NCBI GenBank assembly: GCA_016932415.1
Contig: JAFGCX010000020.1
Span: 186,001-250,000 of the forward strand
Direction of reading: 5' to 3'
Source: Candidatus Krumholzibacteriota bacterium
GTDB lineage: Bacteria; Krumholzibacteriota; Krumholzibacteriia; Krumholzibacteriales; Krumholzibacteriaceae
DNA: 64,000 nt
Part shown: one piece after another, positions 1 through 64,000 of the stretch
How the letters are laid out: each line of letters starts with the position of its first letter
Position numbering within the stretch: the first letter of the stretch is position 1
Notes under the pieces: model-generated
Seen by the model: only the letters and a program-made list of their open reading frames with translations
Told to the model about the DNA's origin: nothing
Databases searched by the model: none
Made by a program: the position numbers and the translations under genes

Positions 1-11
1 AAAAAACTCCA

Positions 12-40
12 TTTCAATTTCCCGCCGGCTTGATTATAAT
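12..40 (+). promoter_or_regulatory. Possible sigma-70 promoter for the RND efflux operon
   Basis: A perfect -10 hexamer TATAAT (35-40) has a weak -35-like TTTCAA (12-17) 17 nt upstream. It would start transcription about 20 nt before the first efflux gene. The -35 matches the consensus at only half its positions, and the region lies at the window edge, so a promoter further upstream cannot be excluded. Confidence 0.4.
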
Positions 41-66
41 CTTTTATTGAATGAATCATCGGCATA

Positions 67-1518
67 ATGAAAGGATCCGGTAAGTTCAAATTGACTGTGA
101 AACTGATAATATATCTTCTTTTCATACTCATTACGGTCTCCTCGTGCGGAACCGGGCTTTTAAAACCTGGTATCGATAGCCATGCTTCCCGCCTCGTCGA
201 GATCCCTTCAACCTATGAAGGATCATTGGCAGACAGTTCATCCCCGGCAGATTTTGACAAATGGTGGACCGTTTTTCAGGATCCGGATATCGATACTCTC
301 GTAGAAGACCTGATCGAAAGAAACCTCGATATTCAGGTCGCCAGCGCGGTTATAAAGGAAATGCAGGCGAGATCGTCACAGACCCGCTCGGCGAGATTGC
401 CTTCGGTCTCACTGAACGGAAGTTACCAGCGCCAGTTGACGCCGGAAATATCGACTCCGATGGGGATCTCGGGGGGAGAAGAAACTGACTCGTATAATCT
501 ATCCGCCGCGGCTTCGTTCGAACTCGATCTCTGGGGAAAATTATCGATGGCCGATGAAGCCGCCCGCTTCGACCTTCTTTCCTCGATCGAAAACAGAAAT
601 ATTATTGTGCAGGGGATAATCTCCGAAGCGATATCGATCTATCTCCAGATCGAGGCTCTTGAAAGACGGATCGCCATATCAGAGGAGACTATCTCCAGAT
701 ATAAGAATAACGTCGAAATAATGACCTATCGTTACAACAAGGGACTGGTATCGACTCTTGAACTTCAGCAGTCGAAGCGCAATCTCGCGAGTGCTGAATC
801 GAACCTGCCACTTCTCAGGCAGGAACTCGGGATCAATCAGCAACGTCTCCGCATCATCACGGGAAAATATCCCGCGACCAGTCCACCGAAGAAACAACCT
901 GAGGATTACTTCAGAACCCTCTCCCCCGTTCCCGAAGGCCTTCCCTCAGACCTTCTTGAGAACAGGCCCGACATCAGAAGCGCAGCGGCGAGGCTTGGAG
1001 CGGCTGCCGCCAGAGTAGGCGTCGCCAGGAGCAACCTTCTGCCCAGGATCACCTTCACCGGAAATTACGGTTACGCCAGCGACCAGCTCACAGACCTGAC
1101 CGGGCCGGGGAACCTCCTCTGGAACATAATCGCTGGTATAACCCAGCCTGTCTTCAGTTCAGGAAGGCTTACCGCTGAAAAAAATGCCGCGTGGGCGAAA
1201 TATCAGCAGGAATACGTCAGTTACGCTAAAGTGATCCTTAACGCTTTCTCGGAAGTGGAAGCCGCCCTTCTCACTCGGGAGCAGCAGATCAGGAGAAGGG
1301 AAAAGGTCATTGTCTTCCTGCGCCAGGCAAGAAGCACTCAGGAAATAGCCGAAAAAAGATATCAGAGAGGGCTCATAAGCTATCTGACCGTACTCGACGC
1401 GATGCAGGCAAGGTTCATCGCCGAACAGAGTCTTGTCCTTACCGACCTTGCGATAATGACCAACAGGGTCGCCCTGCATCGAGCACTCGGCGGCAGCTGG
1501 CTGGAAGAAAAGGAATGA
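67..1518 (+). CDS. RND efflux outer-membrane factor lipoprotein (OprM/NodT/TolC family)
   Basis: Outer-membrane channel of a tripartite drug or metabolite efflux system. The N-terminus has a basic region, a hydrophobic stretch (about residues 11-24) and a lipobox VSSC with Cys27, so the protein is probably a lipoprotein. The two TolC-type repeats are visible: RYNKGLVSTLELQQSK in the first half and RYQRGLISYLTVLDAMQA near the C-terminus, plus the NodT-typical segment ENRPDIRSAAARLGAA. Length (483 aa) is normal for the family. The stop overlaps the start of the adaptor gene (1515) by 4 nt, implying translational coupling. No strong Shine-Dalgarno precedes the ATG at 67, so the exact start is less certain than the function. 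The substrate cannot be told from sequence. Confidence 0.93.
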   Translation: MKGSGKFKLTVKLIIYLLFILITVSSCGTGLLKPGIDSHASRLVEIPSTYEGSLADSSSPADFDKWWTVFQDPDIDTLVEDLIERNLDIQVASAVIKEMQARSSQTRSARLPSVSLNGSYQRQLTPEISTPMGISGGEETDSYNLSAAASFELDLWGKLSMADEAARFDLLSSIENRNIIVQGIISEAISIYLQIEALERRIAISEETISRYKNNVEIMTYRYNKGLVSTLELQQSKRNLASAESNLPLLRQELGINQQRLRIITGKYPATSPPKKQPEDYFRTLSPVPEGLPSDLLENRPDIRSAAARLGAAAARVGVARSNLLPRITFTGNYGYASDQLTDLTGPGNLLWNIIAGITQPVFSSGRLTAEKNAAWAKYQQEYVSYAKVILNAFSEVEAALLTREQQIRRREKVIVFLRQARSTQEIAEKRYQRGLISYLTVLDAMQARFIAEQSLVLTDLAIMTNRVALHRALGGSWLEEKE

Positions 1519-2726
1519 TGATAATGGGTGTTACGAAGAGACTCGGGGACCTCAGGAGATCAAGACCCCGGTTGTTTCAATTTCTCATCTCGATCGTGAT
1601 CATCGCCGTGGGAGCTTTCATCGTCGTTGTCTTGATGGCCACAAAGACAGAGGTGATAAAACGTAAGTCCAGCATTCCTGTGCCTGTCGTGAACACACTC
1701 AGGATCGAACCGGCCGCCAGGAGGATAGTTCTTACGGGAGAAGGGACTGTAAGGCCCCTGAGAATCATAAACCTTGTGCCCCAGGTCAGCGGAAAGATAG
1801 TCTCGCTCGATGACAGGTTCGCCGATGGAGGAGAATTTGCCCGGGGAGAACAACTCCTTAAGATCGAGGACACCGATTACAGGCTTGCCGTCAAATCGGC
1901 CGAATCAAAGGTCATGGACCTTGAAAGCAGACTCCAGATGGCGATCGAGGAAGCGGCGGCGGCCAGGGAAGAATGGGCGATGAGTAATAATGGAGAGGAA
2001 AAACCTCCCCCCCTTGTCGCCAAGGAACCACAACTTGCCGCCTCCAGAGCGGCTCTTTCAGCGGCGGAAGCTGAATACGAAAGAGCAATGTTGAATCTGG
2101 AAAGGACATCGATAACCGCTCCTTTCGAGGGAAGAATAAGCGCCAAGAACGCCGACATCGGCCAGTTTGTCTCGCCCGGGCAGGTCCTCGCGACGATATA
2201 TTCGATCGAGGCTGCCGAGATCACCGTCCCGATGAAAAATGATGATCTGTCATGGTTTTCAGTACCCGGATTCACTACGGAAAATGATCCGGGCAGTTGC
2301 GCTACCGTCATCGCCGAAATCGCCGGAATGGAACTTCAGTGGCCTGCCATGGTGATGCGCGCGGAAGGGTTCCTTGATTCGAGAACCAGGATGGTGAACG
2401 TGGTCGTCAGGGTCGACAAACCTTACCAGTCTACTCCGCCTCTGGCGATGGGCCTTTTTACGTCGGTAAGGATCGAAGGCAATCTTCTCGAAAATACAAC
2501 GGTCATTCCCCGCTCGAGCGTACATGAGGACAACACGGTCTGGCTTGTCGATCCGGATGGAAGGCTTAGGTTCCGCAGGGTGGAGATAGCAAGATTCGAG
2601 GGAAACGACGCGTGGATAACCTCCGGACTCTCAGCCGGCGAACTCGTCGTGACCTCCGCCGTTAAAGCAGTCACGGACAGCATGAAAGTGAATCTCCGTC
2701 CGGTGAAAGGAAAAGACGGAAAATGA
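1515..2726 (+). CDS. RND efflux periplasmic adaptor (HlyD/MFP family)
   Basis: Membrane-fusion protein that bridges the inner-membrane RND pump and the outer-membrane factor. A single transmembrane segment lies at about residues 22-42. It is followed by a barrel-sandwich (lipoyl-like) half (PQVSGKIVSLDDRFADGGEF), a coiled-coil hairpin rich in Ala/Glu (about residues 120-190), the second lipoyl half (TSITAPFEGRISAKNADIGQ) and a C-terminal membrane-proximal domain. The ATG overlaps the upstream stop (ATGA) and its own stop overlaps the pump gene start by 4 nt, so all three subunits are probably made stoichiometrically from one mRNA. Length (403 aa) is typical. Confidence 0.93.
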   Translation: MMIMGVTKRLGDLRRSRPRLFQFLISIVIIAVGAFIVVVLMATKTEVIKRKSSIPVPVVNTLRIEPAARRIVLTGEGTVRPLRIINLVPQVSGKIVSLDDRFADGGEFARGEQLLKIEDTDYRLAVKSAESKVMDLESRLQMAIEEAAAAREEWAMSNNGEEKPPPLVAKEPQLAASRAALSAAEAEYERAMLNLERTSITAPFEGRISAKNADIGQFVSPGQVLATIYSIEAAEITVPMKNDDLSWFSVPGFTTENDPGSCATVIAEIAGMELQWPAMVMRAEGFLDSRTRMVNVVVRVDKPYQSTPPLAMGLFTSVRIEGNLLENTTVIPRSSVHEDNTVWLVDPDGRLRFRRVEIARFEGNDAWITSGLSAGELVVTSAVKAVTDSMKVNLRPVKGKDGK

Positions 2727-5700
2727 ACGGACTTATCAGATGGTTCACTGAAAATCACGTCGCGTCCAATCTTCTGATGGTCTTTCTGCTTGTTGCCGGG
2801 TTCATGACGGCGCAGACGGTGAAAGTGGAGACTTTCCCCGATTTCTCTCTCGATATCATAAACATATCCGTTGAATATCCGGGAGCTTCCCCGGAAGAAA
2901 TTGAAGAATCGATCGTCCAGAGGATCGAGGAACGGATCGCCGGACTCGCCGGGATAAAAGAGATTAACTCGACCGCGCAGGAAAGTTACGGATCGGTGAA
3001 TATCGAGGTCGTCAACGGCTGGGACATAGAGAACCTTGTAAATGACGTCAAATCAGAAGTAGACCGTATCAGGACTTTTCCGGCTGAAGCTGAAAGGCCT
3101 GTCGTAAGGCAGATAGTAAGGACAAACCAGGTAATAAACCTCGCCGTGTTCGGCGACGCCGACGAGGCTACGATCAAACACCTGGCGGAAAAGATAAAGG
3201 ACGATCTGACAGAACTGCCAGGAATCACCCTTGTCGATCTTTTCGGCGTAAAGAAGGGCGAGATCCATATAGATATTTCCGAAAAGGATCTTCGGCGATA
3301 CCACCTCACTCTCGACCAGGTCGCTGACAGGGTGCGCAAGGCAAGTCTCGATCTGCCGGCGGGATCGATCAAGTCATCCGACGGTACGATAATGATCAGG
3401 ACCAAGGGAAGACGCTACTACGCGAGTGATTACACTGATATAGCTGTTATTACCGATCCCGACGGCCACAAGGTGACTCTCGGCCAGATAGCTACTCTGA
3501 CCGACGGGTTTGAGGATATCGATATCCACGTAAAGACAAAGGGAAAACCAGCGGCCTTTATTCAGGTCTACAGAGTCGCCGACCAGAGCGCGCTGAAGGT
3601 CGCGAACGAAGTAAAAGAGTACGTGAAGGAGATAGAGGAGGATCTTCCCGAAGGGATCGAGATCGTCTTCTTCGCCGACATGTCGGAGATCCTTAAAAGC
3701 AGATTGAACCTTCTGATCAGAAATATGGCCCTCGGTCTCATCCTCGTGATCATCCTTCTCAGCCTCTTCCTCAATCCGAAACTCGCGTTCTGGGTCACGC
3801 TGGGGATCCCGATATCTTTCGCCACGGCGTTGTGGCTTCTCCCCCTCTTTAACGTCTCGATCAACCTCATCTCCCTTTTCGCCTTTATACTGATCCTCGG
3901 GATAGTGGTCGATGACGCGATAGTGATAGGTGAGAATATCTACAGGAAAAGGGAAAACGGTATCGACGGGATCAAGGGCGCGGTAAGTGGAGCGGCCCAG
4001 GTATCTCGCCCCGTCATATTCGCCGTACTTACGACTATCGCGGCATTTTATCCACTACTGATGATACCGGGCGTCCGCGGCAATTTCATGCGGAATATTC
4101 CAATTGTCGTCATACTCGTTCTTCTCGGATCTCTCCTTGAATCTCTATTCATACTCCCCGGCCACCTTGCCAGAAGCAGATTCAAAGGTATAAATCATTC
4201 AGCCGGAGATAAAAGGACAAAATGGTCAGATCGAAAACTCAAGGAATTCATCAAGGGTCCATACTCACGGGCACTGCGATTCTCCCTGAAGTGGAGATAC
4301 GCGGTAGTCGCCTCCGGGATCGCGCTGCTTCTCATCACCGCGGGGATATTTCAGAGTGGCAGAATAAAATTCAGCCTCTTTCCAAAGATCGACGCGGATA
4401 ACCTCGTTTGTTCGGTAGTAATGCCGCCAAGCACCCCCGTGGAAAAGACCGAAGAGGTCCTGGCTCACATAGAGAGATCAGCGATCGAGATGGTCAGGGA
4501 GATCGATTCGAAAAGGCCGCCGAACTCGCCTTCGGTGATGGAAGAATATTTTTCACTTATCGGTGTGCATATGGGCGGAGGCGGACCGATGGGAACAAGC
4601 ACTTCAGGCGGACATCTTGCCCAGGTTCATATACAACTCCTCGAAGGTGAAAAAAGGAAGATCAAAGCATCTCTGCTTGCCAACGAATGGAGGAAGAAGA
4701 CCGGGCCGATCCCGGAAGCGAGGACTGTCAGTTTTGTCGGGCAGCTCCGCGCGATGGATTCCCCCGTCGAAGTGCACCTTTCATCGAACAATAACCAGAG
4801 CCTTCTTGAAGCTGTTGAGGCGATGAAAGACGAACTGAGCCAGTTTCCCGGCCTAATCGATATCAACGATAACTTCCTCCCCGGGAAAGATGAGCTCCAG
4901 ATGAGGCTCAAACCCTCGGCAAGGGCGCTCGGCCTTTCTCTGAACGACCTTGCCAGGCAGGTGAGAGCCGCTTTTTACGGCTCCGAAGCGTTACGGATCC
5001 AGAGAGACAAGGACGAGGTCAAGATCCTGGTGAGATATCCTGATTCCGAGAGAAAGACGCTCGACAATATTGAAAACATGAGGATCAGGACGCCCGACGG
5101 TACGGAAATCCCCTTTGCCCAGATCGCCTCCGTGAACATGAAGCAGGGATATGCCGTCATACAGCGTTCCCAGCGAAAACGGGTGATCGCAGTCACCGCG
5201 GACGTCGAGGAGGAAATCGCCAACGCCTCGGAGATAAACGCCCGGCTCGAAGAGGAAACTCTTGACCAGCTTTCGAGACGTTTTCCCGATGTCCGGTTTA
5301 TCATCGAGGGATCAGGAAAAGAGGACAAGGAGTTCATGAGTTCCATCGGGAGGTCTTTCCTTTTCGCTCTGTTTCTGATCTATGCTCTTCTTGCGATTCC
5401 CTTCAGGTCATTCTCACAGCCGATCATCGTCATGACGGCGATTCCATTTGGTATTGTTGGGGCGATCATGGGCCACATGCTGATGGGATTCGATATAAGC
5501 ATGATGAGCATGTTCGGAATAGTCGGTCTTTCGGGAGTCGTGGTCAACGACTCCCTGGTACTTATCGAAGCGACCAACAGGATAAAGGATAGCGGAAAGT
5601 CGCACTTCGAAGCGATAACCTCGGCGGGAGCGCTCCGATTCAGGGCGATCATCCTTACATCGATAACGACTTTCGGCGGATTGACTCCCATGCTCATGGA

Positions 5701-5860
5701 ACGCAGCCTCCAGGCAAAGTTCCTGATCCCGATGGCGGCCGGCCTGGGATACGGAGTCCTTTTCGCTACAGGTATAACGTTGATCCTGATACCGTGCCTT
5801 TATCTTATACTCGAAGACATCCATATTTTATGGAAGAATCTCAAATCGAGTCTCAGCTGA
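2723..5860 (+). CDS. RND efflux inner-membrane pump (AcrB/HAE1-like)
   Basis: Proton-driven RND transporter of 1045 aa, the usual length for the AcrB/HAE1 family. It starts with the typical N-terminal helix preceded by a short cytoplasmic segment (WFTENHVASNLLMVFLL). The conserved TM4 motif GIVVDDAIVIGENIYRKREN contains the two adjacent aspartates of the proton relay, and the pseudo-symmetric second half has GLSGVVVNDSLVLIEATNR. Large periplasmic porter and docking loops follow TM1 and TM7. It overlaps the adaptor stop by 4 nt. Drug efflux is likelier than metal efflux because the CusA-type Met triad context was not seen, but this was not tested by alignment. Confidence 0.95.
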   Translation: MNGLIRWFTENHVASNLLMVFLLVAGFMTAQTVKVETFPDFSLDIINISVEYPGASPEEIEESIVQRIEERIAGLAGIKEINSTAQESYGSVNIEVVNGWDIENLVNDVKSEVDRIRTFPAEAERPVVRQIVRTNQVINLAVFGDADEATIKHLAEKIKDDLTELPGITLVDLFGVKKGEIHIDISEKDLRRYHLTLDQVADRVRKASLDLPAGSIKSSDGTIMIRTKGRRYYASDYTDIAVITDPDGHKVTLGQIATLTDGFEDIDIHVKTKGKPAAFIQVYRVADQSALKVANEVKEYVKEIEEDLPEGIEIVFFADMSEILKSRLNLLIRNMALGLILVIILLSLFLNPKLAFWVTLGIPISFATALWLLPLFNVSINLISLFAFILILGIVVDDAIVIGENIYRKRENGIDGIKGAVSGAAQVSRPVIFAVLTTIAAFYPLLMIPGVRGNFMRNIPIVVILVLLGSLLESLFILPGHLARSRFKGINHSAGDKRTKWSDRKLKEFIKGPYSRALRFSLKWRYAVVASGIALLLITAGIFQSGRIKFSLFPKIDADNLVCSVVMPPSTPVEKTEEVLAHIERSAIEMVREIDSKRPPNSPSVMEEYFSLIGVHMGGGGPMGTSTSGGHLAQVHIQLLEGEKRKIKASLLANEWRKKTGPIPEARTVSFVGQLRAMDSPVEVHLSSNNNQSLLEAVEAMKDELSQFPGLIDINDNFLPGKDELQMRLKPSARALGLSLNDLARQVRAAFYGSEALRIQRDKDEVKILVRYPDSERKTLDNIENMRIRTPDGTEIPFAQIASVNMKQGYAVIQRSQRKRVIAVTADVEEEIANASEINARLEEETLDQLSRRFPDVRFIIEGSGKEDKEFMSSIGRSFLFALFLIYALLAIPFRSFSQPIIVMTAIPFGIVGAIMGHMLMGFDISMMSMFGIVGLSGVVVNDSLVLIEATNRIKDSGKSHFEAITSAGALRFRAIILTSITTFGGLTPMLMERSLQAKFLIPMAAGLGYGVLFATGITLILIPCLYLILEDIHILWKNLKSSLS

Positions 5861-5879
5861 TGAAAGTGAAGAATAACAG

Positions 5880-6695
5880 GTGATCAACTGGCATCTTAAA
5901 TGGGCTCTGATATCGCTGATCGCTTCGATCGTGGCCGGGTTCCTTGTCCGGTTCGAATCCACGAGAAGGCTCAAAACCCTGTTCCTTCTATTATCGATCG
6001 TCATCCTCGGTTTTTACAACGGCGCCTGCCCCTGCCCGATCCAGAGCCTGATGAATGTGGTCCGGATATCGACAGGCAAAAACGTGAAGTGGCAGAATCT
6101 GGTCTTCTTCATCGGCCTGCTACCGGTGACGTGGTTTTTCGGCAGGATCTATTGCGGGTGGATCTGCCATATGGGAGCGCTCCAGGAATTCATATTTCTT
6201 CCTTCCCGGTTCAATCTTTTAAGATCATCGCGCGCCCAGAAAATACTCAGATACGCGCGATACGTTTTTCTCGCAGCCCTTGTCTCGTGGGTCGCGGTAA
6301 AAAAATTCGCCGTATGGTGTCTTTACGATCCTTTTCGCGTTGCCTTCAAACTGTCGTCTTATAATCTGACAGGCTGGATCCTTCTTGGTCTTCTCCTTCT
6401 CAGTTCCCTTTTCATATACCGGCCTTTCTGCAGAGGCTTCTGCCCCATAGGCCTGATCCTGGGGTGGGTGACGAAGATCCCCGGAGCCCGCGTGATCGGA
6501 CAGAGCAAGGAATGTACGCTTTGTATGGCGTGCGCCAATAAATGCAGGATAGACGCTATCGTTCGAGATGGAAATAGTTTTGTAATGGATAACCAGGAAT
6601 GCGTCGTCTGTGGAGACTGCCTCGACGCCTGCAGAATAAACGGGCTCGGTCTTTACAGGAAGGACAGGGAACACCCAGGTTCATTTTCCTGCTGA
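5880..6695 (+). CDS. NapH/YccM/NosR-type membrane polyferredoxin
   Basis: Integral membrane electron-transfer protein with about five hydrophobic helices and a C-terminal cytoplasmic 2[4Fe-4S] ferredoxin domain: CTLCMACANKC and CVVCGDCLDAC, followed by an extra C. Membrane-border motifs CGWICHMG and CRGFCPIG are characteristic of the NapH/YccM/RdxA group, and a further CPC motif lies near residue 50. Translation begins at a GTG 19 nt after the pump gene, with only a weak upstream ribosome-binding site. The gene is therefore probably read through from the efflux operon. The redox partner is unknown, and a direct role in efflux is not implied by the family. Confidence 0.82.
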   Translation: MINWHLKWALISLIASIVAGFLVRFESTRRLKTLFLLLSIVILGFYNGACPCPIQSLMNVVRISTGKNVKWQNLVFFIGLLPVTWFFGRIYCGWICHMGALQEFIFLPSRFNLLRSSRAQKILRYARYVFLAALVSWVAVKKFAVWCLYDPFRVAFKLSSYNLTGWILLGLLLLSSLFIYRPFCRGFCPIGLILGWVTKIPGARVIGQSKECTLCMACANKCRIDAIVRDGNSFVMDNQECVVCGDCLDACRINGLGLYRKDREHPGSFSC

Positions 6696-6708
6696 AAAAC
6701 GGAATCCC

Positions 6709-7881
6709 TCAATCTTCCCCCATTATCAGGTAATCTCGCATATCGGCCTGGAGCATCCTCTCGATCTCGTCCCTGTTGCTATCATCGGTCTCTGAAAATG
6801 TAAATGCGAAGACAATGAATTTTTTAAAATCCGTCTTCCTCACTTCAAGAAGCTTTTTGAAATTGGATAGATATTCATCATATTTTATTCCCTTCACCGA
6901 AGAAGGATCAATATCAGCGGGGATCAATCCGATAACCAGGGGAAACACCTTATCCTCCCTTCCCTTGAATATGGCTGGCCAGTCCGGTGTCAGCTGCCTG
7001 AAATAATATTCGACCGTGTCTATTCCCCATGCGTGCCACGCTATATCGGTGGCGCACCATCCGGCGAACCTCATCGGATTCGCTTCTATCGGCAGGACTC
7101 TATCACCATCGACCCTGAATTCGATATGCATAGGCATATTTCTGAAATCGCCAAGGATGCCGATCTTTTCAAGATGAGGATAAAAGATCCTCGAATATTT
7201 CTTTATTATACGCATCGAAGTCAGATAGGTCCTGTCGGTGACATCGGTCTCGTCTATAAAAAGATGATGAAGGATATTGAGGATCACCGGACTGCCTCCC
7301 TCATCATAGTATAGATCGACCGCGAACTCGTCTCCGTCGATATGTTCTTCTATGATAAACCTGCCGGTGTCGAGGACTTCGCGGGGATAAAGGCCATCGA
7401 CTTTCCGTATCTCCGCGCCTATTCGACTGAGAACGAGGGGCCATTGCGCGTCTGAGATCACTTTGTGGACGCCAAGGCTGAAAAACCCTACTACAGGTTT
7501 TACTATAAACGGTTTTTTCAGGCCCGATGTGTCAAGGGAAGCGAGAGCTTCAAATGTCAGTTCCCTGAAAAAGAAATCCCTGTACTCACCGGCCAGAAGC
7601 CTCCTGAATCTTCCCTTGTCCTTGCATATATCTATCCTCTCGGGGTAACCGGTAAATGCAAGATTGTCCTCGATCCACTTGATCGAATCCTCCGAGTTGG
7701 TATAAACGAGGGGGGCTTTCTCCAGTCGCAGTTTCTCGACGATCTGTTCGGTCTCTAGTATCCTGAGATCGTACTTTTCAGAAAGGGATATCGAAAGATC
7801 ATTTGAAAGGACCGGCAGCTGCAGCCTCTCGGCCGTACCGGCAAGAAGGTCGGATACAAACGGTCTATCAAGAATAATCAT
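6709..7881 (-). CDS. ATP-grasp domain protein, probable carboxylate-amine ligase
   Basis: An ATP-grasp fold is indicated by the lysine-rich ATP-binding strand KKPFIVKPVVGFFSLGV, the central IIEEHIDGDEFAVDLYYDEG strand and the metal-binding end segment MHIEFRVDGDRVLPIEANP. Such enzymes couple ATP hydrolysis to formation of an acyl phosphate and then an amide, ester or thioester; the substrate cannot be predicted. The 390-aa length fits stand-alone ATP-grasp ligases. It is convergent with the polyferredoxin gene (13 nt between stops). No peptide substrate gene or other pathway gene sits beside it. Confidence 0.75.
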   Translation of the reverse strand: MIILDRPFVSDLLAGTAERLQLPVLSNDLSISLSEKYDLRILETEQIVEKLRLEKAPLVYTNSEDSIKWIEDNLAFTGYPERIDICKDKGRFRRLLAGEYRDFFFRELTFEALASLDTSGLKKPFIVKPVVGFFSLGVHKVISDAQWPLVLSRIGAEIRKVDGLYPREVLDTGRFIIEEHIDGDEFAVDLYYDEGGSPVILNILHHLFIDETDVTDRTYLTSMRIIKKYSRIFYPHLEKIGILGDFRNMPMHIEFRVDGDRVLPIEANPMRFAGWCATDIAWHAWGIDTVEYYFRQLTPDWPAIFKGREDKVFPLVIGLIPADIDPSSVKGIKYDEYLSNFKKLLEVRKTDFKKFIVFAFTFSETDDSNRDEIERMLQADMRDYLIMGED

Positions 7882-7967
7882 AGCTCACCATTTCCGGTTT
7901 TCATCGCCTGAAATCATGGATAATATATTCAATTACCTGAAGATTGCGAGAAAAATCGCCCGGCGAT

Positions 7968-8006
7968 AAAAGACTTCCCTGCCTCGCGCACGGGCGGGGC
8001 AGGGAA
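7968..8006 (-). terminator. Probable intrinsic terminator after the SPFH gene
   Basis: TTCCCTGCC (7975-7983) and GGCAGGGAA (7998-8006) form a perfect 9-bp stem with a GC-rich loop. On the minus strand it is followed after three bases by a short T-run (TTTT at 7971-7968). It lies 30 nt after the SPFH stop. The T-tract is short, so termination may be partial. Confidence 0.5.
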
Positions 8007-8036
8007 ATCTGTCTGGCAAGAGATCGTTCATGGAGG

Positions 8037-9026
8037 TCAGGTTCTGGCGGCTCCCTGCAGCATATCTCTTATCCCACCTATTGAACTCAGAACGCCAGTC
8101 GCTTCGTATGGCAGATATATGACCTTATTGTCCTTGCCGGAGACCATCTCCCTGAGCGTCTCGATATATTTGACCGCTATCAGGTACGTGGATGGATCTC
8201 CTCCCGATTGCGCAATTGTCTGTGTTATCTTCCTTATCGCTTCAGCTTCAGCCTCGGCTACTTTCATTCTCGCTTCAGCTTCTCCCTCGGCAATAAGCAC
8301 CTTTGCTTTTTTCTGGCCTTCAGCTTTGTTTATCTCCGACTCCCTGATCCCTTCGGCGTCGAGAATTCTCGCCCTTTTCATCCCTTCCGCCTCCAGAATG
8401 GCGGCACGCCTGTCTCTTTCCGCGCGCATCTGCTTTTCCATCGCTTCTTTGATATCTTTTGGGGGATTGATGTCCTGGAGTTCGACCCGGTTGACCTTCA
8501 CTCCCCACTTGTCGGTAGCTTCGTCAAGAATATCCTGGAGCTTTCCGTTTATCGTATCTCTCGATGAAAGAGTCTCATCTAGATCGAGTTCTCCAATGAC
8601 ATTTCTCAAGGTCGTCTGGGTCAGTTTCTCGATGGCGTTTGGAAGATTCGATATCTCATAGACCGCCTTGACTGGATCTGTAATCTGAAAATAAAGGAGG
8701 GCATTGATCTCTATGACGACGTTATCCTTGGTAATCACGTTCTGCCGCGGAAAATCGTATACTGATTCGCGAAGATCGATCCTCTTGATCTTTCTTCTCC
8801 GGACGAGCATCGTTCCGTCGGAGCCTTCCTTTCTGTATACCCATTCTATTTCCCGGGGCTTTTCAAATATCGGCCAGATTATATTGATCCCAGAACCAAG
8901 AGTCCTGTGATATTTCCCGAGCCGTTCCACTACGATCGTCTCCGCCTGTTTGACTATCTTGAATCCTCTTGAAGCGAAGACCATCACGAAGACGGCAAGC
9001 AGGACCACAACGAACAAGACTTCCAT
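8037..9026 (-). CDS. SPFH/band-7 membrane protein (QmcA/paraslipin-like)
   Basis: Stomatin-like scaffold protein with one N-terminal transmembrane helix (residues 3-20). The band-7 domain is recognisable from QAETIVVERLGKYHRTL, DLRESVYDFPRQNVITKDNV and LYFQITDPVKAVYEISN. A long alanine/glutamate coiled coil (about residues 190-270) drives oligomerisation, and the C-terminus ends with a conserved hydrophobic tail. 329 aa is typical. It lies 22 nt downstream of an NfeD gene on the same strand, the classical pairing, and both probably act in membrane microdomain organisation or membrane-protein quality control. Confidence 0.92.
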   Translation of the reverse strand: MEVLFVVVLLAVFVMVFASRGFKIVKQAETIVVERLGKYHRTLGSGINIIWPIFEKPREIEWVYRKEGSDGTMLVRRRKIKRIDLRESVYDFPRQNVITKDNVVIEINALLYFQITDPVKAVYEISNLPNAIEKLTQTTLRNVIGELDLDETLSSRDTINGKLQDILDEATDKWGVKVNRVELQDINPPKDIKEAMEKQMRAERDRRAAILEAEGMKRARILDAEGIRESEINKAEGQKKAKVLIAEGEAEARMKVAEAEAEAIRKITQTIAQSGGDPSTYLIAVKYIETLREMVSGKDNKVIYLPYEATGVLSSIGGIRDMLQGAART

Positions 9027-9048
9027 GATTTATCCTCTCCTTCCTCTA

Positions 9049-9501
9049 TCAGGCATTTCCAGCGGGTTTGTCACGATTTACCAGCAGTTTTGTTCCTTCG
9101 ACCCTCTTGACCGTTATCCTTGTTCCTTTTTCGATCCGTGTGTCGTCAATTGAGACGCCCCGCCAGTTCTCTCCACCTACCAGTACTCTGCCAGTGCCCT
9201 TCACGGGATCGATCTTCTCGACGACCATGCCTGTCTTTCCGACAAGCGCGTCGACATTCGTCTTCAACCTGCTTCCGGATTTGTGCAGATATTTCAGCAT
9301 CACCGGCCGTATACCGAAAAAAACAAGCAGGGTAGATACGGAGAATACGACTATCTGCGTCTTGATGCCGAAAGAAAGCGCGGCAAACAGACCTGTTGTA
9401 AGGCACGCGATGCCAAAACATGCAAACAAAAATCCCGGAGTAAGGACTTCTCCGATCAACAGGAGAATTCCCGCGATGACCCAGATGACCCATAAAGACA
9501 T
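9049..9501 (-). CDS. NfeD-family membrane protein
   Basis: Short NfeD form (150 aa) without the protease domain of long NfeD. Two to three hydrophobic helices occupy residues 3-75. A C-terminal OB-fold domain of about 65 residues includes DALVGKTGMVVEKIDP and GRVLVGGENWRGVS. It is the first gene of the two-gene nfeD-SPFH operon. A good ribosome-binding site (AGAGGAGGA) precedes the ATG, and a candidate promoter lies about 60-90 nt upstream. Known partners of this family are SPFH proteins, consistent with the downstream gene. Confidence 0.88.
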   Translation of the reverse strand: MSLWVIWVIAGILLLIGEVLTPGFLFACFGIACLTTGLFAALSFGIKTQIVVFSVSTLLVFFGIRPVMLKYLHKSGSRLKTNVDALVGKTGMVVEKIDPVKGTGRVLVGGENWRGVSIDDTRIEKGTRITVKRVEGTKLLVNRDKPAGNA

Positions 9502-9560
9502 GACCTATCCTCCTCTTTCTTACCTAAAATACAGCCGCCGGTGTTTTTTTATTCATTTTC

Positions 9561-9588
9561 AGGATACGAAATCACTTTTTATTGTAAA
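9561..9588 (-). promoter_or_regulatory. Candidate sigma-70 promoter for nfeD-SPFH
   Basis: On the minus strand TTTACA (-35, 5 of 6 consensus bases) is followed after 16 nt by TATCCT (-10, 4 of 6), about 60 nt upstream of the nfeD ATG. It lies in the 214-nt gap between nfeD and the dodecin gene. Confidence 0.42.
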
Positions 9589-9630
9589 TGGAATATCAGA
9601 GCCCGAATTGCGGGTCCGCCCCCGGGTTGA

Positions 9631-9683
9631 AAAAAAGCCATTGAAAAGTCGCAGCATCGATCTACGATCTCTGTCCAATGGCT
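9631..9683 (-). terminator. Probable terminator after the dodecin gene
   Basis: AGCCATTG and CAATGGCT pair over 8 bp around a 32-nt loop. On the minus strand the second arm runs directly into six T residues. It lies 33 nt after the dodecin stop, separating it from nfeD. The large loop makes it a moderate prediction. Confidence 0.5.
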
Positions 9684-9715
9684 CTGAATTGTCCCGATCA
9701 GGATCCGATACCCGG

Positions 9716-9928
9716 TCACTTGCTTTCGAACTTGAACGAGATCTTCACCTTCGCCCTGTAGGCTTCCACCTTTCCATCCTTGATCTGCAGGTCGAGCTGG
9801 GATATCTCAGCTATTCTGAGATCCCTCAGCGTCTCGGAAGCTTTCGCTACCGCCGCCGCCGCCGCTTTTTCCCACGACTCGCTGCTGGTGCCTACCAGTT
9901 CAATGATCTTGTACACGCTTTCAGTCAT
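9716..9928 (-). CDS. Dodecin (flavin-binding dodecameric protein)
   Basis: A 70-residue protein with the complete dodecin pattern: VYKIIELVGTSSESWEKAA, then an Ala-rich helix, the strand AEISQLDLQIKDGKVEAYRA and the terminal KVKISFKF strand. Dodecins assemble into 12-mers that store or buffer riboflavin, FMN or FAD. The frame is open 18 nt further upstream, but the ATG at 9928 is preferred because an AAGGAGG ribosome-binding site sits 5 nt before it and the protein then begins at the family's usual position. It is followed by a probable terminator. It lies between RDD and NfeD genes with no obvious functional link. Confidence 0.93.
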   Translation of the reverse strand: MTESVYKIIELVGTSSESWEKAAAAAVAKASETLRDLRIAEISQLDLQIKDGKVEAYRAKVKISFKFESK

Positions 9929-9972
9929 TACAACCTCCTTTCTCATCTTTTCTTTCCACGCTCATCACGCGG

Positions 9973-10443
9973 TTATGTTTTGTTTAAACTACTCTCATCC
10001 TCTTCAACATATCCGTTTCTGTCCGAATTTCTTATGACGAATGTCTCCGCAAGCATGTCTCCAAGCCTCTGCCTTTTTTTTGAAAAATAGACTACAGTCG
10101 CGGCAGGTATTCCCCCGAGAAGGACTGGATTGAGCTCAGCCAGCCTCAGGAGTGTCCTCATAGAGGCTCTTCCTATCCCAGGAATATCTCCTCTGGAAGT
10201 GACCACCCTGAGCCCCGCGACCAGTTTCCCCAGCGTATATCCTTTCAACCCCTCGAGGAGGATATAATAGATCCCGGCGGTGACTATCGCGATATATATA
10301 GTATCCTGCAGCGAAAGTCCGGTAAAAACGACCCTGATAATCCCGATTAAAGCGCCGATCAGAACAGCGTCGCAGATGCTCGCCAGCCACCTCCAGATGA
10401 TTATCTGGGGTCCATACTCTCTGACAATCTTTTCAACATCCAT
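9973..10443 (-). CDS. RDD-family membrane protein
   Basis: A 156-aa protein with three hydrophobic helices. It has the RDD signature region (WRWLASICDAVLIGALIG, with Arg/Asp in the first helix) and the conserved YTLGKLVAGLRVVTSRGD segment before the last helix. RDD proteins are small inner-membrane proteins with proposed transport roles; the substrate is unknown. It lies about 45 nt upstream of dodecin and about 95 nt downstream of the MFS gene on the same strand, so cotranscription is possible. Confidence 0.8.
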   Translation of the reverse strand: MDVEKIVREYGPQIIIWRWLASICDAVLIGALIGIIRVVFTGLSLQDTIYIAIVTAGIYYILLEGLKGYTLGKLVAGLRVVTSRGDIPGIGRASMRTLLRLAELNPVLLGGIPAATVVYFSKKRQRLGDMLAETFVIRNSDRNGYVEEDESSLNKT

Positions 10444-10538
10444 GAAAAATCCGGTTTCGAAACAGTTCCTTAATATTTTTCGGAATACATCCGTGATTCT
10501 ATCTTCCGCCCCGGATTATTTCCAGAATTTTTTTATCG

Positions 10539-11867
10539 CTACTGGGGCCGCCGTCTCTCCGGCGGCGGCGCGGAGCTATCCGCTATCGGACCCGATGCCG
10601 GTACCCTTGAAGAAAAATAGAAGACTACCGCTCCCCCTATAAAAAGTATCGAGATCGAGGAAATGCTTATCCGGCTTGAAATGTCCGCGCTGAATCCCGA
10701 TGCTCTGGCGAGAAGACCAACCGATCCGATAAGGAGAGGCCCTACCACGACGGCGAACTTACCCGTCATATTGTAGAAACCGAAATATTCCGCCGACTTG
10801 CCATCCGGTATCATCCTCGAATAATATGCCCTGCTCAGAGCCTGCACGCCTCCCTGGACGAGTCCTATTATCACGGCAAGGAGATAAAAATCCGATCTGC
10901 TCCTGATGAATGCTGCAAGGACCGATACGACAAGATAGACGCCTATCGCGATGAATATCGCTTTTTTCGCTCCGATCCTGCCTCCGGCTATTCCAAAGAT
11001 GATCGCTGACGGAAACCCGATAAACTGCGTCATGAGAAGCGCCGTGATAAGATCCTTCTGATCGAGGCCGATCGACATCCCGTAGTCCACCGCCATCCTG
11101 ACTACCGTATCGACTCCATCGATATATAACCAGTAGGCGATCAGAAAGAGTAAAAGATTCCTTCTCCTCCTTATCAAGCGGAATGTAGCGGCTAGTTCCA
11201 CGGCCCCTTCTGAAATGATCTTTCGCAGATCCGATCGAGTTGTCGGATCATTTTCCCTGACATTTACGATAAGCGGAATCGTGAAGAGGGCCCACCATAC
11301 TCCCGCTGTCAGGAATGAGAACCTGACAGCCTGCTCAGTTCCATCGAACCCGAACCTGCCGGGGTCGAGCGTCATCCATAGATTGATCGCGAAAAGGACA
11401 CCCCCGCCGAGGTAACCCAGGGAATATCCAAGTGAAGAGACAAAGTCATATTCCCTCTCTCTCGCGACCGTCTTAAGTAAAGCATCGTAAAATACCAGGC
11501 TGCCGGAAAAACCAATTGACGCCAGCAGATAAATCATCACAGCCGCAACCCATTGCCCTCTCGAGACAAGATACAGGCCGGTAGTCATGACAGCCCCGAA
11601 ACAGGCGAAAAATATCAGGAATCTTTTCTTCAGACCACCGCGGTCAGCGATCGCTCCCAGGAGCGGAGCGATCAAAGCGATCGAAAGTCCGGCCAGGGAG
11701 TTGCCCAGCCCCAGTCTTGCCGTCGTTATCGTGGTGTCGGCACCGGCGCTCCAGTAGCTGTTGAAGAATACGGGAAAGAATCCAGCGATCACAGTCGTGG
11801 CAAAGGCAGAGTTACCCCAGTCGTACATAGCCCAGGAAATTACCTCTTTACGATTCTCGATTCTCAT
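10539..11867 (-). CDS. MFS transporter, UMF1/Vps22-Atg22-like family
   Basis: Twelve-helix major facilitator of about 442 aa. The opening WAMYDWGNSAFATTVIAGFF is diagnostic of the UMF1 (DUF895/Atg22-like) group, and the MFS loop motif is visible in ALIAPLLGAIADRGGLKKR. Later blocks QGGVQALSRAYYSRMIPDGK and AEYFGFYNMTGKFAVVVGP are also typical of this family. The frame is open to 12029, but residues before the ATG at 11867 have no family similarity, so this start is chosen; its ribosome-binding site is weak. Substrates of bacterial UMF1 proteins are mostly unknown. Confidence 0.85.
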   Translation of the reverse strand: MRIENRKEVISWAMYDWGNSAFATTVIAGFFPVFFNSYWSAGADTTITTARLGLGNSLAGLSIALIAPLLGAIADRGGLKKRFLIFFACFGAVMTTGLYLVSRGQWVAAVMIYLLASIGFSGSLVFYDALLKTVAREREYDFVSSLGYSLGYLGGGVLFAINLWMTLDPGRFGFDGTEQAVRFSFLTAGVWWALFTIPLIVNVRENDPTTRSDLRKIISEGAVELAATFRLIRRRRNLLLFLIAYWLYIDGVDTVVRMAVDYGMSIGLDQKDLITALLMTQFIGFPSAIIFGIAGGRIGAKKAIFIAIGVYLVVSVLAAFIRSRSDFYLLAVIIGLVQGGVQALSRAYYSRMIPDGKSAEYFGFYNMTGKFAVVVGPLLIGSVGLLARASGFSADISSRISISSISILFIGGAVVFYFSSRVPASGPIADSSAPPPERRRPQ

Positions 11868-12166
11868 ACTATCCACTCTATACAAGTTCCCGGACCGTTT
11901 CAACCTGGGATCACCATTCTTTTCGCCAACCTGCATTATATAGCCGGTGTTCCCTTTCCAGCAGGCAGAAGGAATCAAAATTGCTTTCCTCGACTGGTGA
12001 CGATCAGGTTCAGGTCGTGGAAATATCAATCATGCGTATAGTGTTATATTGCAGGATGTTACTAATTTTTCTCAAAGTCATTACTGAAGGATAGCCCTCG
12101 TAAAAAGAGGACTTTTGCACTATAGATTATGCATTTTTACAGAAATATCAAAACTGGAGACCGGAT

Positions 12167-13159
12167 ATGGATAATATAAAAATTAAGCGGATCGATGTTT
12201 TTACGACCAGTCCTTTCGGGGGTAATCCGGCCGGCGTCATAATAGACATGGAAAAAAGTGTCATGGGCGGGCTGCAGGATATCGCCGCCGAGATGAGGAT
12301 GAATTTAATCGAACTGGCTTATATCTGTAGATCGGATTCTCCAAAGACCGATTTCAGGATCAGGTTCTATACGCCTGACAAGGAACTCGAGTTCAGCGGC
12401 CATGTCGCGATCGGAGCATGTTACGCCCTGATAGAGGAAGGAATGATAGAGCTCGCTGATGGTCTGACTACTGTTCTTTTTGAAACAAGGATCGGGAATG
12501 TTCCGATAGATATCTATTTTAATTCGGATGGCGGTGACTCTTTCGATGGCAAGGAAGGCATCAGAATAAAAAAAGGGGTCAATTCGAAAGGTATACTCTG
12601 GAAGATGATGATGCAGCAGCCTCTTTATCATTTCAGGGAAGCATCGGTCGACGCGGGCGAGATCGCGTCCGTACTCGGTATCGATCGGTCAGATATAACA
12701 TCTACGGGACTTCCCGTAGTGACGGCATCTAACGAGATAGACTGGTTGATCATTCCAGTGAAGTCGAAAGAGACCTTGTTATCAATGCATCCCGATCTTA
12801 TCAAACTCGGGATCATGAACAGGAAGTACGGCGTCTGGAGCAATCATATATTTACTCTTGATACTTTCGACCCCGGCTGCGTTACGTATTCACGTAATTT
12901 CAGCCCGTTGATGGGATTGTGGGAAGACCCCGCATCGGCAAACGGATCAGCGGGACTCGGCGCCTATCTCAGGCACTTCGGGATAACAGCGTCTGATTCG
13001 ATCGTGATGCAGCAGGGAAACGAGATCGACAGCCTGGCCAGGATGCAGGTAGAGTTTACCATGGATGGCAGTTCGATAGGGGTCGTCAGAGTCGGAGGCC
13101 TTGCCGTCAATTCGATCGAGCGGTCGCTCGACGCGTCCGCTGCCGATCGTGTAGTATGA
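12167..13159 (+). CDS. PhzF-family isomerase/epimerase
   Basis: 330-aa PhzF-like protein with two pseudo-symmetric diaminopimelate-epimerase-fold domains. Family motifs are TSPFGGNPAGVII near the N-terminus, the segment MNLIELAYI containing the conserved catalytic Glu, FSGHVAIGACYAL, and EDPASANGSAGLGAYL in the second domain. PhzF itself isomerises a phenazine precursor, but most family members act on other small acids, and there are no phenazine genes nearby, so the substrate is unknown. A GGAG ribosome-binding site precedes the ATG. It is a single gene divergent from the MFS transporter and convergent with the next gene. Confidence 0.88.
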   Translation: MDNIKIKRIDVFTTSPFGGNPAGVIIDMEKSVMGGLQDIAAEMRMNLIELAYICRSDSPKTDFRIRFYTPDKELEFSGHVAIGACYALIEEGMIELADGLTTVLFETRIGNVPIDIYFNSDGGDSFDGKEGIRIKKGVNSKGILWKMMMQQPLYHFREASVDAGEIASVLGIDRSDITSTGLPVVTASNEIDWLIIPVKSKETLLSMHPDLIKLGIMNRKYGVWSNHIFTLDTFDPGCVTYSRNFSPLMGLWEDPASANGSAGLGAYLRHFGITASDSIVMQQGNEIDSLARMQVEFTMDGSSIGVVRVGGLAVNSIERSLDASAADRVV

Positions 13160-13211
13160 TCCGAATTTGCCTGGAACCGCCGTTTTAGCGGCAGACAGAA
13201 GATCCTCTTTT

Positions 13212-15113
13212 CTATTCACCAAGATCAAAGGCTCTAACGCTGTTCCCGTAGTATGTCGGGATAACGACGATCCCCCTGCCTGGTACCAGGTCGAAGTCGG
13301 CGATCTTCTCTCCCCTGGCCCTTACGTCAAGGATCTTTGATATCTTGCCATTCCTGTCGATCCGGTAGAGTTTCCCTTCCCAGTGAGAGACGATCAGTTC
13401 TCCAGTTTCCAGCGATTTTATACCGTCGATCAGACCAGGCCCCATATCGGCTATCTTCCTTATCTCCCCGGTCCTGAGATCGGCCGCCTTGAGATAATCA
13501 TCGCCACTGTTTCCAAAAAACAGCCTGCCATGATCGATGTGAAGTGAATTAGGGGAAGTTATCTCCCCGCCTTCAAGCCATCTTTCCCATTTATCATCCC
13601 TGTACCTGTAAATCACGTCTCCGCCGGAATCCGAGATATAGATCGTCCCGGAAAGGTCGATGGCGATATCGTTGAGAAAACTCCCGTTTTCAAATGGGTA
13701 TCTTTCAATGACTTCACCCCTCTCCGGATCTATTCTTGCGACACCTGCTCTTTCGACTACGTAAAGATCATCTTTATAGAGCGCCATCCCTGTAGGATTA
13801 AGCAGGCCTTCGACCCATCGCAGGTCGATCAACCTTCCATCGAGTCCCATCCTGCTGATAAACTGTGTCACGCGTGGATTCCTGTTGTTCACCGCGTCGA
13901 AATTCGAAACGTACAATATATCTCTCTTACGGTCATATACTACCGATTCAGGAGTTTTCAATCCCCGCGATGTCTTCCATTTTTCATCCATCCCTTTCGC
14001 CCGGAATTCTGCCTCCGCGTCCTGGCATATGAATCCCCACCCGCCGAATGCTTCAGCGATCATAAGAACCAGTTCGTTTTCGCCTTTTTTCAAGGAAAGA
14101 AGAACGGCATCATTCAATCCAACGATTCCCAGAAAAGAAGGGTCCCGCTGCCTGTAGGCGCTGTTACCTGTGAACAGCAGGTCACCGTTCAGAAATATCC
14201 CGATATAATCACTGTAGCCGAACTTCAATTCTTTTCGTTCTCCTCCGGTAGAATGAATATGAGCCTTCGCGAACACAAGATCGGCTTCCCTCCCCGTCCT
14301 CGAATAGTACCGGGCGATGTCGACAAGACCTGTTTCATCAGCTTTGACATCGATCCAACCCATATCACCTTCCGTGATCTGTGACTCGTCGAACCGTTCA
14401 TCGATATCCACTTCACTGATCTTGAACACCTTCGAAAGCTCCCATTTATCAATGAAACCCGGAGCCCTGTCGAACTCGCGTGGAGGATCGGGATCGAGAT
14501 CAACTGCCTTTTTATAACTGAAAGCTGAAAAATACGCGGAACCGTCTACTGGACCCTGGATGCCTATCGCCCCTTTCACCTGGCCATGTTGAAGCTTCTC
14601 TATGACCAGATCCGGTTTTTCCGATCGATCGATGAAGACACTTGCCCTGGTCCCTGATACTTCCAGCCTGACATGGATCCACTTTCCCGAAGGCACATCG
14701 TAACTCGAAGAAAAACCGTTGCCTGAATAGAGCTGCCAGCTGGAGATCCCGTTCGTGACGGGAGCATACTGCAGATCATCTCCATACAACCCTTCCCTGT
14801 GCGGACGGATATAAAAATGTTCGTAATTATTCTGCCCCTCAACGTGGAAGACTATTCCAGGGTAGGACCTCCCTCCGGGCATCGCCACATCGACTTCGAT
14901 CACGCCATCTTCAAACTCGACATCTTTAAGAATGGCGAAGCCCGATACGCATTCCCTGCCGAGATAGCTGCCCCTGACGATATTGACAAAGTTCCAGTTC
15001 GATTCATCGAAAGGGACCGTATCTTCCCCTTGAGCAACCGACTCTGAAATCAATACGATCGATAAAAGCAGCATTAATGGAAAGATCGCGGATGATCTGC
15101 TTCTGAACCGCAC
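13212..15113 (-). CDS. Secreted protein: LamG-like domain plus SMP-30/NHL-type beta-propeller
   Basis: Exported protein of 633 aa starting at a GTG 5 nt after an AGGAGG ribosome-binding site. It has a signal peptide (cleavage near residue 28). A concanavalin-like domain (about residues 35-205, with GVIEVDVAMPGGRSYPGIVF and GKWIHVRLEVSGTRASVFID) resembles the 3-keto-disaccharide hydrolase/LamG group. A middle beta-rich segment (about 230-380) contains FLNGDLLFTGNSAYRQ. The C-terminus is a six-bladed propeller like SMP-30/gluconolactonase (ESVVYDRKRDILYVSNF, NDIAIDLSGTIYISDSGG). A periplasmic sugar-lactone or glycan role is possible but unproven. Catalytic metal ligands could not be assigned by eye. 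Confidence 0.7.
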   Translation of the reverse strand: MRFRSRSSAIFPLMLLLSIVLISESVAQGEDTVPFDESNWNFVNIVRGSYLGRECVSGFAILKDVEFEDGVIEVDVAMPGGRSYPGIVFHVEGQNNYEHFYIRPHREGLYGDDLQYAPVTNGISSWQLYSGNGFSSSYDVPSGKWIHVRLEVSGTRASVFIDRSEKPDLVIEKLQHGQVKGAIGIQGPVDGSAYFSAFSYKKAVDLDPDPPREFDRAPGFIDKWELSKVFKISEVDIDERFDESQITEGDMGWIDVKADETGLVDIARYYSRTGREADLVFAKAHIHSTGGERKELKFGYSDYIGIFLNGDLLFTGNSAYRQRDPSFLGIVGLNDAVLLSLKKGENELVLMIAEAFGGWGFICQDAEAEFRAKGMDEKWKTSRGLKTPESVVYDRKRDILYVSNFDAVNNRNPRVTQFISRMGLDGRLIDLRWVEGLLNPTGMALYKDDLYVVERAGVARIDPERGEVIERYPFENGSFLNDIAIDLSGTIYISDSGGDVIYRYRDDKWERWLEGGEITSPNSLHIDHGRLFFGNSGDDYLKAADLRTGEIRKIADMGPGLIDGIKSLETGELIVSHWEGKLYRIDRNGKISKILDVRARGEKIADFDLVPGRGIVVIPTYYGNSVRAFDLGE

Positions 15114-15266
15114 GGCATCCTCCTTTTTATTATCCCGCTCCTTATTTCTGGCTGGCCAGAAAAGGCCACGCTGGCCCCCGGCTGCTATGAAAAGACAGTT
15201 CCTCCCTGTTGATACGAATATTCCCGGCTAAAGTTCGCGGAAAATCGAAGCGGCGGATCCCAATGG

Positions 15267-16694
15267 TCAATTTTCGATGAAAAGACTGACGAACTTCAGG
15301 AAGATTGCTACATCCCTGAAATTTGATGCTATCCCGACGGATACTCTGACTGCTCCGGTGCTTTTACCGTCTATGCACTGCCTGAATTCCTCTATTGTCA
15401 TCCTGCTGTCAGTCGTGCCCATGCAGGTTATCATTTCATTCTTTGACAGTCCCAGCGCCATCTCTCCAGCACCGGGATTGCAGAAACAACCGGTTCTGAG
15501 AGATATCTTCCAGAGATTTGCTTTCTGTTCTATCAATGTGTGGTCTATGACGGCCCCTTCCCTGTCATAGATATTGATCGTTACAGTTCCTCCTCTCCCG
15601 CCTTTTTCAACCGGTCCGTAGAGGCGGATCAAGGCCCTGCCGTTTCCGTGTTTCAATTCGATAAGCTCTTTGATCAACCAGTCCACCAGGCACTCCACCC
15701 TTTTATGTATCGTATCGATTCCGATGCTGTCTATGTAATCAAGCCCCCTGCCGACTGCGGGCAGGTTCGCGTAGTCGAGAGTCCCGTCTTCGAATCCCTC
15801 CGAGCCGGGAGCAAGATAGTGCTGATCTGCCTGGACAGAGGCGACAGTGATCGTTCCCCCGGCAAACCAGGGGCGATGTAGTTTTTCAAGCGCCTTCCTC
15901 CTTGCTATCAGGCAACCTATTCCTGTTGGAAACCCGAAGATCTTGTAGAACGATATCGCGACATAATCAGGTTTATGTACACTCAGATCGAGCCTGTTCG
16001 TCGGTACAAACGCCGCCGCGTCGAGAAGCACGTCCCAATCCCTCGCTTGAGCGAGCCCTATCCAGTCGAGAGGATGCTGAACTCCCGAGAAATTCGACTG
16101 GGCGGGATAGGCGAACAATCTGTTTTTTGATCCTGATCGATCTTCGAGATATTCTACAAGCACATCCCGCGAAATCGTCAGATCAGGCGGGATCACCGGG
16201 ACATATTTCGTCGAAGCTCCCCTGGCACGATCGAATTCCCTTATGCCGAGGACCGAATTATGATTATCGAAACTCAGAAGAAGCTCGTCTCCCTTTTCAA
16301 AAGGATACGCTTCTCCGACAAGTTTCAAAGCATGGCTGGCGTTGGCCGTGAAGATCAGGACATATTCGTCAAGAGAAGCGTTGAAATAATTCAAGACCCT
16401 TTCCCGGCAGCTTTTTACCTTTTCAGTACAAAAGGCTGAAGTCGGATTCGATGAATGCGGATTACCAAGGACATTGTGGAGAAGAAAATCCATATGGTCT
16501 CTTATCTGTGAATCGCTGTACAGACCTCCCCCGGTGTAATCGAGATAGATATGCCCGCCGGTATCAAGCCTGGAGTACTCCGTATGTCGTAGCTGGTCGA
16601 GAATCGCTGTTTCCGCGTACTCGGGGTATTCTTCCAGAAATATGCCAAGGAGTTTTTCGATCTCGCTTTCATCTACATCTGGCTTTTCCCACAT
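15267..16694 (-). CDS. Class V PLP aminotransferase, MOCOS-like cysteine desulfurase
   Basis: 475-aa PLP enzyme whose pattern fits the N-terminal desulfurase domain of molybdenum-cofactor sulfurase better than IscS/SufS. It has GHIYLDYTGGGLYSDSQIRD and GNPHSSNPTS at the N-terminus, the PLP-lysine loop ISFYKIFGFPTGIG, WFAGGTITVASV, and a putative persulfide cysteine in LRTGCFCNPGAGE. The MOSC domain of eukaryotic MOCOS is absent. An AGGAG ribosome-binding site precedes the ATG. It lies 62 nt downstream of a DsrE-family gene on the same strand, which suggests a sulfur-transfer pair. The acceptor (molybdenum cofactor or something else) is not shown by the window. Confidence 0.78.
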   Translation of the reverse strand: MWEKPDVDESEIEKLLGIFLEEYPEYAETAILDQLRHTEYSRLDTGGHIYLDYTGGGLYSDSQIRDHMDFLLHNVLGNPHSSNPTSAFCTEKVKSCRERVLNYFNASLDEYVLIFTANASHALKLVGEAYPFEKGDELLLSFDNHNSVLGIREFDRARGASTKYVPVIPPDLTISRDVLVEYLEDRSGSKNRLFAYPAQSNFSGVQHPLDWIGLAQARDWDVLLDAAAFVPTNRLDLSVHKPDYVAISFYKIFGFPTGIGCLIARRKALEKLHRPWFAGGTITVASVQADQHYLAPGSEGFEDGTLDYANLPAVGRGLDYIDSIGIDTIHKRVECLVDWLIKELIELKHGNGRALIRLYGPVEKGGRGGTVTINIYDREGAVIDHTLIEQKANLWKISLRTGCFCNPGAGEMALGLSKNEMITCMGTTDSRMTIEEFRQCIDGKSTGAVRVSVGIASNFRDVAIFLKFVSLFIEN

Positions 16695-16756
16695 CTTCGA
16701 TCTCCTGCTTCAAATATCATATCCGCCCCGATCCCCTTGTCCTTAACCGGTGTCTA

Positions 16757-17239
16757 TTAAATAAAGAGCGAGAACTTTGATTCAGAAGCATCGCTGATAA
16801 ATGTCGCTACTCCGCCGATCTCCACTCCATCTATCAGATCCTCCTTACCGATCTCCATTACCTGCATGCTCATCTCGCAAGCCACCATTTTTACTCCCTG
16901 GTCGAGAGCCTGTCTTACCAGTTCGGACAGCGGCATGGCATTCGCTTTCTTCATCATTTTTTTGAACATCCACCGGCCGATTCCACCGAAATTAAACCTC
17001 GAAGGACCGAGCCTGTCGACTCCGCCCCTGTTCATCACTCCGAGCATCTTACCGAAGAGACTACGGCCTGTCCTGTTACCCTTCTGAAGAGCCTTGAGCC
17101 CCCAGAAAGTGAAAAACATCGTCACTTCCATATCGAATGCTGCGGCGCCATTCGCTATTATGAACGCGCCCATCACCTTGTCCATATCTCCACTAAGAAC
17201 TACTATGCTTGCTTTCTCCACTGCTGATGTTTCCGTCAT
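16757..17239 (-). CDS. DsrE/DsrF-like family protein
   Basis: 160-aa cytoplasmic protein of the DsrE/F/H-like fold. It has the opening strand KASIVVLSGDMDKVMGAFIIA, the MFFTFWGLKAL segment and the conserved cysteine in MVACEMSMQVM, the position that carries persulfide sulfur in sulfur-relay members. The internal region MLGVMNRGGVDRLGPSRFNF is typical of the DrsE-like peroxiredoxin-associated subgroup rather than true dissimilatory DsrE. It sits directly upstream of the MOCOS-like desulfurase, so acceptance of sulfur from that enzyme is a reasonable inference. Confidence 0.8.
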   Translation of the reverse strand: MTETSAVEKASIVVLSGDMDKVMGAFIIANGAAAFDMEVTMFFTFWGLKALQKGNRTGRSLFGKMLGVMNRGGVDRLGPSRFNFGGIGRWMFKKMMKKANAMPLSELVRQALDQGVKMVACEMSMQVMEIGKEDLIDGVEIGGVATFISDASESKFSLFI

Positions 17240-17292
17240 TTTCCACCTCGGCTGAAATCATCAAAATAAATGCCGGCCGTAAAAGCGATCAT

Positions 17293-17312
17293 AAAACGTC
17301 CAAGATCGGACG
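17293..17312 (-). terminator. Weak bidirectional terminator-like hairpin
   Basis: CGTCC (17297-17301) and GGACG (17308-17312) form a 5-bp stem with a 6-nt loop. It is flanked by TTTT on the minus strand and CTTTTT on the plus strand. It sits 60 nt after the DUF2914 gene and before the DsrE gene. The short stem keeps confidence low. Confidence 0.3.
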
Positions 17313-17371
17313 CTTTTTAAATAGCGGGATTAAAACCGGCTTTCTGTCTTTTCACATACACTCGGCCCGTG

Positions 17372-17785
17372 TCATTCTTCATCGACCGGTTTATATATGA
17401 ACTCCTGGCTTGCTATTTTCCTTCCATCTTCGAGAACGATATCGACTCTCCAGACACCGGACCAGCTATCGGCAATCCTTTTTGAACTCCACGTCCTCCA
17501 GTCGCTAGACTCTACTCTCAGTTCGACTTTTGCCATCTCCTTTTCGCCAAAATACCATTGATGATAAATGCTGATATCTCCTGTAACCCCGGTAATCCTT
17601 GTGTAACAAAAGATACGATCCGCACTGTTGAAAAATTGACTGTTGACTCCGGTAGGTTCTCTTTCTTCGATCCCGGTACAGAATTTGAATTCTTTTACTT
17701 CGACGCCGGGTTTTTCTTTCTGTGCCCGGGCTGATATAGCCATGAGGATAAAAAGGACCGAAAGAATCGCTCTTGCTTTTCTCAT
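17372..17785 (-). CDS. Secreted DUF2914-domain protein
   Basis: A signal peptide (residues 1-21, ending SARAQ) is followed by a DUF2914-type domain: VEVKEFKFCTGIEEREPTG, a Phe/Tyr-rich middle (DRIFCYTRITGV, IYHQWYFGEKEMAKVEL) and a WSGVWRVDIVLEDGRKI finish. The ATG at 17785 is chosen because a GGAGGG ribosome-binding site lies 5 nt upstream; the longer frame adds 11 residues with no support. 137 aa. The function of DUF2914 is unknown; such domains sit in exported or membrane proteins. It has its own near-consensus promoter. Confidence 0.82.
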   Translation of the reverse strand: MRKARAILSVLFILMAISARAQKEKPGVEVKEFKFCTGIEEREPTGVNSQFFNSADRIFCYTRITGVTGDISIYHQWYFGEKEMAKVELRVESSDWRTWSSKRIADSWSGVWRVDIVLEDGRKIASQEFIYKPVDEE

Positions 17786-17823
17786 AATATCCCTCCCTGG
17801 ATATCGTATCCTGAACAAGATGA

Positions 17824-17852
17824 ATTCTAATCATTAGCGCCTTCAATGTCAA
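17824..17852 (-). promoter_or_regulatory. Sigma-70 promoter of the DUF2914 gene
   Basis: On the minus strand a perfect TTGACA (17852-17847) is followed after 17 nt by TAGAAT (17829-17824, 5 of 6). It lies 38 nt upstream of the ATG at 17785 with a GGAGGG ribosome-binding site between them. It is divergent from the promoter at 18560. Confidence 0.72.
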
Positions 17853-18559
17853 ATGATTGGAGCCTGGAAGGGGGATATGCACGCTGAAGCTGCAACGTCG
17901 ATCGTCTTCTCAGTGCGATGGCGGACCGCCTGTTCGGGCTGGACGCAAAAACGCCGAGATTATTGTTGGTGGACTTCGCAATCTTATCCGCCCGGATAAG
18001 CCTTAAAATCTTTGCCAGGGCGCGGAAATAAAATCAACGATCCAATTCCCGCGTTCTGAGCGTGCGCGCCAGGAGCAGGGCCTTCCCGTGTGAGGATCAG
18101 ACCTCACACCCCGTTCCCGATTCGATGAACACGGCCTGAACCCCGCTTCTGGCCGGTCATCTCAAGTCACACCAACATTAATCCTCGGCATAAATCAAAA
18201 AAAACATAATGATTCGACAGATATGTAATACAAGAATGGTTCCAATTTCGTGGAATTCGCCATTCTATTCTTCATCTACCTGCCGAACGTATTCGCGCAC
18301 CCATATTTTATTGATATAATTGAAATTACAGTATTGGGACTCTGGCCGATATCGGCGATATCGCGATCGGCACGCGCGAATTTGCGCCAGTCGATCGAGT
18401 TTCCGAAAAATCACTATGATACACAATCGACTGATGGAAAATTGTAACGCATTTTACGACCGTGTATTATACTCATCGTCAACTTGACACACTTTGATAC
18501 AATTTGAACATATCAGCCTCGATCCTATCGATATCGATGATTTCCTCTATCCGTGCTTA
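17853..18559. other. Gene-free region of about 0.7 kb with several hairpins
   Basis: No credible gene is seen between the two divergent promoters. It contains a perfect hairpin CTTATCC-GCCC-GGATAAG (17983-18000). A second perfect hairpin, GTGTGAGG-6 nt-CCTCACAC, lies at 18088-18109. A nested hairpin at 18234-18265 has outer arms GAATGG/CCATTC. A 12-bp perfect palindrome GCCGATATCGGC lies at 18345-18356. No terminator T-tract follows these hairpins, and no known RNA family was recognised. The region could hold a structured RNA or binding sites for a regulator. Confidence 0.5.
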
Positions 18560-18587
18560 TTGACATTTTGTTCATTTGCTGTATAAT
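18560..18587 (+). promoter_or_regulatory. Near-perfect sigma-70 promoter of the small secreted protein gene
   Basis: TTGACA (18560-18565) and TATAAT (18582-18587) match both consensus hexamers exactly with a 16-nt spacer. The expected transcript start is near 18595, just before a GGAGG ribosome-binding site (18609-18613) and the ATG at 18619. It is the strongest promoter match seen in the window and suggests high expression. Confidence 0.82.
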
Positions 18588-18618
18588 CGTCACAGTCAAA
18601 CGTAATGTGGAGGTCTCA

Positions 18619-18972
18619 ATGTTGATTTCGAGACAGTGCATTTCCCGAATCTCAGCAGTATTACTGCTTCTTATCGCTTTTACTGCCTCTCCCGCGAGCT
18701 CCGGAGTGAGAGAGATATCCCTTTTTAAGGAAGAAGTAATACCGGTAATAGCTTACCAGTATGAGTTCGGCGAACCGGGACATGATCCATTCTCGCGGGG
18801 CGGACCGACAGGGAATACCTGGCGGAAAGAGAACTTCAATCATGAAGAAACAGAGTTGGAGATCCCCGATATTAATGGAAACGGATCGAACGGTTCGGGT
18901 GGAGTCAATTCGATGATCGATCTTATCGAATCATGCTGCAGAGGCCTGATCGGATCATTCAGGTCTTTTTAA
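18619..18972 (+). CDS. Small secreted protein of unknown function next to a TPR sigma-54 activator
   Basis: 117-aa predicted exported protein with no recognised family. It has an N-terminal signal peptide (ISRISAVLLLLIAFTASPASS), an acidic/aromatic middle (IPVIAYQYEFGEPGHDPF), a Gly/Asn-rich linker (NGNGSNGSGG) and a hydrophobic/basic tail with a CC pair (about 22 residues after the GG). The ATG at 18619 is chosen because a GGAGG ribosome-binding site and consensus promoter fit it exactly; an in-frame ATG 66 nt upstream would overlap the promoter. The stop is 84 nt before the regulator gene on the same strand. A role as precursor of a signal sensed by the TPR domain is speculation from context only. 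Confidence 0.7.
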   Translation: MLISRQCISRISAVLLLLIAFTASPASSGVREISLFKEEVIPVIAYQYEFGEPGHDPFSRGGPTGNTWRKENFNHEETELEIPDINGNGSNGSGGVNSMIDLIESCCRGLIGSFRSF

Positions 18973-19018
18973 GCCATAACCGCGCTGTTTTTATGACGAA
19001 GGGAAAGGAAGATATTCG

Positions 19019-19033
19019 GGAAAACCGTTTTCC
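19019..19033 (+). promoter_or_regulatory. Short perfect hairpin between the small secreted gene and the regulator gene
   Basis: GGAAAA-CCG-TTTTCC forms a 6-bp stem with a 3-nt loop 24 nt before the regulator ATG. No T-tract follows, so it is not a standard terminator. It could affect translation or mRNA processing between the two genes. Confidence 0.3.
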
Positions 19034-19056
19034 GGCTATCTGATACCGGGTCTGAC

Positions 19057-21486
19057 ATGACTATGGAACCCGAAATATTATTAAAAAAGATAGATGCCCA
19101 GATTGAAGCTGAGGATTATATCAAAGCCCTGGAGATCGTAAAATCCTCGGGGCCCCTGGATGAATTAGTCTCCATCCCTTCCGATATCCATCGGGACCTC
19201 TCGGTGCTATTCGCCAAGGTCCATTATTATAACCATGATTACAGGCAGGCGGGATTATACCTTTCAGGCCTTACCCCTCTGTATAAGAACCTTTCATGCC
19301 ATAGAGATTATATATTTGTAAGATCTCAACTCTATCTGATGGAAGGGGAACCGGAAAAAGCTCTACGACAGATCGATGAGGCACTCTGCCATGAAGAGGC
19401 CGGATGGTCACGGAATGATGAATTCTTCCTAAAGTTCTGCCTGGGAAAATCTCACTTCTGGAAGGGAGATTACCTCAACGCCAATCTCCATTTCCAAGCC
19501 TGCTATCAGTTCTATGGTACAGGCAACCACCAGATGATGCTCGGCAATGTGCTGTATATGCTCGGCTACACGGCGTTCCAGCGATGCTTCTTCGATCAGG
19601 CTGATTCTTTCTATAGAAAAGCGATCGGAGCATTCAGGTCAGCAGGCAGCAACTCCCAGCTTGCCGCCACTTTTCACATGATAGGCATATTGTCATACCG
19701 AACCGGGAAATATTCGATCGCGGAGGAATATCTCCTTCAATCAAGAAAATATTTTAAAAAGGTGAAGAGTAATCCTGGTATCATAGAATCATACATCGCC
19801 CAGGGCCGCGTAAAGATGTTCCGAAACGATCTTTCACAGGCCTTTTCCCTGATAAGCAGGGCGCGCGAAAGAGCCGGAGAAAGCGGATATAAACGCGGTA
19901 CAGCGCTTGCTCTCGAGTTTATGGGGGAGATCGAACATCGCAGGAACAATTATGACAGGTCCCTGTTTTATCTTGTCGAGGCGGAAAAACTCGCTCTTGA
20001 GATAGCTCCCAACGGAGATATCGCGGTCGAGGTCTTCAGACGCCTCGGAGAACTGTACACATCGATGGGCAGGCTGAAAGAAGCTACCGAAATACTCGGA
20101 AAGGCACTTGAACTATCGAAATATCTCCATGACGATTACGAGCTTGCCTGTATTCTACGCACGTATGCCCTCGTTGAATCGAAGATGAATAACCCCGAAC
20201 TTTCCCGTTCCTATTTCAGCGAAGCGATATCGCTGTTCAGCATCATAAAGGAGCGCAACGAACTTGCCAGCACGTATATCACGGCGGCAAAAATATACAT
20301 CGATTATGTCACTTCGTCGGGACAGGAGATAAAAGACACAAGGATATTCCTCGATGAAGCGAGAGAATTCTCAACCGAAGCCGCGCACCTTTATGACGCC
20401 CTTGAACTGCCCGAACCTTGCGCCTTGTGCGAAGAATTCTCCAACAGATTAATGAACGATTTCTATCAGAAAAAAGAGCTGTCCGGCTACGAAGAGATAT
20501 CGTTCAAACCGTCCTGGTTGTATGACGGTTTTGTTGTGGCCAGGTCCGATCATATGAGGAAAATAGTCAAAAAAGCATCCTCTTTCGCTCCAAGCACGAT
20601 GCCAGTCCTTATAACCGGTGAGACAGGCACGGGCAAGGAGATCATCGCGAAACTTCTACATCAGAAAAGCACGCGCGAATCGGGACCTTTTGTCGCGGTC
20701 AATTGCGCTTCGATCCCGGGATCGGTATTCGAAAGCGAGATGTTCGGTCACAGAAAAGGAGCCTTTACCGGAGCTGACAGGGATCATATAGGTCTGATAG
20801 AGATGGCCTCAGGCGGAACGTTGTTTCTTGATGAAATATCGGAACTCACGCTTTCCCAGCAAGCCAAGCTTCTCAGGGTATTTCAGGAGCAGAAGATAAG
20901 ACGGATCGGGGAATCGATAGAACGGACGATAGACGTACGTCTTGTCTCTGCTTCGAACCAGAATATGGAACTGCTTCTGCGCGACGGCTCGTTGAGACAG
21001 GATTTTTACTACCGCGTTTTGACCGCCAACATCGAAATAGAGCCTTTAAGAAGAAGAAAAAACGATATTGAAGCCCTGTTCGCCTATTACATGCTCGAAA
21101 GCGGCTGCGAGTCGAAGATCGAGGAAGGTGTTACAGATCTTCTGAAGAGCTATTACTGGCCGGGGAATGTCAGACAGCTGATCAGCGTGGTGAGAGTGCT
21201 CGCCCTGATCGGAAACAGCCGGAGTTGTATCTGCAAAAATGATCTTCCGTTGAAGATAAGGAACTATCCTATATTCGGGGCGGGCCACACGGCGAGCGAG
21301 TCGGCCAATATACTTAAAACGAAGGATATCCCCTCCATCGGTCTTACGAGAAACCGCGACGATATCAAGCAACTGATCATATCGAGCCTTCTTAAGTATA
21401 ACGGGAACAAATCCGCTACAGCAAGAGGCCTCGGCATATCAAGAAGCACGTTGTACAGGACTCTCAAGGATATAGGGATATCCTGA
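19057..21486 (+). CDS. TPR-fused sigma-54-dependent transcriptional activator
   Basis: 809-aa enhancer-binding protein with an unusual sensory part: tandem TPR-like helical repeats (about residues 20-450) instead of a receiver, GAF or PAS domain. The AAA+ domain (about 490-735) has Walker A GETGTGKE (521-528), the sigma-54 loop GAFTGA (568-573) and Walker B GGTLFLDEI. The C-terminus is a Fis-type helix-turn-helix (NKSATARGLGISRSTLYRTL). TPR sensing domains typically bind peptides or proteins, so activity may be set by a protein partner. It lies 84 nt after the small secreted protein gene, probably on the same transcript. The ribosome-binding site is weak; ATG codons at 19057 and 19063 are both possible. 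Target promoters are not identified. Confidence 0.9.
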   Translation: MTMEPEILLKKIDAQIEAEDYIKALEIVKSSGPLDELVSIPSDIHRDLSVLFAKVHYYNHDYRQAGLYLSGLTPLYKNLSCHRDYIFVRSQLYLMEGEPEKALRQIDEALCHEEAGWSRNDEFFLKFCLGKSHFWKGDYLNANLHFQACYQFYGTGNHQMMLGNVLYMLGYTAFQRCFFDQADSFYRKAIGAFRSAGSNSQLAATFHMIGILSYRTGKYSIAEEYLLQSRKYFKKVKSNPGIIESYIAQGRVKMFRNDLSQAFSLISRARERAGESGYKRGTALALEFMGEIEHRRNNYDRSLFYLVEAEKLALEIAPNGDIAVEVFRRLGELYTSMGRLKEATEILGKALELSKYLHDDYELACILRTYALVESKMNNPELSRSYFSEAISLFSIIKERNELASTYITAAKIYIDYVTSSGQEIKDTRIFLDEAREFSTEAAHLYDALELPEPCALCEEFSNRLMNDFYQKKELSGYEEISFKPSWLYDGFVVARSDHMRKIVKKASSFAPSTMPVLITGETGTGKEIIAKLLHQKSTRESGPFVAVNCASIPGSVFESEMFGHRKGAFTGADRDHIGLIEMASGGTLFLDEISELTLSQQAKLLRVFQEQKIRRIGESIERTIDVRLVSASNQNMELLLRDGSLRQDFYYRVLTANIEIEPLRRRKNDIEALFAYYMLESGCESKIEEGVTDLLKSYYWPGNVRQLISVVRVLALIGNSRSCICKNDLPLKIRNYPIFGAGHTASESANILKTKDIPSIGLTRNRDDIKQLIISSLLKYNGNKSATARGLGISRSTLYRTLKDIGIS

Positions 21487-21488
21487 CG

Positions 21489-22913
21489 TCAATCCTTATC
21501 CTCCTGCCCGCCGGGCCTGGGATAATCTCCCGTCCAGCAGTAAAGGCAAAGGTCCTCTTTCGGCAGTCCTATCGCCTCGACCATATCGTCGATCGTCTGA
21601 TATCTCAGAGTCGTCACTTCGAGATCATCAGCGATCCAATCGATCATCCGTCTGTATTTTTCCGATGTATGGTCAATATATTCCGAGATGTCGGAAATAT
21701 CCCTGCCTTCCAGGGCTTTTATCGCTCTTCTCGCGGCGAGCTCATCGATATCCCTGGTCGACAGGTTGAATCTGCAGGGAAACATGAGAGGTGGGCACGC
21801 CGGCCGGGCATGTATCTCTTTCGCTCCCCCTTCCCACAGTTTTTTTGTCGTGAAATTTTTCAGCTGTGTTCCACGGACTATCGAATCTTCGCAGATCACG
21901 ACCCTGTTGCCGTCGATGATCTCCTTTACGGGAACAAGTTTCATCCTCGCTATGTGATCGCGCGTTGCCTGCGACGGAGGAGTGTAGCTCCTTCCGTACC
22001 CCGGAGTGTACTTGACCAGCGGGCGCCGGTAAGGCTTACCTGATTCCATGGCGTATCCGATGGCATGAGCAGTGCCTGAATCCGGGATACCGGCGACAAG
22101 ATCGGCTTCTATATCCTTGTCTCTTCTCGCCAGGCATCTCCCGCATCTCTCCCTGACCGCTTCAGTGTTGACACCCTCATAATCGGAGGCGGGAAAACCG
22201 GTATATATCCATAGAAACGCGCATATCTGGTTTTTACTCTTTCCCTTTTTTTTCTGGACCAGGCCATCCCTGCCTATCAGCACGATCTCGCCAGGATCAA
22301 GTGATTTGACGGTCTGTAGATGGTTGTTCGGAAAGGCCACAGTCTCAGAAGCAACAGCCCACGCGTCATCCCTTTTTCCTATTGTCAGCGATGAATATCC
22401 AAACCTGTCCCTGGCGGCGTAGATCCCATCATTGTGAAGCAATAAAAGCGAACATGAACCGTCAATCGCATCAAACATCTTTTCGATACCATCTACCAGA
22501 TCTTCCCCGCGGGTAATGAGTTTCGCCACCAGCTCGGTAAAATTGACCGATCCGCTCCCCACCTCGCTGAATGTCACGCCATCTTCGAGAAGTTCTTCGG
22601 CAAGCTTGTTGGCGTTATCTATGAATCCGTCGGTTATTATGCAGAATGATCCGAATTTTGAATGCAGATACACGGGTTGTTCGTCGAAAGCGCTGATCAC
22701 TCCTATTCCCATGGTTCCGCGCGCGTTGAAAATATCCTCGAAAAATTTGGATTTGAACTGGCTCTGGCTGATGTTATGGATCTGCCTGTAAAAATCTTCT
22801 CCCAGAAGCGCTATTCCACCGAATTGTGTTCCGAGATGAGAATGATAATCGGTCCCGTACAACAACAGTTCGTTGCAACTTTTTTCTGAAACGACTCCGA
22901 ACAATCCGCTCAT
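21489..22913 (-). CDS. PurF-like amidophosphoribosyltransferase homologue with Ser in place of the catalytic Cys
   Basis: 474-aa protein collinear with PurF: an N-terminal Ntn glutaminase domain (residues 2 to about 230) and a C-terminal phosphoribosyltransferase domain with the PRPP loop VVICEDSIVRGTQL. The four cysteines matching the Bacillus-type Fe-S ligands are present (ICAFLWIY, CPPLMFPC and LCLYC). The N-terminus is MSGLFG where PurF has MCGIFG, so after Met removal the nucleophile would be Ser. A strong GGAGGAG ribosome-binding site fixes this start. The PRPP loop also has Glu for the first Asp. This may be a paralogue using ammonia or with another role. It is convergent with the TPR activator gene (2 nt apart). 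Confidence 0.82.
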   Translation of the reverse strand: MSGLFGVVSEKSCNELLLYGTDYHSHLGTQFGGIALLGEDFYRQIHNISQSQFKSKFFEDIFNARGTMGIGVISAFDEQPVYLHSKFGSFCIITDGFIDNANKLAEELLEDGVTFSEVGSGSVNFTELVAKLITRGEDLVDGIEKMFDAIDGSCSLLLLHNDGIYAARDRFGYSSLTIGKRDDAWAVASETVAFPNNHLQTVKSLDPGEIVLIGRDGLVQKKKGKSKNQICAFLWIYTGFPASDYEGVNTEAVRERCGRCLARRDKDIEADLVAGIPDSGTAHAIGYAMESGKPYRRPLVKYTPGYGRSYTPPSQATRDHIARMKLVPVKEIIDGNRVVICEDSIVRGTQLKNFTTKKLWEGGAKEIHARPACPPLMFPCRFNLSTRDIDELAARRAIKALEGRDISDISEYIDHTSEKYRRMIDWIADDLEVTTLRYQTIDDMVEAIGLPKEDLCLYCWTGDYPRPGGQEDKD

Positions 22914-23105
22914 TATCTCCTCCGGCTGTATGATTTTTAAAGGACGATTCCCGATCGGGGCCCCGTCTGATGGAAAAAGGGATATTACTCCCGATATGGC
23001 ATTGATTCAATATTTTTTTCGAGGAGATGCTCTGTCGCGCGGAATACGACCGGAGGCATTACGCCTGATCCGGCAAAATGGCATATTAAAAGACCGGAGC
23101 GAGGT

Positions 23106-24155
23106 TCATTCATCCCTTCCGGTCTCTTCAGCCGGATTAAATGTGAAGCTTTCTTCTTTCTCGGCCTGGAGTTCTTCGAAGACCTTCTGATACAGAAACT
23201 TCACAAGCTCATCGATCCCCTCTCCCGATACGGCCGATATCCTGAAAACTTTTTCTTTCCCCGGGGGTTCGAACAGATCCTCGCGACTGCCTTCCGGCAA
23301 AATATCTATCTTGTTCAACGCGACAAACCTTGGAAGATCGAGCAGTTTTGCGCTGTAAGCACCAAGTTCTTCCATCAACTGCCTGTAGGCCTCTCCGGGA
23401 GGTACTCCCCCTCCTATATCGATCACGAGCAGCAATAATCTGCACCTCTCAACATGCTGCAGAAACTGCAGTCCCAATCCTTTACCGGTATGGGCTCCCT
23501 CGATCAGGCCGGGGATATCCACCATGCAGAAAGAGGCCGATCTGTCTATCTGTACGATCCCCAGGTTGGGACTGAGAGTCGAAAAAGGATATTCCGCTAT
23601 CAGGGGACGGGCTTCACTGACCGAACTGAGCAGCGTCGATTTACCGGCATTAGGAAGGCCGACCAGTCCGACATCGGCGATCAGCTTCAGGGTCAGTCGG
23701 AGATTTCTCTCACTTCCCGGCTTTCCCGGGGTAGCTTTTCTGGGAGCCTGGTTCCTCGCGCTTCTGAAGACAAAATTTCCTTTACCACCACGGCCACCTT
23801 CGGCGACCATTATCGTTTCCGAGTCTGCCGTAAGATCGGCAACGACTTCACCTCTGTCGATATCCTCCACGAGAGTTCCCGGCGGAACCTTTATTACTAC
23901 GGGATCAGCGCTTTTGCCGGTTTTTCTCGATCCTTCACCCTGTGAACCGTTCCTGGCCTTGTAATCTCTTTTGTACCGCAGATCCAGAAGGGTCCTCATC
24001 TGCGATTCCACGGCGATCATAACGTCACCACCGCGGCCCCCGTCACCCCCATCGGGCCCTCCTCTGGGAACGTGTTTCTCTCTCCGGAAACTGACGCATC
24101 CATCGCCGCCCCTGCCGGCTCTTACATAGATCTCCACCCTGTCTATAAATATCAT
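23106..24155 (-). CDS. obgE: Obg/CgtA ribosome-associated GTPase
   Basis: 349 aa with the glycine-rich N-terminal Obg fold (residues 1-158, including GRGGDGCVSFRREK and GGRGGKGNFVFRSA) and a G domain. The G domain has P-loop GLPNAGKSTLL, switch region AEYPFSTLSPNLGIV, DIPGLIEGAHTGKGLG and NKID. It acts in late 50S subunit assembly and stress control. The C-terminal extension seen in some Obg proteins is absent; the tail is acidic. Its start overlaps the stop of the upstream FAD-oxidase gene by 4 nt (24152-24155), so the two are translationally coupled. Confidence 0.96.
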   Translation of the reverse strand: MIFIDRVEIYVRAGRGGDGCVSFRREKHVPRGGPDGGDGGRGGDVMIAVESQMRTLLDLRYKRDYKARNGSQGEGSRKTGKSADPVVIKVPPGTLVEDIDRGEVVADLTADSETIMVAEGGRGGKGNFVFRSARNQAPRKATPGKPGSERNLRLTLKLIADVGLVGLPNAGKSTLLSSVSEARPLIAEYPFSTLSPNLGIVQIDRSASFCMVDIPGLIEGAHTGKGLGLQFLQHVERCRLLLLVIDIGGGVPPGEAYRQLMEELGAYSAKLLDLPRFVALNKIDILPEGSREDLFEPPGKEKVFRISAVSGEGIDELVKFLYQKVFEELQAEKEESFTFNPAEETGRDE

Positions 24156-25498
24156 GATGAAAAATACTTCCCCGGGTTAAGTGTTCCTCCGTTATCGAAA
24201 ATATTCTTGATCTGTTTCTGCAGCCTCAGTTCATCCTGGCTGAAGAGCATTTCGAGATACCTGTTTTTTGTGATCCCTATTCCATGTTCGCCGCTCAACG
24301 TTCCGCGCAGTTCGACGACTTTCGAGAATAATCTCTCCACGAAAACCTCTGTCCGTCTCATCTCATCTGCGCGCCGCCTGTCGGTCATGATATTCACGTG
24401 AAGATTCCCATCACCGCAATGACCGAACAGATAACAATCCAGTCTGAGTTCCGAGGCTAAAGTTTCGATGAATCCGATGATGTCCTTCAGTTTCCCCAGT
24501 GGAAGAGAAATATCTTCATTAACTTTTGTTATTCCCCGTCTCGCCAGGCTGGGACTGATCGATCTTCTTAACTCCCATAGAATCTCTCTTTCTTTTTCGT
24601 TTTCAGCGGTGAGTATCTCATATCCTTTATCCGAGATGAACGAATCGAGTATCTTCTGCTGATCCATGACCTCGCCGTGGCTGCCATCGATCTCAAAAAA
24701 GAGGTAGCTTCCCCTGCTGTCGAAAAGTTCAACCTCCTGGTAACCTGATACGCACTCCATCGTCTTCGCGTCGATAAACTCCAGGACGCCTGGGCATAAT
24801 CCGGTCGAAAGCAGCTCCGAGGCTGTTTCCATAGCTTCGATATCCCCGGGCACCTTCACTATGGATGCCTTGTACGAGACCGGTAAGGGAACGATCGACA
24901 GTACTGCCGAATAGAGCACGCCAAGAGTGCCTTCCGATCCCGGTATCAGGGCCGCCGGGCCCTCGAGAGGAGATTCGATCACCTCTCCATCGGTGGTTAT
25001 CCAGGTCAATGACCGGATATAACGCCTCGTCACTCCATATTTATACGCCCGTGGGCCACCGGCATTCTCGGCAATATTCCCTCCGATAGTCGAAACGTTC
25101 ATACTCGCGGGATCGGGAGGATAGAACCACCCCCGGGGCGCAAGGAAATCCTGCAATTTTCTGTTAACCAGCCCGGCCTCCACTTCGACCCGCGCGCTGT
25201 CGATCTCAAGTCTGAGTATTTTTCTGATCTTCTCAGTTGAAATGACGATCCCGCCGCCCTGTGGTACTGAGCCTCCGGAGAATCCCGTTCCGGCACCCCG
25301 CACGAAAGATGGTATCGATAGCCGGGAAGCTTCACGCAGGATCGAGACCAGATCGGTGAGACCACGCGGAAATACAACGGCATCGCAATCACCATGCCTG
25401 CCGGTAGCATCGTAATTATACGCGTATCGGTAGTAAGCTTCGGTCCTTATATCCAGGCTGCCGATCCTTCGGGCGAGTTCTTCAATCCTGTCTTTCAT
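24152..25498 (-). CDS. FAD-linked 2-hydroxyacid dehydrogenase (GlcD/D-LDH type)
   Basis: 448-aa flavoprotein of the vanillyl-alcohol-oxidase fold. The FAD-binding half has GAGTGFSGGSVPQGGGIVI and GGNIAENAGGPRAYKYGVT. The C-terminal half has the conserved FGHCGDGNLHVNI and LSGEHGIGITKN motifs of GlcD/D-lactate dehydrogenases. It oxidises a D-2-hydroxy acid (glycolate, D-lactate or similar). No GlcE or GlcF subunit genes lie nearby, so it may be a single-subunit enzyme. It is translationally coupled to obgE. Confidence 0.9.
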   Translation of the reverse strand: MKDRIEELARRIGSLDIRTEAYYRYAYNYDATGRHGDCDAVVFPRGLTDLVSILREASRLSIPSFVRGAGTGFSGGSVPQGGGIVISTEKIRKILRLEIDSARVEVEAGLVNRKLQDFLAPRGWFYPPDPASMNVSTIGGNIAENAGGPRAYKYGVTRRYIRSLTWITTDGEVIESPLEGPAALIPGSEGTLGVLYSAVLSIVPLPVSYKASIVKVPGDIEAMETASELLSTGLCPGVLEFIDAKTMECVSGYQEVELFDSRGSYLFFEIDGSHGEVMDQQKILDSFISDKGYEILTAENEKEREILWELRRSISPSLARRGITKVNEDISLPLGKLKDIIGFIETLASELRLDCYLFGHCGDGNLHVNIMTDRRRADEMRRTEVFVERLFSKVVELRGTLSGEHGIGITKNRYLEMLFSQDELRLQKQIKNIFDNGGTLNPGKYFSS

Positions 25499-25586
25499 CG
25501 CCGGGACCGCTTTCCAAGAGGGACAGATCTGTCAGATCGCCGCTGCCAGGGATTATACTTTATCGAACTCCGTTTCCATATCAGTA

Positions 25587-26780
25587 TCACTTGCTATAGT
25601 CGGCAATAAAGCTCTCAAACCTGTCCAGCGCCATGTTCAGCTGATCGATGCCGGCCGCGAACGAAAACCTGATCATATTATCGCAACCGAACGGACCGCC
25701 CGGAATAACGAGCAGTCCTTTCTCCTTTAGCAGCTTCTCGCAAAAATCTCCGCTTCCCTTTACCCCACAGGCTTTATAATATGATGAAACATCCGTTAAA
25801 AAATAGAACGCTCCATCAGGATCGGGATAACTGATTCCGGGGATCCTTGAAAGCCGCTCGCCGAACATATCTTTTCTTTTTTCAAACTCGGCTCTCATCC
25901 GGTCCCGATCATCATTACCCTTTTCCACGGCCTCGAGCGCCGCCCATTGCGATATCGCGTTTGGACACCCTGTCGCGTGAGCCTGGTACGCTCCCATCCT
26001 GAAAGCGGTATTATCGGCGGCTAGAGCGAATCCAATCCGCCATCCCGTCATAGCGTAGCTTTTTGAGACTCCCGTGATCACCACGCTCTGATCCTTCAAT
26101 TCCGGAATGAGACTGACCGGAGACTTATGCTTCGCGTCGCCATAAACGAGAAATTCATAAATCTCGTCGCTTATCAGGGCTATTCCCTCATCCAGCAGAA
26201 ACCGGCCTATATCTTCGAGTTCCCCCGGAGTGTAGACTATTCCCGCCGGGTTGTTGGGCGAATTAAGAAGGATAGCCTTCGGCCTGGAAGTTTCCATCTG
26301 CTTTTTCAGATGATCGACGGTGAGTCTATAGCCAGTCTCTTCACCAAGCTCTATGATCCTGGGCTCCGCGCCTACGAGCTTGATCATCTCCGGATAACTG
26401 ACCCAGTAAGGAGTAGTGATCAACACCTCGTCACCCGGATCGGTAAGGACAAAAAGGGCGTTGAAGATCGAATGTTTCGCTCCATGCGAAATGACTACTT
26501 CTTTCCAGCCATATTCAACTCCAAGGAGCCTGGAATACTCTCCGGCGACAGCCTCCCTGAGCTGTTTTATACCGGCGGCCGGAGTATACCTGGTCTTTCC
26601 CTCCTCTATTGCCCTGATCCCGGCAGCCTTGATTATATCCGGCGTCTGAAAATCAGGTTCCCCCGCGGCGAGTCCGACTACGTCTTCTCCCGCTTCCTTC
26701 AGCGCGTTCGCTTTTGTATTCAGGCTGAGTGTTATCGAAGGTTCTATCAATCTTGCTCTTTTGCTGACTATTCCCGCCAC
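25587..26780 (-). CDS. PLP-dependent aminotransferase (AspC/AAT family, class I)
   Basis: 397-aa fold-type I aminotransferase. Key segments are GLAAGEPDFQTPD at the N-terminus, the cofactor-contacting NSPNNPAG, the YxxxLxY-like EIYEFLVYG, the PLP-lysine site VSKSYAMTGWRIGFA and the substrate-carboxylate Arg in MIRFSFA. It probably converts aspartate/2-oxoglutarate, or also a prephenate/aromatic substrate as in many Ib-type enzymes. A GGAGGA ribosome-binding site precedes the ATG, 54 nt after coaD on the same strand. Confidence 0.92.
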   Translation of the reverse strand: MAGIVSKRARLIEPSITLSLNTKANALKEAGEDVVGLAAGEPDFQTPDIIKAAGIRAIEEGKTRYTPAAGIKQLREAVAGEYSRLLGVEYGWKEVVISHGAKHSIFNALFVLTDPGDEVLITTPYWVSYPEMIKLVGAEPRIIELGEETGYRLTVDHLKKQMETSRPKAILLNSPNNPAGIVYTPGELEDIGRFLLDEGIALISDEIYEFLVYGDAKHKSPVSLIPELKDQSVVITGVSKSYAMTGWRIGFALAADNTAFRMGAYQAHATGCPNAISQWAALEAVEKGNDDRDRMRAEFEKRKDMFGERLSRIPGISYPDPDGAFYFLTDVSSYYKACGVKGSGDFCEKLLKEKGLLVIPGGPFGCDNMIRFSFAAGIDQLNMALDRFESFIADYSK

Positions 26781-26834
26781 GTGGCTTCCTCCTTTATTAC
26801 CTTGACCGCCTGTCGCTGACAGGGCCTTTTACTT

Positions 26835-27320
26835 TTACCTTGGATTCCATTGACTGAGCCTGTCGACGACGACATCGGGTACAAGGCACTTGATATCGCC
26901 GCCCAACCTGTAGATCTCTTTCACGAGCGAACTGTGAAGATATATATACCTCTCGTCGGGCATGAGGAATACCGTCTCGAAATCCGGGTTTAGTTTCCTG
27001 TTCATAAGAGCGATCATCAGTTCATACTCAAAATCCGACACCGCTCTCAAACCTCTTATTACGACATTCACCTCACGTTCCCTGAACTCGTCGACCAACA
27101 ACCCGTCGAAAGTGACTACCTCGACCCTCTCCATACCGGAAAGGGATTCCCTGACAAGCTGATATCTCTGTTCCAGATCGAGAAGTGGAGATTTGTGCAC
27201 TCCCGCCGCCACGGCGACCGTGACTTTATCGAATATCCTCGAGATACGTTTGACCAGGTCGACATGACCGTTGGTGATCGGATCGAATGTTCCGGGATAA
27301 AGCGCTGTCTTTTCTTTCAA
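26835..27320 (-). CDS. coaD: Phosphopantetheine adenylyltransferase
   Basis: 161-aa CoaD, the penultimate enzyme of coenzyme A synthesis (4'-phosphopantetheine + ATP to dephospho-CoA). The nucleotidyltransferase motif GTFDPITNGH is at the N-terminus. The pantetheine/ATP-site segments VVIRGLRAVSDFEYELMIA and YLHSSLVKEIYRLGG follow. Length is typical. It lies 14 nt downstream of rsmD, a pairing found in many bacteria. Confidence 0.97.
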   Translation of the reverse strand: MKEKTALYPGTFDPITNGHVDLVKRISRIFDKVTVAVAAGVHKSPLLDLEQRYQLVRESLSGMERVEVVTFDGLLVDEFREREVNVVIRGLRAVSDFEYELMIALMNRKLNPDFETVFLMPDERYIYLHSSLVKEIYRLGGDIKCLVPDVVVDRLSQWNPR

Positions 27321-27334
27321 GACCCTACACCTCC

Positions 27335-27907
27335 TTACTCTGGATCGCGATCCTCAATATCTTTAAACCTTAAATAGGTTATTACCGTCTGGCCGAATTT
27401 TCTTGTCCTGATCTTTTCCAGTGAACCTTTCTCGTCCATATCGAATTCCTGGCCAGTCTCGACTATAAAATATCTGCAGACGGGCTTATTCGAGATACTG
27501 ATCATATCGGCGAGTTTTTTCCCCAGCTGCGAAGCGTAGGGAGGGTCGGCTAATATGATATCGTAGTTATCCCCCGACTTGATAGCTTTTTCAAGAAATT
27601 TCACCGCGTCGGCGTTTCTTACTTCCGCCGCGGCAGGTTCTATCCGGCACCTCTCGATATTCGTCCTGAGAGCCCTGATCGCTGTGCTGTCCTGCTCTAT
27701 GAAGCGGACTCTGGAAGCTCCTCTGCTGAGCGCTTCGATACCGAGTGAACCTGATCCGGCGAAAAGATCAAGTATGACTGCTCCCTGCACTTCGGAATAC
27801 AGCGAATCAAAGATAGATCCCTTGACTACCTGTGCTGTAGGCCTGAACTGAGGTCCTTTACCTCCCCTGAGGGCCACTCCCCTGAATTTTCCAGCGATCA
27901 CTCTCAT
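27335..27907 (-). CDS. rsmD: 16S rRNA (guanine966-N2)-methyltransferase RsmD
   Basis: 190-aa SAM-dependent methyltransferase. The N-terminus MRVIAGKFRGVAL and RPTAQVVKGSIFDSL is characteristic of RsmD. The SAM loop is ILDLFAGSGSLGIEALSRGA and the catalytic motif is ADPPY. It methylates 16S rRNA on the small ribosomal subunit. It is the first gene of the rsmD-coaD-aminotransferase run. Confidence 0.95.
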   Translation of the reverse strand: MRVIAGKFRGVALRGGKGPQFRPTAQVVKGSIFDSLYSEVQGAVILDLFAGSGSLGIEALSRGASRVRFIEQDSTAIRALRTNIERCRIEPAAAEVRNADAVKFLEKAIKSGDNYDIILADPPYASQLGKKLADMISISNKPVCRYFIVETGQEFDMDEKGSLEKIRTRKFGQTVITYLRFKDIEDRDPE

Positions 27908-28032
27908 CTATTTCTCCCTGTATCATCCTGCGATCGGAACACCGAGACATTTCAGGATATAGAAGATAAATCGCCGTAGCAAGCGAAAACGGACGGCAGG
28001 CGGAGTACAGGTCTTTTTACTTTGTTGAATTG

Positions 28033-28073
28033 AAATAAAAAGCCCCCGGAAGTCAGGGAAAACTCCCGGGGGC
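28033..28073 (-). terminator. Intrinsic terminator after pilQ
   Basis: On the minus strand GCCCCCGG and CCGGGGGC form an 8-bp GC stem around a 16-nt loop, followed by TTTTTATTT. It lies about 25 nt after the pilQ stop and ends the pilMNOPQ transcript. Confidence 0.85.
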
Positions 28074-28098
28074 ACGACGGTCAGTGGAGGGGGCAAGG

Positions 28099-30009
28099 TT
28101 ATTCCACTATCGTCGGAGTTACAAAAATGACCAGTTCTGTCTTCTTGTCTATTTTTGATTTCGACGAGAAAAGCCTTCCAAGGTATGGGATATCTTTCAG
28201 GTAGGGAACGCCACTGACCAGTTCAGTCTCGACCTTCTTTATAAGACCACCGATAACGGCTGTTTCCCCATCACTTACAACCACTCTTGTGTCAGCTTCG
28301 GCCATCGCGATTATTACTCCGCCCTGGGCGGTCGCTTCCGACTGAAGCTCGCTGACCTCGGGATGAAGATCAAGGGTGATCGTCCTGTCGGCGTTGACAT
28401 GAGGTATTACCCTGAGAATAATACCGATCTTGGTAAGCTCGGTAACAGGATTGCCTGCCTCATCGGCGACGATCAAAGGGATCTCCTTACCGACAAGGAT
28501 GCTCGCTTCCCTGTTGTCCATCGTCGTGATCCTGGGATTGGAGATGATATTCGCCCTGTTCGTCTTTTCGAGGGTTTGGATCATCGCGTTAAGTTCACCC
28601 CATGACCTGACCATACCGAATTTCATGTTCGCCGCTGAGACCGGGATCGAAGAAGTGACTTCCGCGCTTCCAGTCGCACCAAAACCAGCTTTGTGCAGAT
28701 TGAGAAGTCCCCAGTTTATTCCGAGCTCCTGCGACGCTTCGACATCTATCTCGACAAGTTTGGCGTTGATATCGACCTGGAATGTCTTCATATCAAGCTT
28801 CTTCACCATTTCCGAGATCTGCTCGACATTCTTCTCTATATCGACGACGATCAGCGAATTGCTTCCCGGATCGACATTGATGCTTCCTCTCTGGCTTACC
28901 ATCTGCGCCAGAGCGCTGCTGAGTTCTTCAGCGTTCGAATCATTGACATACATTATCCTCGTTACGAGGGGAAGCAGATCATCCTGCTTCTTCGCGGCAG
29001 TCTGGACTTCGAGTTCTTCCTTGAGAAGAGTGGAAAGCTCGGCTACCCTTATCATTCCGTATTCTTCCCTGTACCCGTAACCATGAGCCTTGAGTATGAC
29101 ATCGAGGGCTTCCTGCCATGGACAATCTTTTATGTGAACATGGACCTCTCCCTCAACGCCTTTTCCGGCGACTATATTGATGCCGGCAAATTCCGAGATA
29201 GTCCTCAGCACGGTCTTTATATCAGCCGCCTGGGCATCCAGGGTTATCTTTTTCGAACCCATTCCGAACCCGCCACCTTCAGGAGCGGCTCCACGGACAT
29301 ACGATTCAGACCATGGGACAGTCTCATTGTTGACGGGAGTCCCCACGACCGGAGCCGGAACTTTTACTTCATTTGCTGAATTGTTCCTGTTGTCCGAAGC
29401 GACCCATGGGGAGTCGGCCTTCTGCTGGACTCTGGTTTCTTTTACCTTTTCCTCGACCGGCGCCTCCTGCCATCCACTGTCGAGACCCGTATCGACCGGT
29501 TTGATCATCGGAAGGACGGGGCCCACTGACGCGGCCGAAAGCACCTTCGGTTTTTCAACCGGAGTATCGTTCTTGACCACTGGAGTATAGGATGCGAATC
29601 CAGCATTCTCTTTTCCGGTCAGTTCCACGACCTGGATCTCTCCATCTTCGTACATCCTGTAGTCGACCTGTTTTTTCAGATCAACCACTATCCTGCTTAT
29701 ACGGACCGGATCAATCTGGAACTGGCTCGTCCGGATCATCGATACTATATCGTTCGGCTGTTTGTTATCGATCTCCCGAAGGTCATATTTCGCTCCGATG
29801 CAATCGACGACCAGCCTTTCAGGATCGGACATCCTGAATACTTTGAACTCCATATCGCCGGACTTGCTGATCTCGATCCTAACCTTCCCGTCGCCAGGAA
29901 TGACTTTGAGGTCGTTGACCTCGGAATCACGATCGCCGGCGGAAAGGCTCAGGCATGGCAACAACAGGCCAGCGAGAACAACCAGAGCAACTTTACGTAC
30001 ACTCAGCAT
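28099..30009 (-). CDS. pilQ: Type IV pilus secretin PilQ
   Basis: 636-aa outer-membrane secretin through which the pilus passes. Order: signal peptide (1-24), AMIN peptidoglycan-binding domain (about 30-130, with VRISRIVVDLKKQVDYRMYEDGEI), a Pro-rich linker, a secretin/TonB short N-terminal domain (about 253-315, VHVHIKDCPWQEALDVILK), an N1/NolW domain (about 350-410) and the secretin barrel (about 420-636). Secretin landmarks are VEIDVEASQELGINWG, NIISNPRITTMDNREASI and VPYLKDIPYLGRLF, ending in ELVIFVTPTIVE. One AMIN domain is seen rather than the several of some PilQs. It is the last gene of pilMNOPQ, followed by a strong terminator. Confidence 0.97.
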   Translation of the reverse strand: MLSVRKVALVVLAGLLLPCLSLSAGDRDSEVNDLKVIPGDGKVRIEISKSGDMEFKVFRMSDPERLVVDCIGAKYDLREIDNKQPNDIVSMIRTSQFQIDPVRISRIVVDLKKQVDYRMYEDGEIQVVELTGKENAGFASYTPVVKNDTPVEKPKVLSAASVGPVLPMIKPVDTGLDSGWQEAPVEEKVKETRVQQKADSPWVASDNRNNSANEVKVPAPVVGTPVNNETVPWSESYVRGAAPEGGGFGMGSKKITLDAQAADIKTVLRTISEFAGINIVAGKGVEGEVHVHIKDCPWQEALDVILKAHGYGYREEYGMIRVAELSTLLKEELEVQTAAKKQDDLLPLVTRIMYVNDSNAEELSSALAQMVSQRGSINVDPGSNSLIVVDIEKNVEQISEMVKKLDMKTFQVDINAKLVEIDVEASQELGINWGLLNLHKAGFGATGSAEVTSSIPVSAANMKFGMVRSWGELNAMIQTLEKTNRANIISNPRITTMDNREASILVGKEIPLIVADEAGNPVTELTKIGIILRVIPHVNADRTITLDLHPEVSELQSEATAQGGVIIAMAEADTRVVVSDGETAVIGGLIKKVETELVSGVPYLKDIPYLGRLFSSKSKIDKKTELVIFVTPTIVE

Positions 30010-30010
30010 C

Positions 30011-30472
30011 TTATTCTCCTTTTCCCTCTTTGCCCTCCAGCCGGAGGGTTACACTGTTAGTCTGTCCAAACATCGTTAATCTGGCGACAAGAGTCTGTTC
30101 TCCTACCGAAATGATACTCCCATGCCTGATCGGATCACCAGCTTTGATGATGTATCCAAATCCGTTCTTATCTTCAAGCATCGCGTATTTTTCCAGTCCC
30201 CCGGAAAGAATACCGACCAGTTTCACGTTGTAGATATCGACAAGTTCATATTCATTTTCCTCGAATTCGCCCGATACCAGGCTCCTGAACGGATCTCTTC
30301 TGTTAAACGCCTGGTAGTAATAGCGTTTCTCTCTAAAATTGCCCTGATCAGACGCCTTTTCCTCGGCAAGCGCGCGCAGCGGCAGCACTGCCAGGATCAG
30401 AAGAATGGAGGGCGCTACGGAACAGAGCAGTTTTTTCCAGACTGCTTTAAGATTTCTTCTTTGTGATATCAT
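30011..30472 (-). CDS. pilP: Type IV pilus assembly protein PilP
   Basis: 153-aa periplasmic protein linking PilN/PilO to the secretin. The N-terminal export signal lies around residues 15-37. A lipobox is not obvious, so it may not be lipidated as in Pseudomonas. The PilP signature RRDPFRSLV is followed by a beta-sandwich HR domain (VKLVGILSGGLEKYAMLED, GYIIKAGDPIRHGSIISVG). The start overlaps pilO by 26 nt; the stop is 1 nt from the pilQ start. Confidence 0.92.
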   Translation of the reverse strand: MISQRRNLKAVWKKLLCSVAPSILLILAVLPLRALAEEKASDQGNFREKRYYYQAFNRRDPFRSLVSGEFEENEYELVDIYNVKLVGILSGGLEKYAMLEDKNGFGYIIKAGDPIRHGSIISVGEQTLVARLTMFGQTNSVTLRLEGKEGKGE

Positions 30473-31070
30473 CAGCTACCGCACCACCTTCCTGAAGCGT
30501 GTAGGCGATCATAGTCATTTCAGCTTCTATGGTATGATCTCTTCCCACCTTGTTCTTGTCTGAAGAGTTCGCCTTGACATTTTTTATGTGAAGCCCTGTC
30601 ACGTTGATGATCCTGTCGAGATTAGCCACTTTCGAAAGAAAGATCCCAATATCATGGTACTGGCCCTGGACAATTATCTTTACCGGATTCTCAGTGACAA
30701 ACTCCTGCCTTACCTGCGGCTGCGGCTGAAAAAGCGAGAATTCCACGCCAGCCTGGTTTCCGGCTCTTGTTATCTTGCGCAACAGCTTGGCTACTTCTTT
30801 CTCCTGAGGGAGCAGACTCTGTGCCGCTACCCATTTTGTGTGAAGCCTGTTGTATTCACTTTCCAGTTTTGCCAGGTTTCCCACTGTTTGTCTTGCCTTC
30901 TCGAGCTCAGCGCTCATCTTCTCATATTCCCCAGTGAGCGTATTTATTTTCGCTTTTTGAGGCGAGAAGAAGAACGGCATGAAAGCCGTGAAGAAGTACA
31001 CATAGCCGAATATCAGGATCAATATCCCGACTATCATCGACTTCTGCACCTGTGGATCTTTGAAATCCAT
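30447..31070 (-). CDS. pilO: Type IV pilus inner-membrane assembly protein PilO
   Basis: 207-aa protein with one transmembrane helix (about 13-32), a coiled-coil stretch (about 45-75) and a C-terminal ferredoxin-like domain (EFVTENPVKIIVQGQYHDIG, FLSKVANLDRIINVTGL). It heterodimerises with PilN to form the alignment subcomplex in the inner membrane and periplasm. It lies between pilN (18-nt gap) and pilP (26-nt overlap). Confidence 0.93.
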   Translation of the reverse strand: MDFKDPQVQKSMIVGILILIFGYVYFFTAFMPFFFSPQKAKINTLTGEYEKMSAELEKARQTVGNLAKLESEYNRLHTKWVAAQSLLPQEKEVAKLLRKITRAGNQAGVEFSLFQPQPQVRQEFVTENPVKIIVQGQYHDIGIFLSKVANLDRIINVTGLHIKNVKANSSDKNKVGRDHTIEAEMTMIAYTLQEGGAVADDITKKKS

Positions 31071-31088
31071 TTTTAAGACCTCTCTTCC

Positions 31089-31643
31089 CTACTGGGGCAT
31101 TGCATTGGCGTTTAAGCTGAATTTCATGACTTCTCTCTTATTTATCTCCCCTTTTTCCGCGACCTTGAGGTCGATATGGGTAAAGACCTGAGAAGCTTCG
31201 AGATTAGATATCATGTCAGCGATCGTGTAGTTTGAAAACGCGATCCCTTCGATTGAAAAATTATTGGGAGTCGCTTCCTTTATATCGGTCAACCAGCAAT
31301 TGTCCGGCACCTTCAACCCGATATCGTTGAGAAGTTTCACCCTGAAATACCTGTTCCTGTCGAGAGAAGTGATCAGGCTGAGTCTACGATCGACCTCTTC
31401 GCGTTCCTTGGTGATCTGTTTGATCTTCGCCAGCTGTGGGGCGAGTTTCTTCGACTCTTCCGTCGCGATATCCATCTTTTTCTGCAGGCTCCTTACCTTT
31501 CCTGCCTGGACCGTTCCGATGACAGCGATTGAAAGGAAGAACACGACGACTGTCGCGACAAGATATACCGTCGACATCTCGGGAAGATTTATCTCTCGTT
31601 TTCTTTTCCTGTCTTCCTGTGGAAGAAGATTGATTCTTATCAT
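31089..31643 (-). CDS. pilN: Type IV pilus inner-membrane assembly protein PilN
   Basis: 184 aa. The cytoplasmic N-terminus MIRINLLPQEDRKRKRE carries the conserved INLLP motif that docks into PilM. One transmembrane helix (about 28-46), a coiled coil (about 50-85) and a periplasmic ferredoxin-like domain (VPDNCWLTDIKEATPNNFSI) follow. The start abuts the pilM stop, indicating coupled translation. Confidence 0.94.
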   Translation of the reverse strand: MIRINLLPQEDRKRKREINLPEMSTVYLVATVVVFFLSIAVIGTVQAGKVRSLQKKMDIATEESKKLAPQLAKIKQITKEREEVDRRLSLITSLDRNRYFRVKLLNDIGLKVPDNCWLTDIKEATPNNFSIEGIAFSNYTIADMISNLEASQVFTHIDLKVAEKGEINKREVMKFSLNANAMPQ

Positions 31644-32749
31644 TATTTTCCCGCCTTTCTCAAAGCGAGCCCTATTCCGACGGTCAGCAATGGAGCGATA
31701 TGTTCCAGATTCTCCTCGTATTCTCCAAATACTCCCTCGTCGTAATCGATCCCTTCCAGGGGATTCAGGACCATGAATTCGATCCCGTGTCTCTCTGAAA
31801 GGATCTCCTTGAGGAAAGGTATCTGCGCTCCACCCCCACTCAGAACGACCTCGTCGATCCTGTCAGCATCTCCGGCAGCCTTCAGAAAAGAGATGCTTCG
31901 TTCGATCCCGAGTATCAGATCGTCGGATGCCCCTTTTATTACCTCTCTGACCTTGCCGCTGTCCAATTCGCCCAGATCACCGGATATGATATTCTGAGCC
32001 GTTTCATAATCTATGTTCATCTCTTTCTGAAGAAGTTCGATGAAATTGTTCGAGCCGACGCTGATATCCCTTGTAAAATGAGGGCTCGAACCCTGTATAA
32101 TATTTATGTTGGTGACATCGCTGCCGATATTTATAAGTCCGATGACCTTTTCTTCCCTCTCCTCATGTGACCCGTCTTTCGAATCAGAACGGCCGTTGAC
32201 GACACCAAGGTTTGTCTCGAAGCAGTTCTGAACGGCGAAAGAATCGACATCCACGATGCTCGGAGTAAGGTCGGCATCGGTTATGATAGCTGAATGGTTA
32301 TTGACCATATCTTTTTTAGCGGCTACCAGAAGGACTTCCATCTGGTTTGCGCCTATGTCTTCCCTGAGTATCTGGAAATCAAGGCAGACATCATCGATAT
32401 CAAAAGGAACATGCTGCTCTGCTTCCCAGAAAATCGCCTCTTTCGCGTCCTCGGGAGCCATCTTGTCCATGACGACCTTTTTAACGATGACAGCACGACC
32501 CGAGACCGCCGATACTACGTCAGTCGAAGTTATCCCCGCCTGTAACATGCACTCCTTGATTCCTTCGATCACCAGGTTACGATCCATGATCTCGCCCTCG
32601 ACAATCGCCTCAGGCAGCAACCTGTTCATCCCGAATCGGACTATTCGCGGGGTATCCCCCGAATGTTCGATCTCAATCGCCTTGATAAGACTTGAACCGA
32701 TATCAAGTCCAACGGTCGAAGTCTTTTTTCTGAATGGTAGGGAGATCAT
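31643..32749 (-). CDS. pilM: Type IV pilus actin-like protein PilM
   Basis: 368-aa cytoplasmic actin/FtsA-like ATP-binding protein that links the PilB motor side to PilN. Phosphate-1 motif VGLDIGSSLIKAIEIEH, phosphate-2 region IGLINIGSDVTNINI and adenosine motif VVLSGGGAQIPFLKEIL are all present. First gene of pilMNOPQ; a sigma-54 promoter lies about 130 nt upstream. The Shine-Dalgarno before the ATG is weak. Confidence 0.96.
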   Translation of the reverse strand: MISLPFRKKTSTVGLDIGSSLIKAIEIEHSGDTPRIVRFGMNRLLPEAIVEGEIMDRNLVIEGIKECMLQAGITSTDVVSAVSGRAVIVKKVVMDKMAPEDAKEAIFWEAEQHVPFDIDDVCLDFQILREDIGANQMEVLLVAAKKDMVNNHSAIITDADLTPSIVDVDSFAVQNCFETNLGVVNGRSDSKDGSHEEREEKVIGLINIGSDVTNINIIQGSSPHFTRDISVGSNNFIELLQKEMNIDYETAQNIISGDLGELDSGKVREVIKGASDDLILGIERSISFLKAAGDADRIDEVVLSGGGAQIPFLKEILSERHGIEFMVLNPLEGIDYDEGVFGEYEENLEHIAPLLTVGIGLALRKAGK

Positions 32750-32878
32750 TCTCGCACCAGCCTTTTCGATTTGCTGCTAAAAAAGCATCCGTTCTTCAGA
32801 CCCGTGGCCGAAAAACGCTCAATTAACATCCATTCCACTGATAAATCTCTTAGTTTTTTTCCTCGAAAGGCAGAACAC

Positions 32879-32893
32879 GCAACAAATGTGCCA
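32879..32893 (-). promoter_or_regulatory. Sigma-54 promoter of pilMNOPQ
   Basis: The minus strand reads TGGCACATTTGTTGC. The invariant GG and GC are separated by exactly 10 nt, and the match to TGGCAC-N5-TTGC is perfect. The expected start is near 32867, giving a leader of about 118 nt to the pilM ATG. PilR, encoded in the same cluster, is the obvious activator. Confidence 0.85.
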
Positions 32894-32997
32894 AAGACCT
32901 TTCTCCTGTCGCCGTTATATAAGCATATTTAACAAGCTGTTACAGTTCAACCTCTCACCCAGTCCAAAGAGCCTTTTCACCTATTGCACTGAAGCTA

Positions 32998-33007
32998 TGC
33001 AAAGTGC
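32998..33007 (-). promoter_or_regulatory. Candidate PilR site upstream of pilM
   Basis: The 10-mer GCACTTTGCA (minus strand) is identical to a 10-mer upstream of pilB (44936-44945, plus strand). It lies about 105 bp upstream of the pilM sigma-54 promoter, a normal enhancer distance. A GCACT/AGTGC inverted repeat (32986-32990 and 33003-33007) overlaps it. Confidence 0.35.
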
Positions 33008-33008
33008 C

Positions 33009-33038
33009 AAAAAACGCGGCATGGGTCTATATACCCAT
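33009..33038 (-). terminator. Terminator-like hairpin after pilD
   Basis: ATGGGT (33021-33026) and ACCCAT (33033-33038) form a 6-bp stem. On the minus strand, after a 6-nt spacer, it is followed by TTTTTT (33014-33009). It lies about 75 nt after the pilD stop; moderate to weak. Confidence 0.4.
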
Positions 33039-33111
33039 TTTGATCCACTCGACAGATATGCTTGTTGAAGATGATTTTTTCTTTGTGGAGAAAAGATTCC
33101 TCGATATTTTT

Positions 33112-33879
33112 TTAGAATCTCGTGAAATACCAGCCAAGCAGCTGATTCCCGAAGAAAATACAGATCCCCGCCGATGGAGCAAGGAAGGATCCAAACGCTA
33201 CAGCTGTCCCTGCTTCTCCCCCTTTTGCCCGAAGAAGGTATATTCCATAGATCGATCCGAAGAAGGAGGCGAGGACGATCACCGGAAGAACAAGCTGGAC
33301 ACCGAGAAAGGCTCCGATCATTCCCATAAGTTTTATATCTCCTCCACCCATCCCTTCCTGTTTCCTCGCCAGCTTGTAGAGCGCTCCGACAAGCCATAGC
33401 GAACCTCCACCGACAATGGCTCCCAGGATGGAACTGAGGAAGGATAGACCGGGATTGAAAAAGCTCCAGACAATGCCGACAACGATGAATGACAGGCTAA
33501 TCTCGTCTGGTATGATCCTGTGGTCCCAGTCTATCAGCATAACTGCGAGCAACGCCATCAGGAAGGCAAATGCCAGTATCGCTTCGATTGAATACCCCCA
33601 TCTCCAGACCACCGCGGCGGCAATGAGGACTCCGGCTGATTCGACCGCCGGATACCTGGCCGATATCCTATCTCCACAATCCGCGCATCTGCCCCGGAGT
33701 AGAAGATAGCTCAAAACAGGAATGTTCTCGTACCAGCGTATCACGTGAGCGCAATTTCTGCATGCTGACCTGGGTTTTATTACCGATATGCCCAGGGGCA
33801 GCCTGTAAATTACTACATTGAGGAATGAACCGAACAGCGCCCCGATGATCAGGGCCGGGACATAAAGGGTAAAAAGCAT
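33112..33879 (-). CDS. pilD: Prepilin peptidase/N-methyltransferase PilD
   Basis: 255-aa polytopic inner-membrane aspartic protease that cleaves and N-methylates prepilins. The N-terminal FGSFLNVVIYRLP segment is followed by the cytoplasmic zinc-binding CXXC pair (CRNCAHVI and CADCGDRI). The two catalytic aspartates lie in DWDHRIIPDEIS and GGGDIKLMGMIGAFLG. Length and topology (about eight helices) are typical of the bifunctional form. Its substrate is the prepilin encoded 3 kb away. Confidence 0.96.
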   Translation of the reverse strand: MLFTLYVPALIIGALFGSFLNVVIYRLPLGISVIKPRSACRNCAHVIRWYENIPVLSYLLLRGRCADCGDRISARYPAVESAGVLIAAAVVWRWGYSIEAILAFAFLMALLAVMLIDWDHRIIPDEISLSFIVVGIVWSFFNPGLSFLSSILGAIVGGGSLWLVGALYKLARKQEGMGGGDIKLMGMIGAFLGVQLVLPVIVLASFFGSIYGIYLLRAKGGEAGTAVAFGSFLAPSAGICIFFGNQLLGWYFTRF

Positions 33880-33919
33880 AATGATAATTCTTTCCGGCGC
33901 GATCAGCGCCCCGCGTATC

Positions 33920-34627
33920 TCATGTGCCGTTGACTGGTCCTTTGGAAGATTCTCCTTCCACGATCCTCTTCTCGAGTTTGTCTATATATCGCTCGGCCAG
34001 TTCACGGATATATTTGTTCTCGGAATTCTCGGCAAGTTCTTTCCACAGGGCGATCCCGTCTTCATAATTTCCACCCTTCGATGCCGCCGCTGCTGCGAAC
34101 CTGGCAGCTCGTTCATCCGCCGTGGGGAGGGCCGCGGCGATCTCGAACCATTTCTGAGCCTCCTTGTAATCTTTGCCCTGCAGATAATGTACAAATCCGA
34201 GTTCGTAAGTCAGCCAGAAGTCTTCCGGATTGTTCTTTACTCCCTTTTCGAGAAGCTTGACACCTTCGTGATACTGGTCGAGGTCCTCAGTGATTATCAG
34301 GGCGCTCAGTTTATATGCTCCGATGAAATTCGGATCAAGATCGGTTATCAGTTCAACAAGATGGGAAAATAGCCTGATCCCGTTCTGGGCAAGGATATAT
34401 CCTCCGTAATACTGTACGGCCTTGAACCACAGAAGATCCGAAGAAAGGTTCCTATAACCGAGAGAGATCATCTTCATACAATCGGTGGAAGGAAGGTACA
34501 TCACTTCCATCGCCGTCTTTTCCTGGGTCAGGTACTCGACGCTGTCGGTGGCTTTGACCAGTATAAAGATCGCCATGACCGCTATAAGTATTCTTATGAT
34601 CGTGTATCTCAATATCTTCACCTTCAC
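33920..34627 (-). CDS. Membrane-anchored TPR protein of the pil cluster
   Basis: 235-aa protein with one N-terminal transmembrane helix (about residues 8-25) and at least three TPR-like helical pairs (LVELITDLDPNFIGAYKLS, KLLEKGVKNNPEDFWLTYEL, DYKEAQKWFEIAAALPTA). It is not a lipoprotein and so differs from the Tgl/PilF pilotins. It sits between the ABC permease and pilD on the same strand. A role as scaffold for pilus or transporter assembly is inferred from position only. Confidence 0.7.
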   Translation of the reverse strand: MKVKILRYTIIRILIAVMAIFILVKATDSVEYLTQEKTAMEVMYLPSTDCMKMISLGYRNLSSDLLWFKAVQYYGGYILAQNGIRLFSHLVELITDLDPNFIGAYKLSALIITEDLDQYHEGVKLLEKGVKNNPEDFWLTYELGFVHYLQGKDYKEAQKWFEIAAALPTADERAARFAAAAASKGGNYEDGIALWKELAENSENKYIRELAERYIDKLEKRIVEGESSKGPVNGT

Positions 34628-34664
34628 TCGGCTCGACTGCTGTTAATACTGCTGATACAGGTTA

Positions 34665-35435
34665 TCAGGTGAATTCTCTTCTTCGAAATATCAGATAGGC
34701 GAAATAGAGTATCACCGCGCAATAGACGACGGCGTACAAGGTCGTCAACCAGATATCAAAATAACTGAACCTGAGGTCATGGACCGCTTCATGCCTGAGG
34801 TTGAATACCTTGAAATTGGGAAGCAGGTAATAGAACCCCTGCATCATATATCTCATGGCGGTTCCACCGTAACGGTTCGCGAATTCTCTCAGATCACTGC
34901 TCAACGAACCTGTCACGAAAAAACAGAGAGAAAAGAAAGAAGTAAGGATCGGCGTCGTGAAGGTACTGAAAAATATTATTACGGCGCTCATCACGACTAC
35001 TTCAAGGATGGACAGATAGGCAGCGGTCAGTATCGCCAGAGTCACATTTCCCCTTCCGATGATTATCATCAGCGACATTACGGCAGCCATCGATATCATA
35101 AGTACGGCAAGCGAAAGAACGATCCCGGAAAATTTTCCCAGTATGTATTCATGCCTGGAAACAGGTCTCGTTATGACCATATAGATGGCTTTCTTGTCGA
35201 TCTCCTTGTGTACCAGTGAACTTCCCACGACTATCGCCGTCAGTACCCCGAATATCGATATGGCGGCAAGTCCAATATCAGTTATTATCTTTCCTCTCGC
35301 CGCACCGACTGAAAGAGGCGAAAGCACGAATGTGCTGAGCAGAAGAATGCCGACATATATCACCACGAGGACGAGCAGTTTCTGGCGGAATGTCTCTCGG
35401 AAGGTGTTCAGGGCGACACTTCTTATCCTTCTCAT
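34665..35435 (-). CDS. ABC-2 type transporter permease of the pil cluster (PilI-like position)
   Basis: 256-aa membrane protein with six predicted helices and the ABC-2 family pattern (IRSVALNTFRETFRQKLLVL at the N-terminus, AIYMVITRPVSRHEYILGKF before helix 3). The start overlaps the ATPase stop by 4 nt. In Myxococcus xanthus an ABC transporter (PilH ATPase, PilI permease) occupies the same place between pilA and pilD and is needed for pili. Equivalence here is inferred from gene order and family, not from alignment. Confidence 0.82.
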   Translation of the reverse strand: MRRIRSVALNTFRETFRQKLLVLVVIYVGILLLSTFVLSPLSVGAARGKIITDIGLAAISIFGVLTAIVVGSSLVHKEIDKKAIYMVITRPVSRHEYILGKFSGIVLSLAVLMISMAAVMSLMIIIGRGNVTLAILTAAYLSILEVVVMSAVIIFFSTFTTPILTSFFSLCFFVTGSLSSDLREFANRYGGTAMRYMMQGFYYLLPNFKVFNLRHEAVHDLRFSYFDIWLTTLYAVVYCAVILYFAYLIFRRREFT

Positions 35436-36424
35436 GACACCCCCTCCTTTTCCCTGACTGCCGCCGGAACGTTTCTACCTGCCATATTTCCGTTTCCCGA
35501 AAGATCTTCCCGCAGTACGTTCATAAATATCTCTTCAAGAGACGGGTGCTGATTGACCACCTTCAATATCTCGCCTCCTGAATTGTATATCTGCTGTATC
35601 ACAGTCCTTATATATTCCTGTTTTTTGACAAAGATAAATGTCTCACCGGCAGTGACATTCGCTGATTCTATATAATCCCGGATGCTCTCGATCGTTTCCT
35701 TTTCACAGCCTCTCGCGGTTATCTCGACCCTGTTTTCTCCCATCCGGAATATCTCGTCAAGCCCCGCGCTTTTCGTGATTACACCGTCTTTTATTATTAC
35801 TGTCCTGTCACATAGAGCTTCCATATCGGGCAGGATATGGGAAGAGAAGAATATCGTCTTTCCTTCTTTCCTGAGATCGAGGATTATATCGCGTACCAAC
35901 TTCCTGCCGATCGGATCGAGTCCGGAAAACGGTTCGTCGAGTATCAACAGATCCGGATTGTGAAGAATCGCCTGGGCCAGCCCCGCTCTCTGAAGCATTC
36001 CCTTGGAAAATGACCTGACCTTCTGTTTTCGATGCCCGCCAAGCCCGACTAGGGTGATTACTTCATCGCACCTCGATCTCATGCTCTTTCCTGAAAGCCC
36101 GCTCATCTTCGCGCAGAACTCCATGAATTCCCGGAGGGAAAGATGGGGGTAAAAATACGGATTCTCGGGAAGGTATCCCACTCTCTCCAGGGAACGCCTG
36201 TCTCCGGCCTTCCTGTCGAAAATCCAGACATTTCCCTCGTCCGGTCTGATTAGACCGAGGATGATCTTTATCGTTGTAGTCTTTCCAGCGCCATTCGGGC
36301 CAAGAAACCCGAGTATCTCACCTTTCCTGGCGAAGAAAGAGACGTCGTGCAATATTTTCTTCGACGAAAACATCATATCAGACCTGAAAGATTTTTTTAC
36401 TTTCTCCACATTGAGTACTTCCAT
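35432..36424 (-). CDS. ABC transporter ATP-binding protein of the pil cluster (PilH-like position)
   Basis: 330-aa ABC ATPase. Walker A is GPNGAGKTTTIK, the signature is FSKGMLQRAGLAQAI and Walker B is LLILDEPFSGLDP, with the H-loop in FFSSHILPDMEAL. A C-terminal extension of about 100 residues is typical of exporters of the CcmA/NatA kind. The ATG at 36424 is chosen because an AGGA site precedes it and the family N-terminus (MEVLNVEKVKKSF) begins there; the longer frame adds 11 unsupported residues. It is coupled to the permease by a 4-nt overlap. Confidence 0.9.
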   Translation of the reverse strand: MEVLNVEKVKKSFRSDMMFSSKKILHDVSFFARKGEILGFLGPNGAGKTTTIKIILGLIRPDEGNVWIFDRKAGDRRSLERVGYLPENPYFYPHLSLREFMEFCAKMSGLSGKSMRSRCDEVITLVGLGGHRKQKVRSFSKGMLQRAGLAQAILHNPDLLILDEPFSGLDPIGRKLVRDIILDLRKEGKTIFFSSHILPDMEALCDRTVIIKDGVITKSAGLDEIFRMGENRVEITARGCEKETIESIRDYIESANVTAGETFIFVKKQEYIRTVIQQIYNSGGEILKVVNQHPSLEEIFMNVLREDLSGNGNMAGRNVPAAVREKEGVS

Positions 36425-36610
36425 CTTTTTTCCTGTCCTGATAATGGTTCCTGTCACTATTTATCCGGTCATATGGATATATTTTCACCAATAACTGGCT
36501 GATTTGCGGGCGTTAACAGCCTGATAACGCCTCATTCCCCGAATATGTGCAGATTTTGTGCCTGAATCACCGATCTGGCCCTCCGGGTACGGGGAGCCGA
36601 TATGACTGCC

Positions 36611-36640
36611 AAAAAAAAGGGCGGCCTTGCGGGCCGCCCT
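36611..36640 (-). terminator. Strong intrinsic terminator after pilA
   Basis: AGGGCGGCC and GGCCGCCCT form a perfect 9-bp stem with a 5-nt loop, followed on the minus strand by eight T residues. It lies about 25 nt after the pilA stop, so pilA is probably a monocistronic, abundant mRNA. Confidence 0.92.
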
Positions 36641-36662
36641 AGAGTAAGCATCTGTCAGATCC

Positions 36663-37094
36663 CTACTGACCACTGGTCAGAGTAATAACAGCCGTACCTG
36701 CGGTCTTGCCTACGCCATCGATCGTATAACCGATGTTGACGCCGTTAAGCGCTACTACGACATAACCTGTCTGTCCAGGTGTAGCAGCCGCGGCAAACTG
36801 CGGTTCCGAGGCGACCTTTGTGAAAGGGTTCTCCATAAGGTTTCCGCCGGGGAGCAGATCCTGCAGGACCTCTCCACTGGGAGTAGCGTCAGCAGCCGCA
36901 CCAGCGTATACTCCATCGTTCTGTACGGCAAAATCTTCAGCAGCAAGCTGGACCGTGTGGCAGTTTGATTTTACTGAAGCCTCTTTGGCTCTTGCCTGCA
37001 TATTGATAAAGTTAGGGATCGCTATGGCAGCGAGGATACCGATAATGACCACTACGATCATAAGCTCGATAAGAGTGAAACCCTTGTTATTCAT
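36663..37094 (-). CDS. pilA: Type IV major pilin precursor PilA
   Basis: 143-aa prepilin. The class III leader is only five residues (MNNKG) and cleavage precedes Phe, giving FTLIELMIVVVIIGILAAIA with Glu5 of the mature pilin conserved. The globular domain is short (about 85 residues), Ala/Gly/Thr-rich, and has a single cysteine (in SNCHTVQ), so the usual C-terminal disulfide loop is absent. The ribosome-binding site is GGGAGG. It has its own sigma-54 promoter, a structured leader and a strong terminator, as expected for the most highly expressed pil gene. A pseudopilin role is less likely given the context. Confidence 0.92.
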   Translation of the reverse strand: MNNKGFTLIELMIVVVIIGILAAIAIPNFINMQARAKEASVKSNCHTVQLAAEDFAVQNDGVYAGAAADATPSGEVLQDLLPGGNLMENPFTKVASEPQFAAAATPGQTGYVVVALNGVNIGYTIDGVGKTAGTAVITLTSGQ

Positions 37095-37119
37095 CTTGCA
37101 CCTCCCTGGTACAATTTTT

Positions 37120-37166
37120 CAAGGCTTTCTGCCTTGATACCGATGTTATCGGTTCTTGTGGAACCG
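37120..37166 (-). promoter_or_regulatory. Three adjacent stem-loops in the pilA leader
   Basis: In transcript order: CGGTTC-ttgtg-GAACCG (37166-37150), CCGAT-aac-ATCGG (37152-37140) and CAAGG-7 nt-CCTTG (37136-37120). The first two share three bases, so they may be mutually exclusive. They occupy the leader between the predicted start near 37208 and the GGGAGG site. They might stabilise or regulate pilA mRNA. Confidence 0.5.
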
Positions 37167-37219
37167 TGAATCGCTCAATAATCCCGGTCTCTATGTCAAC
37201 CGGGTTCAACTGCATAACC

Positions 37220-37234
37220 GCAAGTTCTATGCCA
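37220..37234 (-). promoter_or_regulatory. Sigma-54 promoter of pilA
   Basis: The minus strand reads TGGCATAGAACTTGC, with GG and GC separated by exactly 10 nt. The expected start is near 37208, giving a leader of about 114 nt. pilA is a classical sigma-54/PilR target in other bacteria. Confidence 0.87.
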
Positions 37235-37343
37235 ACAGAATCGCCCCTATGCCATGCAGTAATATCTTGCCAATATGGCCTTTATACCGATACCTCCCTT
37301 CGGGCCTTCAAAACATTGATTGTAAAATGCCTGTAAATCATTC

Positions 37344-37353
37344 GCTTTTGCAA
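37344..37353 (-). promoter_or_regulatory. Weak candidate PilR site upstream of pilA
   Basis: GCTTTTGCAA (plus strand) resembles the GCACTTTGCA element found upstream of pilB and pilM. It lies 110 bp upstream of the pilA sigma-54 promoter, almost the same distance as in pilM. The similarity is imperfect. Confidence 0.25.
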
Positions 37354-37371
37354 CCCGGGCGTATCTTCGCC

Positions 37372-38751
37372 TCAGACAGTCGCTTTCTCTTCTTCCCTGT
37401 CCAGCTCATATCTCTGGATCTTCCTGTAAAGGGTCGAAGCATTGATTCCAAGGATCGAGCTTGCTTTTTTCTTCTGCCAGTTGGTCTCTTCCAGGACGGA
37501 CAGGAGGTATTCCTTCTCCAGTTCTTCCAATGTCATCTGGGAATTATCCATGACAAGTTTTCTTCTGTCCTTCGAATGCAGCCTGACCTTGTCGGGAAGA
37601 TCGCATATATCCACGACGTCTCCATCCTGCAGGATCACGGCTCTTTCTATGACATTCTCCAGCTCACGCACATTTCCCTGCCAGTCGTAATTTATCAGAA
37701 GGCACATCGCTTCTTTTGAAATGGTCTTTTCTTTCCCGGCTTTCTGTGAAGCGATCTGGAGAAAATGCTCGACGAGCAGGGGGATATCATCCCTTCTCTC
37801 CCTGAGAGGGGGAATATTTATCGGTATGACGTTAAGACGGTAATACAGGTCCGCCCGGAAAGCGCCGGCATGGACAGCTTCTTCGAGATCCGCGTTGGTT
37901 GCCGCGACAAGCCTCGCGTTGACCTTGATCGGTTGGGTCCCTCCGACGGGGATTATCTCTCTTTCCTGCAGCACGCGGAGAAGTTTGACCTGGATAGCCA
38001 GAGATGTCTCCCCCACTTCATCGAGGAAAAATGTTCCACCGCTCGCGACCTTGAACAGGCCATCCTTGTCCCTGATCGCGCCGGTAAAACTGCCTTTGAC
38101 ATGGCCGAAGAGTTCGCTTTCAAGAAGATTCTCGGGAAGGGCGCCGCAGTTTATCGATACGAATGGAGTATTCGATCTGTCGCTCTGGTAATGGATAGCC
38201 CTTGCGACAAGTTCCTTACCCGTACCGCTCTCTCCCGTCACCAGTATCGTCGAATCTGTATCCGCCACTTTGTCTATGAGATCGAAGACCTTATGTATCT
38301 CCTCGCTCTTTCCTATGATCTTTCTTGGTGAATCCTTCTTTTTCAGCTGCTTTTTCAGAAAGAGATTCTCGCTTTTCACTTTGTGCAGGTCAAGGGCGTT
38401 ACGGACGACCATCTTGATCTCTTCGTTCTTGGCGGCCCTTTTTATCAGATAGTAAAAGGCTCCTTCATTCAACGCGTCGATCGCCGTCTTCTGAGAAGCG
38501 TACGCCGTCATGATTATCACCGGAAGAGTCGGATTGATCTCTTTGGCCTGTTTCAGCACTTCGATCCCGTCTATCCCCTCCATCCTTATATCAGTCATCA
38601 AGAGATCGAAATTCGAACCGGATATCTCCTTGACAGCCTTTTTTCCGTTATTGACCGTTTTAACGTCATACCCTTCCTTCTTCAACATTATGGCAAGGTA
38701 CTGGCACATGCTTTTTTCATCGTCTACGATCAGGATCTTTTCATCCGCCAT
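37372..38751 (-). CDS. pilR: Sigma-54-dependent response regulator PilR
   Basis: 459-aa NtrC-type regulator. Receiver (1-120): ILIVDDEKSMCQYLA with the phosphoacceptor Asp in LLMTDIRMEGIDG. AAA+ domain (about 145-380): Walker A GESGTGKE, sigma-54 loop GSFTGA (Ser replaces the usual Ala), Walker B GGTFFLDEVGE. C-terminal Fis helix-turn-helix: KKASSILGINASTLYRKI. It lies 18 nt after pilS. Its position between pilS and pilA and the three sigma-54 promoters in the cluster make it the pilin regulator. Confidence 0.95.
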   Translation of the reverse strand: MADEKILIVDDEKSMCQYLAIMLKKEGYDVKTVNNGKKAVKEISGSNFDLLMTDIRMEGIDGIEVLKQAKEINPTLPVIIMTAYASQKTAIDALNEGAFYYLIKRAAKNEEIKMVVRNALDLHKVKSENLFLKKQLKKKDSPRKIIGKSEEIHKVFDLIDKVADTDSTILVTGESGTGKELVARAIHYQSDRSNTPFVSINCGALPENLLESELFGHVKGSFTGAIRDKDGLFKVASGGTFFLDEVGETSLAIQVKLLRVLQEREIIPVGGTQPIKVNARLVAATNADLEEAVHAGAFRADLYYRLNVIPINIPPLRERRDDIPLLVEHFLQIASQKAGKEKTISKEAMCLLINYDWQGNVRELENVIERAVILQDGDVVDICDLPDKVRLHSKDRRKLVMDNSQMTLEELEKEYLLSVLEETNWQKKKASSILGINASTLYRKIQRYELDREEEKATV

Positions 38752-38769
38752 TAATAGAGACCCCCAGAA

Positions 38770-40524
38770 TTAAATAACATCGACACTGCATAACTTCTCT
38801 GTTTCATGATTCTCTTCTTCTTTGATTGTCTCAGGGACCGAAACGGGAAGAATCACTGAAAAGACCGTCCCGGTATTTTCCCTGCTCTCTACCTTGATCA
38901 AGCCGGAGTGGCTTTCGACTATCCTCGCGGCGGTGGCAAGTCCCAGACCTGTCCCGCCATTCTTTGTCGTAAAAAACGGAACAAATATATTTGGAAGCAC
39001 ATCCTCCGGAATAACCGGACCGTCATTATGAAAATCGATTCGCACGCATTCCTCAGGATCCCGGTTCTCCCGCAACCTGGTCGTCACCTTGAATACTTTG
39101 ATCTTCAAAGTCCCAATCGAATCAAGCATCTCACAGGCGTTGAGACCGATATTGAGAAATACCTGCCTGATCTGTTCATCATCTATATAGACAACTTCGT
39201 CGGAGATATTGTCATTCACGTCTATCAGGACTTTGTGGCTGAGATTAGGAGAATGTTTCAGCAAAAGAACAATATCACGGATCGATTTGACGATATCGGT
39301 ACGAGTCATTTCGGGTTTACGCATTCTCGCGTATTCGAGAAAATCGGTTATTATCCTGTCAAGCCGGTCTGATTCGGTGATTATAAGATCCATAAGTTCT
39401 TCATTATCGCCGCTTACATCGAGTTCACCTTTCAGCATCTCGATCGATCCACATATCGAAGCGAGTGGCGCGCGTACTTCGTGAGCGATTGCCGCGGAAA
39501 GTTCACCGACGGCGGCGAGCTTGTCCGACTGACGAATCTTCTCGCGCATCTGGTCCACTTCCGTCAGATCCTGGAATATCGCTATGACTCCCTTTATCTC
39601 ACCACCTTCATCCTTGAGAGTCGATGTGCTTATCCCGAGAGGTACGACAGAACCGTCAGTTCTCTGAACTTCGATCTCGTAGCGCTTTCGGTGAAGGCCA
39701 CTGTCAATAGTAATAATGAACTCGTGCACGAGATGAGGCATATTCGAAAAGACCTTCTTCACGTTCTTACCCTTGTAATCGATGGCGCTTTTCATCCCGA
39801 GTATCTCGACCGCGGCATTGTTTATCGTAAGGATCATTCCATCGAGATCAGCCACAACGAGTCCACTGCTCATGTTCATCAGGATACTATCGGTATCGAA
39901 CCTGATCTGGCGGATCTCATTCTCCTTATCTTCAAGTTCCATAGCCTTCTTATGAAGGTACTTTGAGGCGTATCCACTGACGAGCCCCGTGAGAACGAAG
40001 ATAACCGAGTAAAGGTAACCCTGTACTATCAGGTTTGAGAATATCGTCCTCGAGTATGGTTGCATCCAGCTTCCGGCCGGAGAGACGATCTTGCCGCTGA
40101 TCTCGAGCATGCTGAAAGTGAAGTAGACCGAAGCGGCCAGTATAGCGGTTATGAGGCCGCCTGAAACCTGAAAGAATTCACCACCGACAAGAATCGGAAG
40201 AATAAAAAGCATCGTAAAATAAGATGACGCACCGCCGCTGTAATAGGTCAGCATAGATAAGACACAGATGTCTATACCGATCAGGACACGTATGACTATG
40301 TCGACGGAGACTCCTTTTTTATACGCGAGATAAGCGGAACCGGTGCAGATATATACGATTCCCAGCAGACTGTACAGCCCGGCGACAGAGATCAACCTGC
40401 TGTTCAACTGCAGGATCATGATAGCAGCCCCTATAACCAGGGTCGACATGATGATCCTGAGAAAAGCAAGTCTTTTCAGTTTCCGTTCCTCTTCCAGAGG
40501 AAATGCACGCGGAACCAGTTCCAT
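38770..40524 (-). CDS. pilS: Sensor histidine kinase PilS
   Basis: 584-aa membrane sensor kinase with about six N-terminal hydrophobic helices (residues 20-190) and a short coiled coil. A PAS domain follows (about 205-330, MSSGLVVADLDGMILTINNAAVE). The HisKA domain has the phosphorylated His in AAIAHEVRAPLASICGS. The HATPase domain has the N box FLNIGLNAC and the G boxes GGTGLGLATAARI. In other bacteria PilS senses pilin through its membrane domain. It is in the pilB-T-C-S-R transcript, 21 nt after pilC. Confidence 0.94.
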   Translation of the reverse strand: MELVPRAFPLEEERKLKRLAFLRIIMSTLVIGAAIMILQLNSRLISVAGLYSLLGIVYICTGSAYLAYKKGVSVDIVIRVLIGIDICVLSMLTYYSGGASSYFTMLFILPILVGGEFFQVSGGLITAILAASVYFTFSMLEISGKIVSPAGSWMQPYSRTIFSNLIVQGYLYSVIFVLTGLVSGYASKYLHKKAMELEDKENEIRQIRFDTDSILMNMSSGLVVADLDGMILTINNAAVEILGMKSAIDYKGKNVKKVFSNMPHLVHEFIITIDSGLHRKRYEIEVQRTDGSVVPLGISTSTLKDEGGEIKGVIAIFQDLTEVDQMREKIRQSDKLAAVGELSAAIAHEVRAPLASICGSIEMLKGELDVSGDNEELMDLIITESDRLDRIITDFLEYARMRKPEMTRTDIVKSIRDIVLLLKHSPNLSHKVLIDVNDNISDEVVYIDDEQIRQVFLNIGLNACEMLDSIGTLKIKVFKVTTRLRENRDPEECVRIDFHNDGPVIPEDVLPNIFVPFFTTKNGGTGLGLATAARIVESHSGLIKVESRENTGTVFSVILPVSVPETIKEEENHETEKLCSVDVI

Positions 40525-40545
40525 CCTTTTCTACCCCTATTTATT

Positions 40546-41754
40546 TTATCCCGCGACGACTGTCACGAGTTTGAACATCGGCAGATACATCGCGATCAAC
40601 ATCCCACCGACTATCGCTCCCATTACGACGATCATTATTGGCTCAATCGCCGCAGTCATCGATTCAACTGCCGAATCAACCTCGTCATCATAGAAATCCG
40701 CGACCTTGTCGAGCATCTCATCGAGAGCTCCGGTCTGCTCGCCGACTCCAATCATCTGAACTACCATCGGCGGGAATACGCCGCTTTTTTTCAACGGTTC
40801 GGCAATAGTGTTTCCTTCGCTGATACTCTGTTTTACTTCCATTACTGCCTTCTCAATGACCTTGTTTCCAGATGTACGCGCCGTTATCTCCAACCCGTTG
40901 AGGATCGGAACACCGCTTGAAATAAGCGTTCCCAGGGTCCTCGTAAATCTTGCCACCGATCCTTTTCGGACAACGTTACCTATAATGGGAAGACCGAGAA
41001 GGGTCTTGTCGACATTGTAATGCCCCTTTTCAGTCTTGTAATACCTCTTGAAAAAGAAAGCACCGCCGATCGTCCCTCCCAGGAGCAGGTACCAGTTCGC
41101 TCTTAAAAAATCACTGAGGAACATGACGATCTGTGTCGGCAGGGGCAGCGTCCCACCGAAATCTGTGAACATTTTCGCGAAAGTCGGGATGATCACCATC
41201 AGCATGAAGATAGTCGCTCCAAGCGCGACGCAGAGGACTATCGTCGGATAAGTCAACGCGCCCTTGATCTTTCGCCTTAACGCATCAGCTTTCTCAAGGT
41301 ACTGAGCCAGCCTGTTGAGAATTATATCGAGAATACCGCCTGCCTCACCGGCATCGACCATGTTTACGAAAAGATCGCTGAAACATGAATGTTTATTCAG
41401 CGCTTCGGCAAGAGTCGATCCCGACTCGACGTCGCTCATCACTTCAGTGGCAATCTGCTTGAACCTCGGCTTCTCAAGCTGAGAAGAGAGAATGTCGAGG
41501 CACTGGACCATCGGAAGACCGGCATTGATCATCGTGGCGAACTGCCTGGTGAAGATCCCGAGATCTTTGACCGTGATCTTGTTCTTCGCGCCGAAATTGA
41601 TCTGTATGTCTTTCGGTTTCTGTCTTATATGAGTTATTATGATCTTTCTCTTGCGCAGATGATTGATCAACTCATTCTTGTTCTCAGCGGCGTATTCCCC
41701 GGAAAGGACTTCTCCTGTCGGCGTCCTCCCCTTCCATATATAAGTAGTAGCCAT
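40546..41754 (-). CDS. pilC: Type IV pilus inner-membrane platform protein PilC
   Basis: 402-aa T2SS-F/PilC family protein with two repeats of a cytoplasmic domain plus helices. It starts MATTYIWKGRTPTGEVLSGE and carries LGIFTRQFATMINAGLPMVQ, then the second-repeat equivalent ARFTRTLGTLISSGVPILNG. The ATG at 41754 is preferred because an AGGGGG site lies 6 nt upstream and the family N-terminus begins there; the longer frame would overlap pilT. It couples the PilB/PilT motors to pilin insertion. Confidence 0.95.
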   Translation of the reverse strand: MATTYIWKGRTPTGEVLSGEYAAENKNELINHLRKRKIIITHIRQKPKDIQINFGAKNKITVKDLGIFTRQFATMINAGLPMVQCLDILSSQLEKPRFKQIATEVMSDVESGSTLAEALNKHSCFSDLFVNMVDAGEAGGILDIILNRLAQYLEKADALRRKIKGALTYPTIVLCVALGATIFMLMVIIPTFAKMFTDFGGTLPLPTQIVMFLSDFLRANWYLLLGGTIGGAFFFKRYYKTEKGHYNVDKTLLGLPIIGNVVRKGSVARFTRTLGTLISSGVPILNGLEITARTSGNKVIEKAVMEVKQSISEGNTIAEPLKKSGVFPPMVVQMIGVGEQTGALDEMLDKVADFYDDEVDSAVESMTAAIEPIMIVVMGAIVGGMLIAMYLPMFKLVTVVAG

Positions 41755-41797
41755 TTTGATCCCCCTGATCGATATTTTCCTGCACGCAACAGCTGAT

Positions 41798-42883
41798 TTA
41801 GTACTGCATACTTCCTGTTCCAGCCCTCTCACCCATCATCTGTTCGAGTTCGATAGGATCGGAGCTCCTTCGTAATGCTTCATCTCTCGCGACCTTTCGA
41901 TCGCAGAACGCCTGGAAAAGCGCCTGATTCATCGTCTGCATCCCATATTTGTGTCCGGCCTGCATCAGGCCGTATATCTGGTGTATTTTATCGTCGCGGA
42001 TGACCGCCCTGATCGCCGGTGTACATACCATGAGTTCGGCTACAAGAACCCTTCCTTTGCCGGAGATGTGAGGGATAAGCTGCTGCGTCAGCACTCCTTC
42101 GAGCACAAACGCCAACTGAGCCCTGATCTGCGACTGCTGGGTAGCGGGGAAGGTATCGACTATCCTGTTTATCGATTCAAAAGTCGAATTGGTGTGGAGA
42201 GTGGCCAGAGCGAGATGGCCTGTCTCGGCGATCGTAAGGGCCGCCTGCATCGTTTCGAGATCGCGCATCTCTCCGATCAGGATAACGTCCGGATCCTGCC
42301 TCAGGACATGCTTCAGTGCTGAAGCGAAAGTCTCCGTATCAGCTCTGACCTCCCTCTGGTTCACGATGCAGTTCCTGTGCTGATGAATATATTCGATGGG
42401 ATCCTCGATCGTGATCACATGCGCTTTACGTTCATTATTGATCTTGTTTATAAGGCTCGCCAGGGTAGTCGATTTACCGCTTCCCGTCGGACCGGTCACG
42501 AGGATAAGGCCCTTCTGTTTTTCCGCGAAATTCTTTACTTCCTTCGGAAGGCCGAGTTTATTGTAGTCGAGAATCTCAAACGGGATCTGTCTTATCGCGA
42601 GGCTTGTCACTCCCCGCTGCTGAAAAACGTTAGCCCTGAATCTGGAGAGTCCCTGCACGCCGAATGAAAAATCGAGTTCTTTCTCGTTCTCAAACCGTTT
42701 CTGCTGTTCCTCCGTAAGGACGCTGTAGGCGATCTGTTTGCTGAGTTCGGGAGTTGTCACAGGGTGATTCGTTTTGTGTATCACGCCATCCACCCTCAAC
42801 ATCGGCGGAACACCGGCAGTTATATGCAGATCGCTGGCTTTCTTCTCGATCATTTCCTGTAGCAATTCTCTGAGGTTTAACAT
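41798..42883 (-). CDS. pilT: Type IV pilus retraction ATPase PilT
   Basis: 361-aa hexameric motor ATPase for pilus retraction (twitching). The N-terminal PAS-like domain has KASDLHITAGVPPMLRVDG. Walker A is GPTGSGKSTTLAS, the Asp box is TIEDPIEYIH, Walker B is VILIGEMRD and the His box is TGHLALATLHTN. The conserved C-terminal AIRAVIRDDKIHQIYGLMQ segment distinguishes PilT from PilB. 36 nt after pilB. Confidence 0.96.
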   Translation of the reverse strand: MLNLRELLQEMIEKKASDLHITAGVPPMLRVDGVIHKTNHPVTTPELSKQIAYSVLTEEQQKRFENEKELDFSFGVQGLSRFRANVFQQRGVTSLAIRQIPFEILDYNKLGLPKEVKNFAEKQKGLILVTGPTGSGKSTTLASLINKINNERKAHVITIEDPIEYIHQHRNCIVNQREVRADTETFASALKHVLRQDPDVILIGEMRDLETMQAALTIAETGHLALATLHTNSTFESINRIVDTFPATQQSQIRAQLAFVLEGVLTQQLIPHISGKGRVLVAELMVCTPAIRAVIRDDKIHQIYGLMQAGHKYGMQTMNQALFQAFCDRKVARDEALRRSSDPIELEQMMGERAGTGSMQY

Positions 42884-42919
42884 AAAAGCAACATCTCCCT
42901 GTCGTGTAAATCTGCCCTG

Positions 42920-44599
42920 CTACTTGTCAGTCGTCTCTCTTAGGACTTCCTCAAGGGAAGTTATTCCATCTTTTAGTTTCAGTATCCCGTCAGCCCTGAG
43001 CGTGAGCATACCCTCCTTTACCGCCTGTTCCTTGATCTCCATAGAGGAGCAACGGTTCAGGATCATCTCCCTGATCTCGCTCGAGATCGGCATGACCTCG
43101 TAAAGGCCAAGGCGACCCTTGTAACCTGTATTGCTGCACTTCGAGCATCCTTCGGGAGTATATATCTGGAATGCGGGTTCATTAGGTATTCCAAGTTCCC
43201 GAAGAGCTTCAGGATGTATCTCCACTGGCTTTTTACAGTTGTCGCACAGCCGGCGGATCAGGCGCTGGGCCTGTATAAGGTTGGTCGAACTGGACACAAG
43301 GAAAGGCTCGACACCCATATCTATCATTCTGTTTATCGTGCTTGGAGCATCATTTGTATGGAGAGTGCTTAGCACCAGGTGCCCGGTAAGCGCCGCCTTG
43401 ACGGCGATAGAACCGGTCTCAAGATCACGTATCTCACCGACCATGACGATGTTGGGATCCTGCCTGAGAAAAGCTTTCAGGGCAGTCGCAAACGTCAGAC
43501 CTATCTCCTCGTGTACGTTTACCTGGTTGATTCCCTCAAGGTTGTATTCCACGGGGTCTTCGGCTGTCATGATATTATGATGGGGAAGGTTTATTTTGCT
43601 CAGCGCCGAATACAGCGTCGTAGTTTTTCCGCTACCGGTAGGGCCGGTCACAAGGACCATTCCATATGGCGACTCGATCGCTTCATTCAGTTTGGCGAGC
43701 GCTTCCGGCTGGAATCCGAGTTTTGTAAGATCTATCTCGAGGTTGCTCTTGTCAAGGATTCGCATAACGATCTTTTCACCGAAAATGGTTGGAAGGGTGC
43801 TTACCCTGAGATCTATCTTCTTGCTTCCGATCCTGATCTTTATTCTTCCATCCTGGGGTATCCTCTTCTCGGCGATATCCAGTTCAGCCATGATCTTCAG
43901 TCTCGAGGTGATGGCGCCTCTCATCTTTACCGGAGGGGACATCATCTCATGCAGCTGACCGTCTATCCTGAACCTGACCCGCATGGAAGTCTCGAACGGT
44001 TCAATGTGGATATCGCTTGCTCCCTTGTTGACGGCGTCGGCGATAAGGGAGTTTACGAGTTTTACCACTGGCGCGTCTTCACTCTGCGCCTCGGCAAGGC
44101 CCATATCATCTTCGATATCTTCGACGATCTCGAAATCCTCTTCCATGTCCCGCATCACTTCGGCGAGTGAATCCGCGGAATCATAAAAACGATCGATCGC
44201 CCTTTTGATCGAGGTCTCAGTCGCGACCACGGGACTTACTTCGAGTCCCGTTATGAACTTTATGTCGTCTATTGCAAAAATATTGTCAGGATTGGCCATC
44301 GCAACGGTGAGTACGCGCCCCTCGCGTAAAACAGGCACGACCTGGAATTTCGTCGCTACTTCAGCGGGTATCAGTTCTACTGAATGTTCATCGGCTTCGA
44401 GTTCATCAAGATCGACGGCGGGTACCTGATACTCCTGCGAAAGGAATTCCGAAAATGCTTTTTCGGAAATCGCTCCTGTCTTGACAAGGTTGTACCCAAG
44501 GCTTCCGCCCGAATTCCCCTGCTCTATAAGAGCAAGATCGAGCTGATCCTTGCTGATAAGGCTCGATTCAACAAGCTGGTTTGCTATATTGTCTTTCAA
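42920..44599 (-). CDS. pilB: Type IV pilus extension ATPase PilB
   Basis: 559-aa extension motor. The frame is open 83 codons further upstream, but the start is placed at a TTG (44599). A GGAGGA site lies 5 nt before it, the protein then begins with the family's usual N-terminal MshEN domain (NIANQLVESSLISKDQLDLA), and the predicted sigma-54 promoter lies inside the longer frame. Walker A is GPTGSGKTTTLYSAL, Walker B is IVMVGEIRD, and the zinc-binding tetracysteine is CDNC and CSKC. First gene of the pilB-T-C-S-R transcript. Confidence 0.95.
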   Translation of the reverse strand: MKDNIANQLVESSLISKDQLDLALIEQGNSGGSLGYNLVKTGAISEKAFSEFLSQEYQVPAVDLDELEADEHSVELIPAEVATKFQVVPVLREGRVLTVAMANPDNIFAIDDIKFITGLEVSPVVATETSIKRAIDRFYDSADSLAEVMRDMEEDFEIVEDIEDDMGLAEAQSEDAPVVKLVNSLIADAVNKGASDIHIEPFETSMRVRFRIDGQLHEMMSPPVKMRGAITSRLKIMAELDIAEKRIPQDGRIKIRIGSKKIDLRVSTLPTIFGEKIVMRILDKSNLEIDLTKLGFQPEALAKLNEAIESPYGMVLVTGPTGSGKTTTLYSALSKINLPHHNIMTAEDPVEYNLEGINQVNVHEEIGLTFATALKAFLRQDPNIVMVGEIRDLETGSIAVKAALTGHLVLSTLHTNDAPSTINRMIDMGVEPFLVSSSTNLIQAQRLIRRLCDNCKKPVEIHPEALRELGIPNEPAFQIYTPEGCSKCSNTGYKGRLGLYEVMPISSEIREMILNRCSSMEIKEQAVKEGMLTLRADGILKLKDGITSLEEVLRETTDK

Positions 44600-44721
44600 G
44601 GATTTCCTCCGACCTTCTTCTATTCCCGGGAAAATACAAGCAATTTCCTGACCATTTGCTGAAATCCATCTATCATTCATTCGGCAATTTTTTCTATACA
44701 TTGAACAAAAAATTCCCGACC

Positions 44722-44736
44722 GCAATAAATATGCCA
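44722..44736 (-). promoter_or_regulatory. Sigma-54 promoter of pilB-T-C-S-R
   Basis: The minus strand reads TGGCATATTTATTGC, with GG and GC separated by exactly 10 nt. The expected start is near 44711, giving a leader of about 112 nt to the TTG start of pilB. Because pilS and pilR lie downstream, PilR would stimulate its own synthesis. Confidence 0.85.
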
Positions 44737-44922
44737 CGCTTCGGCTTTGAGGATAACAGATTGAAGTAAAATCGATTCTGGGAGAGGCGCTCGTGTCGAG
44801 TACGCGTCTTTCAAATGACAGGGCACCTGATCGCCAATGTGCTAACAAGTTGCGATTTTTACAATTCAGCCATTATTGAGAGATGTCCTGTCATCTACCC
44901 GGCGGCCTGATTTTGTGCAGGC

Positions 44923-44949
44923 TGCAAGATATTTCGCACTTTGCAAGAT
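44923..44949. promoter_or_regulatory. Direct repeats and shared 10-mer upstream of pilB
   Basis: TGCAAGAT occurs at 44923-44930 and 44942-44949, a 19-bp period (about two helical turns). Between them, GCACTTTGCA (44936-44945) is identical to the element upstream of pilM in the opposite orientation. This is about 200 bp from the sigma-54 promoter, acceptable for an enhancer. Confidence 0.35.
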
Positions 44950-45034
44950 GGTCGGATATCGATTCGAGCCTTTCCAGTGGATAGGATTATGACTGTTCGC
45001 GTGGACCGTTATCAGCCATAGTGGTGGGAAAGAA

Positions 45035-46861
45035 TCAGTCGAAGATCTTCCATATCACTCCGACGCGGAAATGCCGCTCGGGCATCAGGTACCCGGGCAC
45101 CGTCTGGTATTGCGTATCAAAAAGGTTCCTCATCTCGATCTTTACAATGGCGGACATCACTGTCATCGAGAAGGAAGCGTTGAGAATGGTGTACCTTCCA
45201 AGCTCGATCCCGTCCCAGTCGCGAGGACCTACGATAGCTCCACCGAGCATCAGCATGAGGGTCTCCGTATCCTTGAAAAACCGTCTCTTGATCCTGATCT
45301 CTCCCGTTATACGATACTCGGGGATGCCGTACGTGAAATCGCTTCTCTTCCCAAAATATTCTCCTCCGGCCCTCGCCGCCAGATCGATGCCGAAAGCTTT
45401 CCCATCCCCGTTGATGCTGCTTCTGATACCGGTAACATCGGACCGGCCCGAGGATTGATATCTCGAGTTGTCCCTGGCCAGTAAGATCCTTTCTCTCTCA
45501 CGTCTCGCGAAAAGGTCGACCGAGACTCTGCCGAGAAATCCGAACCCTGCCGAGATCTCATCGACCTGTTCCGGATCGAGTCCGATATTTCCCTCGCTGC
45601 CCAGAAAGATGCCGTCTACCGTATAGTCAAGTTGTGGCTGGAACAGTTCCTCGGAGACAGGCATCCTTATAGACCTTGAGATATTGATATTCTGATATGT
45701 CCCGTTTTCAGCTTCTCTCGATATTCCCGCCGCCCCGGCGATCCAGTTTCCCGCCGTACTATGATGTCCCGTGTTTATATTACTCCTGAATTTCAATGAA
45801 AGGAATCTTCCCGTGGCGGTGACTCCTCCCGAGACAACAGTATATTCAGGATGGAAATAGTCTCCCCATAACCTGTTCTCAAAGGTGGCCCTTTCGGCAT
45901 TGAGAGAGGGATTCAGCGTCAGCAGGCCCAGATCGGCCTTCCACTTTAAAGATCCTTCAATTATCTGCCCGGAGGTCCATCCGCAGTAGCGTTTCATCTC
46001 GACGACTCTCTGCCTCAGAAGGACCGACAGGTCCTCTCTGGTGTACCTCATATGAGCGTCTATTCCGTAATAACTTATATCCTCACCGGTATTTCCCGAT
46101 CCGGGAATTATCGGGATCAACCTTGTCCCCTTGTACGCGTCGTCGAACCTTTGAAGCCTGAAAAAGAGATGCTCCTTCCCCTCTCCCTTAAAAAGAAGTT
46201 CGGTAAGGATCGATCTCGATTTGTATGAACCGATGAAACTGCTTTCTCTCTCAACGAGAGACTTGGAGGGATCCTGCAGATATTCATCATAGGCGAATGT
46301 CAGGTTGACAGGTGAGTCAGGAGTAGAAAACCAGATCCTTCTCGATCTTCTCGACAGGCGGCCATTCGTAAAATCCGCGACGGCCATCGGACCTTTCCTT
46401 CCACCTTCCTCGATCACTATATTAATCGCCCCTCCCGGTGCCGGTATTCCCGAAGGAAGTACAATACTGCCATATACCACCTCGACCCTGAGCAATCTTG
46501 ACAGAGGCACGAATCTCAACAATGGATCATTGTTATACGGATCGCTGTACGGAAGGCCGTTGATAAGAAAGATCATTCCACGTGGAAGGTCGCCGTCGAC
46601 CGAGAAAGAGACTGCCGCTCCTTCCGGGCCCTTTCTCCAGAAAGCGACTCCCGGAACCATCTCAAGTATATCTTCCACTGTATTTATATTCCAGGCGGCC
46701 AGGTCTTCCGCCGTTATAACGTAGAACTCTCCCGTGAACAGCAGTGAATCGGAAAGAACGGATCCTTCGGGCGCACTTTCCCCGAGGACCGTGATGGAAG
46801 CATGAAGAAAAATGACCGCCAGCGAAGCGGTAAATAATATTTTATAAACGGAATCCTTCAT
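45035..46861 (-). CDS. TonB-dependent receptor-like outer-membrane protein
   Basis: 608-aa exported protein with a signal peptide (1-27). The plug domain (about 40-150) has AWNINTVEDILEMVPGVAFW, MIFLINGLPYSDPYNNDP and LSRLLRVEVVYGSIVLPSG, ending in GAINIVIEEG. The remainder is a beta-barrel of alternating strands typical of this family (PGYLMPERHFRVGVIWKIFD at the C-terminus). It is on the short side for a TonB receptor, and no clear TonB box was found, so the energised transport role and ligand are uncertain. It is 80 nt after the PHP gene. Confidence 0.8.
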   Translation of the reverse strand: MKDSVYKILFTASLAVIFLHASITVLGESAPEGSVLSDSLLFTGEFYVITAEDLAAWNINTVEDILEMVPGVAFWRKGPEGAAVSFSVDGDLPRGMIFLINGLPYSDPYNNDPLLRFVPLSRLLRVEVVYGSIVLPSGIPAPGGAINIVIEEGGRKGPMAVADFTNGRLSRRSRRIWFSTPDSPVNLTFAYDEYLQDPSKSLVERESSFIGSYKSRSILTELLFKGEGKEHLFFRLQRFDDAYKGTRLIPIIPGSGNTGEDISYYGIDAHMRYTREDLSVLLRQRVVEMKRYCGWTSGQIIEGSLKWKADLGLLTLNPSLNAERATFENRLWGDYFHPEYTVVSGGVTATGRFLSLKFRSNINTGHHSTAGNWIAGAAGISREAENGTYQNINISRSIRMPVSEELFQPQLDYTVDGIFLGSEGNIGLDPEQVDEISAGFGFLGRVSVDLFARRERERILLARDNSRYQSSGRSDVTGIRSSINGDGKAFGIDLAARAGGEYFGKRSDFTYGIPEYRITGEIRIKRRFFKDTETLMLMLGGAIVGPRDWDGIELGRYTILNASFSMTVMSAIVKIEMRNLFDTQYQTVPGYLMPERHFRVGVIWKIFD

Positions 46862-46941
46862 TCGGACTGCCAGCGTAAGTCGTTAGAACATCAAACAGTG
46901 CGCTCACAGGGACTTTAAGACAGTGATTGCCGCTGGTCAAG

Positions 46942-47772
46942 TCAAATCATCTTTTTCAGATCTATGACCGACTGGTAAGTCACAGCGGTCCCCCCGATAG
47001 AGGCCTTCATAGCCTCATCGAAGTGATAATCCGATCCCCCGGTAGCGGCGAGATCGTGCTTTTCAGCGATGTCGCGGATCTCAATAGCCATTTCCCCGCT
47101 ATGGTTGGGATGCCACGCCTCGATTCCGGACAATCCGGACCGTAGAAGAGAATCGATCAGATTTTTCCTCCTCACCAGCACGCCTGGATGGGCCCAGACA
47201 GCCACCCCACCGGCATCGCGGATGCGCGAGATAGCTTCAGAGGCGGTGAGGACCATCCTTGGCACGTAAGCGCTCCTGCCTTTTCCGAGATACTTGGAGA
47301 AGGCTTCCTGGATAGCTGTTATATACCCTTTTTCAAGGAGGACCCTGGCGATATGCAACCTTCCTATCGTTCCGCTGATTCCCGATATCCTCATGACTTC
47401 CTCGAATGATATTTCGAGTCCGGCTTTGTTCAGTTTTTCAGTCATAAGTTCAGCCCTGTCAGATCTGGCTTTTTCAAGCCTGGCCAGCAGAGTGGTCAGC
47501 CGTTTTTCATTACAGTCAAAAAGGTATCCCAGGATATGGATATCCTTGCCGTTTTCCTTCGCGCTGAATTCTACTCCGGTCAGTACCTCGACGGCTTTAT
47601 CGGAAGAGGCAAGAAGAGCCTCCTCCTGGCCCGCGATTGTATCATGATCTGTAACGGAGATCGCGGCAAGACCCGCTTCCAGCGCCTTTGTGACCAGTTG
47701 AGCCGGAGTCATCCGACCATCTGAATAGCAGGAATGAAGATGAAGGTCGCATGGAGATCGAGGATCTTTCAT
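46942..47772 (-). CDS. PHP-domain phosphoesterase (TrpH/RnaAM type)
   Basis: 276-aa metal-dependent phosphoesterase. Metal-binding motifs are DLHLHSCYSDG and VTDHDTIAG at the N-terminus, then GVEFSAKENGKDIHILGY, VWAHPGV and ATGGSDYHFDE. Members hydrolyse 3',5'-bisphosphonucleosides or act as 5'-3' exonuclease on short RNA. The start lies 11 nt after the TPR gene stop, so the two are probably cotranscribed with hutI. Confidence 0.88.
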   Translation of the reverse strand: MKDPRSPCDLHLHSCYSDGRMTPAQLVTKALEAGLAAISVTDHDTIAGQEEALLASSDKAVEVLTGVEFSAKENGKDIHILGYLFDCNEKRLTTLLARLEKARSDRAELMTEKLNKAGLEISFEEVMRISGISGTIGRLHIARVLLEKGYITAIQEAFSKYLGKGRSAYVPRMVLTASEAISRIRDAGGVAVWAHPGVLVRRKNLIDSLLRSGLSGIEAWHPNHSGEMAIEIRDIAEKHDLAATGGSDYHFDEAMKASIGGTAVTYQSVIDLKKMI

Positions 47773-47783
47773 CTTGGACCGTT

Positions 47784-49283
47784 TCAGGAGATAGTGCTGA
47801 ATTTTTTCATTTTTTCGGAGATATCCCTGAATGTGACATCAACGATATATACTTCTTCGAAATGTTCACGGGCCTTATCCATCTCCCCCAGGGCCTCATG
47901 GGCAAGACCGAGATTGTAGTGGATCCCGAGATTATCCCCGTTGGCCATCCCGGTAAGTTCCAGCCCTCTCTGAAGCTGTTTGACGGCAAGACGCGGATTG
48001 TTTATCTCGATAAAACACTGTCCTATCATCTCGAGACTCTGGAGTTGCAGCTGTTCCGATCTTGACGAGATCTGGAGTTCCTTCAGCGCGTCGTCAAAGA
48101 GGCCCATTTCGATATAAGCCATTCCAAGATCATAGTGGCTTTTAAAATCGTCTTCTTCGACATCGCTGGTTATATCTTCAACAATATTCCTGACAGAAGC
48201 TTCGTTCTCGATCTCGGCGTCTTCCTGTTCAATGATATCAGAGAGATCTTCAGCAAGTGTCGCCGCTGACCGCCCACCGCCCTCTATATCTTCTTCCGAT
48301 GATGGAATCTCCCATTCTTCGACTGGCCGCGAATCGATTGCTTCTTCCTCAACCGCCTCTTCACCACCCTCCGCGGCGATATCGCCGCTTTCGTGGCTCC
48401 CACCCTGGAGATCCTCTTTAAGATCGTCTTCCCCCATCTCATCCCCGGACTTCGGCAGAGGACCAGTGCTGACATCCGGCTCTTTCCCCGCCTCATCATG
48501 ACCGGCCTGCCCGGCTCTCTCTACCGCTTCCGCTCCGGCGACAGAGTCATCATTATCCCGCGCGCTGGCGACAGCATTACCGGTAATATCTATTCCCGTG
48601 GTATCGACCCCCTGCGCCGTCACCGGCGGTGCCTGGCTGGGCGAGATGATCTCGTTGATCTTTTCGATCTCTTCGTGCTTTAGCGATTGCTTGATCAGAT
48701 CAAGCCTGTTCCTGTAATAATTGAGCCTCTGCGGGTCGCCCTTAAGCGAATTTTTGGCGATCAGCTCCGCGAGAATGGTCGCTGCCTGGGATTTCAACCC
48801 CGATTCAGCATATACCTCAGCCGCTTTCGACCATATACCTTCACAATCAGGCGAGAGATCGAGAATGTTCTTCACCTTCTCCTCGATCTTTCCTCCCTTG
48901 GAATCGTTGCCGGCAACGATCAGGTCGAAATACTGCATAAAAAATGTCTCGGCCTCTCCCATGAATTTCTGTTTGGCTTTGATTTCTCCAAGTTTATATA
49001 TCGTTTCAATCCTGTTCGGAACAGTTCTGAGGATTTTTTTACAGACAGCCACCGCGTTATTGTATAAAGCTACTTTTTCGTAATTCTCCGCCGCTTTCTC
49101 GAATGATGTGACGGCAAGGACCTTTTCTCCCGTCCTGAGATATATATCGCCGAGTTCGTTGTACAGGTTTGGATTGCGTGATTCGACCGTAAGAAGCTTC
49201 TTGTATTCCTCTATCGCCTTATCGACTTTTCCCTTCTTAAGAAAAGCCTGAGCCTTCTGCCTTAACTGAGTTGCCTTACTCAC
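47784..49283 (-). CDS. TPR protein with acidic disordered linker
   Basis: 499-aa protein with N-terminal TPRs (about residues 5-200, KVDKAIEEYKKLLTVESRNP, NPNLYNELGDIYLRTGEKVL). A long acidic low-complexity segment (about 225-370, rich in Glu, Asp, Gly, Ser) and C-terminal TPRs (KSHYDLGMAYIEMGLFDDAL, GIHYNLGLAHEALGEMDKAR) follow. No signal peptide is seen, so it is probably cytoplasmic. Its start overlaps the hutI stop by 4 nt. No function can be assigned; related two-part TPR proteins occur in motility clusters of delta-like bacteria. Confidence 0.78.
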   Translation of the reverse strand: MSKATQLRQKAQAFLKKGKVDKAIEEYKKLLTVESRNPNLYNELGDIYLRTGEKVLAVTSFEKAAENYEKVALYNNAVAVCKKILRTVPNRIETIYKLGEIKAKQKFMGEAETFFMQYFDLIVAGNDSKGGKIEEKVKNILDLSPDCEGIWSKAAEVYAESGLKSQAATILAELIAKNSLKGDPQRLNYYRNRLDLIKQSLKHEEIEKINEIISPSQAPPVTAQGVDTTGIDITGNAVASARDNDDSVAGAEAVERAGQAGHDEAGKEPDVSTGPLPKSGDEMGEDDLKEDLQGGSHESGDIAAEGGEEAVEEEAIDSRPVEEWEIPSSEEDIEGGGRSAATLAEDLSDIIEQEDAEIENEASVRNIVEDITSDVEEDDFKSHYDLGMAYIEMGLFDDALKELQISSRSEQLQLQSLEMIGQCFIEINNPRLAVKQLQRGLELTGMANGDNLGIHYNLGLAHEALGEMDKAREHFEEVYIVDVTFRDISEKMKKFSTIS

Positions 49284-50578
49284 AGCCCGACCTCGCTCCT
49301 GATCCTGAAATCCTGGACCTGACGTACAACTTTCCCTTCCTTGATCACGACAACAGCATGATTCTGCCCAGCTCTGCTTGGTATTTCCCGATAATCCTCA
49401 TTATCGTATATTACTATATCGGCTTTCTTCCCGATTTCTAAAGAACCAAGTTCATCTCCCATGCCGATCGCGAATGCTGCATTCCTCGTCGCCGCGACAA
49501 TCGCTTCACCTGGAACGAGTCCCATCTGTGAGCAGGCGATCGAAACGGTCAGCGGCATCGAGCTCGACGGGGCGCTCCCCGGATTGTAATCGGTCGACAG
49601 GGCTATCGCCGCGCCTGCTTCTATAAGATCCCTCGCCGGGGCGAAGTGCTTCGAAGCGAGTCCGAAGGAAGTCCCCGGTAAAAGGACTCCGATAGTATCG
49701 CTTCCAGCGAGAGCCCTGATCCCGGCCGGAGTGATCTTCGTCAGATGTTCCACCGACACCGCACCGATCTCAACAGCAAGCTCTGTTCCACCTATCGCAT
49801 ATATCTCGTCTGAATGTACCTTGAGCCCGAATCGATGTTTCTTCCCCGCTTCAAGGATCCTGCGGGTCTGTTCGACGCTGAAGACTCCTTTTTCACAGAA
49901 GACATCGATGAATTTTGCCAGACCGGTACTTGCTACGTAAGGAATCATCTCATTTATGAGGAAATCGACATATTCATCCGAATCGCTGTATTCGGGGGGT
50001 ACCTGGTGAGCACCCATGAAGGTCGCCACCACATCGAGGCACGTTTCTTTTCCCAGGCGTTCGATGACCCTGAGTTGTTTTATCTCGTTTTCCCTGTCGA
50101 GGCCGTAGCCGCTTTTTATCTCGAGGGTCGTGACTCCTTCTTCCAGCATCCGGCCTAGTCTTCGCCTGCTTATCTCGAAAAGCCTCTCCTCGTCCATCTC
50201 CCTCAGACCCCTGACAGAACGTTTTATCCCTCCGCCCTTCTTTTCGATATCGAGATAGCTCTCCCCCCTTATCCGGGATTCATACTCATCAGCCCTGTAA
50301 CCGGCAAATACGGCGTGCGTGTGAGGATCGACCCAGCCCGGCATGATTACCCTGCCACCGGCGTCGATATTCTCCGATATCTCCGCGCCCTTGATCTGCG
50401 CGAGCACTTCTTCCTGATTTCCTATAGCTGAAATTCTTCCTCTACTGACAGCAATCGCACCACCCCTGACCACTCCCGGGTCAGAGAGATGTCCTCCACG
50501 CCACGGCCCGCTGCCGAATCCCGCGGATGTGACGATCTGTCCGGCGCCAAGAAGTAGCAAATCAATGGTCTCTGGCAA
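49280..50578 (-). CDS. hutI: Imidazolonepropionase HutI
   Basis: Amidohydrolase of histidine degradation (4-imidazolone-5-propanoate to N-formimino-L-glutamate). The metal site VDPHTHAVFAGYR, the family segment TLEIKSGYGLDRENEI, VHSDEIYAIGGTELA and the Asp in STDYNPGSAPSSSMP are all present. The frame is open 21 codons further, but a TTG at 50578 preceded by an AAGGAG site 6 nt away yields the usual 432-aa length and N-terminus (PETIDLLLLGAGQIV). It lies 126 nt after hutU. Confidence 0.93.
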   Translation of the reverse strand: MPETIDLLLLGAGQIVTSAGFGSGPWRGGHLSDPGVVRGGAIAVSRGRISAIGNQEEVLAQIKGAEISENIDAGGRVIMPGWVDPHTHAVFAGYRADEYESRIRGESYLDIEKKGGGIKRSVRGLREMDEERLFEISRRRLGRMLEEGVTTLEIKSGYGLDRENEIKQLRVIERLGKETCLDVVATFMGAHQVPPEYSDSDEYVDFLINEMIPYVASTGLAKFIDVFCEKGVFSVEQTRRILEAGKKHRFGLKVHSDEIYAIGGTELAVEIGAVSVEHLTKITPAGIRALAGSDTIGVLLPGTSFGLASKHFAPARDLIEAGAAIALSTDYNPGSAPSSSMPLTVSIACSQMGLVPGEAIVAATRNAAFAIGMGDELGSLEIGKKADIVIYDNEDYREIPSRAGQNHAVVVIKEGKVVRQVQDFRIRSEVGL

Positions 50579-50704
50579 GCGCCTCTCCTTGCAGAATGAT
50601 ACCTTTAACCTGTTCAATCCAGGCATAATGCACACAATCAAATGCGCAAATCCGATTCCGGTTTGGAATCTTCGCCCGGCACAAAGGATGGAAAATATTT
50701 ATTT

Positions 50705-52354
50705 TCACAACATCGGGATCTTAAGCCCTGCATCCTTGGCCTTTTTAATGGCTATCTCATAGCCCGCGTCGGCATGTCTTGCAACTCCCGTGCCAGGGTC
50801 ATTATCGAGACAACGTGCTAGTTTTTCACGACCTTCCGACGTTCCATCAGCAACTACGGCGAGTCCGGCATGGATCGAAAGTCCCATGCCCACTCCACCT
50901 CCGTGATGGACCGATACCCATGCCGCTCCACTCGATACGTTGAGCATCGCGTTGAGGATCGGCCAGTCGGCGACGGCATCGCTACCGTCGATCATCCCCT
51001 CCGTCTCGCGATAGGGAGATGCGACAGATCCGCTGTCGAGGTGATCGCGTCCTATCACTATCGGAGCGCTTATTTCGCCCGAAGCGACAAGATCATGCAT
51101 CGCGAGACCGAATTTCTGTCTTTCCCCGTGAGCCAGCCAGCAGATCCTCGACGGCAGACCCTGGAAAGCTACCTTTTCCCTGGCCAGCCTTATCCACCTG
51201 CAGAGCGATTCGTTCTCCGGGAAGAGTTCCAGAGCAAGATCGTCTGTCCTGTAAATATCCTCTTTCTTTCCCGACATGGCGATCCAGCGAAATGGTCCTT
51301 TTCCGACGCAGAACATCGGTCTGATAAAGGCTGGAACGAAACCGGGGAAGGAAAAAGCATTCTCAAGCCCTCCCTTTTCAGCCATTCCCCTGATGTTATT
51401 TCCATAGTCGAAGGCTACAGCCCCCTTTTCCTGCATATCTATCATAGCTTTCACGTGATCGACCATCGAGGATATAGCCTCGTCAATATACCGGTCCGGA
51501 TCGCTTTTACGCAAACCGGCCGCTTCATCGAGAGTATACCCTTTGGGGACATACCCGTTAAGCGGATCATGAGCTGATGTCTGGTCTGTGACTACATCGG
51601 GGATCACTCCGCGTCTTACCAGTTCCGGATAGACATCCGCGCAGTTTCCCACCAGACCGATCGATAAAGGCTTTTTCGATCGCACCGCTTCTTCCACCTT
51701 TACCAGCGCCGCGTCGAGATCAGTCTCGAGAAGATCGCAGTAGTCGGTATCCAGACGCCTTTTTATCCTCTCCCGGTCGACTTCGACGATCAGGCATACA
51801 CCTGCGTTCATCGTGACCGCGAGGGGTTGCGCGCCACTCATTCCTCCAAGCCCCCCTGAAAGTACAAACCTGCCTTCGAGAGTACCCCCGAAATGCTTCC
51901 TGGCGCATTCCGAAAAGGTCTCGTAAGTCCCCTGCAGGATCCCCTGCGTCCCTATATACATCCATGAACCGGCTGTCATCTGTCCGTACATCATCAGGCC
52001 CTTGGACTCAAGTTCCCAGAAATGTTCCCAGGTCGCCCATTTAGGGACGAGAAGCGAATTGGCAAGGAGGACTCTTGGCGCGCCTTCATGCGTCTTGAAT
52101 ATCCCGACAGGTTTTCCCGACTGCACCAGAAGCGTCTCGTCGTTCTCAAGTCGTCTTAGCGAATCGACTATCGCGTGATAACAATCCCAGTTTCTCGCAG
52201 CTTTGCCTTTACCGCCGTATACGACCAGTTCTTCAGGTTTTTCTGCGTTTTCAGGATCGAGATTGTTCATCAGCATCCTCAACGCCGCTTCCTGAAACCA
52301 TCCCTTGCAACTGATCTCATTTCCTCTCGGGGACCTTATAATAGGGGAATCCAT
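50705..52354 (-). CDS. hutU: Urocanate hydratase HutU
   Basis: 549-aa NAD-dependent enzyme converting urocanate to imidazolonepropionate. The characteristic [49 protein letters not shown] and [18 protein letters not shown] motifs are present, with the NAD-site [12 protein letters not shown]. The second and third steps of histidine catabolism (hutU, hutI) are present, but hutH is not in the window. Upstream inverted repeats may be operators. Confidence 0.96.
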
Positions 52355-52386
52355 CTCCCTTACCTCCGAACCAGGTTTTACTTTGT

Positions 52387-52433
52387 TTTATAACACCCTT
52401 TGTTATTAGCCTGTTACAAATATTAAGAACAGG
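52387..52433 (-). promoter_or_regulatory. Possible operator region upstream of hutU
   Basis: Two inverted repeats lie within 45 bp: ATAAC/GTTAT (52390-52394, 52402-52406; 7-bp spacer) and CCTGTT/AACAGG (52410-52415, 52428-52433; 12-bp spacer). A TATAAA -10-like box (52392-52387, minus strand) is embedded in the first, about 35 nt upstream of hutU. No good -35 was found. Confidence 0.3.
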
Positions 52434-52559
52434 ACTTAATCAATCACAGGATACATTATTTGTCCCCCCTGCCGCAACTCTTTTGCTGAAAAGAAACCGG
52501 TACCGGTCAAATACCTTACCGGGATTACAGATGCGCATCAGACTTATCCCGGGATTTCT

Positions 52560-55049
52560 TCACTCGTGCGGACCGGGTCTGCCGTTGAGTGCAGAAGGGG
52601 GGTCTTTCTCTTCAAACCAGGCGGCGGCGGCATCGACTGTCTCGCTATTATTTGTGGTTATAAGAGGTTCCACTGGAAGAGAGGAGATCACCCGTTTTGA
52701 ATATGGCCTCGATTCGATCCTCGGATCTAGTATCACCGCCACACCCCTGTCAGTCGAACGCCTGATCACTCTTCCTATTCCCTGCCTCAGTCTCATTATC
52801 GCTTCAGGCAGATATAGCGAAGTAAAGGGCTCTTCACCGATGCTGCGAAGCCTGTCCGATCTCGCCTCTATGATCGGTTCCGTAGGTACTGGAAAGGGCA
52901 GTTTCGGTATCACCATTATCTCGAGCTGATCGCCCGGAAAATCGACCCCTTCCCAGAAACTCGCGACACCGAGCAGCACGCCATTCCGCGATGATTTGAA
53001 CTGGCCGGCGAGTTCTTCCCTGCTTCCCGAAATACCCTGGATGAAAAGAGGGCCTGGAAGATCGAATCCGTCAAGATGCCTTGCGACAAGCCTGCACATC
53101 CGATGGGAAGTGAAAAGGACCATTATGCTCCGCCTTGTCTTTTCGGCAAGCTGGGATATTATCAACGCGGCATCCCCGGCATGGCTGCCGCTGTTCGGGT
53201 CGCCCATCCCCTTCTGGGTTATTATCAGGAAATTCTCCCTGTAATTGAACGGAGAAGGCACGACAAGCCCGTTCGTTTCAAGACCGGACAAGACAGTACC
53301 AAGCCTTCTGCCGATGGATGAAAATGACCCTTCCTCGGCCAGTGTCGCCGATGTAAAGACAGCCGAACTGCACTTTTCCTCCAGATAGTCGGAGAAACGA
53401 CGGTCTATCGACAGTGGAGAACCGCAGATACCGTACGCCTTCCCCGCCGATGACCATTCGATCCAGAATACGCTTTCATCGTCTGAAGCCGAAAAGAGGT
53501 ATTCGAGGGCCGCTGAAAGTTCGACAAGTTCCTCATCGATATACCTTAACTCCTGCTGAAAGATCGCCCCCGCCGAGGATGTCGGTATTTCAACAAATGG
53601 TTTAAGTACATCTTTTAATTCGTTGTATATATTGCGATAATGATTAATTTCATCCTGGACATCAGCAAAGACGACAGCTCCTTCCTGGTATCTTGTCCTC
53701 TGATTTCTGAAGTTGCCGCCAGGATCAAGACGCTCGGAAATAGCTGTAAAGATCGAATTGAAACCCTTCTTTAGCTGCTCGACTCTTGCCGAGAGATCGG
53801 CCACGGCCAACGATATCCTCTCCGACGCTTCTCTCCCCTCCACCTGGGAGATAAATAACTTCCATCTCGGCGAAGCGGCAGATATCGGAGAGACCTGCTG
53901 GAATATCGCCGGTATATCCCTGCTGAAGAGGCGTACGGAAAGGTTTTCCATAACGCAGTTCTCAAGGTGATGCGCTTCATCGAAGACGGCATTCTGATAT
54001 TCTCCGAGAACGCTTCCCCCCTGCCTGTAATCAGTCAGTATCAGCGCGTGATTGACGAATACTATAGAGGCGTTCCTCGCTTTTTTCCTCGCTATAAGGA
54101 GCGGGCAGGTATCACTGTGGCTGCAGGCGTTCATCAGGCATCTCGCCGGAGCTGCCAGTTCTTCCCTGTCGACTTCTCCCCCGGATATAATAGATTCTAC
54201 TCTCCCTGTCATCGTAAGAACGGCAGAGATAGCGAGGGAAAAGGCCCGGGAAGGATCATCACCGGCCAGTGCCGTGATAAAGGAGAGAAGTCTTCTCGAG
54301 CAGATATAATTCTCTCTTCCCATCAACCTCGCTACGTCGAGGTTGATCCCGAAAAGATCCCGCAGAAGCGGTATCTCTTTCGTCATCAATTGATTCTGAA
54401 GATTTCTCGTGTAAGTCGAGATGATTACGCGTTCCCCCGTGCGACGCGAATGGATTATCGAGGGAACAAGATAGCCGAGAGATTTGCCTGTACCCGTACC
54501 GGCTTCTATAAAAGCGATCTTACCCGACTCGAAGGAATCAAGGACCATCCGTGCCATTTCTACCTGGCCGCTTCTTTCCTCTCCCAGTAAATCGCTGACC
54601 CGGCCGAACACCTCTTCGACCGTCATATCACCGGGATGGATCGAGCCGTCCGAAGGTATTCCCGTAGAGATCCCGTCTTTTATCGTTTCACCATCTATCG
54701 GATAAACTGAAAGATCTCTCGATCGTTCTTCGGCAGTGAACAATCCGGCTCCCCGTTGAAGGTCGAAAAGCCCTGAAGAGAGGATCGGGGTGGTGATCGC
54801 TTCCAGGACCCGGTGGCCGTCGAAACCTGATTTCAGGGAAAGATCGAGCAGGATGGCCAGGGGCACCGGAGAAGCCGCGATCGCGGCGATAATATCTCCG
54901 GCGACCTGCTGATCGTCAAACGAAGCGATCTCTTCCGCCGGAATAAATGAGCTGAAAGAAGCGCATATATCGGTAGCCGACAGGATATCCCTCGATCGAT
55001 CACCGCCCGTCCCGGCCTCTGCCGGCGTCTCCCCCTGGCGTCGCCTCAA
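52560..55049 (-). CDS. DinG-family ATP-dependent DNA helicase
   Basis: 829-aa superfamily 2 Fe-S helicase of the XPD/DinG group. Walker A is EAGTGTGKSLGYLVP, cysteines for the 4Fe-4S cluster lie between IA and II (ENYICSRR, ARCLMNACSHSDTCPL), Walker B is DEAHHLENC, and motifs V/VI are FWEGVDFPGD and RQGIGRVIRRSTDRG. The N-terminal 150 residues do not resemble the DnaQ exonuclease of some DinG fusions. It unwinds DNA with 5' tails in repair. The start overlaps the thiC stop by 4 nt, an unexpected pairing. Confidence 0.9.
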   Translation of the reverse strand: MRRRQGETPAEAGTGGDRSRDILSATDICASFSSFIPAEEIASFDDQQVAGDIIAAIAASPVPLAILLDLSLKSGFDGHRVLEAITTPILSSGLFDLQRGAGLFTAEERSRDLSVYPIDGETIKDGISTGIPSDGSIHPGDMTVEEVFGRVSDLLGEERSGQVEMARMVLDSFESGKIAFIEAGTGTGKSLGYLVPSIIHSRRTGERVIISTYTRNLQNQLMTKEIPLLRDLFGINLDVARLMGRENYICSRRLLSFITALAGDDPSRAFSLAISAVLTMTGRVESIISGGEVDREELAAPARCLMNACSHSDTCPLLIARKKARNASIVFVNHALILTDYRQGGSVLGEYQNAVFDEAHHLENCVMENLSVRLFSRDIPAIFQQVSPISAASPRWKLFISQVEGREASERISLAVADLSARVEQLKKGFNSIFTAISERLDPGGNFRNQRTRYQEGAVVFADVQDEINHYRNIYNELKDVLKPFVEIPTSSAGAIFQQELRYIDEELVELSAALEYLFSASDDESVFWIEWSSAGKAYGICGSPLSIDRRFSDYLEEKCSSAVFTSATLAEEGSFSSIGRRLGTVLSGLETNGLVVPSPFNYRENFLIITQKGMGDPNSGSHAGDAALIISQLAEKTRRSIMVLFTSHRMCRLVARHLDGFDLPGPLFIQGISGSREELAGQFKSSRNGVLLGVASFWEGVDFPGDQLEIMVIPKLPFPVPTEPIIEARSDRLRSIGEEPFTSLYLPEAIMRLRQGIGRVIRRSTDRGVAVILDPRIESRPYSKRVISSLPVEPLITTNNSETVDAAAAWFEEKDPPSALNGRPGPHE

Positions 55050-56323
55050 TTCCCGCTGCCTCTTCGACTACCGCGGATCGCGCAGAATTCTCCACACATC
55101 GTGCAGAGATCGTCGGAACCGCCGGAACTCGAATCGTACATCTCTTTGGCCCTTACCGGATCTATAGTCGCGTCGAGAGCTGCCTGCCAGTCGAGGCTAG
55201 CTCTCAGTCTCGACACCTTCCTGTCCCACTCGGCCGCGCCGGCGACTCCCTTTCCTATATCACCGGCATGCGCGGCGATCCTCGCTCCGATCACTCCATC
55301 CCGGACGTCATCTATCGATGGAAGCCTCAGATGTTCGGCTGGCGTGACATAGCAGAGAAAATCAGCACCGTGCCAGGCAGCTATGGCACCACCTATGGCT
55401 GCGGTAATATGATCATATCCCGGAGCGACATCTGTCACCAGTGGTCCAAGGACATAGAACGGGGCTCCCTTGCATATCTTCTTCTGAATAAGCATATTCG
55501 TCGCGATTTCGTTAATAGGTACATGCCCGGGACCTTCGACGAAGACGCTGACTCCTCTGTCTCTCGCCCTCTGAACAAGTTCACCGATAACGAGAAGCTC
55601 GCTTATCTGGGGCAGATCCGTCGAATCGGCTATCGCTCCTGGCCTGAGCCCGTCGCCCAGACTGAGGGCGATATCATATTCATGAGCAATATCAAGCAAC
55701 CGGTCGTAATATTCATAGTACGGATTCTCGCGTTTGTTCCTTACGATCCACTGGAGAAGAAAGCTGCCTCCCCTGCTTACCACTCCGGCTGTCCTCGTTC
55801 CAGCCACCTGCTCGGCGATCCGTTTTACCAGGCCGCAATGTATCGTCATGAAATCGACGCCGTCTCTCGCCTGTTCCTCTACCACTGAAAAGAATTCGTC
55901 GACCGTCGTGTCGGTCAATTCCCTTCCCTGCCGCGTCACATCAACTACAGCCTGGTAGATCGGGACGGTGCCGACCGGGATCGTCGATCTTTCAAGGATA
56001 GTCCTTCGTATCGCGTTTATATCTCCGCCGGTCGAAAGATCCATCACGGCGTCTGCTCCCGCGTCGATCGTGACCCTGAGTTTTTCGAGTTCTATATCGG
56101 TATCATCATGATCGGGGCTTGTCCCGATGTTGGCATTGACCTTTGTCCTCAACCCTTCACCGATCCCTATGACCCTGGAATGTTTTCTTGCCATGCCGGT
56201 AAGGATAACTTTTCCCGCGGCGACAAGTTCGCGCAGCTTTTCCGGATCGACACGTTCCTCGCGCGCCACCGCCCCAAGGACTTCCGTTATCTCACCTGCT
56301 TTTGCCTTCTCATATTCAGTCAA
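55046..56323 (-). CDS. thiC: Phosphomethylpyrimidine synthase ThiC
   Basis: 425-aa radical-SAM enzyme that makes the HMP-P moiety of thiamin from aminoimidazole ribotide. Family motifs include TKVNANIGTSPDHDD, GADAVMDLSTGGDINAIR, DFMTIHCGLV, LSLGDGLRPGAI and EGPGHVPINEI. The cluster motif at the C-terminus reads CTMCGEFC, i.e. C-X2-C-X3-C. The TTG at 56323 is chosen over an ATG 26 codons upstream because an AGGAGG site is 8 nt away. No TPP riboswitch signature was found in the 132-nt leader. It is coupled to the dinG-like gene. Confidence 0.95.
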   Translation of the reverse strand: MTEYEKAKAGEITEVLGAVAREERVDPEKLRELVAAGKVILTGMARKHSRVIGIGEGLRTKVNANIGTSPDHDDTDIELEKLRVTIDAGADAVMDLSTGGDINAIRRTILERSTIPVGTVPIYQAVVDVTRQGRELTDTTVDEFFSVVEEQARDGVDFMTIHCGLVKRIAEQVAGTRTAGVVSRGGSFLLQWIVRNKRENPYYEYYDRLLDIAHEYDIALSLGDGLRPGAIADSTDLPQISELLVIGELVQRARDRGVSVFVEGPGHVPINEIATNMLIQKKICKGAPFYVLGPLVTDVAPGYDHITAAIGGAIAAWHGADFLCYVTPAEHLRLPSIDDVRDGVIGARIAAHAGDIGKGVAGAAEWDRKVSRLRASLDWQAALDATIDPVRAKEMYDSSSGGSDDLCTMCGEFCAIRGSRRGSGN

Positions 56324-56455
56324 GACCCAGGCCTCCTCTCGATTCAAAAGGTCTTTGATTATAATCAACTGGCGTATTCCTGTACAGACAAGAATACTCA
56401 CGGGCCGATCGGATTCGGGAATATTGATAAAAAGCGATCAAAAGGGCAGGGGCGA

Positions 56456-58141
56456 TCAGAATCTCTCGGTAAGCGAAATATGTATCCTGGTACTGCTTAA
56501 AGAAAGTTCCTCTCCTACACCGAAGCTCAGCTCGACTATGCCGAACTGCGAAAATGAGACGACGCCGAAACCACTCCCGTTTCTGATCTGCCAACCTTCC
56601 GAACGCCTGTAATACGCTCCTGTATCATTGAAGAAAAAAATCCTGCTTTCTTCTCCGAACCGGTACTCGAGACTGAGACAACCTGTCTTCTCACCCCGGA
56701 ACTGGTTTTCGCGGTATCCGCGCAGGGATCTGGCCCCGCCAAGAAGAGACATCTCGGAAAGCGACAGGACGCCTCTGGAAAATACTCCCTCCGAGACGAG
56801 CCTCGTAAAGAACTCCTGCCCCGGGCGCAACGGAACCTCGATCGCTCCATCAAATTGGTACAGAAGTTGGTTCTCCACCTCTTTTGCTCCTACCTGATGG
56901 ACCGAAGACCTTCTCGCGCCTTCAAGATAGATATTGAATCTGAGACCTCTTCCCCTGTTCCTGATCAATCCGAGCCTGTATCTCTGCCTTGAATTCCTGT
57001 CAACGGCACTCTGCCCTCCAAAAAGGGTCCTGTCAGCGAAAAAGCCCGTCGCAACTGAATAAACCGGACCGATCGGTATCCTCAGCGAGACTCCTCCCGA
57101 GGCAAGATCGTACAAAGTATCCTGCACCGTCTGTCTGAGCTCGCCGTCAAAATGGACAGGCATCGAGAAAAGGAAAGGTTCGGTAAATAGCAATCTTGTA
57201 TTCGAGTACTTTTGTCCGTCGTTAAGCCAGTCGAGGGAGACATCGCGGCCCTTTCCGGCGATGTTGCGAAGATCGAGGCGAAGCGATCCGTTCAGCCTGT
57301 AATCCCCGTCATCCTTGCGCGAAAACCCGAATGCTCCGAGAAATGAGTTGCTGTTCTCCTTTTCAATTACCGGAACTACGAGCTCGACCTTTCCCATATC
57401 GCTTCTTATAACCCTGATCCTGCCGGTGGATCTGAAGAGCCCGGAACTTCCAAGGTATTCCTGAGATTTTTCAAGGTCTCTCTCGCTGAATCTTTTTCCC
57501 TTCCCGAGACGCGATGTCCTCAGCGCGACAGATGTGTCCGTCCTGGCTATCCCCTCGAATGTGACTCCTGAGATTATCGATATATCTCCGTTGTACTGCG
57601 AAAAGACGATGTCGACCGTATTGGCCTGCCGGTCGAATGAAAATCCAGTCATCCAGATCTGGGCAAAAGGATAACCTGAATCGACCTGTTCCCTGAGATA
57701 GACCTCCATAGATCTCCCGAGACGGCGTGGCTCGAAAGTTCTCCCTTCTTCGAGCCCGAGCCTTCCCGGCAGAGACCGGCGGTCATGATCTGATCCACCC
57801 GTGACCGTTATCTTCCCGACGAGCGCCTGCTCACCTTCGTACAGCTTCACGCCGACCGAGACTTTTCCTCCGGACAAAAGGGTATCTATCTCGATCTCGA
57901 CACCGAGAAGACCATGGGAAAAATAGATGGAATCTATCCTCGCCAGTTCCATCTCGATCATTCTTTCCGTAAGGATCTCTCCACGCCGTAAAAAAGTCTC
58001 CGAAACGAGTTCGTTGGAAGCGACCAGGTCCGATCCCCGCCACTCGACCTTTCTGATCGCCTGACCGCGCGCCCCCCCTGCCGATATGAGGATCAGGAAG
58101 GTCATGCTAGAAAAAAGCACGGCACTCCATTTTAAGCGCAT
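56456..58141 (-). CDS. Omp85/BamA-like outer-membrane protein with POTRA domains
   Basis: 561-aa protein with a signal peptide (1-27) and about three POTRA-like domains (residues 28-260; VEWRGSDLVASNELVSETFL, EGEQALVGKITVTGGSDHDR). A 16-strand-type barrel follows with the Omp85 lid motif GGARSLRGYREN (about residue 470), ending in an aromatic C-terminal residue (ISLTERF) typical of BAM substrates. Five-POTRA BamA is not matched, so this is more like TamA or a two-partner exporter. It overlaps the preceding 1134-aa gene by 35 nt, suggesting joint function. Confidence 0.85.
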   Translation of the reverse strand: MRLKWSAVLFSSMTFLILISAGGARGQAIRKVEWRGSDLVASNELVSETFLRRGEILTERMIEMELARIDSIYFSHGLLGVEIEIDTLLSGGKVSVGVKLYEGEQALVGKITVTGGSDHDRRSLPGRLGLEEGRTFEPRRLGRSMEVYLREQVDSGYPFAQIWMTGFSFDRQANTVDIVFSQYNGDISIISGVTFEGIARTDTSVALRTSRLGKGKRFSERDLEKSQEYLGSSGLFRSTGRIRVIRSDMGKVELVVPVIEKENSNSFLGAFGFSRKDDGDYRLNGSLRLDLRNIAGKGRDVSLDWLNDGQKYSNTRLLFTEPFLFSMPVHFDGELRQTVQDTLYDLASGGVSLRIPIGPVYSVATGFFADRTLFGGQSAVDRNSRQRYRLGLIRNRGRGLRFNIYLEGARRSSVHQVGAKEVENQLLYQFDGAIEVPLRPGQEFFTRLVSEGVFSRGVLSLSEMSLLGGARSLRGYRENQFRGEKTGCLSLEYRFGEESRIFFFNDTGAYYRRSEGWQIRNGSGFGVVSFSQFGIVELSFGVGEELSLSSTRIHISLTERF

Positions 58142-61100
58142 GGACCGTCTTCACCTCCCCGATATAGTCCTTTTCCCTTCGACCGGTATAGTTGATCCCC
58201 AGGCTGAGGTTTTTAGTCAGCCTGTACTGGCCGATAACCGCCCAATCCTGCCGAAGCCCCTCTTCGAGGAAAAAGAGAGGTTTGCCCGCATCTGACTGGA
58301 CTGTGGTGTAGGTGAACTTTAGAAATGCCGACATATGCACCTTGCGGCCGATCGAAGAGTTTATCGACGGCGTTGCCGCGTATGACCTCTGCCCCGCTCC
58401 CGAGACGGCATCGTTCCTGTTTTCTACTCCCAGTTTGAAAGAGAGCCTGGTAGATATCCTGTACCGGTAACCGAGTACGCTGGCCAGGTTGATCGATTCG
58501 ACCCTGTATCGCTGCTCGCCCGGTCCATCAGATCCGGTCGTTCGCAACTTTGTCCCTCCCTCGAGAGAAAGGCTGAATGCCTCCGACGGAAGAGACTCGA
58601 TCCTTAACTGGGTCTCTCTCGTGTACCTTGAAGTAGAAAAATCTCCCGAACGGTTATCTTCTTCGTCTTCCCTGAAATAAACAAGCTTGATATCGAACCG
58701 GTTCACGTCGTTGAGGAAACTCCATTCCTGCCTCAGGCTGTTCTTTCCGTACAGGGTCAGATCGTCACGCTGCAGCAGTCCCGGGTCGAGAAGATAGAGC
58801 CTGATCGTCTCATCGGTCGACGATCGCTCCTGGACGGAAAAGAAATGGTCGACGGAGAGATTCTTTCTCACCATGCCAAGAAATGAGGAATCCCCGCCAT
58901 CGGAACGGATGCCTCGTATTCCCCCGCCGATACTGGCTCTCCATGTCAATTCGACTGCCCTGACGACCTCCACATCCCCGCCGGGAAGATAGAGGACCAT
59001 GTAATCTCCCCTCTTCTGCCCTACTTCTCTTCCCTCCTCATCGTAGTCTCCCTCGTTTTCCCCCACATAGATCACCGCTTTTTCAAGCCGCCTGTCTTCT
59101 CCTGAACTGATTTTATACCCTACGTCGGTCGTTACCCCGGCGCTTTCCCATGAATCCCTGAACCTTATTTTTGCCAGGTCCTGGCTGCTCTCTAAACCAC
59201 TTGAGATATAACGCGTATTAACATGCATAATATACAGATCGATCATTTTTAAGTTGTCCCGATATCCTCCGTCCAACCGGATCTCATCGTTCTCTCTTTC
59301 CCCGGACCAATCTCCTCCGGAAGCTGACATTCGCTCGGTCCTCCGCCGACTGAATGAGAGATCGGCCCTGTATCTGCCTGTATCCCTTGATGCCAGTGAA
59401 AATCTGTTCTGATAATAATACCTGCCGGTGTCGGCCGCCGCTGGAACGAAGGAACGATACCTCTCCGTATCGAATTCGAATCGCGGGATTACCTTCCAGA
59501 GAGCGTAAGCTCCGGACAGGCTCGCAGACCTTCTGTCTTTTTCCCTTCCAGTACTCGTGTTAAAACCTTTCAAATCCAGGCCCCTCACCTGCGGATCTCC
59601 AAATCGCGCCGCGATATCTGTCATTTCTGCCGAAACGTCCCCCTTTCTTACAAGTCTTTTAGCGCTTGACGAGAAGGCCCAGAGGCTGTCTCCGCGCCAT
59701 TCCAGGGTAGCTCCGGCGAGATCCTCCCTGCCCGAAAGGATTTCATCTTCAAGATTCCAGTTTCTGTAGTAATAAGGATCTCTCGGTTTATCGGGGGATT
59801 CAAATCTCGATTCAAGAACGGAATATTCTCCCTTTAATGAAAGGTGACTTGAAGCGATGCTCATATCCCTTATTCCCGCCTCGGCCTTCCACGCCCCTCC
59901 CATGTTGTCGCTGTCGTCTATCGAAGAAAGTATATTATTGTCCTTTTCACTCAGATCTCCTTCGGCATCAAGATAGAAGATCCCCTTTTCGGCCGACACT
60001 CCCAGAGCGAATACTCTCTTTCTCTGCGGCAGCGGAAGTCTGCGGCCTACGGAATAGCTGCCATTTCCTTCTCCCACGAACCTGTATCTGATCTCTCCGC
60101 GCCTGGTGAACCCGTCAGGTTCGTAATCTCCCTCTCCAGGCCCGGTCCTGAAGAATGAAAGCCTGAACGCTCCCCCCTCTTCGACAAAAAGATAGTGTTC
60201 GGGAATGGAATCGGCCGGAACCAGAATATAGCAGTCTTCGGCGTCATCGACCTCTTCGATCCCTGAAGCCATCGCTTCGCCGGCATCATCTCCCGCCGAG
60301 CGTATGATATCCTTCTCATCAGGTGTGATGAGCTGCCTGAGGGGATCGTCCGGATCGTCGCTCTCCTGGAAGAAAAAGGCATTGAGCCTTACTGCCCCGC
60401 GCGCAAGCGGCGCGTACCATTCTCCCGTCACCGTAGATCTTGTGAAATCGTCCTCCCCGGTCTGGTAATCGATGACGATCTCCGAATCAGCCGTTATCAG
60501 CGTCTTTTCAGTGAACGTCACCGCACCTCTGTTGTAATCGATCGTATAGTCCTTCTCGCCGCCCCTGGAGAGTCTTCTGCCATCGAGATAGACCGTCTCC
60601 GTCCCGGAAAGGATGACGACTCCATTGAACCTTCTGGCGTCAAGGAGTTCGTACGGTCCCTGGACTCCCTCGCGGCCTCTCATTGAAACTGTTTTGAATC
60701 TTCCTTTGGAGATCCCTCCTCCGGCGAGGAACTTCTGATCACCGATCTTCATTCCTACGCTCGCCCCCCGCAGCTCTCTTTTAAAAGATGAATAATCCGA
60801 CCAGTCAAGACCGGTGCTGAAATCGCCGAGCCTTGCCTCGATATTTCTGCTTTTGACTTCTATATAGACCTTGTCGAGATGTTTCAGTTCCTCGGTATTT
60901 CCCTCAGGCTGCACCGGCAGGTTATCATCTGTCAGGTAGGCTTTCACCTCAAGGTCCCTTGCCAGTTTTCCAGCCATCGTGACCTTGAGCGACTGATCGA
61001 TCCCCAGTCCCCTGTTCGACCCTATTGAAAAACCTATCGTTTTGCTTCCCGACAATCTCAGCCTGTACGGAGACCCCTGTTTTCTCTCTTCATCCCTTCC

Positions 61101-61511
61101 CGTGGATATCAATCCTGTCTTGAGATGAGGAAGCGGTTTCTCGCCAGGAAACCTGATCGCGGTAACAGGGGCGAAAGCGAAAGGATATTTCGACCACGAA
61201 GCTCTAAAGATCTCCGTACCGGATGGAGGATCTACCAGTATGATAAAACCGTTCAACGTATTGATCCTGTAATCGGCCTCCCTTATCAAAAGCTGTCCGT
61301 CGATGAAGACTGAATCGCTCCCCGGAATGATAAAGGCGTCCACGAGATCTATCCTTGTCTGCCCCTCCTGAAGCTTCAGATCGAAAGAGCTCCTGAACTT
61401 GTCCCTGACCGGTCCCTTTTGAAGATCGGCACAATTCGACTCCGTAGGGATCATCAGCATCGAGATCAGGAAAAGAGACTGAAGAAAAGGACTGAATCGC
61501 CTCATGATCAT
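58107..61511 (-). CDS. Very large predicted surface/outer-membrane protein of unknown function
   Basis: 1134 aa with a signal peptide (1-28). An N-terminal Ig-like module (about 60-108, SVFIDGQLLIREADYRINTL) is repeated at about 300-350 (TVYLDGRRLSRGGEKDYTID). Between them lie a conserved-looking stretch KAYLTDDNLPVQPEGNTEEL (191-210) and GVQGPYELL. From about residue 370 onward the chain is an array of charged, alternating beta-strands without helices, ending KMECRAFF with an aromatic end, as in outer-membrane barrels. I do not recognise a named family. It is bracketed by a propeller gene (4-nt overlap) and an Omp85 gene (35-nt overlap). Confidence 0.75.
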   Translation of the reverse strand: MIMRRFSPFLQSLFLISMLMIPTESNCADLQKGPVRDKFRSSFDLKLQEGQTRIDLVDAFIIPGSDSVFIDGQLLIREADYRINTLNGFIILVDPPSGTEIFRASWSKYPFAFAPVTAIRFPGEKPLPHLKTGLISTGRDEERKQGSPYRLRLSGSKTIGFSIGSNRGLGIDQSLKVTMAGKLARDLEVKAYLTDDNLPVQPEGNTEELKHLDKVYIEVKSRNIEARLGDFSTGLDWSDYSSFKRELRGASVGMKIGDQKFLAGGGISKGRFKTVSMRGREGVQGPYELLDARRFNGVVILSGTETVYLDGRRLSRGGEKDYTIDYNRGAVTFTEKTLITADSEIVIDYQTGEDDFTRSTVTGEWYAPLARGAVRLNAFFFQESDDPDDPLRQLITPDEKDIIRSAGDDAGEAMASGIEEVDDAEDCYILVPADSIPEHYLFVEEGGAFRLSFFRTGPGEGDYEPDGFTRRGEIRYRFVGEGNGSYSVGRRLPLPQRKRVFALGVSAEKGIFYLDAEGDLSEKDNNILSSIDDSDNMGGAWKAEAGIRDMSIASSHLSLKGEYSVLESRFESPDKPRDPYYYRNWNLEDEILSGREDLAGATLEWRGDSLWAFSSSAKRLVRKGDVSAEMTDIAARFGDPQVRGLDLKGFNTSTGREKDRRSASLSGAYALWKVIPRFEFDTERYRSFVPAAADTGRYYYQNRFSLASRDTGRYRADLSFSRRRTERMSASGGDWSGERENDEIRLDGGYRDNLKMIDLYIMHVNTRYISSGLESSQDLAKIRFRDSWESAGVTTDVGYKISSGEDRRLEKAVIYVGENEGDYDEEGREVGQKRGDYMVLYLPGGDVEVVRAVELTWRASIGGGIRGIRSDGGDSSFLGMVRKNLSVDHFFSVQERSSTDETIRLYLLDPGLLQRDDLTLYGKNSLRQEWSFLNDVNRFDIKLVYFREDEEDNRSGDFSTSRYTRETQLRIESLPSEAFSLSLEGGTKLRTTGSDGPGEQRYRVESINLASVLGYRYRISTRLSFKLGVENRNDAVSGAGQRSYAATPSINSSIGRKVHMSAFLKFTYTTVQSDAGKPLFFLEEGLRQDWAVIGQYRLTKNLSLGINYTGRREKDYIGEVKTVHALKMECRAFF

Positions 61512-62458
61512 TTACCAGGATAAATCATTTTAAAGACAAGGATGGAATGGGAGCCGATATCGGCAATATAGAGATCGTCGTTCCAGCCTATCGTCACGGC
61601 CGCGGGTCGTATCTTTCTATCGAAAAAGGAATCGATCTTCTGGACGTACCTGCATTGAGAATCGAAGACGAAAACCGCGCCGGCTTCCGAATCGGCAATA
61701 AAAACATACCCTTCACCATCGGTGGCCAGGTACCTGGGAGATCTGTACGCTGATCCTCCCGGAAGGGTAAGAAGAGACTCAAACGCCCCTGACGGAGAGA
61801 AGACCTGTACCCTCCTGTTCGCTTGATCAGCGACAATGATTCGTTCATCAGGAAGCATCGCCGCCTTTACGGGCCGGTTGAAGCTCCCCTCACCCAATCC
61901 GAAATCATCCCACGAGATCTCTATGTCAAGAAAGGGACTCCACACGGCGACAGCATGGTTATCTGGATCAGCCGTGAGGAATCTTCCCCCGTTCCCCCCC
62001 GTCAGGGAGACCGGTTTCATTCCCTCGACACCTTCAAAAGAGATAAGGATATCGAGGTAGGAGCCTTTTCCATCGTATCTCAAAACGCGGTTCCTCGAAT
62101 AATCAAGGATATAGACGAATGGCCCGTTCAGGGCCAGGTCGATCGGATAGAAAGAGGCGTTGCGGGGCGGATTCTCGAACTCGATATGACTCCCGTCCGG
62201 AGAGAACCTGAAGACCTTGCCTGTCATCGCGTCGGCTACGAAAAGAAACCGGTCAGGATCGGCGGCAAGCCCGAGGGGCTCCATCAGAACATCCTCTCCG
62301 AGACGTTCAATTTTTTGGTGGAGTATTATTGCCGGGGCTGATCCCTTCTCTTTCAGGGGATCTTCGGAAAATGCCGATTCCGGTGACAAAAAGAGAATGA
62401 TCAGAAAAAGAACGAGGGTGCCGATATTTTCCGCTTTAAGAATACTGCCGCGAGACAT
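61508..62458 (-). CDS. Secreted six-bladed beta-propeller (NHL-like) protein
   Basis: 316-aa exported protein; a hydrophobic signal sequence (about 10-30) precedes a series of NHL-like repeats such as EPLGLAADPDRFLFVADAMT, YPIDLALNGPFVYILDYSRN, RPVKAAMLPDERIIVADQAN and SPRYLATDGEGYVFIADSEA. These make a propeller used for protein or ligand binding. It is not a lipoprotein by eye (no lipobox cysteine). It is coupled to the 1134-aa gene by a 4-nt overlap. Confidence 0.8.
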   Translation of the reverse strand: MSRGSILKAENIGTLVLFLIILFLSPESAFSEDPLKEKGSAPAIILHQKIERLGEDVLMEPLGLAADPDRFLFVADAMTGKVFRFSPDGSHIEFENPPRNASFYPIDLALNGPFVYILDYSRNRVLRYDGKGSYLDILISFEGVEGMKPVSLTGGNGGRFLTADPDNHAVAVWSPFLDIEISWDDFGLGEGSFNRPVKAAMLPDERIIVADQANRRVQVFSPSGAFESLLTLPGGSAYRSPRYLATDGEGYVFIADSEAGAVFVFDSQCRYVQKIDSFFDRKIRPAAVTIGWNDDLYIADIGSHSILVFKMIYPGK

Positions 62459-62470
62459 TCCGCTCCCCTG

Positions 62471-63334
62471 CTAGAAGGACCGGGTCATCGTCATCCTGAA
62501 TCCATCCGGCGCCGGATCGATATCTATCGATATCTGCCGCGACTGCTCCTGTGAGGAATAGTCGCCACCACCGGCGATCTTGAAAGCATCGACCATACTG
62601 ACGACCCGTACGCCGAGCGCGAAGAAAAGTGTGTAGACGATTCTTTTCTTCGAGACATCATACCCCGAATAAAGGGAACTATACCTTCTGTAGACTCCTT
62701 CATTCTCCCATCGCCAGCTCATATCTCCGGTCAATATATTATCCTGATAGTAGTCCTCGATAGCGGCCATATCAGGATAGTACATGTCCCTGGCTTCCCT
62801 GAGAATATATTCGTTATACCCGCCGGGACCATCGTTGCTCATATAATTGGCGATAATCTTGTAATACGATTCTGAATGTCCCGTGCCCGACACGCCGGCG
62901 TACGCGACGGCGTAATCTTCAAACGCGTCCCTTCGGGCCACCGATTGCCAGTAAAAAGCCCCGGCGCTTATCCAGGCTATCCCTTCGAGGCTGAAATATA
63001 TCTTTGATCTCACGGTACGCCCCATCCTGTGCTGCCCGAGTCCGGGGAGCAGGAAACTAAGCAATGCTTCTTTTTTTGCAGACCTTGCGGCAAGATCAGC
63101 CCCCGTGTATTCAACACCGGAAAAAGGCAAAGAGACAAGCCCGGTGCTATTTCCCTCGCCTCGTCGACTGGTCTCTTCGGGAAGGTTGAACCGCGGAGCG
63201 CCAGACCGGTCGAATAAACTCTCTTCCCGGTCCATCAGGATCATCGGGGAATCGGCACCTGTTCCAGCACAATCGGCCGGCATCGGCGAATATATGACGA
63301 TTGCCATGATAAAAACAAACAAGAGATTTCTCAC
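62471..63334 (-). CDS. DUF5683-like exported protein
   Basis: 287-aa protein with a signal peptide (1-23). The core KEALLSFLLPGLGQHRMGRT, followed by a hydrophobic helix (YFSLEGIAWISAGAFYW) and a later helix with VVSMVDAFKIAGGG, resembles the DUF5683 group of FCB-type bacteria. The C-terminus MTMTRSF ends in Phe. A similar paralogue lies 12 nt upstream on the same strand. Function unknown; envelope location likely. Confidence 0.68.
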   Translation of the reverse strand: MRNLLFVFIMAIVIYSPMPADCAGTGADSPMILMDREESLFDRSGAPRFNLPEETSRRGEGNSTGLVSLPFSGVEYTGADLAARSAKKEALLSFLLPGLGQHRMGRTVRSKIYFSLEGIAWISAGAFYWQSVARRDAFEDYAVAYAGVSGTGHSESYYKIIANYMSNDGPGGYNEYILREARDMYYPDMAAIEDYYQDNILTGDMSWRWENEGVYRRYSSLYSGYDVSKKRIVYTLFFALGVRVVSMVDAFKIAGGGDYSSQEQSRQISIDIDPAPDGFRMTMTRSF

Positions 63335-63346
63335 CGCGTTGCCCTC

Positions 63347-64000
63347 CTAGAAACGATAACTGATTCCCACGGTAGGGGTGACTGCATCCGGCGAAAGATC
63401 TATTGACCATCCACCGTCGTCCAGACTGTCATTATTCATTCGATGAGCCAGCCAGAGAGCGTCTATCATCGATACGACCCTGTTCACGATAAGCATCATC
63501 AAGTGCCTGTCAGCGCTTACGAGGAACTCGTCACTCACCGCGCGCATATCCCAGTAAGCCAACCTGTTGGGTGTCCACGGCTGGAAATTCTCGTATGTCC
63601 CGTCCCATGAATCTCCATCCCAGTCATCCCAGCCGAAAGCGAAAGCGTCATATTTCCCGCAATTCTCGTAATACTCTTCCCTGTCGAGATTCTTCGGTAT
63701 ATAGATAAAATAGAAATCCGCCATCTCGTCGGCATTGTCATTATAGACATGCCAGTCGCTGCATCCCCCGATCCCCTCGCAGTAGGGGTGCTGCAGAAGG
63801 AACCTCGCCTCGCTCCAGTGAGTGTCGCAGAACTCCTCGTATTCTTTTTTACTGTCCTTTCCCTTGTCATAATTATCCTTGTATCCATACCAGAGATAGG
63901 CGTCGATCCCGATAAAAGCAGGTACTCTGGCAAGGGTCGACCAGTCTGACCAATCGCCCCGGTCGACATAAAGATACAATTCTCCAAGCCCGGGCAGAAG
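63347..64000 (-). CDS. DUF5683-like protein, 5' end beyond the window
   Basis: Partial gene: the frame stays open to the window edge (reading LLPGLGELYLYVDRG from 64000), so the N-terminus is missing. It shares LLPGLG and the NRVVSMIDALWLAHR helix with the adjacent DUF5683-like gene and ends in an aromatic residue (VGISYRF). An insertion rich in Trp, Tyr, Asp and Cys (about 100 residues) distinguishes it. Function unknown; it is the first visible member of the envelope gene run. Confidence 0.7.
   Translation of the reverse strand, partial: LLPGLGELYLYVDRGDWSDWSTLARVPAFIGIDAYLWYGYKDNYDKGKDSKKEYEEFCDTHWSEARFLLQHPYCEGIGGCSDWHVYNDNADEMADFYFIYIPKNLDREEYYENCGKYDAFAFGWDDWDGDSWDGTYENFQPWTPNRLAYWDMRAVSDEFLVSADRHLMMLIVNRVVSMIDALWLAHRMNNDSLDDGGWSIDLSPDAVTPTVGISYRF

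Follow-up and report, generated by a model that had tools for sequence, protein, structure and literature searches.

A five-gene envelope run in Krumholzibacteriota forms the 3' half of a type IX secretion operon and encodes a predicted compact relative of SprA

Gene content of the locus and its type IX context

The window analyzed here is a stretch of 64 kb (C20:186001-250000) of a Krumholzibacteriota genome of 3.1 Mb that is 95.5% complete. The list of ORFs of this window places five envelope genes on the minus strand (Table 1), packed exactly as the sequence-only reading had described them: 12-nt gaps separate the gene of DUF5683-like protein a (DUFa) from that of its paralogue DUFb and the latter from the propeller gene, the propeller gene overlaps the barrel gene by 4 nt, and the barrel gene overlaps the omp85 gene by 35 nt. 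The DUFa gene runs past the window edge; as a whole it encodes a protein of 338 aa with a signal peptide (L009:9347-10363). On the 3' side, the run is followed after 54 nt by thiC and a DinG-type helicase gene, and an Rfam search of the window returned no match.

Table 1. Features of the envelope gene run, in window coordinates.
Feature	Position	Strand	Remark
DUF5683-like protein a (DUFa)	63347..64000, continuing past 64000	-	last 217 codons in window
DUF5683-like protein b (DUFb), 287 aa, paralogue of DUFa	62471..63334	-	
Exported NHL beta-propeller, 316 aa	61508..62458	-	
Giant outer-membrane beta-barrel, 1134 aa, compact SprA relative	58107..61511	-	predicted
First SprA-shared module copy, residues 47-112	61176..61373	-	vs SprA 693-762
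Second SprA-shared module copy, core residues 300-352	60456..60614	-	profile comparison
Barrel strand region, residues 151-1133	58113..61061	-	about 36-38 long predicted strands, hand count from DSSP list
Barrel/omp85 gene overlap, 35 nt	58107..58141	-	start codon position conserved in 33/46 loci
Omp85-superfamily protein, 561 aa, three POTRA domains and RGY motif	56456..58141	-	

The operon extends about 9 kb further upstream, beyond the window edge. There, on the same strand, DUFa is preceded by genes for a 1089-aa M6-type protease bearing a type IX sorting tail, a 337-aa PorV/PorQ-family protein and a 1325-aa PorU sortase, which gives the eight-gene order PorU, PorV, M6, DUFa, DUFb, NHL, barrel, Omp85. 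Family profile searches assigned PorU with 541.9 bits (cut-off 420), and its relatives retain the GHG motif in 32 of 33 and the Cys motif in 31 of 33 cases. The PorV-like protein matched the PorV/PorQ family with 222 bits (cut-off 90) and the PorV equivalog below its cut-off (144.6 vs 250 bits), and HExGH is retained in 29 of 31 relatives of the M6 protein. In the nine genomes searched, the best PorU was always found in this cluster, and no other reached or came near the cut-off. The genome also encodes a full-length SprA of about 2160 aa (2162-aa frame) on another contig, with 471 bits at a cut-off of 200, and the type IX sorting-tail family TIGR04183 is matched 76 times in it. SprA profile matches were present in all 78 Krumholzibacteriota genomes searched, 71 of them above cut-off. 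The full-length sprA gene (G000:C10:320001-339000) sits between lptF/lptG plus a GWxTD-domain gene and rimP-nusA.

Since the genes for PorU, the PorV-family protein and the M6 protein with its sorting tail lie directly upstream, and since SprA and the 76 sorting-tail matches are encoded in the same genome, the five-gene run makes up the 3' (downstream) half of a type IX secretion operon of eight genes whose start lies outside the window. The sequence-only reading had proposed a dedicated assembly or secretion machine matching none of the standard type I-VI systems. A conserved neighbourhood, a barrel with its own Omp85 and the link to secretion were borne out, and the mismatch to types I-VI is real, but only because the operon is of type IX: with PorU and PorV/PorQ-family genes just outside the window, the run belongs to a type IX system, or is an accessory of one, and does not form a machine of its own.

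The known PorL/M motor of type IX secretion is either absent from Krumholzibacteriota or diverged. GldM (TIGR03517) and GldL (TIGR03513) were not found above cut-off in nine genomes of the phylum (G000, G014, G033, G074, G079, G002, G007, G042 and G005), three of which are single-contig; the sole match was GldL in G079 with 19.8 bits at a cut-off of 68.3, and both proteins were detected in three Bacteroidota controls. No paper on type IX secretion in Krumholzibacteriota or Zixibacteria, or with DUF5683, was found in the literature library searched.

Regarding the two DUF5683-like proteins, their paralogy is supported by profiles that cross-match, and 13 of 41 relatives match DUF5683 (PF18935) at E<=1e-3; the window copies themselves stay below the Pfam cut-off, with 16.4 vs 26.7 bits for DUFb and no match for DUFa. 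The structural model of DUFb predicts a helical core with two helices of about 40 residues and a C-terminal beta-hairpin ending in Phe. Comparison of this protein with solved structures gave PorM/GldM periplasmic domains as the top three PDB matches, with non-significant E values of 0.23-0.42, and a GldM-like fold was not retained. The propeller read from the sequence shows NHL repeats in Pfam and matched neither the sorting tail nor T9SS_PorZ in Pfam and NCBIfam.

A C-terminal Phe is found in four of the five window proteins, where three aromatic ends typical of BAM-inserted proteins had been counted before, and it is conserved in relatives of DUFb (46/46), DUFa (38/45), the barrel (50/56) and Omp85 (41/50), with the shortfall partly due to cut contigs. 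The terminal Phe is no guide to a barrel in each case: the helical model rules out DUFb as a barrel, and this protein combines a barrel-style C-terminus with a predicted helical fold.

The 1134-aa barrel protein and its relation to SprA

The 1134-aa protein has no Pfam match. In NCBIfam it gave a local match to SprA (TIGR04189) in one stretch, with 27.5 bits at a cut-off of 200, and sub-threshold matches to phage-tail families. An AF2 model built from 69 sequences (mean pLDDT 85, pTM 0.75) predicts about 36 strands, in agreement with the barrel-like protein of the sequence-only reading. When this model was searched against 350,542 PDB chains, the three best matches were to SprA with E values of 4e-11 to 6e-10 (PDB structures of SprA/Sov: 6h3i, 8gl6, 8gl8), followed by ordinary TonB-dependent barrels at 2e-8 and LptD at about 1e-6. 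The fold search alone is no proof of kinship with SprA, because the superposition of both barrels is poor (TM 0.26, rmsd 31) and the TonB-dependent barrels come next. The LptD profile PF04453 found nothing above cut-off in the phylum and missed the Bacteroidota control likewise. A search of the viral structure library returned no more than a SusC-like barrel and tail fibres, and the barrel profile, run against the sequences of solved structures, gave a single chance match (E 0.33).

The kinship is carried by profile comparison of the barrel family with 39 SprA sequences, in which hhalign returned nothing in global mode and matches in local mode only. Residues 299-420 of the barrel matched SprA 706-816 with an E value of 8.5e-10, and residues 48-113, the N-terminal copy of this module (Table 1), matched the same part of SprA with an E value of 2.7e-7. 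Towards the C-terminus, residues 928-1073 matched SprA 1985-2142 with a probability of 67%, and the order of this match and that of residues 299-420 is shared by the two proteins. A reversed SprA profile used as decoy reached at most 0.6%. Based on the two module matches, the C-terminal match and the decoy, we conclude that the 1134-aa protein is a compact and remote relative of SprA and not SprA itself. Several members of the family also show weak phage-tail matches in the SprA-shared module (NF052337, TIGR02217/DUF2460).

Conservation of the operon and coupling of omp85 to the barrel gene

Of 80 genomes of the phylum, 77 encode the barrel, with identities reaching down to about 28%; each has a single copy, except where the gene is split over contigs or broken into pieces. 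Iterated profiles were applied to six-frame segments of 28 Krumholzibacteriota loci with enough flank, and all eight genes were found in 24 of these neighbourhoods; two lacked M6, one lacked M6 and PorV, and one lacked a recognized NHL gene. As the gene order is kept across the whole phylum, the run is more than chance. At three loci (L119, L121 and L123) the propeller gene adjoins the barrel gene, with most other members absent or out of view, an adjacency that points to a partnership of the two proteins.

A genome scan revealed the barrel family also in Bacteroidota, e.g., in Fluviicola, Pedobacter, Lewinella and Saprospiraceae, where its gene stands alone and not beside porU/porV. Scattering of the genes in relatives, which the sequence-only reading had regarded as evidence against itself, was therefore seen for the barrel gene in Bacteroidota and not within the phylum. 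Among 198 Bacteroidota genomes, 121 encode the barrel and all 121 encode SprA, 33 have SprA without the barrel, 44 have neither, and no SprA-negative genome carries the barrel. The Fisher p of 2.6e-23 for this co-occurrence overstates the case, because genomes that share ancestry are not independent. Given the 33 SprA-positive genomes without the barrel and the lack of porU/porV adjacency in Bacteroidota, the barrel is tied to type IX secretion yet not required for it. Across this broad Bacteroidota sample the family is found in about 60% of the genomes, as well as in nearly all Krumholzibacteriota; it is unnamed in Pfam and NCBIfam, where the Bacteroidota members matched no named family above cut-off either. 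One further locus, L137, stems from a record titled Glaciecola amylolytica (CP034120.1) and resembles the Fluviicola loci L126, L127 and L139 in neighbourhood and sequence; this record is probably a mislabelled Bacteroidota genome.

The Omp85 protein contains three POTRA stretches according to Pfam (58.1 vs 21.3 bits), close to what had been read from the sequence, and an RGY motif at residue 474. Its matches to Omp85-type barrels were sub-threshold, and it scored below the equivalog cut-offs of both BamA (93.2 vs 297 bits) and TamA (17.7 vs 625 bits). Nine other Omp85 matches were found in the genome besides the one in the window. A second small Omp85 of 499 aa with one POTRA is encoded about 20 kb upstream (L010:8593-10092; C20 about 268.6-270.1 kb).

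Counted from the omp85 ATG, the omp85 and barrel genes overlap by exactly 35 nt in 33 of 46 loci, and at several of the remaining loci the ATG is found at 32 nt or at a 1-nt overlap. The letters of this ATG come from a conserved His codon and a next codon beginning with G. The His codon is CAT in 33 of 42 loci as compared to 18.2 expected from local codon use, an excess which indicates that the omp85 start is kept beyond the demands of the barrel protein sequence. The conserved 35-nt start and the CAT excess support a functional pair, and judging from these sequence features barrel and omp85 are probably translationally coupled.

Possible role of the operon and comparison with known systems

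We lean towards the reading that the run is half of a phylum-wide type IX operon serving the sortase/shuttle branch, in which the barrel would be a second SprA-type channel or scaffold and Omp85, the propeller and the DUF5683-like proteins its partners. We infer the role of the barrel, the direction of transport, its substrate and its partners as follows. PorU, PorV and the cargo with its sorting tail (CTD) would enter the periplasm by Sec, and the cargo would cross the outer membrane at SprA. Omp85 would most likely be the dedicated insertion factor that installs the compact barrel, which in turn may move or hold PorV-bound cargo, the sortase or a surface anchor at the place where PorU removes the sorting tail. 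The propeller most likely acts as a partner of the barrel in the periplasm, whose other partners, the two DUF5683-like proteins, are most likely helical and associated with the membrane. The attachment complex of P. gingivalis, made up of PorU, PorV, PorQ and PorZ, is separate from the translocon (PMC7463736), and in F. johnsoniae the lateral opening of SprA is the docking site of PorV (PMC10994853). An SprA-like barrel beside PorU/PorV could be the point at which PorV-bound cargo is handed over to the sortase. The more specific claim that the barrel is a second, compact SprA-type protein-conducting channel and that, in Krumholzibacteriota, it forms part of a type IX system without recognizable PorLM motor is put forward only tentatively.

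Alternatively, barrel, propeller and Omp85 might deliver an LPS- or lipid-like surface anchor for PorU and so act in the manner of PorZ/PorQ of Porphyromonas gingivalis. Their fixed linkage to porU and the fact that PorZ of P. gingivalis is a beta-propeller protein would fit such a role; nevertheless, we consider it doubtful, because the propeller of the operon has neither a sorting tail nor a PorZ match and because SprA outranks LptD in the fold search (4e-11 vs about 1e-6), neither match being global. It is less probable still that Omp85, barrel and propeller conduct no cargo and serve as an assembly aid for SprA, PorV or other large type IX barrels. An assembly function would suit the general role of Omp85 proteins in building barrels, the probable coupling of omp85 to the barrel gene, and the fact that SprA, PorV and the compact barrel are all large or numerous barrels with aromatic ends. 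However, the element conserved most widely beyond the phylum is the barrel rather than Omp85, and the barrel is missing from 33 SprA-positive Bacteroidota.

The position of the barrel gene away from porU/porV in Bacteroidota and the fact that family libraries hold no name for it would be in line with a dedicated machine for outer-membrane assembly or secretion that stands apart from the known systems. We regard this as very unlikely in view of the fixed PorU/PorV linkage in the phylum, the kinship with SprA and the absence of the barrel from all 44 SprA-negative Bacteroidota. Type IX secretion is known almost wholly from a few Bacteroidota. With Krumholzibacteriota, a phylum outside Bacteroidota is seen to keep PorU, PorV and SprA and to add a fixed envelope set, with no recognizable motor. 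If the favoured reading of a sortase/shuttle operon with a second SprA-type barrel is true, then work on this well-studied system would have overlooked one of its parts, a barrel related to SprA and encoded once per genome in most of the SprA-positive Bacteroidota sampled.

Compared to the PorU-PorV-PorQ-PorZ attachment complex of P. gingivalis, the operon is alike in its PorU sortase, its PorV-family protein and the presence of a propeller; by contrast, this propeller differs from PorZ in the features given above, and the operon adds the giant barrel, Omp85 and the two DUF5683-like proteins. Its PorU-, PorV- and M6-like proteins also match the PorU2/PorV2/M6i set (NF052324, NF052325 and NF052323) in part, but all three models stay below cut-off, PorU proper scores far above PorU2 (541.9 vs 135.5 bits), and the M6 protein of the operon differs in that HExxH is kept. 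With BamA and TamA, the Omp85 of the operon shares POTRA domains, an Omp85 barrel and the RGY motif, whereas it has three POTRA stretches, scores below both cut-offs and is encoded with, and probably coupled to, one particular barrel. Finally, the barrel differs from SprA/Sov (TIGR04189) in its length, which is half that of SprA (1134 vs 2160 aa), in its score of 27.5 vs 200 bits, and in being encoded beside porU/porV and omp85 in addition to a full-length SprA. Common to both are the module, which is present in two copies in the barrel, a weak match of the C-terminal barrel part and about 36 predicted strands, and the likeness extends to their co-occurrence and to the best fold matches in the PDB.
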